A stretch of 64,000 nt of DNA from Siphonodentalium dalli (taxonomy: Eukaryota > Mollusca > Scaphopoda > Gadilida > Siphonodentaliidae), in contig CP136065.1 in NCBI GenBank assembly GCA_032622095.1, positions 37,544,732 to 37,608,731 on the forward strand. The letters run 5' to 3'. Shown in pieces: positions 1-64,000 of this stretch. The notes under the pieces are model-generated. The model saw only the letters and a program-made list of their open reading frames with translations. It made no database searches and was not told the origin of the DNA. Position numbers and translations under genes: made by a program. The stretch's first letter is position 1, and each line of letters opens with the position of its first letter.

Positions 1-90
1 ATGGCATCACCACTAGAGTTACTGTCCTGCAAAACTGTCATGGCAGCTTTGTTAAACAGACAGTATGCCCTGCCATCTGGTAAAATTTAA
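1..90 (+). other. Possible terminal coding exon, unidentified
   Basis: A short frame is open from the first base of the window to a TAA at 88-90 (30 codons including the stop). Because it starts at the window edge it could be the last part of a longer coding exon. The residues YALP near its end recall a motif in bystin, but four residues are too few for an identification. There is no clear splice acceptor because the upstream sequence is missing. It may equally be chance. Confidence 0.15.
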
Positions 91-1608
91 TGCCTGAGGC
101 TGTGTCTGATGTTGTATCATAATGTTTCGATATTTAAATTGACTTATGGTTGCTTTACATTGCTATTAAAATATTTTTTATTTTTATTTTCTGTTAATTT
201 TGGTAAATATTTGTTATAAATTGCCAAATTCTGCATGAAAAGGGTTTAAAATTAGACAATATTATATCCCTCTCAAAATGTATATTAACATTTCCTCTTC
301 AATTTAGTAATATTATGGTATATAAGGACATACTTCAGTTATACAAGATGCATTAGCTAGTAAAATTGAAAAAAAAGCTAAACTTTTTGGCTTTATTTTG
401 AGGATTGACACTAATTTTCAGGATGCCTCATATTGGAAATATAAACCACTACTGCTCGATATAATCCATTTTTGATTTCAGTAAGGTCTATATTTTGATA
501 AAATACTATAAGAAACGCTGTTATTCACACATATACATATATATAGGAATCAGGGAGCTAAATGTGTTCTAGAGTCGGGGATCGAGTACACCGTGGAACC
601 CTAAAGGTGAAGGTAACTGAAGAATGACCTTCACCTGATACATGCGACACGTTATTAAAGGATCACATCGCGTTTATTTGATTTGTACATAATATCTAAA
701 TAATTTAAACTGGTGAATGAATGGGGGAACGGATTTTTGTGAGCGGGAAATGTATTTAACTAGCTGTTGTAGATCTGGGTTTTTCCAGATCAAATTTGGC
801 TGTGAGATAGCCCTGTCGTACACTTGGGGATTTATTTTAAAATGTAAACACATGACCTATGATTTTTCTTGCATTTTCGTGATCAACTGGTGTCAATCTA
901 GCTGGGTAAACATCACTGGTATGGCCTGCAGGCTTCAATTCAGCGAATTTGGCCGAAACGTTAACACTGTCGCCTATGGGAAACCATTTAGTTCCGTGAT
1001 TCCTGATACTATACGCGGTGCTTTCATTGTGCGTGTAATTCTTGTTGTGAGCCGCAGTACTAAAAATAACTAACAATGAGTATGATGCAAGACATGCAAC
1101 TCTACAAATACATTCCAAAACTGACAAAGTCACACTTCCGTGTATGGAGTCTTCTTTAGCAACACAATCGAGAGGTCACGAACATAATATACAGAAACAC
1201 CTTATTCCACTAAAGTTACCAAAAACAAACACGGGAACAAACTGGCTGATATATATATGTTGATGAACCTGACGACAACACCTTCAAATCCACATTCAAC
1301 GACACTTGGACGGGAAGAGACAATAAATTCCATGTTAAATTTAACTAAAATACACCCAAAAAAATGCTTTTAATGTTCTGTACACAGTGAACATTTAATC
1401 CTGATGCACACACCAATGATAGTTAAACCAATAAGTATGAGAATATTGACGAATAGGCCATACAAGCAAACCCATTTCTTTGGCCGAAAATTCAAGGTAA
1501 AAATCTCCACATCACTATACCGAACTCGGATATATTCACCAATACATCCATAATTTGATGCCAAATATATTTATGTTCCTCGTTATTGTAATAGTTCTAT
1601 CTGTTTAA
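91..1608. other. AT-rich stretch with no supported gene
   Basis: I see no protein similarity or RNA gene here. The only local structure is a perfect 10-bp stem (AGGTGAAGGT at 605-614 pairing with ACCTTCACCT at 627-636). The overlapping open frames on both strands around 717-1133 have no recognisable motif and are probably chance. Confidence 0.5.
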
Positions 1609-2924
1609 TAGCTCAACTTTACTTGTAAAGTTTGAGCTATTGCCATGCATGCCTTGGTATCCGTCGTCCGTGTGTGCGAGTGTGCGTTTGCGCGCGTGTG
1701 TGTTCGTGTGTGCGTGGAGACGTCCTTCAACAATTTCCATTAGCAAGGGTTACAGTTTATCATGTTCCATGTATATTTGTCATGGATTTTACATTGACAT
1801 GTAGATGGGAATGAGTCATTTTTGACTCATTCGGATATAAAATATGGCCGCCGGCAGCCATCTTGGATTTACTCTTTGCATAACTAAATCGCTTGGCGCG
1901 GGCGACAAGTCGAACATTTGGTCGGATCATTATGAAATTTGTCGTTGCAGTTGCCATTGACATGTAGATGGGAACGATCAATTTTGGGGCCATTCGGAGA
2001 AAAAAACATGGCCCGCCAGCAGCCATCTTGGATTTCAAAATTCAGTCCGGAGTATTCATCTGATCATGATGAAATGTGTCGTGGATGTTAATATTGACAT
2101 GTAGATGGGAACGAGTCATTTTTGGGTTATTCGGCCATAAAACATGGCCGCCAGCAGCCATCTTGGATTTTACTGTTTGCATGACTAAATCGTTTGGCAC
2201 GGGCTACAGGTCGTACCTTTGGTCGGATCATCGTGAAATTTGTCATGGACGTTAACATTGACATGTAGATGGGAACGAGCATTATTTGTGTTATTCGGCA
2301 AAAAAAAACATGGCCCGCCAGCAGCCATCTTGGATTTCAAAATTCAATCCGGAGTATTCGTATGATCATGATGGAATTTGTCGTGCATGGATGTTAATAT
2401 GATATGTAGATGGGAACGAGTCATTTTGGGTTCATTCCGCCATAAAATATGACCGCCGGCAGCCATATTGGATTTTACTCTTTGCATGACTAAATCATTT
2501 ATGCACGGGTGACTAGTCGTGCCTTTGGTAGGATCGTTATGAAATTTATCAAGGCTGTTGACATTGACATGTAGATAGTAACAAGTCATTTTGGGGTCAT
2601 TCGGCATATTTGATTTCAAAATTCAACCCATTAGCACGCGGGCTGCAGGCCGGAGTGTTCATCTGATCATCATGAAATTTGTCGTGGATGTTAATATTGA
2701 CATCTAGATGGGAACAAATAATTTTTGGGTCATTCGGCCATAAAATTTTGGATTTTACTCTTTGTATGACTAAATCATTTGGCACGGGCTACAAGTCGTA
2801 TTATTATGAAATTTGTCGTGTCTGTTGATATTGACATGTAGATGGGAACAAGTCATTTTGGGATCATTCACCATTCCATTCATTGCTCATCACAAAAATT
2901 TAACTTCTTCGCAAAGTTGAGCTA
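1609..2924. mobile_element. Inverted-repeat-bounded element filled by tandem repeats
   Basis: The left end has TAGCTCAACTTTAC (1609-1622) and the right end has the reverse complement AAAGTTGAGCTA (2913-2924). The left end is also a local hairpin, since GTAAAGTTTGAGCTA follows at 1625-1639. Almost all of the interior is the tandem array annotated separately. This organisation (short inverted ends, no coding capacity, internal tandem repeats) fits a non-autonomous DNA element. I could not read a convincing target-site duplication, so the boundaries are provisional. Confidence 0.45.
1796..2870. repeat. Dimeric tandem array, alternating ~164/~137-bp monomers
   Basis: The phrase GACATGTAGATGGGA or a close variant recurs at about 1796, 1959, 2096, 2260, 2401, 2566, 2699 and 2833. 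The spacings are 163, 137, 164, 141, 165, 133 and 134, so two monomer types alternate in a repeat of about 300 bp. One type carries GCCGCCGGCAGCCATCTTGG or a near copy plus a CTCTTTGCATGACTAAATC-like segment. The other carries a GCCCGCCAGCAGCCATCTTG variant. The CCATCTTGG core resembles a YY1 site, but this may have no function here. Short open frames across the array reflect its periodicity. Confidence 0.75.
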
Positions 2925-3265
2925 CAGTGTCACGGACACTTCATTTACATGTTATTTGTTTGTTTGTCGTCAACGTTAATTATTCTAGTGTTTTGTATCG
3001 GGGAGGCGTGAACTCTTAAGTGCTGAGCACTTGTTCTGTACTCCAAATCCCTTTGCCATAATATATTAATGTTACATATGATCTAATCATGTTAAACAGT
3101 TCTATTAATTGAGAATTTAAGTACATATTATAACTGAAAATTGTCTAGCATCATAAATGTCGACTAAATTGTTCGGAAATCTTCCGCGTATAATGCATGT
3201 TCCGAGAAACCTCTTGTCAAATTAGATATACATAATTGTCGGTTTCGAACGAACCTTTTCCGTTT

Positions 3266-3369
3266 AACAAACTTGGTATTCCGGCTATACCCACCGCGAG
3301 CGCCTCCTGTAGCTTTAACCCACTTAACATACCTCAAAGTCCTGTCATTTTAACTATATGCTAACGTTA
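3266..3369 (+). repeat. 104-bp direct repeat, copy 1
   Basis: This segment, from AACAAACTTGGTATTCCGG to CTATATGCTAACGTTA, recurs in the same orientation at 3985-4088 with about three substitutions. The two copies enclose 615 bp of unrelated sequence. The pair could be terminal repeats of a small element or a duplication. The ends do not show the TG...CA termini of LTRs. Confidence 0.7.
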
Positions 3370-3984
3370 AAGGCCGAAAAGTTTTGTGTTCATATGCTTA
3401 ATATGGCACAGGTTAGCGACTTGCAACTGAGGAAGATCCTATTGGTTGTATCTTTCTTTTGACTTTTCAAAAACTTTACCTCTTTGGTCTTCTAAAATTT
3501 TAAAGTTTTACCTTTTTCCTTAAATTACAAATTCTTAGGTATCTTTGATTTTAATTACCCTCTTTCGATCTGTACGTTCTTAATTACTTTTCAAAATATT
3601 TCCAGCCGCTCCGTGACTTTGCTCTCCGACTCAAAATTTTATGCCAAGAACACGAGGAACACAGTGTCTGCATGTGATTGGGACCCTGACCCTAATATAT
3701 CCCCTTTCTTTCATATACTTTGCAGACACTCTCCTCTTGTTCTTGACATCCATTACATTTTTGCTCCGCCAATATTATGTGGGTAAAATGACGAATATGT
3801 TTGAGGCGTTTTTCTTTCTTACTAAAACCTATGTTGACTAACAAATAGGCCATTTATGGTCTACCTGCCAGTGCTTCACTTTGACTTGTTTTCTGTCATT
3901 CTGGTGTGCTAGGTTTGGTGTTGCTTACCCTGGAACTCGTGTTACCTGGTCTGACACCCACTTACCTGATTGGTTACACATAAA
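3370..3984. other. Spacer between the 104-bp direct repeats
   Basis: The 615-bp spacer has short open frames on the plus strand (3641-3841 and from 3881 into the second repeat), but neither shows a recognisable domain. I see no tRNA-complementary primer-binding site next to the left repeat and no clear purine tract next to the right one. Confidence 0.4.
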
Positions 3985-4088
3985 AACAAACTTGGTATTC
4001 CGGCTATACCCACCGCGAGCGCCTTCTGTAGCTTTAGCCCACTTAACATACTTCAAAGTCCTGTCATTTTAACTATATGCTAACGTTA
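3985..4088 (+). repeat. 104-bp direct repeat, copy 2
   Basis: This is the second copy of the repeat at 3266-3369. The substitutions are CCTCC/CCTTC, AACCC/AGCCC and ACCTC/ACTTC. The near identity suggests a recent event. Confidence 0.7.
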
Positions 4089-4439
4089 TCCAATAGTTAA
4101 CTTCGCAAGCCCGGTCTCACCTACTCAGTCAGAATCATTGAGGTGCATATGCACACAGGGACTTGTATATATTATTATATAAACTAGAGTATTATATAAA
4201 AAATCTGATATGTCATATAACACTAGGATTTTTGTTTTTGATACAAGCGGGGTTGCCCAAATATGCACAGCACTTGTTTATATCGTTGTGTATATTGTTC
4301 TGTGTACTTATATTATGTCACAACTTAAAATAGATCTGATAAACTTGGCTTGTTAGGTGCAAGGCATGTCGACAAGTTGAATATGAAGTATTTCTAAAAT
4401 ATATAGAGTTTTTGGCCTTCGATTTGGGGGTTATTTGAT

Positions 4440-5058
4440 ACCTTTCGCATAATGAACTACTGCTGATAAGAATTAGGACTAGCTTATATATAGTAGTCGC
4501 ATAATTAACAACTGCTGATAAGAATTAGGACTAGCTTATATTATTCGCATAATGAACTACTAGTGATAAGAATTAGGAATAGTTATAATAGTTGCACAAC
4601 GAATTACTACTTATACGAATTACTACTTATACGAATTACTACTTATACGAATTACGAATAGTTTATAGTAATCGCATAATGAACTACTACTGATAAGAAT
4701 TACGAATAGCTTTAAACAGTCGCATAATGGCTGCTGCGTATAAGAATTACGAATAGTTATAGTAGTCGCATACTTAACTACTATTGATAAACTTTAGGAA
4801 TAGTTTACAGTAATAGTAGTCGCATAATGACTACTACTGATACGAATCACTGATAGTAGTCGCACAATGAACTATTACTAATAAGAATTATAGGAACAGC
4901 GTATACTAGTTACATACTGACTACTACTGAATTTCGAATAGCCAACAGTAGTTGCACAATTAACTACTACTGATAAGAATTACGAATAGCTGAGAGTAGT
5001 CATAAATAATTTTTTCGTATGGCCCAAAAACCATTTCGCATAATGGACGACTATCGAC
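4440..5058. repeat. Degenerate tandem array of ~45-50-bp units
   Basis: The array is built on CGCATAATGAACTACTACTG followed by ATAAGAATTACGAATAG and a variable TATAGTAGT-like link. Around 4608-4650 a shorter ACTTATACGAATTACT sub-unit has expanded. Units drift in sequence and length. An inverted partial unit lies at 5286-5326 (CGTAATTCTTATCAGTAGTG), and a related single unit occurs near 54,708-54,762. Confidence 0.7.
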
Positions 5059-5285
5059 TACAGAACAGTTCAAACTTCGTGTCACGCGCAGTAAGGTGAC
5101 GTCATTTGTTTGATGTGATGTGATAAATTAACTGTGTGTTTTTATCCGGGCGTAGTCAGTGGTAGGCCCGATGGTTGCACACAAAGCTCACGTACCCATA
5201 CTTGGCTTCTTGGAATCGTAACTACGGGTATGGCAAAACGACAACTGATAGAAAGAAAGAACACAAATTCTAGTGACGTTGTACC

Positions 5286-5326
5286 ATATTCGTAATTCTT
5301 ATCAGTAGTGTATAGTTCATTATGTG
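5286..5326 (-). repeat. Inverted single unit of the 4.4-5.06 kb array
   Basis: CGTAATTCTTATCAGTAGTG followed by TATAGTTCATTATGTGAAA is the reverse complement of the array unit about 230 bp to the left. With the array it forms an inverted pair, suggesting that the array grew inside an element with inverted ends. Confidence 0.6.
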
Positions 5327-5387
5327 AAATGTGTCCAGTTGTAATAACATCAAATATCGACAGAGCTGTATATCATACTCTACCTTC

Positions 5388-5482
5388 ACTTGAGCGCCCG
5401 TCCCAGTCAGTAAGGTTCTCACTATATTCGGCGTTCGTATCTTGCTCAGCGACGGGGAAGCTGGTTCGATTCCAAACGAACA
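5388..5482 (+). mobile_element. Possible degenerate tRNA-derived SINE head
   Basis: GGTTCGATTCC at 5462-5472 matches a pol III B box. About 55 bases upstream, CCCAGTCAGTAAGG can be read as a degraded A box. The intervening GC-rich segment ends in GACGGGGAAGCT, as many tRNA-derived SINE heads do. I cannot fold a full cloverleaf, so this is not called a tRNA gene. No SINE body or tail was recognised. Confidence 0.3.
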
Positions 5483-5489
5483 TAAACTA

Positions 5490-6084
5490 TCATTAGTGGG
5501 GAGGGGGCGAATATTCGAAAAAATCAAACAATGGACAGGCAGGTTTGGATTGAAAAACTTATAAATTATTCCAGAAGTATAAAAGACTATAATAATTTGT
5601 GGCCTGGGCGGGTAAATATTGTCCAGTTGTACGGCCTTGTTCTGTTTAAAAAGAAGTCTCTGCAACATTGCACAGTTGGTTTGTTAGTTTTCAGTGAGAC
5701 ACAGAACATTCCATACTACATGTATATGCACTATTAAATGGGATGGGGCCGCGATATACCTGGTGTTATGCTGCGTTTATCGATAGATTATAGTTCAATA
5801 ACCATTCAGCATTATCTCCGGCCACACCCATAGAGGAACATTATAGTCGGGTTTGTCTCCACTATTCAAAGATTAGTATTTACTTTACATTCGAGTGAAT
5901 ATTCGTTCGGATATCTAGACATTGTGTGTGTATTCGAATCAGTGTTCTTCTGTGTACGCGAACGAAGGTTACCAAGACCGAATACCGCGAACAGGTTATT
6001 GACGAATCGAACACCAGAGAATGGGCGGGAACACTGTGACGTCATGTTCGAAGTCTAGATTCTTGCTCCCAAATCTTTACCAGA
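5490..6084. other. No supported feature
   Basis: This is unique-looking AT-rich sequence. The minus-strand open frame covering 5270-5668 has no recognisable motif and overlaps the inverted array unit and the SINE-like segment, which argues against coding. Confidence 0.4.
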
Positions 6085-6633
6085 GCGCACCAGTCATATA
6101 TAGTTACTTTCTGACTCTGTCACCGGCTGGGTACTAATCTGCGGTTTCTATATTTAGCGCGTTGTTTTCCAAACAAAATGGCGAAAACCGATCGCTCCAA
6201 AGTCAAATTTCGTATGTGCTTTGAGAAGAATTCCCGCACTACAAACGTAATGACAGAATGGAGGATCAGAGCGGTAGTTTTGTTGACGTTTTCGCAAGAA
6301 ATTCGTCAAAATTGGAGCTAATTAGAACTCTTGTGTCTGACTTGCCATGCGTGTTGTCGGGACGTTGTCATACATGTGCATTTAAACTTTTGTGTTGATA
6401 AAATAATCGGAAAAACAAATCACACCGTTTCGCAATATAGTTCTTTCGTTCTAGTGGGACTTTCCAAACTTAAGGTACGAATCCACACATATTTTGTCCG
6501 ATAGTTTGTGTGCTTAACAAGGGCAGCATTTTGCTCTGCTCGCTTATTATATATTTTGATATCGAGGAAGTCCACCAAATGTGGGTAAAATGTCGCCGAT
6601 AGCAGCCGTTTTACCGAGTCACCAAGGAACCCT
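6085..6633 (+). repeat. Dispersed repeat copy 1, with empty transposon target site
   Basis: This segment is homologous to 49,147-49,910 plus 53,462-53,520. Shared blocks include GAGCGCACCA, TCTGACTCNGTCACCGGCTG, AGAGCGGTAGT, AATTAGAACTCTTGTGT, AGTNGGACTTTCC and ACCAAATGTGGGTAA. In the second copy the sequence is interrupted at ACCAAATGT by a 3.55-kb foldback element. Here ACCAAATGT (6574-6582) is uninterrupted, so it is a natural empty site. A 158-codon minus-strand frame (6420-6896) overlaps the repeat but has no recognisable motif. Confidence 0.7.
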
Positions 6634-7410
6634 ACATTTGCATTGATTACATGGAGTTTGTCTTGCTCCCCGAATTTCGGGGAGTGAGATCCAGACCCGA
6701 GAAGATGTTCTTTGTCTGTTCCTGGTCTATTCTCGGTTGTTCGATTCACCGAGAACATGTGTTCGCATGTCACGTCTTGGTGGTCTATATAATTATGTCC
6801 GCGGACATGGATTCGAATACACCCTGTGTGCGGAACATTGTTTCTGTATGAACCCAAATCCAAAGATACCTTGTGACCTAGAAACACTCGACCCAATTGT
6901 AAGCTTTATTTTAAGCCCGTGACTAATCCCGAGGTAAGTTTGCATTGATTACAATAACAACCAAATCTTCTGACATGACGTATCGAATACAAGCATTAGC
7001 CCGGAGCAGACCTGTTATCATAGGAACAATATCGTGGCAGGTTATTTTTACTGGCAATAATTTCCCGCGGAGATTATTCACTCATAACTCGCGTTGTCTG
7101 CGCAAAAAGCCAAAGTTCGTGTTACATTTATCGTTCTTTGCAAAATGTTAGTGTTACGATCTGTTGTTTGATAGTGTACACGACTCGTGCGAGATTCGAT
7201 AGGAACATAGCAATGCAATTTATTTGGGTGTATTGGAATATGGGTTCTCCACTAACCCACACAACACAAGACAACACAATCATTGTGGGATACTGGTGAA
7301 GCGACTTTATTCCGTCTCAGTGTGATCACAACGAATCGCGCGCGTGTATTTCTGTTCATATATCCTCCTTCCAGTTCCCCGAACATTTCACAATTCCTGT
7401 AACTTGACTG
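6634..7410. other. No supported feature
   Basis: I see no gene, RNA or clear repeat here. Short opposing open frames at 6651-7151 overlap one another and show no conserved motif. Confidence 0.4.
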
Positions 7411-7411
7411 G

Positions 7412-8640
7412 AACAGCCACAAACCGGCATTCACATGTGTTTTACATGTATTATCACTCCTGCATATACCCGATGCAGGCCCACCATGGGAGGCTTGCCA
7501 CAAAACGGCATTCACATGTATTTTACATGCATGGTTGTCACCCTGCATCTCAGACACATGCAGTCTTCGCCGTGAAAGGCGTGCCACGGAACGGCGTATT
7601 CTTAATACATTTACATGTACATCACTCATGCAGTGTATCTTTATATAGGTTATGTCACAAACGACAGGCCACGGAACGGAATATTCTTAAGATATATATA
7701 TACACATCAATCTGCATCATTAATACAGTTTCAGCCACGGGGCATACCACAATTTGATATATTCTATACACTAACCTGCATGTTGACAGGTTCAGCCACA
7801 AAAGGCATATTCTTAATATGTATACACCAATCTGCATTATTAAATGCAATTCCAGCCACGAGGCATACCACAAAACGATATATTATATACAGTATAACCC
7901 TTCTATATAAGAGATGTTCCGCCACAAACGGCAGGCCACGGAATGGCATATTCTTAATATATATGTTTACTAATTTGCATCATTACATGCAATTCCAGCC
8001 ACGAGGCATTCCACAAAACGATATATTATATACAGTATAACCCGACTAGATAAGAGAGGTTCCGCCACAAAAGGCAGACCATGGAGTAGCATATTCTTAA
8101 TAAGTATACACCAACCTGCATCATTAAATGCAATTACAGCCACGAGGCATACCACAAAACGATATACACTATTACCCGTCTATATAAGAGAGGTTTCGCC
8201 ACAAACGGCAGGCCACGAAATGGCATATTCTTAATATATATGTTTATTAATCTGCATCATTACATGCAATTCCAGCCACGAGGCATACCACAAAACGATA
8301 TATGATATACACTATAACCCGACTATATATAAGAGGTTCCGCCACAAAAGGCGGACCATGGAGTAGCATATTCTTAATATACACCAATCTCCATCAGTAA
8401 ATGCAATTCCAGCCACGAGGCATACCACAAAACGATATAGTATATACACTGCAATATGACTATATATATTAGAGAGATTCAGCCACAAACGGCAGGCCAC
8501 ATAATGGCATATTCGTACTACATACATACATTAATCTGCATCATTGAATTCAATTTTAGCCACGAGGCATACCAAAGAATGATATATTATATACACCTAA
8601 ATATGTTCGGTCACAAAAATCAATGCACTGAATAGCATAT
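7412..8640. repeat. Tandem array, ~141-bp monomers alternating in two types
   Basis: GCAATTCCAGCCACGAGGCAT or a variant recurs at 7846, 7989, 8130, 8266, 8403 and about 8550, with spacings of 143, 141, 136, 137 and 147. Two monomer versions alternate. One has ATATATGTTTACTAAT before the box and AAACGGCAGGCCACGGAATG. The other has GTATACACCAA and AAAGGCAGACCATGGAGTAG. The higher-order period is therefore about 280 bp. The left part (7412-7840) has earlier, more divergent units built on CCACAAAACGGCATTCACATG. Open frames on both strands reflect periodicity. Confidence 0.75.
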
Positions 8641-10367
8641 ACTTTGACAGTACAACTCTGCTTCAAAGCAGGATGCGCGAAAGAAAATTTAAAACAAATT
8701 TTCGTATCCTTCTTCCAATACAACTATATAGTGCATGGATTCGTCAAGAACATAAAATTTGAAGAAATGCGACAATTTTCACGTCTGCGCCGGTGCAGTC
8801 TTATTTCCATTAAATTAAGTCGCAGAAAACAGTACCGATTCGAGAAAAAAATGTGCCATGCATTTTCGCATATTCTGTCAATATAAATTGCTGTGCACAA
8901 CAGCATAAATAATTAAATATGCATTGACAGAGCCAATTGTGACGACCACAAGAAAACGTCCGACGAGCTCTGTTCTCATACACCAGGCTAAGCAACGCCA
9001 CAGCCAATTCTACATCAACAGAAGATGTTTCTGAAAACATATTACATCTTTTCAGTCTTTTTAATGAAACATATAACACATAATATTTTGTATAAATGTG
9101 CATGCATGTACTCTATAATGTAGTTGCATATTTGCACACTTTGTTCGATACTAAAATCATGAACCAAGTGTTGCTGATGAATGAATGATACATAGCAGTA
9201 TACATGTGCATACATTTTATAAGCACACACGACTTTGTGTTACATGCTATCATCGTGTAAACAGATATCCGAGGATTATTCATATCTAAATCAAAACTCA
9301 TGTATCATACATGTCACGTTATGACAAGTCTTCTCTTGTAACATTCAATATAATGCTTCAAAGAAAACTGTTTTCCTGATATGGAAATAATAAAGAGCGT
9401 TTATATCATTTGTGTGTGATTAACCAATATAATTGCGCTGTGTTATGTAAACATGCAGAAGCAAAACTTCTGCAACACGAACAGGTTCATGTTTATGTAC
9501 AACATCGTACGTCTTGACAACAATGTGCTATTTACGTGCTGATTATGTTAGACATATAAACAGAACGATATATATTTTAATATTACTTCTGTTGATGGCG
9601 AATTGAGAAAATAGAAATATTTCTGCAACGTACGCCGCCCGTACCTTTAATTAAAAATATAGTCAACGTTGTTTACAGCTATAATTACACCCGCGACGAG
9701 TAATTGCTGAGTAAATTTTTAGTAAACTAGATTTTTAGAGAAACAACCGAGTTGCATACGTAGAACCAAACTCCATGCATCGCCCTCTACGTTATCACTG
9801 CGATATAGCACTGCCAGAAGGGTGGTACTTTGCGGACCGATACATCTATTTTTACATATCGTCGGAACTATATTTAGTCACCTATTGTCTTATTTTGACC
9901 ACCAAAAGTTTGCAATAATGGTAATTCTTTCGGTATTGATAAGAACAATATGAACTGAGTCAGACATCGACAATTTTAATCATAAAACATAAGAAGTAAG
10001 AAATCCTTACCAAATGTCCTTATGGCAGTAGTGTCTCAGCAAAGCTATTTAAATTCTGCCTGGAGTTTGACGTATATAGAACCAGACAGAAGATGGGGTC
10101 ACAGAAATAGCTCGTGCGTGCGGTGGTATATATTTTGTTACCAAGAAAGGCACAAATTGCTTGAGGCAACCGAAATTAAGCTAAATGCGTCATAGATGCA
10201 AAACCTCTTGTTGGAGGGATGACAGCTGTGGCAAACCGAAATGTCACCAGAAATGTCACAAGTCAACATTATCACATTCTAATTAATTCCAATACATGGC
10301 TTTGCCGCCACATCCCACGGTTGTTATTCACAAGAAATCTCTATTTTGCACGTTCGAACCGTCATTC
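8641..10367. other. Long AT-rich stretch with no supported gene
   Basis: Short frames on both strands (for example 8644-8886 plus and 8810-9103 minus) overlap and carry no motif I recognise. I found no tRNA, no snRNA and no tandem repeat. Confidence 0.4.
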
Positions 10368-10932
10368 TTTGGTTTTATGAATTCAGAAAAGGCTTCTGGT
10401 GGTCGCGCGTGACATCAGATAGAGATCGGGATGTTCAGAATATCCTAAATGGTCCTTAATCTAATTTCACGTCAAGCGAGTTGATGTTTCACGATCCAAC
10501 TACCGGATAAGAATCTAATTACTGACGAAATGCATCAAATTAGATTGATTTATAGAAAACGGGTATCACATAATCACAAACAAATATCTTAAATTATTGA
10601 ATATATGCTTGTACATATTGAATATATCATAAAAGAATATACATTTCTGCTTATAATGCCTTGGACGAATTGTATTTTTAACATTTCGCCTTAGAGTTAG
10701 ACCAACGTGTACATTTTCAAGTAGGACTCAGGCGATTTTCGTTTTCAACTTTTCGCCTTAAACGCAAACAAATTATGTATCCATGTTGAGCCATTGACTC
10801 CACACATCACGTACCACGGATGCTAGCATATCATTCATATACGAAAGGGCTTTTTTTGCATATTACTCAAAACCGTTGCTTTGTGGTTTCGTAAATGCTC
10901 AAGAGTCTAGTGGTGGGCGCGCGTGACATTTA
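10368..10932 (+). repeat. Pair of diverged ~55-bp direct repeats
   Basis: Segments at about 10,368-10,421 and 10,878-10,932 align in the same orientation. Both contain a CTTTGGTTT-like start, an AG(A/T)(C/G)T core and the conserved end GGTGG(T/G)CGCGCGTGACAT. Between them are two smaller echoes of TTTCGCCTTA (near 10,684 and 10,750). The second copy runs into TGACGTCA, a CRE-like octamer at about 10,934, with no adjacent gene to regulate. Confidence 0.45.
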
Positions 10933-11411
10933 TGACGTCACCCCTCCCAAAAGACACTTTATGATAAAAGCGGTATTCGTTTATTTTAAGAGGATATCAT
11001 CCTACGCAGGTTTTGCGTACCTCCCCCCCTGTTATGCTCGGCGCGAATCAGATGCCCAAATCCAATGAAACACAAAAAATAACAATCAAAATCTAATACT
11101 CAATATATGATGGAAGGAAAATAAATAAAAATATGTGCAAGAACGATCATAATTATAACGTGTAATTCGTTGATTTGTTGAATTTCGTTGAGAAAAAAAT
11201 GAGTCTCTTGAGACGAAACCCGTGGATACTGTGTGCCACTTACAAATGGATCGGCAGCAATAAAAGTTCTTTATCAACCAATAATATTGTAAGTTACATG
11301 ACATTTTACGTAAATGTATAATAGAAACGTATAACAATAACAAATTGGAACGAAAGTTCTAATGGTTTGTTCCAAATAAATTGATATTGATATATTGAGG
11401 ATCTCTAATGA
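10933..11411. other. No supported feature
   Basis: There is a C-rich run near 11,020 and otherwise AT-rich sequence up to the boundary of the 33-bp array. I see no gene. Confidence 0.4.
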
Positions 11412-13250
11412 GTCGCAATTATATACGAATTTAGTGACGAGGTTAATCAATTTCGTATAGAATTTAGTGACGAGGTTAATCAATTTCGTATAGAATTTAG
11501 TGACGAGGTTAATCAATTTCGTATAGAATTTAGTGACGAGGTTAATCAATTTCGTATAGAATTTAGTGACGAGGTTAATCAATTTCGTATAGAATTTAGT
11601 GACGAGGTTAATCAATTTCGTATAGAATTTAGTGACGAGGTTAATCAATTTCGTATAGAATTTAGTGACGAGGTTAATCAATTTCGTATATAATTTAGTG
11701 ACGAGGTTAATCAATTTCGTATAGAATTTAGTGACGAGGTTAATCAATTTCGTATAGAATTTATTGACGAGGTTAATCAATTTCGTATAGAATTTAGTGA
11801 CGAGGTTAATCAATTTCGTATAGAATTTAGTGACGAGGTTAATCAATTTCGTATAGAATTTAGTGACGAGGTTAATCAATTTCGTATAGAATTTATTGAC
11901 GAGGTTAATCAATTTCGTATATAATTTAGTGACGAGGTTAATCAATTTCGTATAGAATTGAGTGACGAGGTTAATCAATTTCGTATAGAATTTAGTGACG
12001 AGGTTAATCAATTTCGTATAGAATTTAGTTACGAGGTTAATCAATTTCGTATATAATTTAGTGACGAGGTTAATCAATTTCGTATAGAATTTAGTGACGA
12101 GGTTAATCAATTTCGTATATAATTTAGTGACGAGGTTAATCAATTTCGTATAGAATTTAGTGACGAGGTTAATCAATTTCGTATATAATTTAATGACGAG
12201 GTTAATCGATTTCGTATATAATTTAGTGACGAGGTTAATCAATTTCGTATAGAATTTATTGACGAGGTTAATCAATTTCGTATATAATTTAGTGACGAGG
12301 TTAATCAATTTCGTATATAATTGAGTGACGAGGTTAATCAATTTCGTATATAATTTAGTGACGAGGTTAATCAATTTCGTATAGAATTTAGTGACGAGGT
12401 TAATCAATTTCGTATATAATTTAGTGACGAGGTTAATCAATTTCGTATAGAATTTAGTGACGAGGTTAATCAATTTCGTATAGAATTTAGTGACGAGGTT
12501 AATCAATTTCGTATAGATTTAGTGACGAGGTTAATCAATTTCGTATATAATTTAATGACGAGGTTAATCAATTTCGTATATAATTTAGTGACGAGGTTAA
12601 TCAATTTCGTATAGAATTTAGTGACGAGGTTAATCAATTTCGTATAGAATTTAGTGACGAGGTTAATCAATTTCGTATATAATTTATTGACGAGGTTAAT
12701 CAATTTCGTATATAATTTAGTGACGAGGTTAATCAATTTCGTATAGAATTGAGTGACGAGGTTAATCAATTTCGTATATAATTTAGTGACGAGGTTAATC
12801 AATTTCGTATAGAATTTAGTGACGAGGTTAATCAATTTCGTATAGAATTTAGTGACGAGGTTAATCAATTTCGTATATAATTTAGTGACGAGGTTAATCA
12901 ATTTCGTATAGAATTTAGTGACGAGGTTAATCAATTTCGTATAGAATTTAGTGACGAGGTTAATCAATTTCGTATATAATTTAATGACGAGGTTAATCAA
13001 TTTCGTATATAATTTAGTGACGATGTTAATCAATTTCGTATAGAATTTAGTGACGATGTTAATCAATTTCGTATAGAATTTAGTGACGAGGTTAATCAAT
13101 TTCGTATATAATTTAGTGACGAGGTTAATCAATTTCGTATAGAATTTAGTGACGAGGTTAATCAATTTCGTATAGAATTTAGTGACGAGGTTAATCAATT
13201 TCGTATAGAATTTAGTGACGATGTTAATCAATTTCGTATATAATTGCGAC
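11412..13250. repeat. 33-bp minisatellite (~55 copies) bounded by 18-bp inverted repeats
   Basis: The unit, readable as ATTTAGTGACGAGGTTAATC plus AATTTCGTATAGA, is 33 bp and repeats about 55 times with single-base variants. Common ones are TATAGAA/TATATAA, TTAGTG/TTATTG/TTGAGTG/TTAATG and GAGG/GATG. The array is bounded by GTCGCAATTATATACGAA (11412-11429) and its exact reverse complement (13233-13250). Because 33 is a multiple of three, one minus-strand frame stays open through every variant except a one-base deletion near 12,516, giving apparent proteins of 410 and 242 residues with period KLINLVTKFYT. I regard these as artefacts of periodicity. The plus-strand frame is broken by TAA in the TATATAA variant. 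Confidence 0.9.
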
Positions 13251-13637
13251 GTATTTATATCACATAATCACATTTTAGCCAGGTAAAACGATCTCGAAAT
13301 GGCTGGGGCTAAAAAAAAATTAATATTGATTTCCTTATCTCAACCAAAGAGGAAGTAAAGACACCTTCAAGAAAAATATAGAGTTCTATTTAAATATGTC
13401 TTTTCAAGTTGACAAAATTGTTCAACCACCCTTATCACCATGTCTACCTGATAGTCAGCTCTAAATAACGCAACACAAATTAAATATTTTAATTCTAATT
13501 AACATAATACAGTTCCGGTACCGACATCGATATCATTGCGCCAAAGCTTTTACGTCAATGCGCGTGCCGATAGTACACGTGTGTCTTACTAAAATGTGAG
13601 AAAACTGTGTGAAGATATGAGATAATGTCTATATAGT
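13251..13637. other. No supported feature
   Basis: AT-rich sequence between the 33-bp array and the trinucleotide repeat. The phrase TATCACATAATCACA at about 13,257 also occurs near 10,565, but this may be chance. Confidence 0.4.
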
Positions 13638-13878
13638 ACTGATGTTGTTGATGATGATGATGATGATGATGATGCTGATGATGATGATGATGATGATGCT
13701 GATGATGATGATGATGTTGATGATTATGATGATGACGACGGTGACGATCATGATGATGGTGATTTTGATAATGATAAAAATGATGATGATGACGTAGACG
13801 ATGACGACACTGATGACGATAATACTACCAATGGGGATGACGACAATGACGATGATGATAATGGTGATGGCGATATTG
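13638..13878 (+). repeat. (GAT)n / (ATG)n trinucleotide microsatellite
   Basis: An imperfect GAT repeat of about 240 bp has interspersed GCT, GAC and GGT triplets. The minus-strand open frame through it encodes only isoleucine/valine-rich sequence and is not a gene. Confidence 0.9.
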
Positions 13879-13999
13879 TGATGCTTATATGTCTGTTTTG
13901 TTCCGTATATTGGGTGTAGTTTAGTCATGGTATGGATCTAATTCGCATGTTACACAATTTCAGGGTTCGCGCTGCCACTTGCCAATAGCTAAAATAATT

Positions 14000-14530
14000 C
14001 ACATTTGGCAAAATATATTTTCATTTGGCAAAAGTTTTGGCAAGTCACTTTTTAATTCCTCAAGACAGTTAACAAACAGTAGTCAATCAATACCATTCAT
14101 TTCAGGAAACTCTAACAATTTTGTTATATTAGTGGTGTTTTTGTGGTTTAGGAAAAGTTAACACATCTATTAAGATGCAGTTAATCTGATGGCATTTAGT
14201 ATGGATGGGTGGAGGGGTTACTCGTTTTTAGTGTGGTAGTGTTTCCATAGCTAACTTCTTATGGTGTGCCCTTCTGACGAAGCAACCTGCTATCATTTTA
14301 TTGTTCCGTGATTGGTTTATTGTTGTATATGATAAACCACAATAGAGATGCGAGTATAATAATTAACTAACTGATTTTCTGTCGATATCAAAAGTCATTC
14401 AAACCGCGAGTGTCGAAATATAAGACTTAATGTTGCAGAAAATGGTACTATCAGGGATAGCATTTGACAAATTCTAAAACAAATTTGGCAAAAAATATTT
14501 TCATTTGGCAAATTATTTGGCAACTGTAAA
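14000..14530 (+). repeat. Direct repeat pair of ATTTGGCAAA clusters
   Basis: About 14,003-14,048 and 14,481-14,525 are alike. Each has ATTTGGCAAA, then ATATTTTCATTTGGCAAA, then a further TTTGGCAA. The copies lie about 478 bp apart in the same orientation. No function is evident. Confidence 0.5.
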
Positions 14531-14589
14531 TTTTGGTCCAGTGCGGACGCTTTTACACATATTGTGTCTGAGTTATAAACCATCACATT

Positions 14590-15300
14590 CGATTGACGAC
14601 ATGCATGATAGCGTGAATGGCCGCGGACACACGTACCACAGTAGCGATGGCATCGTAGGTGTGCCAATTTATTATGGTGGAGTTTTGTGACAATTTGTTG
14701 TCATAATTAATATGCCAAGCCATGTCGCCCTCTGCACATTCGCACAGTGAGTCTACCAAGCTCTACCAGCGACGGTCGATCTCTCAATGATGTATCTACC
14801 TGAATGCCTTGTCGATGTTGATCTTTACTCAACACGCAGTGTTATATTTTGCATGCTAAGTCCACTTGATAATTTAATGAATAACCCATCTCAACAGCCA
14901 TGATTGATCTTACTAATGAAATTAATATAAGTAGATAAACATGCATGCTTTGAGATCATATAAAAAAAAACGTACCACAATAATGATATGTGAGTCAATG
15001 AGGAATTACAACCAGGCCAACGGTCAAACACAATTCTGGACGATCTATCGTGCAATTATATATATCGTCGTGAATACAATTTAGCAAAACGTAATGAGTA
15101 GAGATCAACCTTTGTGAAAAGCAATGGTTAATTGGTCCAGTCGACTCATTGTGCGGAAAACCAGCGGTAGACATGGATAGCTATGGCACAGAATTATGAC
15201 GGACCAATTGTCACCAAACTCCACCATAATAAATTGTCACACATACTATGCCATCGCTACTGTGGTACGCGTGTCCGCAGCCAATGTCGTTGCTGTGTGA
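14590..15300. mobile_element. Foldback element with ~110-bp imperfect arms
   Basis: The segment 14,590-14,717 includes ACCACAGTAGCGATGGCATC, AATTTATTATGGTGGAGTTT and TTGTCATAATTAAT. It is the imperfect reverse complement of 15,183-15,290, which has AAACTCCACCATAATAAATT and GCCATCGCTACTGTGGTACG. Weaker inverted similarity continues inward (GCACAGTGAGTC at about 14,742 against GACTCATTGTGC at about 15,144). The loop is about 430 bp. This is the structure of a small non-autonomous DNA element. Confidence 0.6.
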
Positions 15301-15894
15301 CATTTCTACGGGCGCAACTTGTCATCACGCTCTGGTTGTATGTAACCAGTGTCATACGAGTTTGTTGCTGTCTGCATAATTGCACCGAATTCTAGTTACA
15401 CGTGACCAAAATGCGGTCAACAATTTCCAAGGACATCGATGGTCCTATTGCATGATGTGAGATATGTGCTCAGCTATTAATTTCAACAACAAAAAAACAA
15501 TCCGATAGGATAACACACTTACCATTATGCTAACACGGTCATTCTCACATTTCATAAACCGGTTCATGATGACTGTATCCCAGGTCAACAAACGAATTTT
15601 ATGTTGAGGAATGTGTTGAATATGTCTGATAGAACAAAGAAGGCCAACATTACACAAGTGAATGACCTAGATTGTTCTCGTTTCGCTGTGTATACAATTA
15701 AAGTGATATGAAACACTCCGGTATGGTGATAAAATATAAATGGAGAAATAGTATTGTTCAGAGTAGTTATTTTTACAAATATTATATCTAAATTGACAAC
15801 ACACACCGTCATTCTTATATATTAATTAAATGCAGTGACTATCGGTGGCGAAATCGTTTTCGTTAGTTTATCGCTGATAGAAGCGTCCCGATTC
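15301..15894. other. No supported feature
   Basis: AT-rich sequence. The phrase GAAACACTCCGGT (about 15,709) recurs near 34,557 and, as GAAACACTCCGCC, near 45,483, so part of this stretch may be a fragment of a dispersed repeat. Confidence 0.35.
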
Positions 15895-16085
15895 GAGTAG
15901 TAAATATTTACAATTTAGCGTAGTTCAGACAATGTTTTCTATGGAGTGGTACGGTCGATTTGCTTCAGATTTTCGGTGATGTTAGTAGAATGTTACATTC
16001 CTCCAGTTGGCACAGCACCTGCATACTAACTTACCAGTTTCTCGCACCGAACAAGTACAAAATATGTTTTTAATAAATGCACGTG
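15895..16085 (+). repeat. Dispersed repeat, inverted partner at 54,745-54,935
   Basis: The segment contains TTCAGACAATGTTTTCTATG, GAGTGGTACGGTCGATTT and GTTAGTAGAATGTTACATTC. Its reverse complement, with a few substitutions and a short indel, is at 54,745-54,935. The two copies are 39 kb apart in opposite orientation. Confidence 0.7.
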
Positions 16086-16774
16086 CTGGTGTCCTTAGCT
16101 CATATCGCAGATTAAATTCGTGAAAAGTTTTCCTTGCATACCGATATAACATTTCTCAGAGTTATGTTACCCTGCGGTGGACTAGATCGGTTGGTGTGCA
16201 AAAAAATGGTCATATTTCAAACATGTCGACTTACAGATTAGAATATGACCACATAGTGATGTGACAGATGAATTACTTTTAAACGTGCATCCGCTATAAA
16301 AATGGGTGACTAATGTTTAGCATAAACCTGCACTTAAGGCTCGTTCTGATTGGTCAGTGGCTTGCGTTCCCATGGATATATGGACAGCGTTTTGTGGTAC
16401 ATTTATATAGATATTCTGAGATGTAACAAACAAATCATGGGATAATCAATACTGCCAACTCCTCCAACTTTCAGAATGCTCATATTTCAAATCACATGCA
16501 AATTTGTCATTATCATACTATACTGATTTTAAGATAGAACAAAAATAAGTCATACTTGCAAAATTGTGACAGAGAGTTCTATAAAATATTCTAGATTATG
16601 ATGGATTCAAGTTGTGTTCTGTAATTATTCCACACCCTGCTGTCAGGTAAATTTAAACATGATATTGACTATCATTGATACATGCACTATAACTATCTTT
16701 ATTGTGATCTAAGTCTGATAAAAAACCGACAATTATCCAGACATCGCCAGAAGCTCGGATCGTTGACGTTATAT
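16086..16774. other. No supported feature
   Basis: AT-rich sequence upstream of the LINE fragment. I see no coding similarity. Confidence 0.4.
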
Positions 16775-17058
16775 AAGTTATCGGAAAGGTGGGCGATGAA
16801 CTGCATTACCTCATAGAGTGTATTACATTTGACACAGAACGCGAGGCTCTATTTCCAATTTTTAATAAATCACTCTATTCTTTATTGAAACTGAGAACAA
16901 TTTTACAAAATTCTCGACCATCAGTCATGAAAAGAACTTGTCGTTTCCTTAAATACATTCAACAGACCGTTGGAACCTCTCCTGTTAGCCAACGGACGGA
17001 CCAGGCTGGCAACCTGTCAATCTGCCATATCATACAGTTCTATATACTAGTTTGTTAA
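16775..17058 (+). pseudogene. C-terminal fragment of a non-LTR retrotransposon polyprotein
   Basis: The frame reads GDELHYLIEC then FNKSLYSLLKL and MKRTCRFLKYI. Many LINE ORF2 proteins end with a (I)GDExHYLFxC zinc-knuckle-like block, a short acidic/aromatic stretch and a basic FxxFI helix, so this matches the extreme C-terminus. The first Cys pair expected upstream is missing and the frame is closed by a TAA at about 16,774-16,776, so the copy is 5'-truncated, as is usual for LINEs. In vivo the product would be the end of a reverse transcriptase/endonuclease polyprotein. No catalytic residues remain, so it is inactive. I cannot assign a clade. Confidence 0.6.
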
Positions 17059-18140
17059 ATCCTATGCCATGCGCCGACAAGTGGGTCCCTATATAAGCGG
17101 AAAAAGACTAATCAAATTGTCAAATTTAGCCAGTGCCAACAACTTGGTCTACTCCACTACCCCCCAAGAATCGAGACTCCACTTCTCCGCGCGTGGCTAA
17201 GGATAGGTATTGTTTATTGTCATTCAGTTTTGTTTGTTTTTTCTTTTCTTCGTACCATGTATATCTTGGTTGGAAGATTAAACATATCTATCTCTTTGGA
17301 AACGTCAACTGGAAGGAGTTCGGACTTGTGGTATACAACAATATGTATTCAATGGCTGGTATTCCATTGAATACATGTGTCTCACTTCGACGGATGTGAA
17401 TAGAGTATGGAATAACATATGCGAGAGGTGTTAGAGGAAACATGTTATACACAAAAAAATTAATGCGATCGCTGCATGGGCGCTAATATGACGCTATCTC
17501 CCTTGATTTTTGGGTTAGGGGGCACCCGCGTCACTGTTGCTACGCTCCCGGTCCCGGAAGTGAATGCCAAGTCGAGACACTGGGCAGATACCGGCACACC
17601 AACCGGAAGGACTTATTACCGCATGTTTCGTCATGGCGTTAGATGAACAGCTATCCTCCCAAGGTTGATGTGTTTTGTTAGACAATAACCTGCTATGTGG
17701 TTAATTCGTTAATGAACCAGACACGAGGTAAACACATTATGAGTAATAGAGATAATTAAGTAAAAAACAAACAAAGGTAAGCTTTAAGAAAATAAGAGGC
17801 TGAGAACGTGCGCTTCGTCTGCTACTTTGTTCCGCCGGGATGAGCGTGTGAAGCCGATTACTGAAAGCAGTTCAGTGTTAATTTAATCGCCGGGGATGAG
17901 CTCGCAATTCAAAGTGATCAACTTTCTCACGATACAAATCAACCGAGAGAGACATGCACATATCGCCATTAACCCTGTATTTCTTTACTGAATTTATTTT
18001 CACATTCACTTACATGTATATATATAAAAGCATTCATTGGAATGGTATATTATGCATTTGGAAGGATGTTCGTGAAATATAAGCAGACGGCATACAGATG
18101 AACAGATCATACATACAAGGATTCCTATTCATAGGTGGGA
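17059..18140. other. Probable LINE 3' flank, then unannotated sequence
   Basis: Sequence just after the LINE coding remnant may be its 3' untranslated region, but I see no clear tail. A GC-richer patch at 17,500-17,660 and another at 17,800-17,930 show no gene or RNA that I recognise. Confidence 0.3.
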
Positions 18141-18147
18141 CGTGATC

Positions 18148-18186
18148 AGATAATAAGTGCAACACATTATCTGAAAATTTCATAGG
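18148..18186. repeat. Degraded copy of the AGATAATAAG hairpin family
   Basis: TCAGATAATAAGTGCAACAC is followed by ATTATCTGAAAATTTC. It resembles the hairpin at 20,185-20,232 but has lost most of the stem. A third relative starts near 40,049. Confidence 0.45.
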
Positions 18187-18259
18187 GAAACTACTCGTCA
18201 ATGAGTATTTAGTAAAAATAATTATTAATATATCAGAATAGAGTAACAATAAAGTTAAT

Positions 18260-18970
18260 TATCCTTAATACGGGATACGCTCGCATAGGTGGCAAAATTG
18301 CTTGCGAAATGTTCATGGTATTTTTTATAGCTTCGGAATTCTGATTTTGAAATTATAAAATATGTGACTTCGATTGTTTTGTCGAATACTAGAACAATGC
18401 AATGACACGAGTGATTGATACTTGATATATATTTGAACGATAATTTCGAACATATATCAGTTGTATATACGCAAAATGTAAACTGTGGGCATATGTGATT
18501 ACTCAGATCGAAGAGACACCAGTGACAGCCCTGCCACTACCGTATCAATTGTCTATGCACTACGGAGAACACTCTCTTACGGCATGGGATATTTAAGCGA
18601 CAACACATGAGTGGGGTATGATCTCAGCTTTAATGCGACATTATATACAAGCTTGTCCTGCAGATAGCCCAAACGCACTTAACCAATTTATACCAGAGCC
18701 TCAGCTCTGACGAGAAGCCAACGTAGAGAAACGCTGAAGAAATACTGCTGTACAGCGCAGGGCATTATGAGCATGGCCAAACGAGCTACGGTGCGATTCG
18801 GAGCAAACGCCTAAGACGTGATATGAGGCGCCCTAAGCATTAAGCACACACGGCCAACAGGGAGAAGCCCAACGAGTGCGACGCAGAAAAGGCAGGAGAG
18901 ACCACTAGGCAGCCCAACTCCCTGTCAGCAGGCTAAGCACCGGCCTGGTAAGATCACACTCGAGCAGAGC
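18260..18970. other. GC-richer unassigned sequence
   Basis: From about 18,690 to 18,965 the composition is visibly GC-richer than the surroundings. No frame shows a domain, and I see no rRNA or tRNA signature. Confidence 0.3.
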
Positions 18971-19250
18971 AGATTCAGATTCAGATTCAGATGTTTATTA
19001 TGCCTTTCGTCGCATTTGACATAACAGGCGATTCAATTTCAAACAGTGTACATAATATAAATGTGAGGTGACATAATATACATACACAATACACACAATA
19101 TAGGTTGGAGTTATTAGTGTACTACATGTACTTGGTATATTGATTGAGGGTATAGCTATCAGATGTGGTGTTTAAAGTAAGTGGGTCGGGGTGTTGTGGG
19201 AGTCAACTGTCTTTTAACACGACTATTTTAGATATTTTTTTCCATATATA
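18971..19250 (-). mobile_element. 3' end of a LINE on the minus strand
   Basis: Read on the minus strand the segment ends AATAAACATCTGAATC with further CTGAAT repeats (18,971-18,992). A/T-rich 3' UTR followed by a short hexamer repeat is typical of CR1/L2-like non-LTR retrotransposon ends. No coding part was recognised, so it is a heavily 5'-truncated copy. Confidence 0.5.
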
Positions 19251-19945
19251 ATGGAATATGCCGACCGTTACCGTTACCGTTACCCCTGGCATCACACAAC
19301 AATGAATATGGCGTGCCACTCCGCGACGCCGAACAATGCGGGGCATGGAGTTCCAAGGGGGAGGGAGGGATCGCGACACGTAGGATTTAAGAATGACTTA
19401 CTTTTTCAGTCACCGGAACGAGGCAGAATTCCGGGCGGATGTAAAATGCGGACTTTAAGTTCTGCTGATACGGAACGGATCATACCGAAAACCGGAATGT
19501 CTGCCGGATGACATGGATCGGAAAACCACATAAATCACCCCGAACCTTATCGGCCCTGGGTGCATTAGTGGGAAATTATGTATTTCCATGTATGATATGA
19601 AAGCGAGTCACTTCTTAAAATCCATAGGCGCATGAGAAGTCCATCCCGACACTAATAAATATATGAATACAAAACAGTCTGTTTCGTACAGGGTCGTGGG
19701 TCGAGAGTCTTTGTTGTGGCACGTCCGACTACTTTGCACCTCAGATGTAATTTGTCCAAACAGATATCTCAATTATTTAGAAATTCCCAAATAACACCCC
19801 CTATGTATGGTTATAAAATTCCGAATTAATTGCCATGTCAGTGTAAAATTTTAACCGAAAACAGGAAAATATTCTTTGTCTAAATATTTTACAATATTGA
19901 TTGGAAAATAAAATTATCAGAACATTCTCAATCTATTTTAGTTTA
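19251..19945. other. No supported feature
   Basis: An 86-codon frame at 19,251-19,511 has no recognisable motif. The remainder is AT-rich. Confidence 0.35.
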
Positions 19946-20050
19946 GAAATTTCCAACTGTTGTGGATTATGTGATGAAATTGCCAACTGTTGTGGATTAT
20001 GTGATGAAATTTCCAACTGTTGTGGATTATGTGATGAAATTTCCGAGTGT
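19946..20050 (+). repeat. 30-bp tandem repeat, about 3.3 copies
   Basis: TGTTGTGGATTATGTGATGA plus AATTTCCAAC is repeated three times almost perfectly, followed by a degenerate partial copy. Confidence 0.85.
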
Positions 20051-20184
20051 TGAAAATATTGTCATAATATGGGGGAGACATATCACTAACCGCTCCCATG
20101 TCGCCACGTCCCTGCGTATTATATGCGTTAGTTGTTTTTCAATACAAAATATTCATTGGTGAGCAGAGTTCCCTTCTGCAGTTC

Positions 20185-20232
20185 TCAGATAATAAGTTCA
20201 ACAAACAACCGTTTGTTGAACTCATTATCTGA
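20185..20232. repeat. 22-bp-stem, 4-nt-loop hairpin
   Basis: The arm TCAGATAATAAGTTCAACAA AC (20,185-20,206) pairs with 20,211-20,232 with one mismatch around the loop AACC. Weaker relatives at 18,148 and 40,049 suggest a small dispersed family. It could be the core of a MITE. Nothing indicates that it is an expressed RNA. Confidence 0.7.
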
Positions 20233-20689
20233 ACATTTCACACAAATAAAAAGTAATCCTTCTGCACTTGTTTTATCAATTCCATTATATCTATGGTCTG
20301 CTCATTTTTCCCGGATACCCCTCTGTGTGAACGATAGCCCATTCCATATTCCAATATTATACTATTATAAAACTGGGTGGAAGATTCAATTTAATAAAGA
20401 AATGGTTAAAGCTGATCGAAGAATCTTCTACGTATATATGTACTGCCGAGGGAAGATAAAACTCATCATCGACCATAATTATTCTATTCTCGAATTGTCG
20501 GTTTCATTCGACAGCGCCATTGTATTGAGTCTATTGACTGAGGAGGTGGGTTTGCTTTCTTCACACCGTGACCTATCCCGTGTATAATGATGATACATTG
20601 GCATTTATACACGAGGTATAGGTGATGCACATAGGCGTACAAACATCCGCATTGTATCGTTAATCTATTAAAGATGTCCCATCCCATTA

Positions 20690-21064
20690 GATTCCAAGAA
20701 AGTGTTTTATTCCGAATTTATTTAGATCGACCCTGTAGAATTTAGAAACCCATTCATGATATGTTTTCGCTATGACACAAGGGACATAACAGAGCTCGTT
20801 CACTTGGCTTGAACAGCTGGAACACGCTGACATTGAATAAAATGTGTATACAATATTGCGCATATTAGAGTGCCAACTCACCACCGACTTCATACATACG
20901 CGATATAGCTGTGTACATTGTTTTTGTTTTGTTTTTGTTTTTTGTTTACACCAATTATGTAAATACATGTACTTCTATTTCGTATACCTCCAGTTCCAAA
21001 ATATGGACGGAGGGAATAAACTATTGATTGATTAATTGATTGATTGTTTGATTGATTGATTGAT
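20690..21064 (+). mobile_element. 3' end of a non-LTR retrotransposon with (ATTG)n tail
   Basis: ACGGAGGGAATAAACTATTG is followed by imperfect (ATTG)n to about 21,064. AATAAA-like sequence plus a tetranucleotide tail is typical of CR1/L2-type LINE 3' ends. The upstream 300 bp, including a T-rich tract near 20,920, is probably 3' UTR. No coding remnant was recognised, so the left limit is arbitrary. Confidence 0.5.
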
Positions 21065-21974
21065 GATATATCGACTTTCTGATCGGGCTGGAGTAATTGC
21101 AATTAATTATTTTTACTTTATTGAAAGTCGTGTGTAGTTGACACCTATAAGTGATTACAAATAATTGCATTTAATTCCTTCAGATAAGTTGATATAACAG
21201 TAATTGCACAATTACATATGTAGGTTTTTTTCAGTCATATTGACATAACATGAGGTTAGTGAATACTGTTACAAACTTTGCATTCTTCTACATGTATATG
21301 ATATATTTCTACAGCACTGTAACCGAGATCCTAGTTGCAAGCAAAGTGACGATGAAGCTAACGAGAACTTGTTGGTGCTATAATGACCACACAGATTAAC
21401 TGGTGCTACTTCTGTGCCACAATATCTAGAAGCCTCAGCCATAGCATCAAACTGTCTTAGAAAGTTTGAGAAGGGGGAGTTTCACCAGGCTGTGGCTTAT
21501 CTTACCTCTCTATAACAGTTGAATGGTCGTCTCCTACAAAGAGCGTTTCTTATTTTAGCCAAACATTCTTACTCATACATCTGTATATATTTATTTTACT
21601 ATATTAATCGTGGCTAACTCCGAAGAAAATGAGGACGGTATATGGGGATCCCAGTTCGCCCATCCGTCCTCAGGTGTTAGCTTTTTCTCCATTCTAGAGT
21701 TATCCCTTTTAGTTCTGCTGCATCTCATTTATAGTATATAGACAGTCGTCACCGGGAGCAATTTCAAATGGGAATATATCCGCTCATTACTGTTCTCATT
21801 TTCCATTCTAGAGTTAGGGTGGATACACACATGCATGTAATGTCTGTATGTAAAATACATGTATTTTACATGGTCACACCAATCATTGATAGCATTAATC
21901 GCCTGTCCGCGATCGTTCCATTTCAACAGGCGAGACCAGTGAGTAGTTATAAGCCAAAATCAAACTAACTGTTA
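21065..21974. other. No supported gene; short shared motifs
   Basis: The 15-mer TCCATTCTAGAGTTA occurs at about 21,687 and 21,801. A 25-bp segment at 21,817-21,841 (GGGTGGATACACACATGCAT plus GTAAT) recurs exactly, inverted, at about 26,682-26,706. No frame has a recognisable domain. Confidence 0.35.
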
Positions 21975-22290
21975 TCAAGAGATTTCAGGCCAGTCATAAA
22001 CATGTCTTTTTTCATGGGTGCCGAAATGAATAAATCCTGTCTGATATCTGTTGCTGTTTTTTACGAGTTTTAGTTCATTTCGAAAAGTGGATTTGAGTCT
22101 GTCGATTTTATACTTGATTTGTTTCTCGTCATTTCTTGGAAACAGGGTCATCCAAAATAAAAATAAATGTGTAGACTTTTGAAGCTCTTTTAGGACGATT
22201 GTGATACATGAGTGTTTAATGCTCCACACACTGACTCCCAATTTAATCTCGTCCAGCAAAACCCGAACGGCTCTCTGGCTCCATATTTTG
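21975..22290 (-). pseudogene. Degenerate MADF-domain coding fragment
   Basis: The minus-strand frame reads VRVLLDEIK, then VWSIKH, then VLKELQ, then KQIKYKIDRLKSTFRNELK. The order and spacing fit the MADF domain, a DNA-binding, Myb/SANT-like domain with a start like LIELY..P.LW.I, then a middle helix, then VKKKI..LR..FR.ELKKV. The basic third block is the clearest match. The usual end (GxGxDDxYxPxLWYF) is not recognisable, and there is no start codon in frame before the domain, so the copy looks degraded. MADF proteins occur as host regulators and as companions of PIF/Harbinger transposons. No transposase was seen nearby. Moderate confidence for the domain, none for the function. Confidence 0.5.
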
Positions 22291-23526
22291 GAAGTGCTAT
22301 ATTAATACACATGGCAATCAACTAACTCATACATGGTGAATTCCTTGTTAAGCGATTTAGCCTAATCGGACAACGCCGAATCGAGTCAGGATAAGGATAT
22401 TTGTTTTTGTTTCTCAAATTTTAACAATCCGATGGTGCTCTCATGCCTTGAAAAATTAAGGCATTGGAAAATTAAGACAGACAATACCAGTTTGTTGAGA
22501 TTGCTCGGATAATTTGAGGGCGAGCTCATGTGATAACTTTCAATTGGGATTTCCTTGCATATATCCATTACAGCGCCAAAAACATTAATGCAGGTACAGC
22601 GTTGAAAGAAAAAAGAGTCACCCCCCATTTTAACCCAGAATTTACAGAGCAGTACAATTTGTACAAATGTATATGTTTCTCAGGCCAAAGGATGAACAAG
22701 TTCCTAACTGTCACCATTTTAGCCTGTACAGGCTTGAATTATCACATTTTGGACTATAATCCATGATTGGGGGAGGGGGTTGGTTCTCGAAAGTTTCGAA
22801 TAACTAAGGGATTTAGTTGAATGTATCGTTGGGATTATCTGGGCAAGAATGTACAACATAATGTTTTACTTAAATATTCCATAGTTGTAAATTGTGCGTA
22901 TATAACACAAGAGATGAAAGGTGACGTATAGTTGTGGACTCGTAGCAAGACAACCCTGTTCCCGAATGAAGACACACATGCAGCAACACCACCTTCGGTA
23001 TACCTTCAAATTTAAAGCTTTACTAATATGTTCATAATTATATGAATAGCATCAATTGCTGCATATGAGATTAATCACTCGTAGCAAACAGGCACGACAT
23101 ATATGACTGTCAACTATACAATATTTACAAATCAGGAGTGGCTTCGTGGCTCCAGGGGGGTAGGACTCATGTTGCTGCATGCCCCCCTCCGGTCGATGAA
23201 ATATGTAATGGTCAGTCCGGTAGCTTCTGGTATAATATAGCACCCATGTTGGGGATCATAGCTCCTGCATTGTGGAAATCCTGGGACCATCACTGGTATA
23301 CAATCAAGAGAAGACTGACAATGATTTAAACAGAACGTCCAACATTTGGGTTATCGCACGAACAATTATTTTAAGCGGCCTGTCGACTTCGTCCAGTCAA
23401 CGACTCTCTACACGTTCAGAGCTTTACTCACTGTGGTCAAACATAGCCGCAATGATTGGGTTGTCAGTAGACACATATTACATGGTCTGTATGATCCATG
23501 TAAAACGCCAAATCTATATCTATATT
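22291..23526. other. No supported feature
   Basis: Mixed AT-rich sequence with short frames on both strands and no motif. From about 23,130 the sequence begins to resemble the flank of the array that follows, but I could not align it to the array units. Confidence 0.35.
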
Positions 23527-23532
23527 TGCGAA

Positions 23533-23567
<35 letters not shown>

Positions 23568-25620
23568 GTTCTATAGAATTTCACAGGGGACCATCTAGAT
23601 GATGCCAAAGGGGTCTACTAGGAGTAGCTTTTTACGAGAAAGATAATGGTAGGGGTTAGAATTTTCTAAAGTGACGCCGTTGTTGTCAGGGGCAGAAAAG
23701 GGGGAGGGGCAGAACAAAAATTTGTCGCCGATTGCCACCAAACTTATATATAATCATCCCCATGATATGAGCAATATAATGGTGTGGTTTAAATATGGCA
23801 AAAGTCGCGCCGTTCGCGTCAGGGGTGCCCGGAAGGGGAGGGGCAGATTTTTTTTCTGTCACCGATTGCCACGAAACTTACATATAATAATCCCCATGAT
23901 ATGAAGAATCCAACGGTATGGTTTAAATATGTCAAAAGTGGCGTCGTTCGAGTCAGGGAGGCAAGGAAGGGGAGAGGGGCACCAACATTGATAAAACTAA
24001 TTTTAGCGCCGATCTCCACCAAATTGATATATATTCTTCTTCATGATACAATGAATCTAATTGTGCGATTTAACAACGCCAAATTGTTGTCTTTTGGGTG
24101 AGAGATTGGGAGGGGTGGGCACTAAATTTGATAATAATTGGTTTAGTCGTCGATTGCCACCACACTTATACAAAATCATCCCCATGGTATGAGGAGTCTA
24201 ATGGTGCGGCTTATATCTGTCAAATGTGGCCTCATTCGAGTCAGGGTTGCATTGAAAGGGACAGGGGCACTAAAATGGATGCAAAAATGTTTTTGCGCCA
24301 ATTTCCACCAAATTGATACACGTTCTTATCCATGATACGAGGAATCTAATCGTGTGATTTAAAGACACCATAGTGGTGCTGTTTGGGTGAGAGATGGTGA
24401 GGGGAGGGATTGGCACCAAATTTGATAAACAAAATTGTTTAGTCGCCGATTATCACCAAACTTATAAACAATCATCTCCATGATATCAGGAGTGTAATCG
24501 TGTGGTTTAAGGGTGTCACATGTGGACCATTCGAGTCAGTGGTGTATAGAGATGAGAGGGACACAACAAATTATATGTATATGTTTAGTGCCGATTTCCA
24601 CCAGATTGATACATATTCTTCTCTGTGATACGGGGAATCTTATCGTGTCGTTTAGATACACCATAGTTGTGCCCTATAGGTGAGACATATGGGGACCTTG
24701 AATTTGATACGAATTTGTATACACGCCAATTTTCACCAATTTCATATATATGCATCTCTAATCTCTAATGAGTCTTAGTGTGTGCAGCATGAGTCAGAAA
24801 TAGGGACGGGAGGGTCACCAAACCTAATACAAAATATTTTTAGTACCAATTACCATCAAATTCAGACACGTTCTTCTCAAATCGTGCTGTCTGTCTGACT
24901 GTCTTTCTGTCTGTCTGTGTGGGTTCTATATATAACTTCACGTCGTAAAATCGAGATGGCACCAAGGCGGTCTATGAGGGGTAACTTTTTACAAGGAAGA
25001 TAATGGTGCGGGTTAAACTTGTCTAAAATGACGCTGTTGGTGTCAGGGGAAGAAAAGGGGAAAGTCGGCAAAATTCAAAAAATATGGTGAAATAGTTTTG
25101 TCCCCGATTTCCACCAAACGAATACATAATCACCTTCGTAATATGGCATTGTTCGAGTCCGCGTTGCATCAACAATTGATTTAATAAACTATTTTTAGCC
25201 CAGATTTCCACCAAATTGATATATTATTCTTCTCTTTGATACGAGGAATATCATCGTGTGATTTAAAGACGTCAAATTGCTGTCGTTTGGGTTCGAGATA
25301 TGGGGTCATAACTATTCTCAGAATTTGATTAGTTGCTGATTACCACCATTACCACCAAACATATATATAATCATCGCCAGTATATCATGCATCCATGAGT
25401 CTAATGGTCGTGGTTTAAATATGCCAAAAGAGGCAAAAGTTGATACAAATATATTTGGCACCAATTTCCACCAAATTCATAAACGTTTTTCTCTAATGAT
25501 ATACCATGAATTAAATCACATTTGGTGTCGTTTGCGTCACGGATGGCGAGCGGATATGCACTATCATTGATAAGATTGCTATTCGCCGATATCCACATAT
25601 AAGTTATATACAGTCACCCA
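23527..25620. repeat. Degenerate array, ~145-bp monomers of two alternating types, with a 1.36-kb super-repeat
   Basis: ATTNCCACCAAA anchors recur at about 23,736, 23,868, 24,015, 24,156, 24,304, 24,446, 24,597, 24,730, 24,850, 25,107, 25,203, 25,343 and 25,466. From 24,015 to 24,597 two types alternate. One has ACTTATATATAATCATC with ATGATATGAGGAGT. The other has TTGATACATATTCTTCT with ATGATACGAGGAAT. A larger block starting with (CTGT)n, at 23,530 and again at about 24,889, is followed by the same GTTCTATA...GATAATGGT...GTCAGGGG sequence. The whole region is therefore a hierarchical, diverged tandem structure. Confidence 0.7.
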
Positions 25621-26854
25621 GGCCATCTCCATATCATTTTAAGTAGTTTTGGGCGTTCATATTTCACAATCCCGACATATGGTGACCCACTTAAGTCACT
25701 TGAACAATTATATCTTCTTAACTGTCATATTTATATGAGAGTGCCAATCAGGGCATTCACACAATGGGCTAGCAAAACGAGATACATAGAAGAAGCACTA
25801 AACGTATATTTATCATTCTATTGAAGAGATACATATATTCGTGCAAACTGAGAGACCTCGAACCGTCAGAGGATTGCATATATATTATAACAAAATTGAG
25901 TCTGTTCCATTCAATACAGTTTCCACAAAAAAGTTACAATTTGTCAAGAGATATGGCAGGCCTGTTCAAAAATAGTGGTCACAGTGTGCAGTCAAATATA
26001 GTTTCTTCTGATATACAAGAAAATTCAGTTAGTAGTATAAGACTTTTCAGGATCCTCCCAATACTGACATCTGACAAGGGTTTTATAACAGACTCATCGA
26101 CCGACATAAACAACTCAAAATCTCGCTCTGTGCCTGACACATGTAGCTGATATTTTGCGCAGCAACATTTCGTTTAAACTGAGAATATTTAGCCAATACA
26201 TAGCACCATGAACAGAGGAGCACCTGGAAATTTCTTTGAAACATCTGTATCTTCATGGAGATATGATAGCCAGGTGTCCTCGAGATCTTAGTCCAACCCA
26301 CTAAATTGATTGATACATCTCAATATGTACAACCCAATTATCATCTTTTATCGAACTAATGTGTTTATGATGTGCATGTATGATATTATAACGTCTAATG
26401 TATACGCAGTTGTAAATAAATAAATACTTCATTATTGGTGGAACGGATTAATCGCGATAAACAGAATGACAATTGACAAGGTGAGCCACTACTTATATTC
26501 CATGATTGTAATAATCATGTTTTATGATGCTATTTGAATATACAATTTATGAGAAAACGTGTAACACTTTAAGCAAAAGCATTCTCTATCCCCAACAAAT
26601 ATCCACAGCATACAGAGGGTTTCAAATCGCATTAACCTGGGCAACGCCGGGTAACCCTGCTAGTACACGATATTTACAGAGATTACATGCATGTGTGTAT
26701 CCACCCTTAGCCTACCTAGTTTACATCTGCCCCTCATATTATAACGGCGCTAGTGAAGGTGTAGCACGGGTGTGCCTTATATTTCTGGTAGAATGAAGAT
26801 ATCCTTCTTGGCAAGACAAGCTCAAAACATACACATTAAAGTACATGTGATTGT
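25621..26854. other. No supported gene
   Basis: A 109-codon plus-strand frame (25,821-26,150) and a 90-codon frame (26,524-26,796) have no recognisable motif. The only repeat is the 25-bp inverted match at 26,682-26,706 to 21,817-21,841. Confidence 0.35.
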
Positions 26855-27630
26855 AACCATTGTACACTAAAACAATTTGGTTGAATATAACTAAGATTAG
26901 ACGTCAGACTCTTAACACAACGTTTAGTCAACCGAATCAGACTAAACGTGGGGTTAGAGATGTTAACTAAATTAGTTGGGTTCGAAAAAAGTAACCAGTC
27001 ATTAATTGGGTTATGGTATCCCAACGTTGTAACCAAGCGTTTGGTTAAAATAACCAAACATTGGGTTTGGAGTAACTAAACATGGGATTATAGAGAAATA
27101 TATAATTATATTTCATCTCAATGGATGAGTTTTGACCATATATATCATCTGAGATTCTGGTCATTAATTAAGTTTCCCAAAAAAATAAGTCCAATGAATG
27201 TATTCATTTCTGACCCTAACGTCTGAATAGAGGAGACATATTGAATTAAATGAGACTTCGAACCTAGTATGTAATATGAGAGTCCGAAACGACGTGTAAC
27301 ATATAATGGCTGCCTTTTCGGAATACATTAACGACCTAGAAAAGAATACTTGTGCCAAAGACACAAACAATACTAGAACTATATAATTCCGACATAACAG
27401 ATGCCTTCATCGTGTATTTATTTGAGTTTGATACCAATAAAGAGAAGACAATAAGAAAAAGCAAATATTTATAACGGGGCACAACTCAAAATCAGTAATT
27501 ATTAACTAAACTAATCTATCCCAACAATCTAACACATCAATTGAACCCGACTTCTGAAATTTGACCAAACTATTAACCCAACTTTGGACAACCAATAATT
27601 TTGACTAAACTTTATTTTGGGTATAGCTGT
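26855..27630. mobile_element. Possible MITE with arms of degenerate AACCAAA/TTGGGTT motifs
   Basis: The left arm (about 26,860-27,085) is rich in TTGGGTT, GTTTAGT and AACCAAAC phrases. The right arm (about 27,490-27,620) has the complementary AACCCAAC, TTGACCAAAC and GACTAAAC. The 400-bp centre shows nothing. I could not define termini or a target duplication. A similar TTAACCAAGGTATTGGGTT phrase at about 48,618 suggests other copies. Confidence 0.35.
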
Positions 27631-27947
27631 GGTTATTCTCCAGATTCGACACCATTTTTCCAAACGATTGTAATAAAATGATCAAATGCGACTCTTTGTA
27701 TTAAGGTATCATGCGCTTGCACATTGAAGTTACCCTGACCGTCGATCTATGTTGTTAGTATGGCTGCAGTGCTAAAATGTCCAGACATGGCAAATTGACA
27801 TATACACAACTTTTCCTCGATACTCGCCCCATGATGGGCGAACAACATACGAAAATAAATAACACTGACCGTGTATACAATAAACACAGAAGAACACAAG
27901 AACCCGGACTGCACGTAAATAAATGTATATATGTTATTTATTATACC

Positions 27948-27955
27948 CTGTATTC
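27948..27955 (+). repeat. Target-site duplication, left (CTGTATTC)
   Basis: CTGTATTC lies directly before the left arm of the 4.4-kb palindrome and is repeated directly after its right arm (32,344-32,351). Because the arm ends in GGG/CCC, the duplication can also be read as 10 bp, CCTGTATTCG. Confidence 0.7.
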
Positions 27956-28959
27956 GGGACATGACAATCTGCGGGATGGGATGGGATATGGGACAAAACG
28001 ACAATCTGCGGGACAGAATTTCAAATTGCGTGGGACGGTCGATATCTCGAGAAATACAGGGCGTAGGGGGCTCATTTTGGTGTCTAATGAAAGGCCCACA
28101 TTCGCCCTATCCACACATATTAACCCCGCCACTGACCGGACACCAGAAGTTGCATTATTTGATCTATAACTGACCTAACATTGGGTGGAATTTGGGATAT
28201 AATGACAATCTGCGGGACAGGATTTTCAAATTGGGTGGGACGGCCGATATCTCGAGGAATACAGCGCGTAGAACGCTCCTTTTGGTGTCTAACGAAAGGT
28301 CCGCATTCGCCCTATCCACACATATTAACCCCGCCACTGACCGGACACCGGACGTTACATTATTCGGTCGACAACTTACCTAACATAAAATGCCACAAAC
28401 ACGAAAAACTGCGTTCGACATTAATGTTTAGAATTTAGATTTCTCGATGAATACGCTAGCAAACAACAAGTTTTAGGTATCAAATAACGTAGTGGAATAC
28501 TGTGCATTTGTTTTTAGCTACAATTTGGCTGTTTTATTGGCTGTGAATATTGTAATGGCGAACATGCAAACACGCGCCGATAAAACAGCTAAAAATAGAC
28601 TCGATGTTTACAATTACAGGATCGATTTCAGCTGGTATATTCAATATAATGGGGCGTATAGTATATCAAAATGTAGGATTAGACACAGTGAATGTATTTT
28701 TTTTTCAAATGAGTCCACTACGCGGTGAAATTGTTGCAGAAATTCGCTCCAAGATATTCGCACTTATTTTTATTTCAGTTGTGACTAAAAGCCCAGATGC
28801 CGGATCCCGGCGACTAAAAGCCAAGTTACAAAATAGATCAACTGGTTTGAACGAATGGATATGTCAATGGTAAGACTATTCAACAGAATATTCAAATCAA
28901 ATAGTGTTTATAGATTAAAAACTTATGTGTCCGCCATTCATATGCGGTGGAGGTTCTCA

Positions 28960-30214
28960 TATTATCTGCCAGTCATACGCGGGGGAGGTTCTCATATGAA
29001 CATATTATCTGCCGGTCATACGTGGTGGAGGTTCATATTATCCGCCAGTCATACGCGAGGGAAGTTCTCATATTATCCTCCGGTCATACGCGTGGGAGGT
29101 TCTGATATGAACATATTATCCGCCGGTCATACATGGTGGAGGTTAATATTATCCACCGGTCATACGCGAGGGAGGTTCTCATATTATCCTCCGGTCATAC
29201 GTTGGGGAGGTTCTCATATGAACATATTATCCGCCGGTCATACACGAGGGAGGTTCTCATATTATCCACCAGTCATACGCGAGGGAGGTTCTCATATTAT
29301 CCTCCAGTCATACGTAGGGGAGGTTCTCATATGAACATATTATCTGCCGGTCATAAGCGGTGGAGGTTCATATTATCTGCCGGTCATACGCGAGGGAGGT
29401 TCTCATATTATCCTCCGGTCATACGTGGGGGAGGTTCTGATATGAACATATTATCCGCCGGTCATACGCGATGGAGGTTCATATTATCCACCGGTCATAC
29501 GTAGGGGAGGTTCTCATATGAACATATTATCCGCCGGTCATACGCGGTGGAGGTTCTCATATGAACATATTATCCACCGGTCATACGCGATGAAGGTTCT
29601 CATATTATCCACCAGTCATACGCGAGGGAGGTTCTCATATTATCCTCCAGTCATACGTAGGGGAGGTTCTGATATGAACATATTATCCGCCGGTCATACG
29701 CGATGGAGGTTCATATTATCCACCGGTCATAAGTAGGGGAGGTTCTCATATGAACATATTATCCGCCGGTCATACGCGGTGGAGGTTCTCATATGAACAT
29801 ATTATCCACCTGTCATACGCGGTGGAGGTTCTCATATTATCCACCAGTCATACGCGAGGGAGGTTCTCATATTATCCTCCAGTCATACGTAGGGGAGGTT
29901 CTCATATGAACATATTATCCGCCGGTCATACACGGTGGAGGTTCATATTATCTGCCTGTCATACGCGAGGGAGGTTCTCATATTATCCTCCGGTCATACG
30001 TGGGGGAGGTTCTGATATGAACATATTATCCGCCGGTCATACGCAATGGAGGTTCATATTATCCACAGGTCATACGTAGGGGAGGTTCTCATATGAACAT
30101 ATAATCCGCCGGTCATATGCGAGAGAGGTTCTCATATTATCCACCGGTCATACGCGAGGGAGATTCTCATATTATCCTCCAGTCACACGTGGGTGAGGTT
30201 CTCATATTATCCTC
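28960..30214 (+). repeat. Minisatellite of the left palindrome arm
   Basis: Units of about 30, 33 and 44 bp are built on CCGGTCATACGCG(G/A)GGGAGG followed by TTCATATTATC, TTCTCATATTATC or TTCTCATATGAACATATTATC. Unit types are mixed in short patterns. The orientation flips at 30,211-30,220 (CCTCCGGCGG). Confidence 0.9.
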
Positions 30215-30215
30215 C

Positions 30216-31376
30216 GGCGGATAATATGTTCATATGAGAACCTCCCCAACGTATGACCGGAGGATAATATGAGAACCTCCCTCGCGTATGCCCGGTGGAT
30301 AATATGTTCATATGAGAACCTCCACCGCTTATGACCGGTGGATAATATGTTGATATGAGAACCTCCCCCGTGTATGACCGGAGGATAATATGATAACCTC
30401 CCCCACGTATGACTGGAGGATAATATGAGAACCTCCCTCGCGTATGACCGGTGGATAATATGAGAACCTCCCTCGCATATCACCGGCGGATAATATGTTC
30501 ATATGAGAACCTCCACCGCGTATGACCGGCAGATAATATGTTCATATGAGAACCTCCCCTATGTATGACAGGTGGATAATATGAACCTCCACCGCGTATG
30601 ACCTGCGGATAATATGTTCATATCAGAACCTCCCCCACGTATGACCGGAGGATAATATGAGAACCTCCCTCGCGTATGACCGGTGGATAATATGTTCATA
30701 TAAGAACCTCTACCGCTTATGACCGGTGGATAATATGTTGATATGAGAACCTCCCCCGTGTATGACCGGAGGATAATATGATAACCTCCCCCACGTATGA
30801 CTGGAGGATAATATGAGAACCTCCCTCGCGTATGACCGGTGGATAATATGATAACTCCCTCGCATATCACCGGCAGATAATATGTTCATATGAGAACCTC
30901 CACCGCGTATGACCGGCGGATAATATGTTCATATGAGAACCTCCCCTACGTATGACCGGTGGATAATATGAACCTCCATCGCGTATGACCGGCGGATAAT
31001 ATGTTCATATCAGAACCTCCCTCGCGTATGACCGGTGGATAATATGAGAACCTCCCTCGCGTATGACCGGCGGATAATATGTTCATATGAGAACCTCCCC
31101 AACGTATGACCGGAGGATATTATGAGAACCTCCCTCGCGTATGACCGGTGGATAATATGAACCTCCACCGCATATGACCGGCGGAGAATATGTTCATATC
31201 AGAACCTCCCACGCGTATGACCGGAGGATAATATGAGAACTTCCCTCGCGTATGACTGGCGGATAATATGAACCTCCACCGCTGATGACCGGCAGATAAT
31301 ATGTTCATATGAGAACCTCCCCCGCGTATGACTGGCAGATAATATGAGAACCTCCACCGCTTATGAATGGCGGACA
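30216..31376 (-). repeat. Minisatellite of the right palindrome arm
   Basis: These are the same units as on the left but inverted (GATAATATGAGAACCTCC followed by GCGTATGACCGG). The copy number and order are not identical to the left arm, which shows independent expansion or conversion after the palindrome formed. Confidence 0.9.
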
Positions 31377-32343
31377 CATAAGTTTTTAAGTCTATAAACA
31401 CTACTTGATTTGAATATTCTTTTGAATAGTCTTACCATTGACATATTCATTCGTTCAAACCAGTTGATCTATTTTGTAACTGACTTGTGGTCGCCGGGCT
31501 CCGGCATCTGGGCTTTTAGTCACAACTGAAATAAAAATAAGTGCGAATATCTTGGAGCGAATTTCTGCAACAATTTCACAACCTGGTGGACCCATATGGA
31601 AAAAAATACATTCCCTGTGTCTAATCCTACATTTTGATATAATATACGCCCCATTATATTGAATACACCAGCTGAAATCTATCCTGTAATTGTAAACATC
31701 GAGTCTATTTTTAGCTGTTTTATCGGCGCGTGTTTGCGTGTTCGCCATTACAATATTCGCACTAAAACAGCCATATTGTAGCTAAAAAGGAATGCACAGT
31801 ATTCCACTGCGTTATTTGATACCTAAAACTTATTGTTTTCTAGCGTATTCATCGAGAAATCTAAATTCTAAACATTAATGTCGAACGCAGTTTTTCGTGT
31901 TTGTGGCATTTTATGTTAGGTCAGTTGTCGACCGAATAATGTAACTTCCGGTGTCCGGTCAGTGGCGGGGTTAATATGTGTGGATAGGGCGAATGTGGAC
32001 CTTTCGTTAGACACCAAAAGGAGCGTTCTACGCGCTGTATTCCTCGAGATATCGGCCGTCCCACGCAATTTGAAAATCCTGTCCCGCAGATTGTCATTCT
32101 ATCCCAAATTCCACCCCATGTTAGGTCAGTTGTCGATCAAATAATGCAACTTCTGGTGTCCGGTCAGTGGCGGGGTTAATATGTGTGGATAGGGCGAATG
32201 TGGGCCTTTCATGAGACACAAAAATGAGCCCCCTACGCCCTGTATTCCTCGAGATATCGGCCGTCCCACGCAATTTGAAATTCTGTCCCGCAGATTGTCG
32301 TTTTGTCCCATATCCCATCCCATCCCGCAGATTGTCATGTCCC

Positions 32344-32351
32344 CTGTATTC
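32344..32351 (+). repeat. Target-site duplication, right (CTGTATTC)
   Basis: This is an exact copy of 27,948-27,955, immediately outside the right arm of the palindrome. Confidence 0.7.
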
Positions 32352-32897
32352 GCCATATAATTGTAGCGTTGAATTAAATAAACAAACAAATAAACAGTAC
32401 ATTAGAAATTGTTCAAAAGAAACAAGCTGAAGAAACGTGAGTTTATTTACATTTGCTCTGATATTCTTGCGTTCTACTTTATGTTTTTGTTTGTGTGATC
32501 CAGGTTTCGTGTCGACATGATATATGATTGTTCTGATGTGGTCGCTAAGTCTTCACCCTGCGTTGGAAGATAAAAAGAAAGGCTACGAACGCTTATAATC
32601 GACCAACGTCATTGATATGACGCACTATTGATGTTATTGTGCCATACTTCTGACTAGCCACGCTATGTTTTGTGATTTATCACTGTTTAATAACTCTCTA
32701 ATAGGTGACCCGCGCACAAGAAAGGTGAACTATAAACCTCAACGATCACTTAACACAACCGCTTTATATTACAATGGTTCGATAAATCATACAAAACAGC
32801 TATATGAATGGACGACATTATCGACGGTGTCTACTGCTTGCTGTTTGTCTTTCGCCCGAGGTGACGCTATTCTTTTGTGTACGCAACAAGCCTTGAC
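32352..32897. other. No supported feature
   Basis: Unique AT-rich sequence between the palindrome and the double-hairpin MITE. Open frames are short and without motifs. Confidence 0.4.
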
Positions 32898-33130
32898 ATA
32901 GTGTGTCTGTCATTTGCAGAATGAGGTCCCCAGAGGGTGAATTTAGAGATGCTACCCCGCATAGCGGGCTAGCATCACCAAATTCACCCTCTGTGGACCC
33001 CATTCTGCTTACACCTCAGCAGAATGATGTTCACAGAGGGTGAATTTGGTTATGCTAACCCGCTATGTGGGGTAGCATCACTAAATTCACCCTCTGGGGA
33101 CCTCATTCTGCAAATGACAAGACACACTAT
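32898..33130. mobile_element. Double-hairpin MITE, compact copy
   Basis: Outer inverted ends are ATAGTGTGTC(T)TGTCATTT followed by GCAGAATGAGGTCC, mirrored at the right end. Inside are two head-to-tail hairpins. Each starts GCAGAATGA and AGAGGGTGAATTTAG, has a CTACCCCGCATAGCGGGCTAGC-like centre and ends AAATTCACCCTCTG then CATTCTGC. Other copies are at 41,711-42,098 and 60,253-60,691, where unrelated sequence separates the two hairpins. I could not read a target duplication with certainty. Confidence 0.75.
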
Positions 33131-33959
33131 TTCAAAGCTTGGTACGCATGCGCTCCAGATACCGAGATAATGGTCGTGTGTACCTCCGGGTGTCGTGATC
33201 ACCGATTCACTGCTTAGCTCCTGATCGGCAAGCAGATCAGCAACTGCTTGTCACGTATTACCACAGCATTTTTTCTCTGTATCCTGGTTGGTTTATTTTG
33301 GGACTTAAAACAGTTCACAACGCCTGTTCGACATCAAACAATCTAAGTAATTTGTCTGCTGGATATATAAAATTAATCAGTCGGAAAATTACTCTAGTAG
33401 TTTTTGTCCAATTACAATGCGATTTATCTACCTTTACCCGGTACGGAAAAACCCTAAGGATACATTTGGAGCACACGGACATGGTGCGGACCAACTTTTA
33501 CATAAGCATGTTCTGATAATCGATGGAGAACAATCAGTGTCGATAAATTTTAAAATTCGACCAAGCATGAAAACGACAATAAAGAAAATGACGGGACGTA
33601 AGAAATTAGGTTGTCTGTACCCTCTATTATACCAATGAGATAGACCCCATGAGCTTGAAGCTTCACTAGATACTTAACTACGTCATGTCTGTCCACCGCC
33701 TGCGATATGCCTACACCGCACTCTACGCTCCAATGCAGAATAAAGTGTGGGCATATCACAGGACGTGGGCAGAAATGACTGGGGATCTCAATTGAAGTTG
33801 CATGCTCATGACGCCCATGCCTTCGATGGCGAAATTTCACCTTTATATATATTGAAACACCTTTGAAGATTTTTTAAATGTACAATGTGAGCGCAATTTC
33901 AATTCGCAGCTCCATATGAAAACACGTGTTTGAAAACACCCAAGTATATTTAGCTTCTT
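33131..33959. other. No supported gene
   Basis: A 96-codon minus frame (33,550-33,840) and overlapping plus frames show no motif. Nothing else stands out. Confidence 0.35.
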
Positions 33960-34560
33960 TCTTTCTTCGGTTGCAAAGTTAGCATATTATTCAAGGGGTA
34001 GAGTGGTTGGGGGATGAATATTTCCGCACCAACTTCATACAAAATGTTTGGAAATGCATCAAGCTGTCCGTCTGGTGTCCAACATCAAGTTGATAACGAA
34101 TTCATTATCTCATAACACAAAGTACACGGTTGGTTATTTCAGGAACCAATGCCGTCGAATGTATGATATATAATAACTACTATAAGCATGTTAATGTATT
34201 TACGCTATATAAAATAAGTTATTATTATTAAAGCATGTTAATGTATTTACGCTATATAAAATAAATTATTATTATTAAAGCATGTCAATGTATTTACGCT
34301 ATATAAAATAAATTATTATTATTAAAGCATGTCAATGTATTTACACTATATACAATAAATTACAATAACACCCATCAAAAACACCCATCAAATGTCAGTT
34401 TTCTTACATTCGTGCTAAATATTATCAGCCACGTGTCTGCTCAATTTCCAGGTAACCCCAAGCATTTTCCCGAAAGTGGGATCTATAGGGTGAATCCGAA
34501 TATTCGGTGGCCCTTCGGCGATGATATCGATCTAATCTGACCTGGTTAAAGTTATGTGAA
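33960..34560 (+). repeat. Dispersed repeat copy 1 (partner at 44,570-45,030)
   Basis: Shared blocks with 44,570-45,030 include CAACATCAAGTTGATAACG, ACACAAAGTNCACNGTTGG, TGTCAGTTTTCTTACAT and CACGTGTCTGNTCAATTT, in the same order and orientation. Copy 1 contains an extra 47-bp minisatellite, while copy 2 has a 56-bp duplication at another place. Confidence 0.65.
34185..34372 (+). repeat. 47-bp tandem repeat, four copies
   Basis: AGCATGTTAATGTATTTACG and CTATATAAAATAA then TTATTATTATTAA repeat at 34,185, 34,232, 34,279 and 34,326 with few changes, so the duplication is recent. Confidence 0.9.
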
Positions 34561-34865
34561 ACACTCCGGTGGTGACGATGCAGGGACACTACTGCTAAAC
34601 AATGGATCTGGCTGGGCCAGGTTTAAACCAGAGATGGCGTCATTTAGATCTGTGGTATCGGGTTTAGACCTCGGACTTAGCTTTCAGTTTAAGTTAGAGG
34701 TTTACGTAGCCCATGATTAAACCGGAGATGATGAATCGGGCCATTGTGATGTCAGTTGTGCTCTAAGTTGATCAGAGCATGCGAATACGTCTTCACCAGA
34801 ATAAATATCGTCATCGAATCTATTGATTCTGGTAAAGAACTATTCTTATGCTATAACCCTTATAT

Positions 34866-34870
34866 AATAT
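34866..34870 (+). repeat. 5-bp target-site duplication, left (AATAT)
   Basis: AATAT precedes the left inverted end at 34,871 and is repeated at 39,376-39,380. In AT-rich DNA five bases could match by chance, but the copies sit exactly at both ends. Confidence 0.55.
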
Positions 34871-35398
34871 AGTACAGAGGCCAAAACCACAAAAACCCTC
34901 TAGAAGTCACTTTGTCGACATATGAATGTATATAAATAAAACCTTTTCTACTGTATAAAGGGACACCCCAGGGTCACTCCACGCCCGGTAGTCATCCGTA
35001 TGTGTGTGCGGGGCCATACAAGGGGGATAACTATGTTTCCCATAGAAAACAAATCTAAAAATTAGATAATTGGTCTCTATCCATTGACAACACTTTTTAA
35101 GGATGAGACGTTTAGCTGATTTCAACTAAATAGGTATAAGTAAAGACGTACTAATATGTATTGAGCTGAAAAAGGATATTTTTCAGACATTAAAGTCATG
35201 TTCAGATATTTTTATAGGAAAAATTGGCAATTTTTAGTCATTTTCTGCTGTATGTTCCTTCAACATTATGTATTTTTGTCTGCAGGGCATATTGATTTAT
35301 GTATTCCATCAAGAAACCAACAAATACAACAAGATACTTTTACCCTTTTGTATGTCAGATATTCATACTCATTGATTACTGAATTAGGCATCCATACA

Positions 35399-35608
35399 AT
35401 AATGCCCTAAACAATCGACCTCTTAATCACAGCAGAATTATCGGTAACTTTTCAGGATTTAGTCGGAAATATGGCTTGATGCCATTCACTGGAAAACTCT
35501 CAGTGAAAGCTTTCCGATGAATGGCAACAAGCCATATTTCTGACTAAATCCAGAAAAATTACACATAATTCTGCTGTGGTTAAGGAGTCGATTATTTATG
35601 GCATTACT
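35399..35608. mobile_element. ~210-bp hairpin MITE nested in the transposon
   Basis: AATAATGCCCTAAACAATCG, TTAATCACAGCAGAATTAT and GATTTAGTCGGAAATATGGC on the left are mirrored by GCCATATTTCTGACTAAATC, ATAATTCTGCTGTGGTTAAG and CGATTATTTATGGCATTACT on the right, around a centre near 35,500. It is almost a complete palindrome and has no coding capacity. Confidence 0.75.
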
Positions 35609-36900
35609 GTAGTTTAAGCACACGTTTACAATTTTAAAGTTTTGAAAGTACATATTTTGAACTGAGAAGATTTTCAAAGATTATGAAGGTAAGTAATATT
35701 AATAGTTTTCTGAAATGTTATTAAGTGTCTTAGGAAACACATTTGACCCACTTGATTTTGCAAGTTCATTCAAAAATATTTTTAATGTGATTTAGAATAA
35801 TTATTCTGAGATTGACAAGAGCCAAGCCTATGAGTAAAAATTTAATGTACTAGTACTCTATTTACACTACATTTAGCACAAGGCATTAAGGACCGCTCTA
35901 TTCATTTGAATTTTTTTTGCATATGTGATGCCAGGGATTCTGAAAAATGCCAAAATCACCAGTTCAGTTCATTTTGAGCCAATGTATTTTAATGAACTCT
36001 ACTATATCTCATAAATGTATAGATCAACTCAATCTGGACATAGAGTGAGTATTATTTAACTTTCCAATGTCTAATACACATATCATTACAGTATATTTCA
36101 TTCATAGGGTATACTTTTAGTTATATTTTCTGCCTATACCAATACTATCCATTCTGATCTTCAGAATGACTATTACAGTTTATAATACACAAACTGTAGA
36201 TTCATCTTATTCACTCTATGGTGAAATCCTAGGCTTAACTCTTTCGCTGCCACACACATTTGCATGCTTTGGTTGTCCTAACAACAGTTCCAGTGGATGT
36301 TTCATTGAAATATGGATACAACCGTAGAGCTATGAGTCGAGGTTGTAATATATCATATGGAGTCATAATAATATTAAACATATCTGACTCAGGCTGACTG
36401 TAACTCATTTGTTTTGGTTTTTGGTTGACACATAAAATAAATTAGTTCTAAATAAATTTCTCAATATTTGTGACTAAAACAAGAATGTCTCAAATTTTGG
36501 GCTTATCTCCTTGGCCCTGGCACTATAGCATGGGTCATTCAATGGCCTAGGAGACAGGCCTCTGAAACTGACAGAGTTAATTTTTTAACTTATATGTAGC
36601 TCTTATTATCCAAAATGACAATAAATTATTTAATTAGATTAGTTATTTCTCTCCAGGTTCCATCATGTCACACAATTAAGAGTCTCACAGTTCTATCAGA
36701 ATGACAGTAAATGTCAGAGAATATAGTAGAAGATGATATCGACATCAGCTGATGTGTACCATGATAAAGTCAGGTTAGTTTTCCCATGTTTGTATATTCC
36801 TGAGATAATGGTGTAATTTACATGCTCAGTCAAATACCAAGTTTGTTTTGTACAAATGAAAATATTATCTGAAGTGCATAGTAGCACTAAGAATAAAAAT
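35609..36900. other. Non-coding interior of the 4.5-kb transposon
   Basis: AT-rich sequence with many stops on both strands. It could include degraded 5' exons or introns of the gene at 37,154 but I recognise none. Confidence 0.35.
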
Positions 36901-36910
36901 GCGTTTTGTC

Positions 36911-37000
36911 GCGACATAGCCCAGTGGCTGTACGGCTGTACCATCAGGGTGGGATTAAATACCGTTGGCCGGCCCTATAAAATATTTACGTGAGTCCCAA
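36911..37000 (+). mobile_element. Possible tRNA-derived SINE head
   Basis: TAGCCCAGTGG at 36,917 fits the pol III A box TRGCNNAGYNGG. About 35 bases on, GTGGGATTAAATACC can be read as a T-arm with the seven-base loop ATTAAAT, in the place of the B box. Downstream sequence is unassigned. It is not a functional tRNA because the T-loop lacks TTC and no acceptor stem pairs. Confidence 0.4.
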
Positions 37001-37153
37001 AGATACCACTTAACCCCACACCACGTAAGGACCCTCTTAATGCCCTTTATTGAACTCCCTAGTGATGCCACTGGTATGACCTGTGTTTTAATATATCATA
37101 ATATCATATGACTACAAATGGTTTATTTTCATATTGCAGGACATGATAAACAA

Positions 37154-38530
37154 TGGATGCTATAGAGCCAGTAAAAGTGGTGCCACCAACTAAGGCCAGA
37201 GTGACCAAATGGGACCTATGCCTATTCTGTCAGAAAAAGACACACATCCCAACATCAAGAGCTGAAATTGTAGGCTTAGAGTGAGCGTCAGTTTGTCCCG
37301 CAGTTACTAAGTGCTGTAGATAGTGGAAGAGATATTGATATTCCATCCATCCTTCAATTCGAACTCAACAAGACGCCAATGTCACTCGCTTCACTAGATG
37401 GACAAATCCATTCCACAAATAAAGCTGCATAACTTCACATTCTATCAGACCAATACTTCAGGACAAATGGATGTAATAAAGTTGATATTGTCTTTGACAA
37501 TTATTCAGCAGCCTCCACAAAATTTGGGACATGCCAAATGAAAAATCAGTCAACTAGATACATCCACAAACTTGTTGAAAGAAGAAATCTTCCACTGCCA
37601 CATTCCTGTGTAACATTCATTGGATCATCAAAACATAAGAAAAGCCTTCATCAAATCCTGACTAGTGAGTTACTCAAGAAAGGAGTTGATCAACCTATCG
37701 GAAATACCGTGATTGTAACTGGTGGCTTTGCCGACTATCAGATACCTATCTCTGAACATCAACTGGAATCCCCATTAGATCATCTAATAGCATCTCACGA
37801 AGAAGCTGATACCAGAATGCTATTACATGTTCAAGATGCTGCAACAAACGGAAATGTTAAAGTGATAGTCCAAAGTCGTGACACAGACGTCCTTGTATTG
37901 CTTCTCGACCACATGCAAAATCTTGATTGGGAAATTATTATGAGTGTGGGGACTGTGAAGAAACCTAAATACCTCCGAATGATATAGAAAGAATTTTCAT
38001 GCATCAGTAGTTAATGGATTGCAAATTTATCATGCAGTTACGGGTTGTGATACAACCAGTCAACTGTTTGGAAAAGGGTCAAAGTGAAGAAATACACGAA
38101 AACACCTTCCCTGTGACAACCTATTGACCTGTATGGTCAGTTTGATAAACATATGGCAGAAAAATTTATGATGCAACTGTATTCTCAATCATCAAATGCA
38201 TGTGGTCTGAATGAACTCAGGGCTGAAATTTTCCATCAACTAGCAGACTTATCAAAACTTCCACCAAATAAAGATTGTTTGCATCACTATCTACTCCGCA
38301 GTCAATATAAAACATTTGTTTGTTCCGAAATTACCATCTCCTACCAGTTACAGTTGGAAGGAAGGTGAAGGAGGCATGACATGACACTCATGACTGCCGA
38401 ACCATTGCCGAATCCATTTCGGGAAATCACAACTTGAAAATGTTCAGGTTCCAGGTGTCCTTCAAGATGTAGCTGTCGAAAATCCAACTTGAATTGTTCA
38501 CTCGCCTGAATTGTTTAAGCCCTTGCAATC
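37154..38530 (+). pseudogene. Decayed gene of the EADTR / GCDTTS protein family
   Basis: Several frames together show, in order: CLFCQKKTHIP, a Cys-pair start; ELNKTPMSLASLDGQ with NKA (about 37,370-37,430); FDNYSAASTKFG (about 37,497-37,530); SHEEADTRMLLH then DTDVLVLLL (about 37,795-37,910); HAVTGCDTTSQLFGKGSK (about 38,034-38,085); LYSQSSN, LNELRAEIF and LPPNKDCLHHYLLRSQYKT (38,170-38,325); and a Cys-rich end with CPSRCSCRKS (about 38,455-38,490). These blocks and their order mark a family of uncharacterised proteins present in many copies in invertebrates and fishes. EAD..DTD resembles acidic motifs of PIN/FEN-like nucleases, which is my inference only. The gene is broken by a TGA at about 37,282, a TAA near 37,431, a shift at about 37,985 and stops near 38,085. 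It is shorter than its usual relatives. It is the only gene in the transposon, so it is the best candidate for its former transposition protein, or a captured gene. Confidence 0.7.
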
Positions 38531-39312
38531 TGGACACTATAGTCAACAATCGTGACAGTGACTCATCTTTGAATGATACACATGTTTGAACTGTTTAAAA
38601 CAGCATGAGATTTTGGAATTCAAATTTTAAAATGAAAATATAAAATTATGAATCTCAATTTCGAACAATTTTGCATATTTTAGTGAATAATCACATTTTA
38701 AAATTGTTTTGAAGTGATATTGTTAATCAATAAACCCACCACAATCGGACATAAATATAAGCAGACTTCCAAGAGTGCCCTATTGTACATAATATTATGT
38801 TTTGTCGGCTTATACCAAAATATAGAAAATTTTCGGGATTTTTTATTATTTAGGGGAGGGGTAGTATATTTTTAATAATTTTCAAACTATTATATGTAAC
38901 ACATTGTGTTCTATCCCATTATCAAGAGCATAAATCAAGGTAAATTATGAGTCCATAAACTCCATGTAAGGATAAAAAATTCTTGGGGAAAATAAAATTT
39001 TAAGTTTGATAAAATATCTGAATTTCTGATTTTTTTCCCAAATAATTGAACTTTTTTGGTAAAAAAAATTTGTCTACTAAATTAAGAAATTATTTGGGTG
39101 CATTTTGAGGTAGAATATCCATAGTATTACACATAAAAACAATTTGGATGTTCTTAATATTAAAAAATTGGGATAAATAACTTTTTTTTTAAATAGTGTT
39201 TTTTGGATGTCAAATCTACATTTTTGACCAAAAAAAATCATCACACACCATAAACTGTTGACTACCGGTATTGGAGGGTCCACAAATGCACTGACTAATA
39301 GAAAAAAATGAT
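38531..39312. other. 3' non-coding part of the 4.5-kb transposon
   Basis: Very AT-rich with poly(A)/poly(T) runs and no motif. It runs up to the right inverted end. Confidence 0.4.
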
Positions 39313-39375
39313 GGTTTCAGTTATATACATTCCGATGTCGACAAAATTATTGTTTTCTTGTCTGGCCTCTGTACT

Positions 39376-39380
39376 AATAT
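39376..39380 (+). repeat. 5-bp target-site duplication, right (AATAT)
   Basis: This matches 34,866-34,870 at the outer side of the right inverted end. Confidence 0.55.
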
Positions 39381-39599
39381 GCATGTATGGATATGTATCT
39401 TTATTGACAATCGAATACATGCTAACAAACGTAGACTTGCAGACGTGCGTGGATGGAAGACCGCGGATGAATTTACCACTCATTTGGGAAGGTGTGGCTA
39501 TTAATAATAAATTTCTCCAGATCTCTCAGTAATTAACAGCCTCTGTGGTATCCTTCGTGATGGTCTTGTCAGGAATCGGGAATTAAACGGCCATAGGAA

Positions 39600-39994
39600 T
39601 TAATCCTGTCTATACAAACCGGCCAAAACCGGCCAAATAAAGCTTCAACAGCATAAAATATCTTCGGTCTGTCTCAATAGAACCATACAAATATGGATAT
39701 CATTGGAACCGGCTCCTTGACCACATTGTGATAGTTACAGTTATGCCCTGTGCCAATGCATTCTCTTATATATGCGAGTCGACCATAGGTCGCCTCGCAT
39801 ATATAAGAGAATGCATTGGCCTAAAAAAAATCTTTTTTTAACACTTTTTACCATTTTTTCTTACATTCTTTAACAATTTTATAATTTTTAATGTGTTAAG
39901 CCAATGCATTCTCTTATATATGCGAGGCGACCTATGGTCGACTCGCATATATAAGATAATGCATTGGCACAGGGCCCTTCTGTTGGGTAAAGGG
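39600..39994. mobile_element. TTAA-type hairpin MITE, copy A (left end altered)
   Basis: Two 69-bp near-perfect hairpins (39,752-39,820 and 39,900-39,968), each GCCAATGCATTCTCTTATAT...GCATTGGC with the palindromic core CGACCATAGGTCG, are also reverse complements of each other. The right end is TGTTGGGTAAAGGG followed by TTAA (39,995-39,998). It is nearly identical to copy B (46,614-47,070), but the left end lacks CCCTTTACCC and instead has CCTGTCTATACAAA, which also follows the right end. The left terminus was therefore lost or replaced. Confidence 0.75.
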
Positions 39995-40048
39995 TTAACC
40001 TGTCTATACAAAACACTTATTGACGAGTAGTTCCCATATGAAGTGTTC

Positions 40049-40095
40049 AGATAATAGGTCATTTGTTGAAATTATTATCATAATATTTCTCCCAT
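40049..40095. repeat. Diverged member of the AGATAATAAG hairpin family
   Basis: TCAGATAATAGGTCATTTG and GTTGAAATTATTATCATAAT recall the hairpin at 20,185-20,232 but the stem is degraded. A second GTCTGATAATTTTTCC lies near 40,149. Confidence 0.35.
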
Positions 40096-41710
40096 CAATA
40101 AATAAAACTCCTTGTCCGCGAGTATTATCAGTTTTTTTTCTGTTTGTCGTCTGATAATTTTTCCTAAACACCCCTCCGTATGAATTCATTATTAGCGGAG
40201 GACACGTCACTGCCAACGAAGGGAGAGTTAATTTCAACAGAAATTACTCAACAGCACGTAGAAACCACCGTTCCCAAAGTAAACAAGCGACAAATTCGCC
40301 CAGATACACGAATCATGTTACCCGCCAATTCCGTGGATCACGATTCTGCATCTATTGTGAATTGAGACAGCTCATACGATATGTACGGCTTGTTGGAGTA
40401 TACTATGCTATGAACCTAACCACTGAGCCACAATTCAGTTCAGTTGCATGTGATATAATATAGAGGAAACACTGCATTGTCTTCTTTGCTAACTTTTGTT
40501 TTCCAAACTTGGACACAAAAACAATCTGCACGCACGTCAATATACCGATGGGCATAATAAATTTCGCTTGATCTGTCGCTGGGGACTATGATGGAAACTA
40601 TTACACACAGCAGAATACCAACACATTATCTTCACATTGTCTTATCGATCGATCATCAAACGATATAAGCAGAACATTTCGGCTGATTTATGGGTTCTTT
40701 ATTGCAGCTTACGTTCATTTGTTTTCGGTTAGTGTGGGATTCCTGGCAGACCGGGCTATGTGTTCGTATTGTGGCGACCCGCGTGATCGATTCAGCCGAT
40801 TCACACAAACATCATAGTGATTCAATAAAACGATTCACAGGATGTAAAACTCATTATAAACGTCGACTAATGTTACATGACTGGTTGAAGATGACAAATC
40901 CGGTTTTACATAATATAATTATTATTTATGTTCCAAAAACCTAAGATCGAACCTATTCGAGGTTTTTTGGTTTTCAGAATACCGACTTCGAAACGTGGTC
41001 TTTTTATAAGTTTTCACAATCGTCCATTACTTGAGCCGCGACAACTATGTGATTCCTCAAGTGAAATTAGGACTGACATTTTCTAACAATTAGCCAGAAA
41101 TCATCATGAAACCACTCTTGGTATTACATACATATAGCTTTAATCAAGTCCAGGGCACACATCGCAAATAAGACGTTCCTCACCCAAAATGAGCGCAAGA
41201 TAACCTCATCTAACAAATTACCTGAAATTTCCAGATATTTTTGCCAGTCTCATCTGTATCTATATCCAGGAAACAGACATATATATAGTAGAAAAGCGCG
41301 AACGCGAAATCATGGCATATTAAAAATAAATTGTCGCAGTTTCTCATTGAATTTTCCGTTAAAAAAATATTTAAAGGGACGCAAGGCCCTCGCCGTGGGT
41401 AAATGTGCAAAACAATGTTCTCAAATAACGAAATTGCGCGTGTCGAAAGCATTGGTAGGTAAACGAAACTGTTACAGTGATTTGTTAACAAACACCGTAA
41501 GTTCAATATTTTGGCCTGAATGTAATCTTCATAATAATATTCAATGGTTTGACCTTTTCCAATATTCGCCTCTAATAAAGAGCGTCCATGATTCCATCAC
41601 CCAAAAGTTACAGACAATAAAGAGCGTTCTCGACATATTACCTGCGGATGAGTTGGTGGATTGTCGTCGTGCACGTGCGATTCGAATGATTGTGATTGGT
41701 GTCAAATGCC
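40096..41710. other. No supported gene
   Basis: Open frames at 40,180-40,365, 40,690-40,944 and 41,347-41,727 (126 codons) are uninterrupted but carry no domain I recognise. The longest runs into the MITE at 41,711, which argues against a conserved protein. Confidence 0.35.
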
Positions 41711-42098
41711 TGTCATTTGCAGAATAAGGTCACAGAGGGTGAATTTAGTTATGCTATCCCACATAGCGGGCTAGCATCACCAAATTCACGCTTTTGGGAC
41801 CTCATTCTGCATGGACTAATCCGCTATGGGAGGCATAGACTCAGATTGAAGTTCCCAAATGGTGAATATTGTGATGTACACCCATTGGGAACCTCGATTA
41901 TGCAACGGGTCGTCTGCCAATTTGGGGATACAGAGAAACAAAACCAAGAAAGAAATATAATCTATGTGAAGAAGTTCCAAAAGAAATTGTATAATAAAGA
42001 AAATTTCCAGAGAAGATGAGGCCTAAGCAGAATGAGGTCCCCAGAGGGTGAATTTGGTTACGCTAGCCCGATATGTGAGTTAACGTCACTAAATTCAC
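41711..42098. mobile_element. Double-hairpin MITE, copy 2 (right end truncated)
   Basis: It begins TGTCATTTGCAGAATAAGGT, has a first hairpin to CTCATTCTGC (about 41,812), then about 210 bp of spacer. A second hairpin begins at CCTAAGCAGAATGAGGTCCC (about 42,023) and stops at AAATTCAC. The terminal CATTCTGCAAATGACA is missing. The spacer contains TTGAAGTTCCCAAATGGTGA and TGGGAACCTCGATTATGC, a further small inverted pair. Confidence 0.7.
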
Positions 42099-43220
42099 GG
42101 CTCAAAGCCTGTTGTTGAGTCGGGTATATGCCACACGGGGGAATATATACCTGGCAGTTTGATGATCAATCGCACAGAAGCGTCGCCGTGGGACCAATGA
42201 CTGGTGTATATGCTACGTGTACATGCTGACAGTTTCCTGCTAGATGTCTCCAGATATATATGTACATCGCTATAGATACAATAAGCACGTCAATTAACGA
42301 AAATAAAAATTACGCGTGGTCGTATAGGTCTTTTTCGTCGGTATTTCCAATTAAGTCTCCGCCCACTTACCACCGCTACATGGTCGTCATTTCTGTCCTC
42401 ACCTCCCACGAAATACATATAGGTTATACCATAATAGGACTAATTTATGCCAATTTGCGGGTTAATAATATATGTTTACAAACGAAGCGAGCCTCTCCAC
42501 AGCTCACGCACAATCACTGTTCCCACCATGGATACGACTTGTTCCCACCATGGATACGACTTGTTCCCACCATGGATACGACTTGTCGCCATGCAGGATA
42601 CAATATCGGAAACCGTATATGGTGCCTTGACATCAAAATCAAAAGCTGTCAAAAGTACATGCCTGTGAATTCGGATGGTTCAATGCACATGGCGCGATTG
42701 TGAGAAAAGTAAACGGACAACCTATACGTTTTGTGTGGCGTATTTTCTAAGTATGTCTCATGTTGCTAATTCATTTTCTGAAATATAAAAATCCTTGTTG
42801 TTGCTTTTCTCTGAATTTACAAGATTTTTTTTTTTACAAATCGGTGAATATATTGGTAAGATAGACAACTATGGTAGAGATTGATTCATGGGTTTGAATA
42901 CTTACGTTCCGACATTGACGTCATGGTATATTCCCGAGACATGATGTTGATTTGTTGTCGGTGTATCAGGTGAAGAATTGGGAATCGAATACCCCACATG
43001 GGTCATTGTTCAGTCCGTAATCAGCAACGGCAATCAAGTTACCGATGCTTACTCTGCCAAATCGTCCCTACGGATATATATAACTTGTTTCACTGAGCGT
43101 CGTCATACGGTTAGACGTACACGTGGGACATCATCTGACGTCGACACAAATGACGCGAATCGTTCTCTGGCTATCCGCGGCGGATCTACTACCGGTATGT
43201 TACTATACAGATATCGGCTC
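42099..43220. other. No supported gene; includes a 22-bp repeat
   Basis: A 147-codon frame at 42,260-42,703 spans the 22-bp tandem repeat and shows no motif. A 119-codon frame at 42,978-43,337 is likewise unrecognised. Confidence 0.35.
42519..42584 (+). repeat. 22-bp tandem repeat, three exact copies
   Basis: GTTCCCACCATGGATACGAC plus TT is repeated three times without change, then decays into GTCGCCATG. Exact identity implies a very recent expansion. Confidence 0.9.
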
Positions 43221-43224
43221 ACAT

Positions 43225-43345
43225 TACTTTACTTTAAACATACTTTATTTGTAATAATACAAAGTGGATTGGGGCACAAGTTACATAACTTAATGAGCCC
43301 CTCTCCAGTATACATTGTTACAAAATTACATAATTGACAAAGTGG
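43225..43345 (-). mobile_element. Possible LINE 3' end, minus strand
   Basis: On the minus strand the segment ends TATTATTACAAATAAAGTAT, resembling a LINE 3' UTR end with AATAAA. There is no coding remnant and no simple-repeat tail, so the call is weak. Confidence 0.25.
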
Positions 43346-43429
43346 CACAATAATTGTAACTTATTTACAGCTGTGTGGATTGTGAGAGAATGGTGACTGG
43401 TGAAGGATGATCTTGCGGATCGTTAGGAA

Positions 43430-44149
43430 AGGATGATGTAAGGTGGTGGGTGTGCCAACGTCGATTGTGTTTATTTAAAACATTGTTATGGCCGAGCAAG
43501 TACCAGGTCGAAAAAAGCAATAAACAACAATAAACATATTTATGTCCTACTTATTAATTAAGTTAATATCATTTGTCAGAAACGTTTAGTTTCCGTAATA
43601 TCCAATTTCCGCGGCTATCAGGAATTCGAGTTTGTAAACAACAAATGATATCACCACTGGTCACCATACTAAAATATTTCGGCATTTCGTGATAGCGAGA
43701 TATTTTTAAATCCAAATAGAAGAATTGTGAGAGATAACCGAGACATACTTAGATATTTGTTGGCAGTTTTACTGCATTCTATATATTCCCAAACGTCATC
43801 GAAAGAAAAATGAAAAATAAAGTTATGAGATGACTTGCACTGAATAACTGTATTTCAATACATATATTGTTTCATTGTATTGACCGGACAGATAGCTTAT
43901 TAGCTTATTAGCTTATATTATGTGAAATACAGTGTAACTCTTAAAGTAATAACGAGGACCATGTGCTCTTAACGGCAGGAATGTCGTTCGCGATGGTATT
44001 GCTGTTAATATAGTCAAATCCCTTAAAACCGTCGTAAACAGAAAGAATATTAAAATATAGACATATGTTGTTCTTATACCAATCACAAATATAAAGTTCA
44101 TACGGTGTGTTATGTAAACAAAAGCCAATTTTTGTGGAAGTGCACTACG
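43430..44149. other. No supported feature
   Basis: AT-rich sequence. A short AGCTTATT triplication lies near 43,896-43,917. There is no coding similarity. Confidence 0.4.
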
Positions 44150-44370
44150 CAAAGAATGTGCGGTACGCAAAACACTCAGCACCGGAGAGACCCCACTAAG
44201 TTAAATTCATGGTTAAAAATGTCACCATGTTGTTTACAACACACCGGTATAGCGCTCGCTAGTCATCGCCACTCAATATTGCGGTGTTGAATGGGTCACC
44301 GTGAATCACTCTCCAAAAACATGTCACGATGTTGAGTGTTTTGCTTATCGCACACTCTTGCGTGCTATAT
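44150..44370. mobile_element. Small MITE with ~30-bp inverted ends
   Basis: AAGAATGTGCGGTACGCAAA then ACACTCAGCA at 44,152-44,181 is mirrored by TGTTGAGTGTTTTGCTTATC then GCACACTCTT at about 44,331-44,360, with a few mismatches. The centre has further weak inverted similarity (ATGTCACCATGTTG against GGTGACCCATTCAACA). Confidence 0.55.
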
Positions 44371-44569
44371 ATAAACAAACGATTGGCTCCCACGAAGTGT
44401 GTTATGTGGATAATATATAGCGTATTCATACTATCAATATATAATACTATTAGTATATTCTCGAGGACATATTCATAACTTGGTCACTATTATTTGTAAA
44501 TTATAACCAACAACCAATGTCACTCGAGCCTTTAATTATTGCAGCACAAACAAAACGATTGCAATTTAG

Positions 44570-45030
44570 CATAACATTCAAGGTGTAGGGTGGCTGAGGG
44601 CCAAATGTTTCCACTTATCGCACAACACCTTCATAACAAAAATCCCATGGAAATACATCAATATTTCCACTTATCGCACAACACCTTCATAACAAAAATC
44701 CCATGGAAATACATCAATATTTCCGGTTGGGACCAACATCAAGTTGATAACGGGTTAATTATCTCGTATGTGTCAGAGCAGTGGCTTAGCTAAGGCAAAA
44801 TTATCCGCAGGACGAACTGCAACGTTTATCAAGAAAACACAAAGTGCACCGTTGGTTATTTGAAGAAGCAAGGGCATTGGTTGTGTGCTAGATAGATCTA
44901 TAAATTAATATAATAACTAGGCATATAGCATTAGATTGAAATACAACTATGTCAGTTTTCTTACATGCGTTATAAATCTTATTGGACACGTGTCTGTTCA
45001 ATTTATTGGTGGCCTCGTTTTCCCGGATCT
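44570..45030 (+). repeat. Dispersed repeat copy 2 (partner at 33,960-34,560)
   Basis: It is collinear with copy 1 over CAACATCAAGTTGATAACG, ACACAAAGTGCACCGTTGG, TGTCAGTTTTCTTACAT and CACGTGTCTGTTCAATTT. A 56-bp segment starting TTTCCACTTATCGCACAACA is duplicated in tandem at 44,608 and 44,664. Confidence 0.65.
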
Positions 45031-46250
45031 ATAGTTTTTGTTCTTGTTTTGCAGAACGTGAGCAGGCTACTTTCAGGAACGTAGCGACAGTGAGGTTTGG
45101 GGTATCTCACCTCCTCCAACTTTGGTCCACTTTGTTCCTCCAACGACAGGTTGAATTATACGCATAGCTTGATTTTCCAACCAGTAATTAGCGAAGAATT
45201 TGTTGTTTATTGAACAACAGTCGCATAATTTCCTTACTTTGGTCTAAATTTTTAACTGAAATGGCCGGGTTGGAACTTACTTACAGTTGAAAAGCATGAG
45301 GTTCCAGTTAGATGCGGATGCAAATGGAATTTCACGAGTATGTGTGTTTGTGTTGGCTCAAGGGAAGATGTGCAATTGGAAATTTCAAGGTGGACACCAA
45401 CGCCCTTACTGCACCCCCACGACCATCAATAGTCCCATCCGTGGCTACGTACGTTTTGTCAGTTTATTCCTTAAAGTATTGTGAAACACTCCGCCATCGT
45501 CTTCAAGTGTTCAAATACATGTGTCGATTGGTCATATAAACGACAAACCGCGCTTATCGGAAATTGAACCAGCTCTTCCATTTCTGGAATGGCTTTAGCC
45601 ATGGTTAAATGGCTTTGCTAATTTCATATGCTGTTGGTGGTTCATGCTGAATTGCTATGATGCTCGTGAGTCAACCCGATGCTGTTTACAAACAGTACCG
45701 TTCTTTTTCTAAAGTTGTCATTTTCGCGGTATTTGGCTAATCCGGGTGGCTTGTATAAAAGCTCGTGTCTGTATAGAAAATGCAAGAGCATAATTATAGC
45801 CTACACACATTTAAAATATTTGTATAATGGCAGTGCTGGTTTTTGAAAAACGACAGGAATATAAACTTAGATTATGGTTGGTTGTCAACAGCCAATTAAT
45901 ACAGCCATTATTAAAATATTGTAACGGAATGTTTTTTATCTCTCTTCTGAATATGCGTATTTTCCCTGATATTGGCATTGATTCATATTGGAACTATATG
46001 GTACTGGAATAAGCCCATGTTGGACTTATACCATGTAGTTATTCAGTTGGAAAACACATATATAAAGAGCGTACAGCTGGTGCTGAAATAGGCCCATAGT
46101 GAGCTTATTTGTTTCGTTTTTTTATTTATTTAATTAATTTTTTTTTAATCAAACAAAAATTTGGTTGAAATCGGACCAGCATGCAGTCTGAGAGAAAAAT
46201 CCGAACAAACAGATATTGTCATAATGAAGAATAATTAGTATGACGTCTTT
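45031..46250. other. No supported feature
   Basis: The phrase GAAACACTCCGCC near 45,483 belongs to the GAAACACTCCGGT group seen at 15,709 and 34,557. Several short frames are present without motifs. Confidence 0.35.
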
Positions 46251-46571
46251 CTCCTTGCACGCTGTGTAGCGAAATTAATTGAACAAAACAGTTTCGTGCG
46301 CGGGTTCTAACATGATTTGCTATGAAGTATATATAACTGTCGCTTGAAGTGTAATTGGCTTCAATGAACTCGCAGTGAGCAATTAAAGTATATTTTCTGG
46401 CAGCGGGAACATTAATAACGTTTGTTCTCTTTGCATGCCACAGCGAAATTTGAAGAAGAAAAAAAGTCTCGTGGGTGGATACTAACATGCACTAGTATGT
46501 ATTAACTGTCGCTTTAAGCGTCGACACACTCGCAATGAAAAATTAAAGCATCTATTATTTTCTGGCAGCGG
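46251..46571 (+). repeat. Diverged tandem duplication, ~175-bp period
   Basis: Copy 1 (46,251-46,406) and copy 2 (46,427-46,571) share CTC(C/T)TTGCA(C/T)GC, AGCGAAATT, CTAACATG, TAACTGTCGCTT, CTCGCA(G/A)TGA and ATTTTCTGGCAGCGG in order. Confidence 0.7.
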
Positions 46572-46613
46572 TTCAAACCATCTTCTAAATCAATTACGAC
46601 CTGTATAGTTTAA

Positions 46614-47070
46614 CCCTTTACCCAACAAAGCGGCCAAAAACGCCCAAATAAAGCTTCAACAGCCTAAAATATCTTCGGTCTGTCTCAATAACACCATACA
46701 AATATGGATATCATTGGAACCGGTTCATTGACCACATTGTGATGGTTACAGTTATGCCCTGTGCCAATGCATTCTCTTATATATGCGCGTCGACCATAGG
46801 TCGCCTCGCATATATAAGAGAATGCATTGGCCTAAAAAAAATCTTTTTAAAAACTTTTTACCATTTTTTCTTACATTCGTTAACAATTTTATAATTTTTT
46901 CTTACATTTTTTAACATTTTTTATAATATATTTCTACATTCTTTGACAATTTTATCAACATTTAATAAGTGTTAAGCCAATGCATTCTCTTATATATGCG
47001 AGGCGACCTATGGGAGACTCGCATATATAAGAGAATGCATTGGCACAGGGCCGTTCTGTTGGGTAAAGGG
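46614..47070. mobile_element. TTAA-type hairpin MITE, copy B (complete)
   Basis: The element runs from CCCTTTACCCAACA to TGTTGGGTAAAGGG and is flanked by TTAA at 46,610-46,613 and 47,071-47,074. Two 69-bp hairpins (GCCAATGCATTCTCTTATAT...) sit near each end, oriented as mirror images. The TTAA duplication and CCCTT... termini fit piggyBac-like (or Kolobok-like) transposons. No transposase is present in the window. Confidence 0.85.
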
Positions 47071-47074
47071 TTAA

Positions 47075-47762
47075 ATATAATACGACGATGATGATGATTA
47101 CCGTCTGGGCGAGGAATCACTGAACGACGTATAAACACATGCTGTAACGGCGTGATATGTCCAGACAGGAGAAACCATCCAAGGACTCAGGGTGCGGACA
47201 CAGAGAGGGGGCGAAATAACTGGATCCGGTGTGATTTTATCATTCCCTGAGCCAGGTGTATCTCGGAAGTGATTCGATTAAGACACTTTGTTTGCGTTAC
47301 ACACCCAAGTCATTTCAGCAATATACACATTACTGGTGACAACCATATAAATGTGTGTTCGATTCCGCGCTCTGGATTGTTCGCGAATTGTGGAACAGAA
47401 CAATAACATGTTTACGGGTTTGAATCCTCACTTCCCGAACGAGAATCAAGACTTTCACTCTTTCACTCCCTCTTTCCCTCGCTATCCCTGTCCCTTTTTG
47501 TATGCACGTGTCTCTCTCTTTCTCATCTCACTACGTGACTATTTGTGTATTTGCCATCGATCACGGACTATATATATCCCACTTTTTCTTTCTTTTTCAC
47601 GATTCGGAGTTTTTAGACCATATTAGTTTAATATGATCCAACTCTTAGTGATATTTGATATTGCTCAGGTCAAATGGGAGTGCTAGGTTTCAGTTGCCCT
47701 CTGCATATATATGGAGCGATTGAAACACCAGTCGGAAAATGTCATTGTTCTGTTTTTGCAGT
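47075..47762. other. No supported gene
   Basis: A 91-codon frame at 47,351-47,626 is rich in Ser/Phe/Pro because of a CT-rich tract and has no motif. Confidence 0.35.
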
Positions 47763-48303
47763 TATTGAACCTACCTATCAGGCTATTGAACCTACCGTTC
47801 AGTGTATTGGGACCTATATATCTCTCAGTGTATTGAAGCTATCATACCTCTCATTGTATTGAACCTAACCTACCTCTCAGTGTATTGAACCTAGCCTACC
47901 TCTCAGTGTATTGAACCTAGCCTACTTCTCAGTGTATTGAACCTAGCTTACCTCTCAGTGTATTGAACCTAGCCTACCTCTCAGTGTATTGAACCTAGCC
48001 TACATCTCAGTGTATTGAAGCTAGCCTACCTCTCAGTGTATTGAACCTAGCCTACCTCCCAGTGTATTGAACCTAGCCTACCTCTCATTGTGTTGAAGTT
48101 AGCCTACCTCTCAGTGTATTGAACCTAGCCTACCTCTCAGTGTATTGAAGCTAGCCTACTTCTCAGTGTATTGAACCTAGCCTACCTCTCAGTGTATTAA
48201 ACATAGCTTACCTCTCAGTGTATTGAACCTAGCCTACCTCTCAGTGTATAAACATAGCCTACCTCTCAGTGTATTGAACCTAGCCTACCTCTCGGTGTAT
48301 TGG
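47763..48303 (+). repeat. 26-bp minisatellite, about 20 copies
   Basis: The unit CCTACCTCTCAGTGTATTGA plus ACCTAG recurs with changes such as AACCTAG/AAGCTAG, CTCAGT/CTCATT and CCTACC/CTTACC. Units become more divergent toward the left edge. Confidence 0.9.
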
Positions 48304-49146
48304 TTGTGAATGGCAATTACCCAGGAACGTGACTGAACGGTCTTTATTCGGAGTGCGCCGTCTTCGATTGAATTTGTTTTCAAATGTTCCAACAAAGCAC
48401 TCCCTAAATAGTTGGAATTTCCCCAAACGATACCAATTATACGATTGATCGATAGTAGAGAAATATTCAACTCTTGCTTTGAAAACAACACATTTACACT
48501 CAATTGTAGCTGGAAAATTAAACTATACATGAATCAGAACCATTTCCACATATTTTCCATCCCATAATTACAACTGCTATTGATACAGACATGAAATGGT
48601 TAAATATTTTAACCAAGGTATTGGGTTAGACATCTCCTATAACAACCCCACCTTACCGCTTGCATGGTGCTATCCCATGACCCTGCAATTACCTCATATA
48701 ACAGAATAACGATATCATTACGACCTCACAAAACAGATAAGTTTCCTCATATATCATTGCAATTATTTCAAATCATGTCGTCACAGAGTCACGATATCCG
48801 CCAGGATGTGATAAATGTGGACAATATGTGGGTTTCGTGAATTAAATGTCTTTACCGAACACGGGGACGAATATCCCAAGAGTATCATTAACTGCTCGTG
48901 ACGCGTGAGTCAGCATCCCCACTCACGTGATTTCCGCGTGCTTCTTATTCGAATTATATGTTGTGGACCCGAAGCTACTACGTCAGCACACGAACTCATT
49001 CCATCAGACGCAAATTACATATAAGGATGGGAGACCGATACCGCGTGGTCAACGACGATCATGTCGCATGTAGGCGAATTATTCAATATCAATTTATTCT
49101 GATCCCACTACATCTGGTAGAACTGATGCATGCCATCTCTATTAGA
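48304..49146. other. No supported feature
   Basis: Unique sequence with an AACCAAGGTATTGGGTT phrase near 48,620 related to the element at 26,855. There is no coding similarity. Confidence 0.35.
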
Positions 49147-49348
49147 GCGCACCATGCAGTCATATGTCCTTTCTGACTCAGTCACCGGCTGTGTACTATA
49201 GTCTGGTTTTATTTATTTGGCGCCGGGTTTTCCAGCCAAAATGGCAAAACAGACCGCCCCAAAGTGCATTGAGAACATTTCCCTCGCTAAAACTGATTGA
49301 CAGCACGGAGATTTAGAGCGGTAGTCTTGTTAACGATTTGTGCATTAA

Positions 49349-49685
49349 CCCTTCCATAACTAGAGCTTCCTAAATTTTTGCGAAAACCCTGTGCCAATGC
49401 ATTCTCGTATATATGCGAATCGACCTTTTTATATTTTATAATTGTAAAAAAATGTAAGAAAAAATGATAAAAATTTACAAAGAATGTAAGAAAAAATGAT
49501 AAAAATTGTTATAGAATGTAAGAAAAAATGATAAAAAAGGATAAAAGTTGTTAAAGAATGTAAGAAAAATGCCAATGCATTCTCTTATATATGCGAAACG
49601 ACCTATTGTCGACTGGCATATATAAGAGAATGCATTGGCACAGGGTCATTAATGTTGCGCCAGCGCAGCTCCCGCCATGAAAGGG
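49349..49685. mobile_element. TTAA-type hairpin MITE, copy C
   Basis: It is flanked by TTAA (49,345-49,348 and 49,686-49,689). It begins CCCTTCCATAACTAGAGCTT and ends AGCTCCCGCCATGAAAGGG. One complete hairpin remains on the right (about 49,570-49,640). The left hairpin is truncated at TATATATGCGAATCGACC and followed by AT-rich (AATGTAAGAAAAAATGATAA)n of about 3-4 copies. Confidence 0.8.
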
Positions 49686-49901
49686 TTAAAATCTTATTGA
49701 CAGAACAGAGATTTAGAGCGGTAATATTGTTGACGATTTTCGCATCCTACTCAGCAAAATGGCGGCCAATTAGAACTCTTGTGTTTGACTTGACTAATGT
49801 TTGTCATGATTGTGTGTTGTTATCATTGAGCGTTATGACTCCCTTGCGCAAAATCGTTCTTTGGTTCCAGTAGGACTTTCCATACTTAATGTACGAAGTG
49901 C

Positions 49902-49910
49902 ACCAAATGT
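49902..49910 (+). repeat. 9-bp target-site duplication, left (ACCAAATGT)
   Basis: ACCAAATGT before the left end of the foldback element is repeated at 53,462-53,470. It appears once, undivided, in the paralogous repeat at 6574-6582. Confidence 0.8.
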
Positions 49911-51113
49911 GAGAGTGGCTAAAATGCAAGCTTGGCGCCAAGCTTGGCAGTTTTTAAGGCAGGTGACTAAAAGACAAGCTTGGCGTTTTCAAATTTTAAA
50001 AAAGCCTTTTAAACGCTGTTTTCGGGTGAATTATGCGGGAATAGCACCAGTTAATTACTTAGATGGCCCATTTTCGTAAATTAATCAACAATAGTGGCAG
50101 TAATGTCCCCGATTGGTTGGTTAATAGGGGGCGTGGTCACAAAATCAAAACATCGTCTTTTTACGCAGATTTCTTGTCGGTTTTTTGTCAATTTCTCTTT
50201 TTAAACATCAGTTGGACTAAGTTTTTTATTCGAAACATGTTAAATGGTTATCATTTATCACTCTCATAGTCGAGCTTGGCGGTTTTGAACATTATATACA
50301 AAGAATTTTTGACTTTTAGATGCAACTAATCAAACTTGTTCAATTATGTTATATTCTTGTTTCGATGTAGCATTGTGATTTAAATGGCACGTATATATAA
50401 GATAAGTTAGTCGTGTGTGGAACGGTCACAATTGGTCCTTTTTAATACCTTTATTGTTGTTATTGCTGTTGTTATTTTGCTCTGTATCGACATATCCTGA
50501 CTCTTTATATCTCAGTTCCCACCCAATTCCCACCCAATTCCCATAAATGCTCACCCGTTATATTCTTGTTTCGATGTAGCATTGTGATTTAAATGGCACG
50601 TATATATAAGATAAGTTAGTCGTGTGTGGAACGGTCACAATGATAATATACATTAATTCCAGAGGGCAAACTGTAATATAATTTAATTCTCCATTCATAT
50701 TAAATTATTATTATTATTATTTGTTTTGGGGGGGGGGGTTTGACCCAGGAGGATTTGAAAGGACCTGAGACGTCATTTTTTCTTTCTTTTTAGTGTAAAC
50801 ATATTTTTATTTCCAACATAATATAATATGCACGTGTACAGGTGATACAAAATTAATATGCAAAATAGAAGAGATAATGTATGGAAATGAGGACCAGACA
50901 ACAAGCCCGATGGCTTATATGAAGTCTTTTCCTCTTTGGCGACATGCCACTTCCCCGATAAGATGCCAATTCGGGTTCGAACCATTTCAACGATGCCGAA
51001 AACAAGCCACGTGGCAAAAGGGACGCAATTGTATGGAGTTTGACTGTCAATCAAGAGTTGCAGGAATATATACCGTTACAAAGAAGGGGACTATCGTTTT
51101 AAACCAGATGAAT

Positions 51114-51200
51114 TGGACTTAAGTCCAAATGAATTGGACTTGAGTCCAAATCAATTCACTAATTTGACTTAAGTTCAAATGAATTGGACTTAAGTCCAAT
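51114..51200. repeat. Cluster of TTGGACTTAAGTCCAA palindromes
   Basis: The 16-bp perfect palindrome TTGGACTTAAGTCCAA and variants (GACTTGAGTC, GACTTAAGTTC) occur about four times, spaced by AATGAA or similar. They sit in the centre of the foldback element and might be binding sites or simple slippage products. Confidence 0.7.
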
Positions 51201-51391
51201 AATTTATATATAAAATATCCAAAATTTCGCTAAAATCCGCTTTGAGCATTTTTTGTAATTCAAGATGGCTGCCATTTTCTGTTAAGTCAGTTTGATGCAA
51301 TTTTTGTGTTATCTTGTCATAAATGAAGCAAAGCCACCTTTCTATGCCCAAGATGGTCGCCAAAAAAGGGGCGACCGAAAATGCTACGTTT

Positions 51392-51755
51392 TTACTGATA
51401 TTTTAAGATAAGAATTTTAATTTTTATCGAAATATGATTTTGCTGCACCACTCCATTTTTCAGATCGCTGTTTGTACTCTCTGTAGATTCCTCAACATTG
51501 TTACATTTAAGTATGACTGCAAGGTCATTCAAATACACGGTGATCTCTTTCGGTTGAGCCCCTAAATGATGTTTGATATGAAATCTGAAATCCCTCTTGA
51601 TGTGATTCCAACAAAATAGAATTGTTAAATTTGGCATATGCGTCTTGACCGCATTTGTGATGGCACTAAACCAAAAATATGTGCCAAGTCGGTTTATTTT
51701 GCTATACTTTACGAGATCACATTTCGGACATTTTACTAAATATTATTTATTATAG
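51392..51755 (-). pseudogene. MULE-like transposase fragment
   Basis: A minus-strand frame of about 120 codons reads CPKCD, LGTYFWFSAI, then MPNLTILFCWNHIKRDF, HHLGAQPKEITVYLNDL and NNVEE. The block P-x-x-x-h-L-x-C-W-N-H-I-x-R-D followed by an x-x-x-Y-x-x-D-h segment fits the C-x2-H region near the end of the catalytic domain in Mutator-type transposases. In these proteins it follows the second catalytic Asp. The catalytic Asp and Glu residues are not identifiable and the frame closes on both sides, so this is a remnant. Its position inside an element with long inverted ends and a 9-bp duplication supports the assignment. The ATG at 51,637 is internal to the conserved block, so it is not the true start. 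Confidence 0.55.
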
Positions 51756-51836
51756 CACTGATGTGAGTGACATATATATGTCTCTGCTATGTCAACATGT
51801 ACGACGATTTGAGATTAATTGAATTCTGATTCTGAT
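51740..51836 (+). mobile_element. Short LINE 3' end with (ATTCTG)n-type tail
   Basis: GACGATTTGAGATTAATTGA is followed by ATTCTGATTCTGATTC up to 51,836. This is the ending of many CR1/L2-like LINEs in invertebrates. Only about 100 bp remain, inserted at the edge of the inner right arm. Confidence 0.5.
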
Positions 51837-52255
51837 TCTCTTCTATTTTGCATATTAATTTTGTATCATCTGTATATTATGTTATGTTGGAAATAAAAAT
51901 ATGTTTACACTAAAAAGAAAGAAAAAATGACGTCTCAGGCTCTTTCAAATCCTCCTGGGTCAAATCCCCCCCAAAAAACAAATAATAATAATAATAATTT
52001 AATGTGGATGGAGAATTAAATTATATTACAGTTTGCCCTCTGGAATTCATGTATATTATCATTGTGACCGTTCCACACACGACTAACTTATCTTATATAT
52101 ACGTGCCATTTAAATCACAATGCTACATCGAAACAAGAATATAACATAATTGAACAAGTTTGATTAGTTGCATGGACGATCATTAATGGGTACACGTTGA
52201 CAATATTTGGTGGGTATCATTTTGCCTCGGTTTGGTCTGGGTATCATTTTGCATT

Positions 52256-53050
52256 GGCTTGGCGGTTCGGTGAGCGGTCATATAAAAGTCGAAAATTCTA
52301 AGTACACAATGTTAAAAACCGCCAAGCTCGAGTATATATGTGAAGAACGATAATCATTTTACATATTTTTACATGAAAAATAGCTGGGACATGTTTTAGA
52401 AACGAGAAATCTCAGGAAATTCAGCTTCATATTTTGATTTAAAATTCGAGCTTGGCGGTTCGGTGGTCGGTCATCAAATGTCCAAAATTCTTAATATAAA
52501 ATATTAAAAACCGCCAAGCTCGATTATATTTGTGAAGAATGATAATCATTTAACATGTTTTTACATGAAAACTAGCTGGAACGTGTTTTAGAAACGAGAA
52601 ATCGGCCGAAATTCAGCTTTATATTTTTATTTTTAATTCGAGCTTGGCGGTTCGGTGGTCGGTCATCAACATGTCAAAACTTCTTTGTATATAATGTTCA
52701 AAACCGCCAAGCCCGATTATATTTGTGAAGAATGATAATAATTTTACACGTTTTTACATAAAAACTAGATGGAACGTGTTTTAGAAACGAGAAATCGGCG
52801 AAAATTCAGCTTAATATTTTTATTTTTTATTCGAGCTTGGCGGTTCGGTGGTCGGTCATCTAAAAGTCAAAAATTCTTTGTATATAATGTTCAAAACCGC
52901 CAAGCCCGATTATATTTGTGAAGAATGATAATCATTTTACACGTTTTTACATAAAAACTAGATGGAACGTGTTTTAGAAACGAGAAATCGGCGAAAATTC
53001 AGCTTAATATTTTGATTTTTTATTCGAGCTTGGCGGTTCGGTGGTCGGTC
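52256..53050 (+). repeat. 193-bp tandem repeat, about 4.2 copies, each with a hairpin
   Basis: CGAGCTTGGCGGTTCGGTGG starts near 52,447, 52,639, 52,832 and 53,025 (spacing 192-193), with an older copy near 52,256. Within each unit AACCGCCAAGCTCGA about 70 bp downstream is the complement of the start, so each unit can form a stem. The last unit grades into the right terminal arm, so the units are expansions of the arm's inner end. Confidence 0.85.
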
Positions 53051-53461
53051 ATCTAAAAGTCAAAAATTCTTCGCATATAATGTTCAAAACCGCCAAGCTC
53101 GACTATGAGAGTGATAAATGATAACCATTCAACATGTTTCGAATAAAAAACTTAGTCCAACTGATGTTTAAAAAGAGAAATCGACCAAACACAGACAAGA
53201 AATCTGCGTAAAAAGACGATGTTTTGATTTTGTGACCACGCCCCCTATTAACCAACCAATCGGGGACATTACTGCCACTATTGTCGATTAATTTACGAAA
53301 ATGGGCCATATAAGTAATTAACTGGTGCTATTCCCGCATAATTCACCCGAAAACAGCGTTTAAAAGCCTTTTTAAAAATTTGAAAACGCCAAGCTTGTCT
53401 TTTAGTCACCTGCCTTAAAAACTGCCAAGCTTGGCGCCAAGCTTGCATTTTAGCCACTCTC

Positions 53462-53470
53462 ACCAAATGT
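53462..53470 (+). repeat. 9-bp target-site duplication, right (ACCAAATGT)
   Basis: This is an exact copy of 49,902-49,910. It is followed by GGGTAACATG, matching GGGTAAAATG after the empty site at 6574-6582. Confidence 0.8.
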
Positions 53471-53633
53471 GGGTAACATGTCGCCGGTAGCAGCGGTCTT
53501 ATCGATTCATCAAAGGAGGTAAACCCCGCATGGGGTTTGGAACTGGTGGCCCACCTGTTGCGAATTGGGGCTGAGTGTACAAACATTCACACAGCATGAA
53601 AAATCTCCTGGCAAACATTCATGAAATTTTTAA

Positions 53634-53888
53634 CCCTTCCATGACTGGAGCTTCCTGAAATTTTGCGAAAACCCTGTGCCAATGCATTCTTTTGTATATG
53701 CCAGTCTCCCGTATGGAGCCCCACATATATCAGAGAATACATTGGCCTTACAATATTTACCTTGACCTTGTAATCCACTGCATTCTATTATATATGCGAG
53801 GCTCCCTATGTGAGACTCGCACATATAAAAGAATGCATTGGCACAGAGTTCTTAATGTTGCATCAGTGCAGCTCCCGCCATCAAAAGG
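53634..53888. mobile_element. TTAA-type hairpin MITE, copy D
   Basis: It is flanked by TTAA (53,630-53,633; 53,889-53,892). It begins CCCTTCCATGACTGGAGCTT and ends AGCTCCCGCCATCAAAAGG. Two diverged hairpins around GCCAATGCATTC and AATGCATTGGCACAGA surround TTTACCTTGACCTTGTAA. Older or more mutated than copies A and B. Confidence 0.8.
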
Positions 53889-53937
53889 TTAACATCATCA
53901 TTTTGCCGCGATAATTATCGCTTCATATCCCAATTAA

Positions 53938-54152
53938 CCCTTCCATGACTGAAATTTTGCGAAAACCCTGTGCCCATATAGGGAGACTCACATATATAAG
54001 AGAATACATTGGCCTCACAATATTTACCTTGACCTTGTAAGCCAGTGCATTCTCTTATATATGCGAGTCTCCATATAGACTCGCACATGTAAGAAAATGC
54101 ATTGGCACAGGGTCTTTAATGCTGCACCAGCGCAGCTCCCGTCATGAAAGGG
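53938..54152. mobile_element. TTAA-type hairpin MITE, copy E
   Basis: It is flanked by TTAA (53,934-53,937; 54,153-54,156). It starts CCCTTCCATGACTGAAATTT and ends AGCTCCCGTCATGAAAGGG. It lacks part of the left hairpin and keeps the right one (TGCATTCTCTTATATATGCG...). It lies only 45 bp from copy D's right TTAA. Confidence 0.8.
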
Positions 54153-54156
54153 TTAA

Positions 54157-54700
54157 TAGCTGGATATTTGTTCCACACTGTAGAGTTCCATTGACAAACA
54201 ATCCAAATTTAACGATTTATTAAAACTGCATAGTATGACCATAAATTAGTATGACCTGTAATTATATATAATCTGCGGGGCATCGCACATCCCTCTATGC
54301 CGAGAAAGTCCTTGAATATTCAGAATGCCGCGTTTCCAGGGTACTCGGATATAACTTACACAACTAACATCATTTTAACCTATAACACGGGCCCCGTTCC
54401 TCTTTTCAGCGCACCACACGACTCGCTCAGCTATACATCAACTACACAAAACATTAAAGGGACACCCAACACCCCGTATTAAAGCTCGTGGGCCCTTCTC
54501 CATACAACATTCGATTCAACTTTTGCCGCGTTCAGACAAGACGATTTTCTATGTTCAGATATCCTCAAAACAACAAATCGTGGGGTGAAGGAGAAGATCA
54601 CTCGATCTTTTCGACCATCCCGGGCGCTTCGCACCCAACTACACTCTCCAACACTATATACAGTGGTGAATTCTGGAAATTACTTAAATTGTACTCGCTA
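54157..54700. other. No supported gene
   Basis: Two consecutive plus-strand frames (54,297-54,482 and from 54,488) have somewhat even composition but no motif I recognise. The second ends inside the dispersed repeat at 54,708. Confidence 0.35.
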
Positions 54701-54707
54701 TACCGAC

Positions 54708-54935
54708 AATTGACACCTTTCGCAAAACTACGACAGATAGGAATTCCGAATAGCTAATTGTAGTCTTAAAGACATATGATGTACTTGTCCGAGTTCGCGA
54801 AACTGATAAGTTAGTGCCAACCTGGGGAATGTAACATTCTACTAACATCGCCGAAAATTTCAAAAAAATCGACCATACCACTCCCTAGAAAACATTGTCT
54901 GAATTACGCTCAATTGTAAATTGTGCACAGTAAAA
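54708..54935 (-). repeat. Dispersed repeat, partner of 15,895-16,085, joined to a 4.4-kb-array-like unit
   Basis: The sequence 54,745-54,935 is the inverted copy of 15,895-16,085. Directly beside it, 54,708-54,762 (ACACCTTTCGCAAAACTACG, GATAGGAATTCCGAATAGC) matches a unit of the array at 4,440-5,058 (ACCTTTCGCATAATGAACTA, GATAAGAATTA, CGAATAGC). The two repeat types therefore belong to one family. Confidence 0.6.
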
Positions 54936-55167
54936 TAGTTCCATTTTTCAGACATATTGGTTGAGGGATAAAGGGGTTAACGTCGTCGTATATGGCGTTT
55001 TTTTTGTAACTATATTGTATCCGCTCTTATATATTCAATAATAGAACAAACATATGTGGCGAAAAGTGGTAAATTTCACTATATGTATTCAATATGTACA
55101 CATGTTTATTATATATTGAACACATATGTATGAAATGTCGTTATTTTCTGTAACTATATTGTAAATG

Positions 55168-55950
55168 TGACACATATATATGTTATAAATTGCAAACATA
55201 TATGGATACTGATGAAAATTTGCATATGTTTGTAGTCAGAATAGCACACCCATATGAGAGTCGCTATTTAGCAGCAGATGTCATTTTTTTGTATTTTAGT
55301 CATCAATTTGTTTAATTATTGAAAGCACATGTCCTCGTTTATAATACATATTTGCTGCTTTTGCACACATGCCTGCTGCTCTTAAACGGTGGGGAAAATA
55401 TATTGTATCTTTGAACACAACCAGCTCACCAATAAAAGGTGTGCACCTTTATATTAGAAATCGTCATCTATCCGTTTTACATTTTATAATGCCCATATAT
55501 TACCCCAAAATGAAACGTGCGTAATTTATATTCTATAAAACGCCCTATATATTTTCACATTAAACACATGGCTGAGTCTGTTAATTAACTAAGTTATATA
55601 TTTGACACATATATATGTTATAAATTGCAAACATGTATGGACATTGACAGAAGTTTGCATTTATATGTAGTAAGAATAGCACATACATATGACAGTCGCT
55701 ATTTAGCAACAGACAACATTTTATTGTATTTTAGTTATCATTTTATTTAATTATTGAAAGCAAATATCACCATTTACACCTTCAAATATGGGGAAATGAA
55801 GCCTTATAAATGTCTTGTATTTTTGAACAAATGTGCGTCTTTGCGATAAAAGGAGTACACCTTTATGTTATAAACCGTCACCTATCACTTACATTTTAGA
55901 AAATATAATGTGTTAGCGTAAATTAAAGGCTGTGTAATATATATTCAATA
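55168..55950 (+). repeat. 435-bp tandem duplication
   Basis: TGACACATATATATGTTATA and AATTGCAAACAT begin copies at 55,168 and 55,603. Both continue through CAGTCGCTATTTAGCA or a near match, ATTTAATTATTGAAAGCA and GTACACCTTTAT. The second copy has diverged by substitutions and small indels. Confidence 0.75.
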
Positions 55951-56055
55951 TTGCACACACAAATGACCGGCGTTAAAATGCGCGGAGCTCTATTTATATT
56001 CAATATTGGACACAAATATGACGGGCGTTAAAATGCGCGGAGCTCTATTTATATT
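55941..56055 (+). repeat. 55-bp tandem duplication
   Basis: ATATTCAATATTG(C/G)ACAC and CGTTAAAATGCGCGGAGCTC then TATTTAT occur twice with a 55-bp period, followed by a short partial copy. Confidence 0.8.
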
Positions 56056-56373
56056 GTATCCTAACATTCGTCTTATAGGAAAACTAGTGTTAGGATTGAA
56101 AATATATTGCACTGGGTCGTGTTCACGTCGTATCGACATATGTATTTGTTGTATCCAGGGGCCGAAATGCATTTGGTCGAGACAGTGAAACTGCAAGGCA
56201 GAGTTCAGTCCCCCTGCACTATCAGCATAGGTGGCGCTAAAAATATGCAGTTTGCCAAATTCGATTAGGGTTATCCAAAGTCGACTGAGGAATTTACAGA
56301 CAACTTCTTAACTTCTTAACTTTCTTTCCATCCTTGTATCATATATCTTCAATAACAACAACAACATCGTCAA
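56056..56373. other. No supported feature; possible 5' UTR at its end
   Basis: Unique sequence. From about 56,300 it is pyrimidine-rich, then has a CAACAACAACA run directly before the ATGATGGCGGC start described next. Confidence 0.3.
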
Positions 56374-56512
56374 TCATGATGGCGGCAGTTCTGATTAATG
56401 GAGTGGACATTGGTGGAGTTTGTGATACATTCCATATTCAGATATTGTCATGGCGTTTCCGCATCACATTGGGATGATGATTGGTTATTTCGAGGACGAA
56501 AGTAAACAGGCG
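56374..56512 (+). other. Possible first coding exon, unidentified
   Basis: ATGATGGCGGCAG at about 56,376 resembles both a good start context and the YY1-type ATGGCGGC element common over 5' ends of animal genes. The frame continues AAVLINGVDIGGVCDTFH, then meets a stop. Another frame of the same stretch reads MAFPHHIGMMIGYFEDESKQ up to GC|GTGAGT, a consensus splice donor at about 56,513. A single frameshift would join them, or only one is used. I considered a resemblance to N-termini of MPN-domain proteins such as Abraxas, but it is too weak to claim. It may be a real 5' exon, a pseudo-exon or chance. Confidence 0.25.
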
Positions 56513-56608
56513 TGAGTGGAAAATGTTAAATTTCAGGTAGGCCTAATATTTTTGCCGAAATGTGTTAATTTAACCACATCTTTCCAAATTTAATGGAGTC
56601 CAAAATAA

Positions 56609-57731
56609 ATTGGAAAATTATTCCCTATTCCTTATTTTCAAAAATGTCGCTTTCGACCGATTTGACGGCATGGGTGGGTGGCCCGCCCCAAATACCACCT
56701 ATAAACACCCCGACCCCTGGCCTAGATACTGGCTCTATGACGCTCCGATGCTCTGCTCTGTTTGCCGTCATGAGAGACCAGCACAATCCATCATGACGGC
56801 GTGCATATAGTGTAACGGCGTAGCCTCATAGAGCCAGCGTCTAGTCCACCCGACCCCCCCCCCCCACCCATCACCCCCGGGGGTCCCACCCCGAGGGGTG
56901 AAAATGCGGTATGGACCATTTTCGAGAAACGGTAAGGATTTCGACAGATTTTATGGCATGGCCATGGGTGGGCGGCACGCCCCAAATACCACATAGAAAC
57001 ACCCCGATCCCCCACCCATCACCCGGGGGGGAGGTGCCACCCCGAGGGGGTGAAAATAGGGTATGGACCATTTTAGAGAACAGTAAGGATTTCGACCAAT
57101 TGACGGCATGGGTGGGTGGCCCGCCCCAAATACCACCTAGAAATACCCCGACCCCCAACTACTCACCCCAACTGGGTATGGACCATTTTCGAGAATGGTA
57201 AGAATTTCGATTTGATGGTATGGGTGGGTGGCCTGCCCCAAATACCACATAGAAACACCTTGACCCCCCCCCCCCCACCCATCCCCCCAGGGGGGGGGGG
57301 GCACCCCGAGTGGGTGAAAATGGGGTATGGACCATATATATGGGGTCCGGGTGTTTCTAGTTGGTATTTGAGGCGGGCCACCCACCCATGTCAAATCAGT
57401 CGAAATCCTTACCGTTCTCGAAAATGGTCCCATTTTCACCCCCTCAGGGTGGCACCCCCGGGGGTGATGGTGGGGGGTCGGAGTGTTTCTAGGTGGTATT
57501 TGGGGCGGGCCACCCACCCATGCCGTCAAATTGGTCGAAATCCCTACCGTTCTCGAAAATGGTCCATACCACATTTTCACCCCCTCGGGGTGGCACCCCC
57601 GGGGATTATGAGTGGGGTCGGGGTGTTTCTAGGTGGTATTTGCCAGTATTTGGGGCGGGCCACCCACCCATGCCGTCAAATCGGTCGAAAGCGACATTTT
57701 TGAAAATAAGGAATAGGGAATAAGTTCCAAT
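56609..57731. mobile_element. GC-rich foldback element with internal tandem units
   Basis: TTATTCCCTATTCCTTATTT then TCAAAAATGTCGCTTTCGAC on the left (56,618-56,662) is mirrored at 57,680-57,725. The interior consists of ~130-150-bp units containing GGTGGGTGGCCCGCCCCAAA, ACACCCCGACCCCC, a GGGGGTG/CACCCCC block and GGACCATTTTCGAGAA. They are forward up to about 57,340 and inverted after it. A small hairpin insertion at about 56,741-56,842 (CTGGCTCTATGACG against CATAGAGCCAGCG) disrupts the left side. Composition differs sharply from the AT-rich surroundings. Overlapping Pro/Gly/Trp-rich open frames are artefacts. Confidence 0.8.
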
Positions 57732-58805
57732 TGTCATGTTCGTTATGTTCACTTTTATTAGTAATCACAGTATTCAGTAACCAAACCCATCTAGTAATTT
57801 ATCTGATCTGCGATTTTGAAAATCCCCCGATTCCTACCGAAAGATATTCGGCATTAGTCAGCTTGAGGTCTGGGTGTATTCTGCACATACTCCAAACAGA
57901 TCCCCGATTTGTAACATACTCGAGCTACGAGACATAATTCTAATCCATACATGCCAAGTTTCATAAATATATTTCGCCGTATTAAAGGAACAAACACTAC
58001 AGTCAAGTCGAAACATGAAATATGCACCTCTTTAAGCACTCTATCAAATGGCATTGAATGATAGTGCAGTGAACCTGAGTGTAGCATGCTGGAATTGATG
58101 TTTCAACTATACTTCTAATATTTCGGTACGGTACTTAATATTGGGCCAACTATCAAGGATGTGGAATTGCGCTGTCAGTCAGAATCAAAGCCGAATTAAA
58201 TTTCGTTGATATTTCACTCCGATCACAAACAAATAATTATCATAATATTAATAGCAGACGACTAAACAAAATTCCCGTTGTTTGGCGAGACTTTGAGTCT
58301 GAGATCCTGGGTGTCTTTTTGGCAGTTTAAGAGATTCTGGGTGTCTTTTTGACAGAAACCATGCGACAATGACCTATTCAGCATTAATAATGCTCTTAAA
58401 ATGTTGCATTCATGTGTTTGGTTATTGTGATTACTAACAAAAGTGAACATAAATCTTTATTTTGACTCCATCAAATTTGGGGAAAATTGGGTTAGCAAAG
58501 TCCTTAAATGGATTCAAATTTTAATCCATTGGCACACTCTGCATGTTCCATCAATTTATTATTATATATAGAAAATTTACAGGCATGTTTAACACCTGTA
58601 TTACTATTAGCCTACTTTAGCCTACTCTTTGCATGAATCCATGCATCATATAGACCACATCCCTCACCCAATCATTGATCAAAGTTTATATTAGCAATAG
58701 GCAACCACGGACAAGAATGATAATGCGCCAATTTCTGGAATTCGAAATATGATAACATCACCAGGAAAACTCAAAGAGCCTGGTGACCATATATTGCATT
58801 AATCA
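57732..58805. other. No supported gene
   Basis: A 33-bp duplication (CTGGGTGTCTTTTTG at about 58,307 and 58,337) is the only local repeat. The rest is AT-rich without motifs. Confidence 0.4.
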
Positions 58806-59404
58806 GGTACATTTTTCCTCCACTACGCATTTTGTAACAGTGTTACAAGTGTTATAAATGTTACAAATGATTTAAAGTCCCAGTAGAAAAACGCAGCCTA
58901 TGTTATTTCTACTGTCTCAATGTAGCGACGTCACATGTTACAAAGCATTACAAGTGTTGCATTATTCTGAGATACCAGAGAGAGACCGTTCGTAGACAGG
59001 TGTTACAAATGTTACAAATGACTTAAAGTCCCAGTAGAAATAAAATATGTGTTCTCATGCACTTTTCAGACAATAAAATCTCAATTTTTAGATGCGAGAA
59101 GGAGTCTGTTTCTATTTATTTTTTTTCTCAAAATATGGAAAACAAACTCCAGGAAAACAGAATTTTCCTTGTTACAATCCAAATTTTTTTAAATTCCTTT
59201 ATTTGCGCTTTAGCACAATTCCTGTATTTACGCTTTAAAACTCAATTAACAAAACAAATATAGTTTAAACTTATATATAAAAAAAAAAGATTTATAAATA
59301 AGTCCAATTAATAAAAAAATATGTGTTCTTATGCACCTAACTCATCATTGAAAGTTTTGTTAAAAAAGCTTTGTCTAAAATATTGGATTGGGTGACAGAT
59401 TTGT

Positions 59405-59900
59405 TAAAATGGATCACAAAGTTAAATAAGGGCAGTGCCAGAGACATAACTATTTCACCAGATAGTAATTCTTAAAATATGTTTGCAAGAACTAGTTGGC
59501 TTATTTAACATGGAATGTTGATCTTGTTTGATCAAGACTGTTGTTGAATTTTTTTTTAATGGGGTTACCTGGTCAAATAGGGGGCAAGCGAAGGACAGTT
59601 TTTCTCTTAATATGCTTCCTTCACAAGGACCATCAGGTCTATTTTACTGATATTTAGTATTAATACGAAGAGTTCTTTGGTGTCTAGGGTTAAAATTTAT
59701 TCTGATGGGTTCACCAGGTTAAATAGAGTGGGACCAGGGACATACGATAACTATATGTCTCTATAGTAGTTCCTAAAATGTCTTCTCAAGAGAGGTTGGA
59801 CTATTTAGATTACATATATTGTAGTATGGAGGATCCTTTAGTGACTGAGATTCAGATTTGTTAAAATGAGGGCAACCTGTCAAGAAATGGCGGGGCTGTT
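59405..59900. repeat. Highly diverged ~150-bp tandem units
   Basis: Anchors resembling GGGTTACCTGGTCAAATAGG occur near 59,409, 59,562, 59,706 and 59,867 (spacing 153, 144, 161). Each is followed by a GGGAC or GACATAA-like phrase and CTTAAAATATGTTTNC. The units are old, since only short blocks are conserved. Confidence 0.45.
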
Positions 59901-60252
59901 GGGAGTTAACACATTTGTATCTAATAAATTCATATATAACACAATATACTGCTATATGTAGCATTGACTTCATTATACAATATTTTGTCCATTTATACAT
60001 GTAGGTGAAAATTTATGCTATATTTTGAGAAAAGGAATGAGGAAAAAATGTTCAGTCTGAAAAAAAAAATTCATTTAAGCTGATGACCCACCCATCCCTC
60101 CCTAAGTGTCCGAATTTTTTTCTGCCTCACCCTGCATGTGCAAAACAATAATAACTAAATGAAAAACAAAATAATATATAAATATAACAATATACTAGTA
60201 AATATTAACATTTTTTTTACAAAAGATGTGACTCGATCATACAAGCCTGCAC

Positions 60253-60691
60253 AGTGTGGCTGTCATTTGCAGAATTACATGTAGGTCCCCAGAGGGTGAA
60301 TTTAGTGATGCTATCCCACAAAGTAGGCTAGCATCACAAAATTCACCATCTGGATACCTCATCTGCTTAGCCATCATCTTCTGGAAGGTATCTTTAGTCT
60401 CAAGTTAACATTGTTTTTAATTACGTTTTCCCTTGTGAGAAGTTTTTATTTCCCCTATAAATTTCCAGAAGTTAAATTCGTAATTGAGGCGACTAATTTG
60501 GGGGAACATGACCAACTTCAACTGGGGAATTTCAATCTGATCCTAGGTTTCTAATAGTAGTTGAGGCCTAAGCAGAATGAGGTTCCCGAAGGGTGAGTTT
60601 GGTGATGCTTATAAGCCCACTATGTGAGATAGTATCAATAAATTCACCCTCTGGGGGGGGGGGGGGGGGCTCATTCTGCAAATGACACACT
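60253..60691. mobile_element. Double-hairpin MITE, copy 3 (full length)
   Basis: AGTGTGGCTGTCATTTGCAG starts the left hairpin (to about 60,366). CCTAAGCAGAATGAGG (about 60,566) begins the right one, which ends CTCATTCTGCAAATGACACA. A G-run of 18 bases interrupts the right hairpin at about 60,653-60,670. The ~200-bp spacer has no coding capacity. The compact copy at 32,898 lacks this spacer. Confidence 0.75.
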
Positions 60692-60919
60692 AAATATTTG
60701 CAGACTTGGACTCATACCCCCTCTAAAGTCAAAATGCTCCCTCTGGTCTCTTTAAGTAAGACAGTTTGTGATATATGTGGGCACTGTTTATAGTATCTCT
60801 GGTATCTCAGAAATCATATGAAGTAAGATCGATGCCAAGAATATGCATATTGTAACACTTGTAACATTTGTAAAGGTGTTACAAAATGCCCTAGTGGAGG
60901 AAAAATGTACCGGTGTAAC

Positions 60920-63395
60920 AGGATATCTCCCCCCCTGGATATCTCCCCCCCCCCCGGGGGGGAAGATATCCTAGGATATCTTACCCCCCACCCTGGATAT
61001 TTCCCCCCCCCCCATGTACGACTAAAAAATAATTTCACTCATTTGATATCGTTAGGTTCTGAAATGGCCAGAAAAATGTTTTTTGAGATTAAAATTTTTT
61101 TGATTTTTTATTTTGACAAAATTATTGTTTTCACGAATTTTATTGTCTTTTTTTCTTCTTTCAAATGTCCAGGCTTGGATAATATTCCACCACCCCCCCC
61201 CCCCTCCACCCAGCACCTACATGACAAAAAAATCATCTTATGGTTTTATTGCTTATTTTGCTTTATATATTCATGAGTCAGGGTTTGGGGTGGGGGGAAG
61301 ATGTCCAGGTCAGGATAACTCCCCCCCCAACCCAGCACCTACATGACAAAAAAATAATCTAATGGTTTTATCGCTCGTTTTGCTTTATATAGTCATGAAA
61401 CAGCGAGAAATTAACTTCTTCTGACAACAAGTTGTTTGAGTCAGGGTTTGGGGTGGGGGGGGGGGAGATGTCCAGGTCAGGATATCTCCCCCCCCCCACC
61501 CAGCACCTACATAACAAAAATATAATCTTATGGTTTTATCGCTTGTTTTGCTTTATATAGTCATGAAACAGCGAGAAATTAACTTCTTCTGAGAACAAGT
61601 TGTTTGAGTCAGGGTTTGGAAGGGGGAAATGTCCAGGTCAGGATATCTCCCCCCCCCCCCCCACCCAGCACCTACATGACAAAAAAATAATCTTATGGTT
61701 TTATCGCTTGTTTTGCTTTATATAGTCATGAAACAGCGAGAAATTAACTTCTTCTGAGAACAAGTTGTTTGAGTCAGGGTTTGGGGTGGGGGGGGGAAGA
61801 TGTCCAGGTCAGGATATCTTCCCCCCCACCCAGCACCTACATGACAAGAAAATAATCTTATGGTTTTATCGCTCGTTTTGCTTTATATAGTCATGAAATA
61901 GCGAGAAATTAACTTCTTCTGACAACAAGTTGTTTGAGTCAGGGTTTGGGGTGGGGGGGGGAAGATGTCCAGGTCAGGATATCTTCCCCCCCCCCACCCA
62001 GCACCTACATGACAAAAATATAATCTTATGGTTTAATCGCTTGTTTTGCTTTATATAGTCATGAAACAGCGAGAAATTAACTTCTTCTGAGAACAAGTTG
62101 TTTGAGTCAGGGTTTGGGGGGGGGGGAAGATGTCCAGGTCAGGATATCTTCCCCCCCCCCACCCAGCACCTACATGACAAAAAAATAATCTTATGGTTTT
62201 ATCGCTCGTTTTGCTTTATATAGTCATGAAACAGCGAGAAATTAACTTCTTCTGACAACAAGTTGTTTGAGTCAGGGTTCCCCAGCACCTACATGACAAA
62301 AAAATAATCTTATGGTTTTATCGCTTGTTTTGCTTTATATAGTCATGAAACAGCGAGAAATTAACTTCTTCTGAGAACAAGTTGTTTGAGTCAGGGTTTG
62401 GGGTGGGGGGGGGAAATGTCCAGGTCAGGATATCTTCCCCCCCCCCCACCCCAGCACCTACATGACAAAAAAATAATCTTATGGTTTTATCGCTTGTTTT
62501 GCTTTATATAGTCATGAAACAGCGAGAAATTAACTTCTTCTGAGGACAAGTTGTTTGAGTCAGGGTTTGGGGTGGGGGGGGGGGGAAGATGTCCAGGTCA
62601 GGATATCTTCCCCCCCACCCAGCACCTACATGACAAAAAAATAATCTTATGGTTTTATCGCTTGTTTTGCTTTACATAGTCATGAAGCGGCGAGAAATTA
62701 ACTTCTTCTGACAACAAGTTGTTTGAGTCAGGGTTTGGGGTGGGGGGGGGGAAATGTCCAGGTCAGGATATCTTCCCCCCCCCACCCAGCACCTACATGA
62801 CAAGAAAATAATCTTATGGTTTTATCGCTCGTTTTGCTTTATATAGTCATGAAATAGCGAGAAATTAACTTCTTCTGACAACAAGTTGTTTGAGTCAGGG
62901 TTTGGGGTGGGGGGGGGGGAGATGTCCAGGTCAGGATATCTCCCCCCCCCCCACCCAGCACCTACATGACAAAAAAATAATCTTATGGTTTTATCGCTCG
63001 TTTTGCTTTATATAGTCATGAAACAGCGAGAAATTAACTTCTTCTGACAACAAGTTGTTTGAGTCAGGGTTTGGGGTGGGGGGGAAGATGTCCAGGTCAG
63101 GATATCTCCCCCCCCCCCCACCCAGCACCTACATGACAAAAAAATAATCTTATGGTTTTATCGCTCGTTTTGCTTTATATAGTCATGAAACAGCGAGAAA
63201 TTAACTTCTTCTGACAACAAGTTGTTTGAGTCAGGGTTTGGGGTGGGGGGGAAGATGTCCAGGTCAGGATATCTCCCCCCCCCACCCAGTACCTACATGA
63301 CAAAAAGATAATCTTATGGTTTTATCGCTCGTTTTGCTTTATATAAGAAACAGCGAGAAATTAACTTCTTCTGAGAACAAGTTTTTTGAGTCATG
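60920..63395 (+). repeat. ~170-bp satellite-like array, forward orientation
   Basis: The unit contains ACCCAGCACCTACATGACAA, ATAATCTTATGGTTTTATCG, CTTGTTTTGCTTTATATAGT, AACAGCGAGAAATTAACTTC, AACAAGTTGTTTGAGTCAGG, a G-run, GATGTCCAGGTCAGGATATC and a C-run. GTTTGGGG boxes recur near 61,273, 61,443, 61,612, 61,777, 61,943, 62,112, 62,393, 62,563, 62,733, 62,899, 63,069 and 63,235. One unit near 62,275 has lost the G/C-run segment. G-runs and C-runs of variable length face each other and could pair or form quadruplex-type structures. Confidence 0.9.
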
Positions 63396-64000
63396 TAGGT
63401 GGCGGGTGGGGGTGGATATCCTGACCTACCTGGACATCTCCCCCCCCCCCCACCCCAAACCCTGACTCTAAAAACTTTTTCTCAGAAGAAGTTAATTTCT
63501 CGCCGTTTCATGACTAGATAAAGCAAAACAAGCGATAAAACCATAAGATGATTGTTTTGTCATGTAGGTGGGGGGGGGGGAAGATATCCTGACCTGGACA
63601 TCTTCCCCCCACCCCAAACCCTGACTCAAAACACTTTTTCTCAGAAGAAGTTAATTTCTCGCCGTTTCATGACTAGATAAAGCAAAACAAGCGATAAAAC
63701 CATAAGATTATTTTTTTGTCATGTAGGTGCTGGGTGGGGGGGAAGATATCCTGACCTGGACATCTCCCCCCCCCCCCCACCCCAAACCCTGACTCAAACA
63801 ACTTGTTCTCAGAAGAAGTTAATTTCTCGCTGTTTCAAGACTATATAAAGCAAAACAAGCGATAAAACCATAAGATTATTTTTTTGTCATGTAGGTGCTG
63901 GGTGGGGGGGGGGGGGGGGAGATATCCTGACCTGGACATTTCCCCCCCCCCCCCACCCCAAACCCTGACTCAAACAACTTGTTGTCAGAAGAAGTTAATT
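63396..64000 (-). repeat. Same ~170-bp array, inverted, running off the window
   Basis: After a junction near 63,395-63,420 the units appear as reverse complements (AACCCTGACTC, GAAGTTAATTTCTCGC, AACCATAAGAT, GTAGGTGCTGGGTGGGG). There are at least four units, starting near 63,455, 63,619, 63,787 and 63,960. The right end of the structure is outside the window. With the forward part it forms a large palindrome. Confidence 0.9.

Follow-up and report, generated by a model that had tools for sequence, protein, structure and literature searches.

Academ transposons, reportedly first described by Kapitonov and Jurka in 2010, include the AcademX lineage, whose nuclease is of the XPG type. Target-site duplications of 3 bp are also made by Harbinger and by EnSpm/CACTA, the ends of which start with CACTA. 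According to the sections of PMC10045372 that treat these groups, Academ lineages are told apart by the helicase or nuclease that they encode, with duplications of 3 or 4 bp in AcademX and of 9 or 10 bp, together with a helicase, in AcademH; the same sections give 3-bp duplications for Zator. Academ is described as common in bivalves (PMC10294476).

The window, that is, the whole 64,000-nucleotide stretch of Siphonodentalium dalli DNA analysed here, contains at about 34867-39379 a transposon relic that is very probably a dead, internally deleted copy of an Academ-type DNA transposon of the nuclease lineage (AcademX-like), an assignment made by published description (duplication length and layout). 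Its features are as follows.

34867..34869, unstranded: left 3-bp target-site duplication, ATA; 26 of 28 other pairs follow the same rule
34870..34883, forward strand: left terminal inverted repeat TAGTACAGAGGCCA, 14 bp, from motif search, inverted-repeat match and pair rule
34911..34943, forward strand: left arm of a subterminal imperfect inverted repeat, 88% complementary to 39313-39345
35397..35609, unstranded: miniature foldback element, an insertion into the transposon with TA either side, missing from the related copy L052
37153..37281, forward strand: N-terminal exon relic with a Cys motif, MDAIEPV...KWDLCLFCQKK, just downstream of an acceptor-like ttgcag
37274..38520 (ends approximate), forward strand: broken C-terminal nuclease-like domain and Cys cluster, with VFDNY, EEADTR, DTDVLVLLL and GCDTTSQLFGKG
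37455..37456, forward strand: internal deletion junction, the VIDGMALVQ stretch (first conserved Asp) being missing; a gap relative to 6 of 6 copies compared
39313..39345, reverse strand: right arm of the subterminal imperfect inverted repeat, from inverted-repeat match
39363..39376, reverse strand: right terminal inverted repeat TAGTACAGAGGCCA, 14 bp, from motif search, inverted-repeat match and pair rule
39377..39379, unstranded: right 3-bp target-site duplication, ATA, from flank reading

A sequence-only reading of this locus had proposed 13-bp perfect inverted ends and AATAT duplications of 5 bp. The 13-bp ends (34871-34883 and 39363-39375) are real and both exact, but the inverted match extends one base outward, giving a true length of 14 bp (TAGTACAGAGGCCA), and further inside the ends there is imperfect inverted similarity (33 bp at 88%). 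The flanks do read AATAT on both sides; the duplication, however, is of 3 bp (ATA/ATA), as judged from 26 of 28 pairs elsewhere in the genome. With up to two mismatches allowed, the 13-base motif has no third place within the window. Since at least two places at this tolerance were also obtained in 17 of 100 shuffled controls of the window, the weight of the ends rests on the genome-wide counts.

In the window's genome the 13-base motif has 134 exact copies, of which 68 are forward and 66 reverse; the reversed control has 13. Among the 100 listed of these 134 places there are at least 29 inverted pairs, the window's included, which were chosen by eye as inverted and less than 10 kb apart. An exact 3-bp duplication beside the 14-bp end was read by script at 26 of the 28 other pairs (mismatched-flank control, 14.4%) and was lacking at two, while a duplication of 4 bp fitted none of the 28. 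The 3-bp duplications are not limited to TAA or TTA. A nuclease-domain match lies inside 21 of the 29 pairs, a count in which 41 of the 151 matches entered the computed overlap and the remaining listed matches were compared by eye. Five further pairs are the same element, internally deleted (1.5 kb read from each end), and one is a miniature of 470 bp.

Within the window copy, the EADTR/GCDTTS piece stands between the ends as had been claimed, but the gene is not intact: what is left is merely the C-terminal part of a DDE-deleted copy. SHEEADTR and DTDVLVLLL lie within the ORF 37433-37987, and GCDTTSQLFGKG is just downstream of it in another frame. The gene is broken by stops and frameshifts, which the C-terminal remnant at 37274..38520 carries, and the frame of the exon relic at 37153..37281 hits a stop ahead of the nuclease part. 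Both the DDE part and the stretch bearing the first conserved Asp are absent. This copy is dead and makes no working protein. The exon-to-nuclease junction is identical in five DDE-deleted copies, and such copies carry stops.

Less damaged relatives have a large protein with a DDE-like core, of which the EADTR/GCDTTS piece makes up the C-terminal part. In L037 all parts stand in one open frame of 1533 aa, at 48-4646, in the order N-terminal Cys motifs, DDE-like core, FEN/XPG-type acidic motifs and C-terminal Cys cluster, and this frame is flanked by perfect ends TAGTATAGCGGCTAAG with CAG either side. The ends of the L037 subfamily (TAGTATAGCGGCTAA) also start with TAGTA; its 15-base end motif occurs 45 times, against once in the control, and its six inverted pairs, two of which have identical flanks, carry an exact 3-bp duplication in 6 of 6 cases (mismatched control, 2 of 30). 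A whole DDE-like core shares one frame with the nuclease-like domain in L103, as does part of the core in L104 and L034. The C-terminal domain lies at 3417-4646 in L037 and at 2057-3286 in L103. Terminal ends were looked for and not found at L103, L105 and L106, and the sole end-like motif at L104 is the left-end-like TAGTAGAGCAGC at 1612, the right end being absent from the stretch examined. Of the sequence-only reading, the movement of the EADTR/GCDTTS protein as part of a DNA transposon is borne out. So are the terminal repeats, and related copies code for the same protein within ends of this kind.

The DDE-like core is marked by the motifs D-N-I/L-D, D-x-A/P-L, GG-x-H and A-x-E, which are common to most rows of its alignment (A2); there is no invariant column, because several rows are partial. 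No profile match of the core to a known DDE enzyme was found. Searches of Pfam and NCBIfam with the family proteins gave no match at cut-off, and those of the PDB nothing below E 0.1. Weak sub-threshold matches, that to MetJ (E 0.0092) among them, were treated as chance. Near the C-terminus there are eight invariant Cys; the best value for the Tesmin/TSO1-like CXC domain (Pfam TCR) was E 0.061 at 14.1 bits, under the cut-off of 23.5.

The domain that carries EADTR and GCDTTS looks like a FEN/XPG flap nuclease, as judged from the order of its motifs and from a profile score that is weak (E 0.013). In an alignment of six copies, two of which (L103 and L105) are near-identical, all rows agree in 9 of the 44 acidic columns, and eight of these nine fall in FEN-type motifs: in order, D10, D55, E156, E157, D159, D183, D185 and D241. 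Against five archaeal FEN1 sequences from the PDB the profile scored 26.6; none of 100 column shuffles came above 23.9, and the reversed-alignment control gave 12.8. The profile alignment matches VFD, EEADTR, DTD, GCD and GKGKK to FEN1 in the same linear order, and the first Asp, in a leading ID motif that we take to match its FEN1 counterpart, is outside the aligned stretch. With hhalign the match to FEN1 is weak (probability 3.4%, E 0.013; 2.4%, E 0.02 the other way round) and that to the PolA exonuclease alone weaker (0.4%); for comparison, PolA exonuclease against FEN1 gives 90.8%. The likeness to the FEN1/XPG/5'-3' exonuclease family (e.g. PDB 1b43) consists of ordered acidic motifs, whereas the domain differs from that family in its weak profile statistics, in being fused to a transposase and in being missed by Pfam XPG_I, which has seven places in the genome, none of them at the listed nuclease-domain matches. 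No Pfam XPG-type match to the family's proteins was obtained.

This kind of element is already described, as AcademX, the nuclease lineage of Academ, in the relevant sections of PMC10045372. The likeness lies in a DDE-like core with a nuclease-like domain, inverted ends and 3-bp duplications, within the 3 or 4 bp published there; 3 bp is the length at 26 of 28 pairs and in the window, and at 6 of 6 pairs of the L037 subfamily. The copy in the window departs from AcademX in being a relic that has lost its DDE part. AcademH is placed in the same superfamily by the literature, but the element has 3-bp duplications and a nuclease-like domain, not 9 or 10 bp and a helicase. EnSpm/CACTA, Harbinger and Zator have 3-bp duplications in common with it; here, in contrast, the ends start with TAGTA, the duplications go beyond TAA/TTA and a FEN-like domain is fused.

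It is improbable that the element represents an undescribed DDE superfamily that gained a FEN/XPG-like nuclease independently. Neither half reaches any library cut-off, PDB profiles find nothing and the likeness to AcademX was judged by description, all of which would suit such a superfamily; however, an encoded nuclease together with 3-bp duplications is AcademX as published in the sections of PMC10045372 cited, and Academ is reported to be common in bivalves (PMC10294476).

It is highly improbable that an unrelated transposon, with its true transposase elsewhere, took up the EADTR gene as a passenger. The window copy lacks a DDE part and there is no gene in the 470-bp miniature that shares its ends, as might be expected of a passenger, but the nuclease-like domain is in frame with a whole DDE-like core (L037, L103) or part of it (L104, L034), and the second subfamily retains this layout between different TAGTA ends. 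Moreover, an unrelated transposase between these ends, which would have made the gene a passenger, was not seen in 27 of the 29 interiors, mostly read in part, which comprise the 21 pairs with the nuclease match, the five deleted copies and the miniature. On the single frame of L037 and the same-element interiors, the passenger explanation was rejected.

Ends of 13 bp with 5-bp duplications have almost no chance of being correct and were rejected by the reading of flanks at 28 pairs. In their favour stand the AATAT either side in the window and the 5-bp match at 6 of 28 other pairs (mismatched control, 2.9%), but such a match arises solely when the outer neighbour of the 3-bp copy happens to be an A at the left end and a T at the right end. 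A 3-bp duplication fits 26 of 28; immediately outside the 13-mer stand, in all 28, a T at the left end and an A at the right end, and the second subfamily likewise starts with TAGTA.

For the Academ-type element, the DDE core would cut at the ends and join these to target DNA at positions staggered by 3 bases, a flap or branched intermediate might be trimmed or opened by the FEN/XPG-like domain, and the Cys-rich parts may bind DNA. We consider it rather unlikely that the transposase needs the FEN/XPG-like domain as a second, functioning active site and that the DDE-deleted copies are a nuclease-bearing non-autonomous lineage which spread in the past by means of a borrowed DDE half. The stop ahead of the nuclease part in the window's exon frame, and the stops in other copies, speak against such a lineage. 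With its known ends, duplication length and open frame, the element offers a system in which to ask why a transposase carries a flap-nuclease-like domain.

The EADTR/GCDTTS copies examined in the window's genome are not host genes but C-terminal parts of transposases that are very probably of the Academ type. Because no Pfam or NCBIfam model reaches cut-off, automatic annotation may count such proteins as unknown host genes; the string EEADTR occurred in none of the papers searched. Presence in viruses or prokaryotes is unsupported: no relative was confirmed in viral contigs, and a viral scan with archaeal FEN1 gave no useful result. The one relative confirmed in genome contigs, L107, belongs to a Bathymodiolus symbiont assembly and is probably DNA of the host mussel.

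The element at about 34867-39379 of the window is a relic of a true DNA transposon. The sequence-only reading had described perfect 13-bp inverted ends around a gene with EADTR and GCDTTS motifs, and these ends are real, being present at two exact places in the window:

34871-34883, + strand: perfect inverted end AGTACAGAGGCCA, exact match
39363-39375, - strand: perfect inverted end AGTACAGAGGCCA, exact match

No other place in the window matches AGTACAGAGGCCA with up to two mismatches. As at least two such places were also obtained in 17 of 100 shuffles, the weight for the ends comes from genome counts. The ends are perfect and inverted as first described, but their true length is 14 bp, since the match continues one base on the outer side; inward of them there is further, imperfect inverted similarity.

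The genome searched for the ends comprises 2.2 Gb in nine contigs (C-numbers), with the window at C5:37544732-37608731. The 13-mer was found in 134 copies (68 forward, 66 reverse), as opposed to 13 for the reversed control. Among the 100 places listed out of these 134, 29 inverted pairs less than 10 kb apart were chosen by eye, and the flanks were read by script for 28 of them, the window being the 29th. All 28 pairs have T just outside the left 13-mer and A just outside the right one. Directly beyond the 14-bp end, 26 of 28 pairs carry an exact 3-bp duplication, the exceptions being C4:129998424 and C4:199221709 (mismatched flank pairs, 14.4%), and none carries a 4-bp duplication (0.7%). The 5-bp duplication proposed earlier was met in only 6 of 28 pairs (2.9%) and is replaced by one of 3 bp, ATA/ATA in the window. 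The target duplications of the family are AT-rich and not fixed in sequence (TAA, TTA, ATA, TTT, AGA, GTA, TAG, CTA, GGA, TAC, TGG).

A second subfamily shows the same pattern. L037, a relative with all parts in one frame, and its sister copy share the right terminus ...CTTAGCCGCTATACTA, and the left end TAGTATAGCGGCTAAG was seen in a further stretch, L109, with CAG outside, as at the right. TAGTATAGCGGCTAA has 45 genome copies versus 1 in the control and forms six inverted pairs, two of which have identical flanks and were counted as one insertion. By coordinates, five of the six enclose a nuclease match among those listed; each of the six is flanked by an exact 3-bp duplication, and a 4-bp duplication occurs at none (mismatched control, 2/30). 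The C-terminal regions of the two subfamilies are 34% identical and their ends have TAGTA-AG-GGC in common, thus the outer T is part of the element.

The proposal that the gene moves with these ends fits what the pairs enclose. A genome protein search for the nuclease domain, in which 150 of 1444 first-look candidates were scored, gave at least 151 matches, and 21 of the 29 pairs enclose one. Reading 1.5 kb inward from each end identified the same element in five further pairs (C1:9669184, C1:161068398, C1:175578822, C1:176109261 and C2:79739007), where the initial part of the nuclease domain has been deleted. The pair at C6:39860574 bounds a 470-bp miniature element. In the sequence read between the ends of 27 of the 29 pairs (all except C2:123322656 and C3:10480882) there was no unrelated transposase. 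In L024, a related copy, two ends of the family, one right and one left, adjoin back to back at 167-207, separated by 13 bases.

The open frame of L037 (1533 aa) has Cys motifs in its N-terminal part, followed by a DDE-like core (VDNIDHN...SFHGT, MDEPLFAIAK, GGLHIEM and AHEQVN) and a C-terminal domain. In other relatives, core and nuclease occupy a single 1174-aa frame, separate from that of the N-terminal part (L103), follow the same order over three frames (L105), or remain as part of the core plus nuclease in single frames (L104, 1022 aa; L034, 859 aa). In an alignment of six C-terminal parts, identity to the first row is 30-39%; L103 and L105 are near-identical. Acidic columns are invariant at 9 of 44, D10, D55, E156, E157, D159, D183, D185 and D241 being among the invariant residues, together with GKK after D241 and eight Cys close to the C-terminal end. 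We take the invariant acids, in their order, to be the acidic motifs of FEN/XPG nucleases. L104, which holds a divergent copy of the family, also carries at 308-1069 (-) a fragment with HSDQGANFES, presumably integrase-like. Another relative of the nuclease-like domain (L107, 29% identity) is on contig NZ_CAHJWD020000426.1 of an assembly named Bathymodiolus brooksi gill symbiont, and is probably host mussel DNA within a bacterial genome record.

When its profile was compared with that of five archaeal FEN1 sequences from PDB, the C-terminal domain aligned VFD with VFD, DTDVL with DYDSL, GCDT with GTDY and GKGKK with GIGLK; EEADTR paired with EGEAQA one residue off register, and the first conserved Asp fell outside the aligned stretch. 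The score was 26.6, with 23.9 as the highest among 100 column shuffles and 12.8 when the alignment was reversed; probability was only 3.4% and E 0.013 (2.4% and 0.02 in the swapped direction). The E. coli PolA exonuclease alone gave 0.4% against the domain and 90.8% against FEN1. Family proteins had no Pfam or NCBIfam match at or above cut-off and no PDB match below E 0.1, and none of the 7 places of Pfam XPG_I in the genome coincides with the nuclease matches listed. The tentative nuclease assignment is therefore based on motif order plus a weak profile score.

In one published account, AcademX elements have duplications of 3 or 4 bp and AcademH elements of 9 or 10 bp, duplication length being tied to the encoded nuclease or helicase (PMC10045372); Academ elements are common in bivalves, according to another (PMC10294476). 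The 3-bp duplication, DDE-like core and nuclease-like domain resemble AcademX in its published description. The present family is probably an additional member of this known transposon kind; the main idea of the sequence-only reading was right, while its duplication length and its view of the gene's role needed correction. The anatomy would fit DDE-type cut-and-paste with a 3-base stagger, in which the nuclease may act on a flap or branched intermediate and the Cys-rich parts may bind DNA.

The window copy itself is dead, with stops and frameshifts, and belongs to a group of DDE-deleted relatives. SHEEADTR and DTDVLVLLL lie within an ORF at 37433-37987, with GCDTTSQLFGKG downstream in a different frame, and the segment that bears the first conserved Asp, present in 6 of 6 copies compared, is missing. 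Five copies (window, L021, L024, L025, L027) have an N-terminal exon in common, which reads ..KWDLCLFCQK in the window; in all five it is fused at one identical position to the sequence immediately preceding the nuclease, without the DDE part between. By tblastn, this type of exon was absent from L031-L036. In the window the frame of the exon hits a stop upstream of the nuclease part.

A foldback element lies inside the transposon at 35397-35609 (arms of ~108 nt, 85% complementary, TA on both sides); L052, a related copy, has the empty site, and sequence resembling the element is present in L044, L060 and L061. What looks like another, just outside the transposon at 39745-39975, has two 80-nt arms, 98% complementary, each with a 33-nt near-perfect palindrome. 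A tandem repeat with 47-bp spacing occupies 34184-34362, some 500 bp beyond the transposon's left end. Finally, the open frames at 11274-13267 (-), 414 and 254 aa long, consist mostly of a repeated YTKLINLVTKF-like unit, and this region is a minisatellite open in frame.
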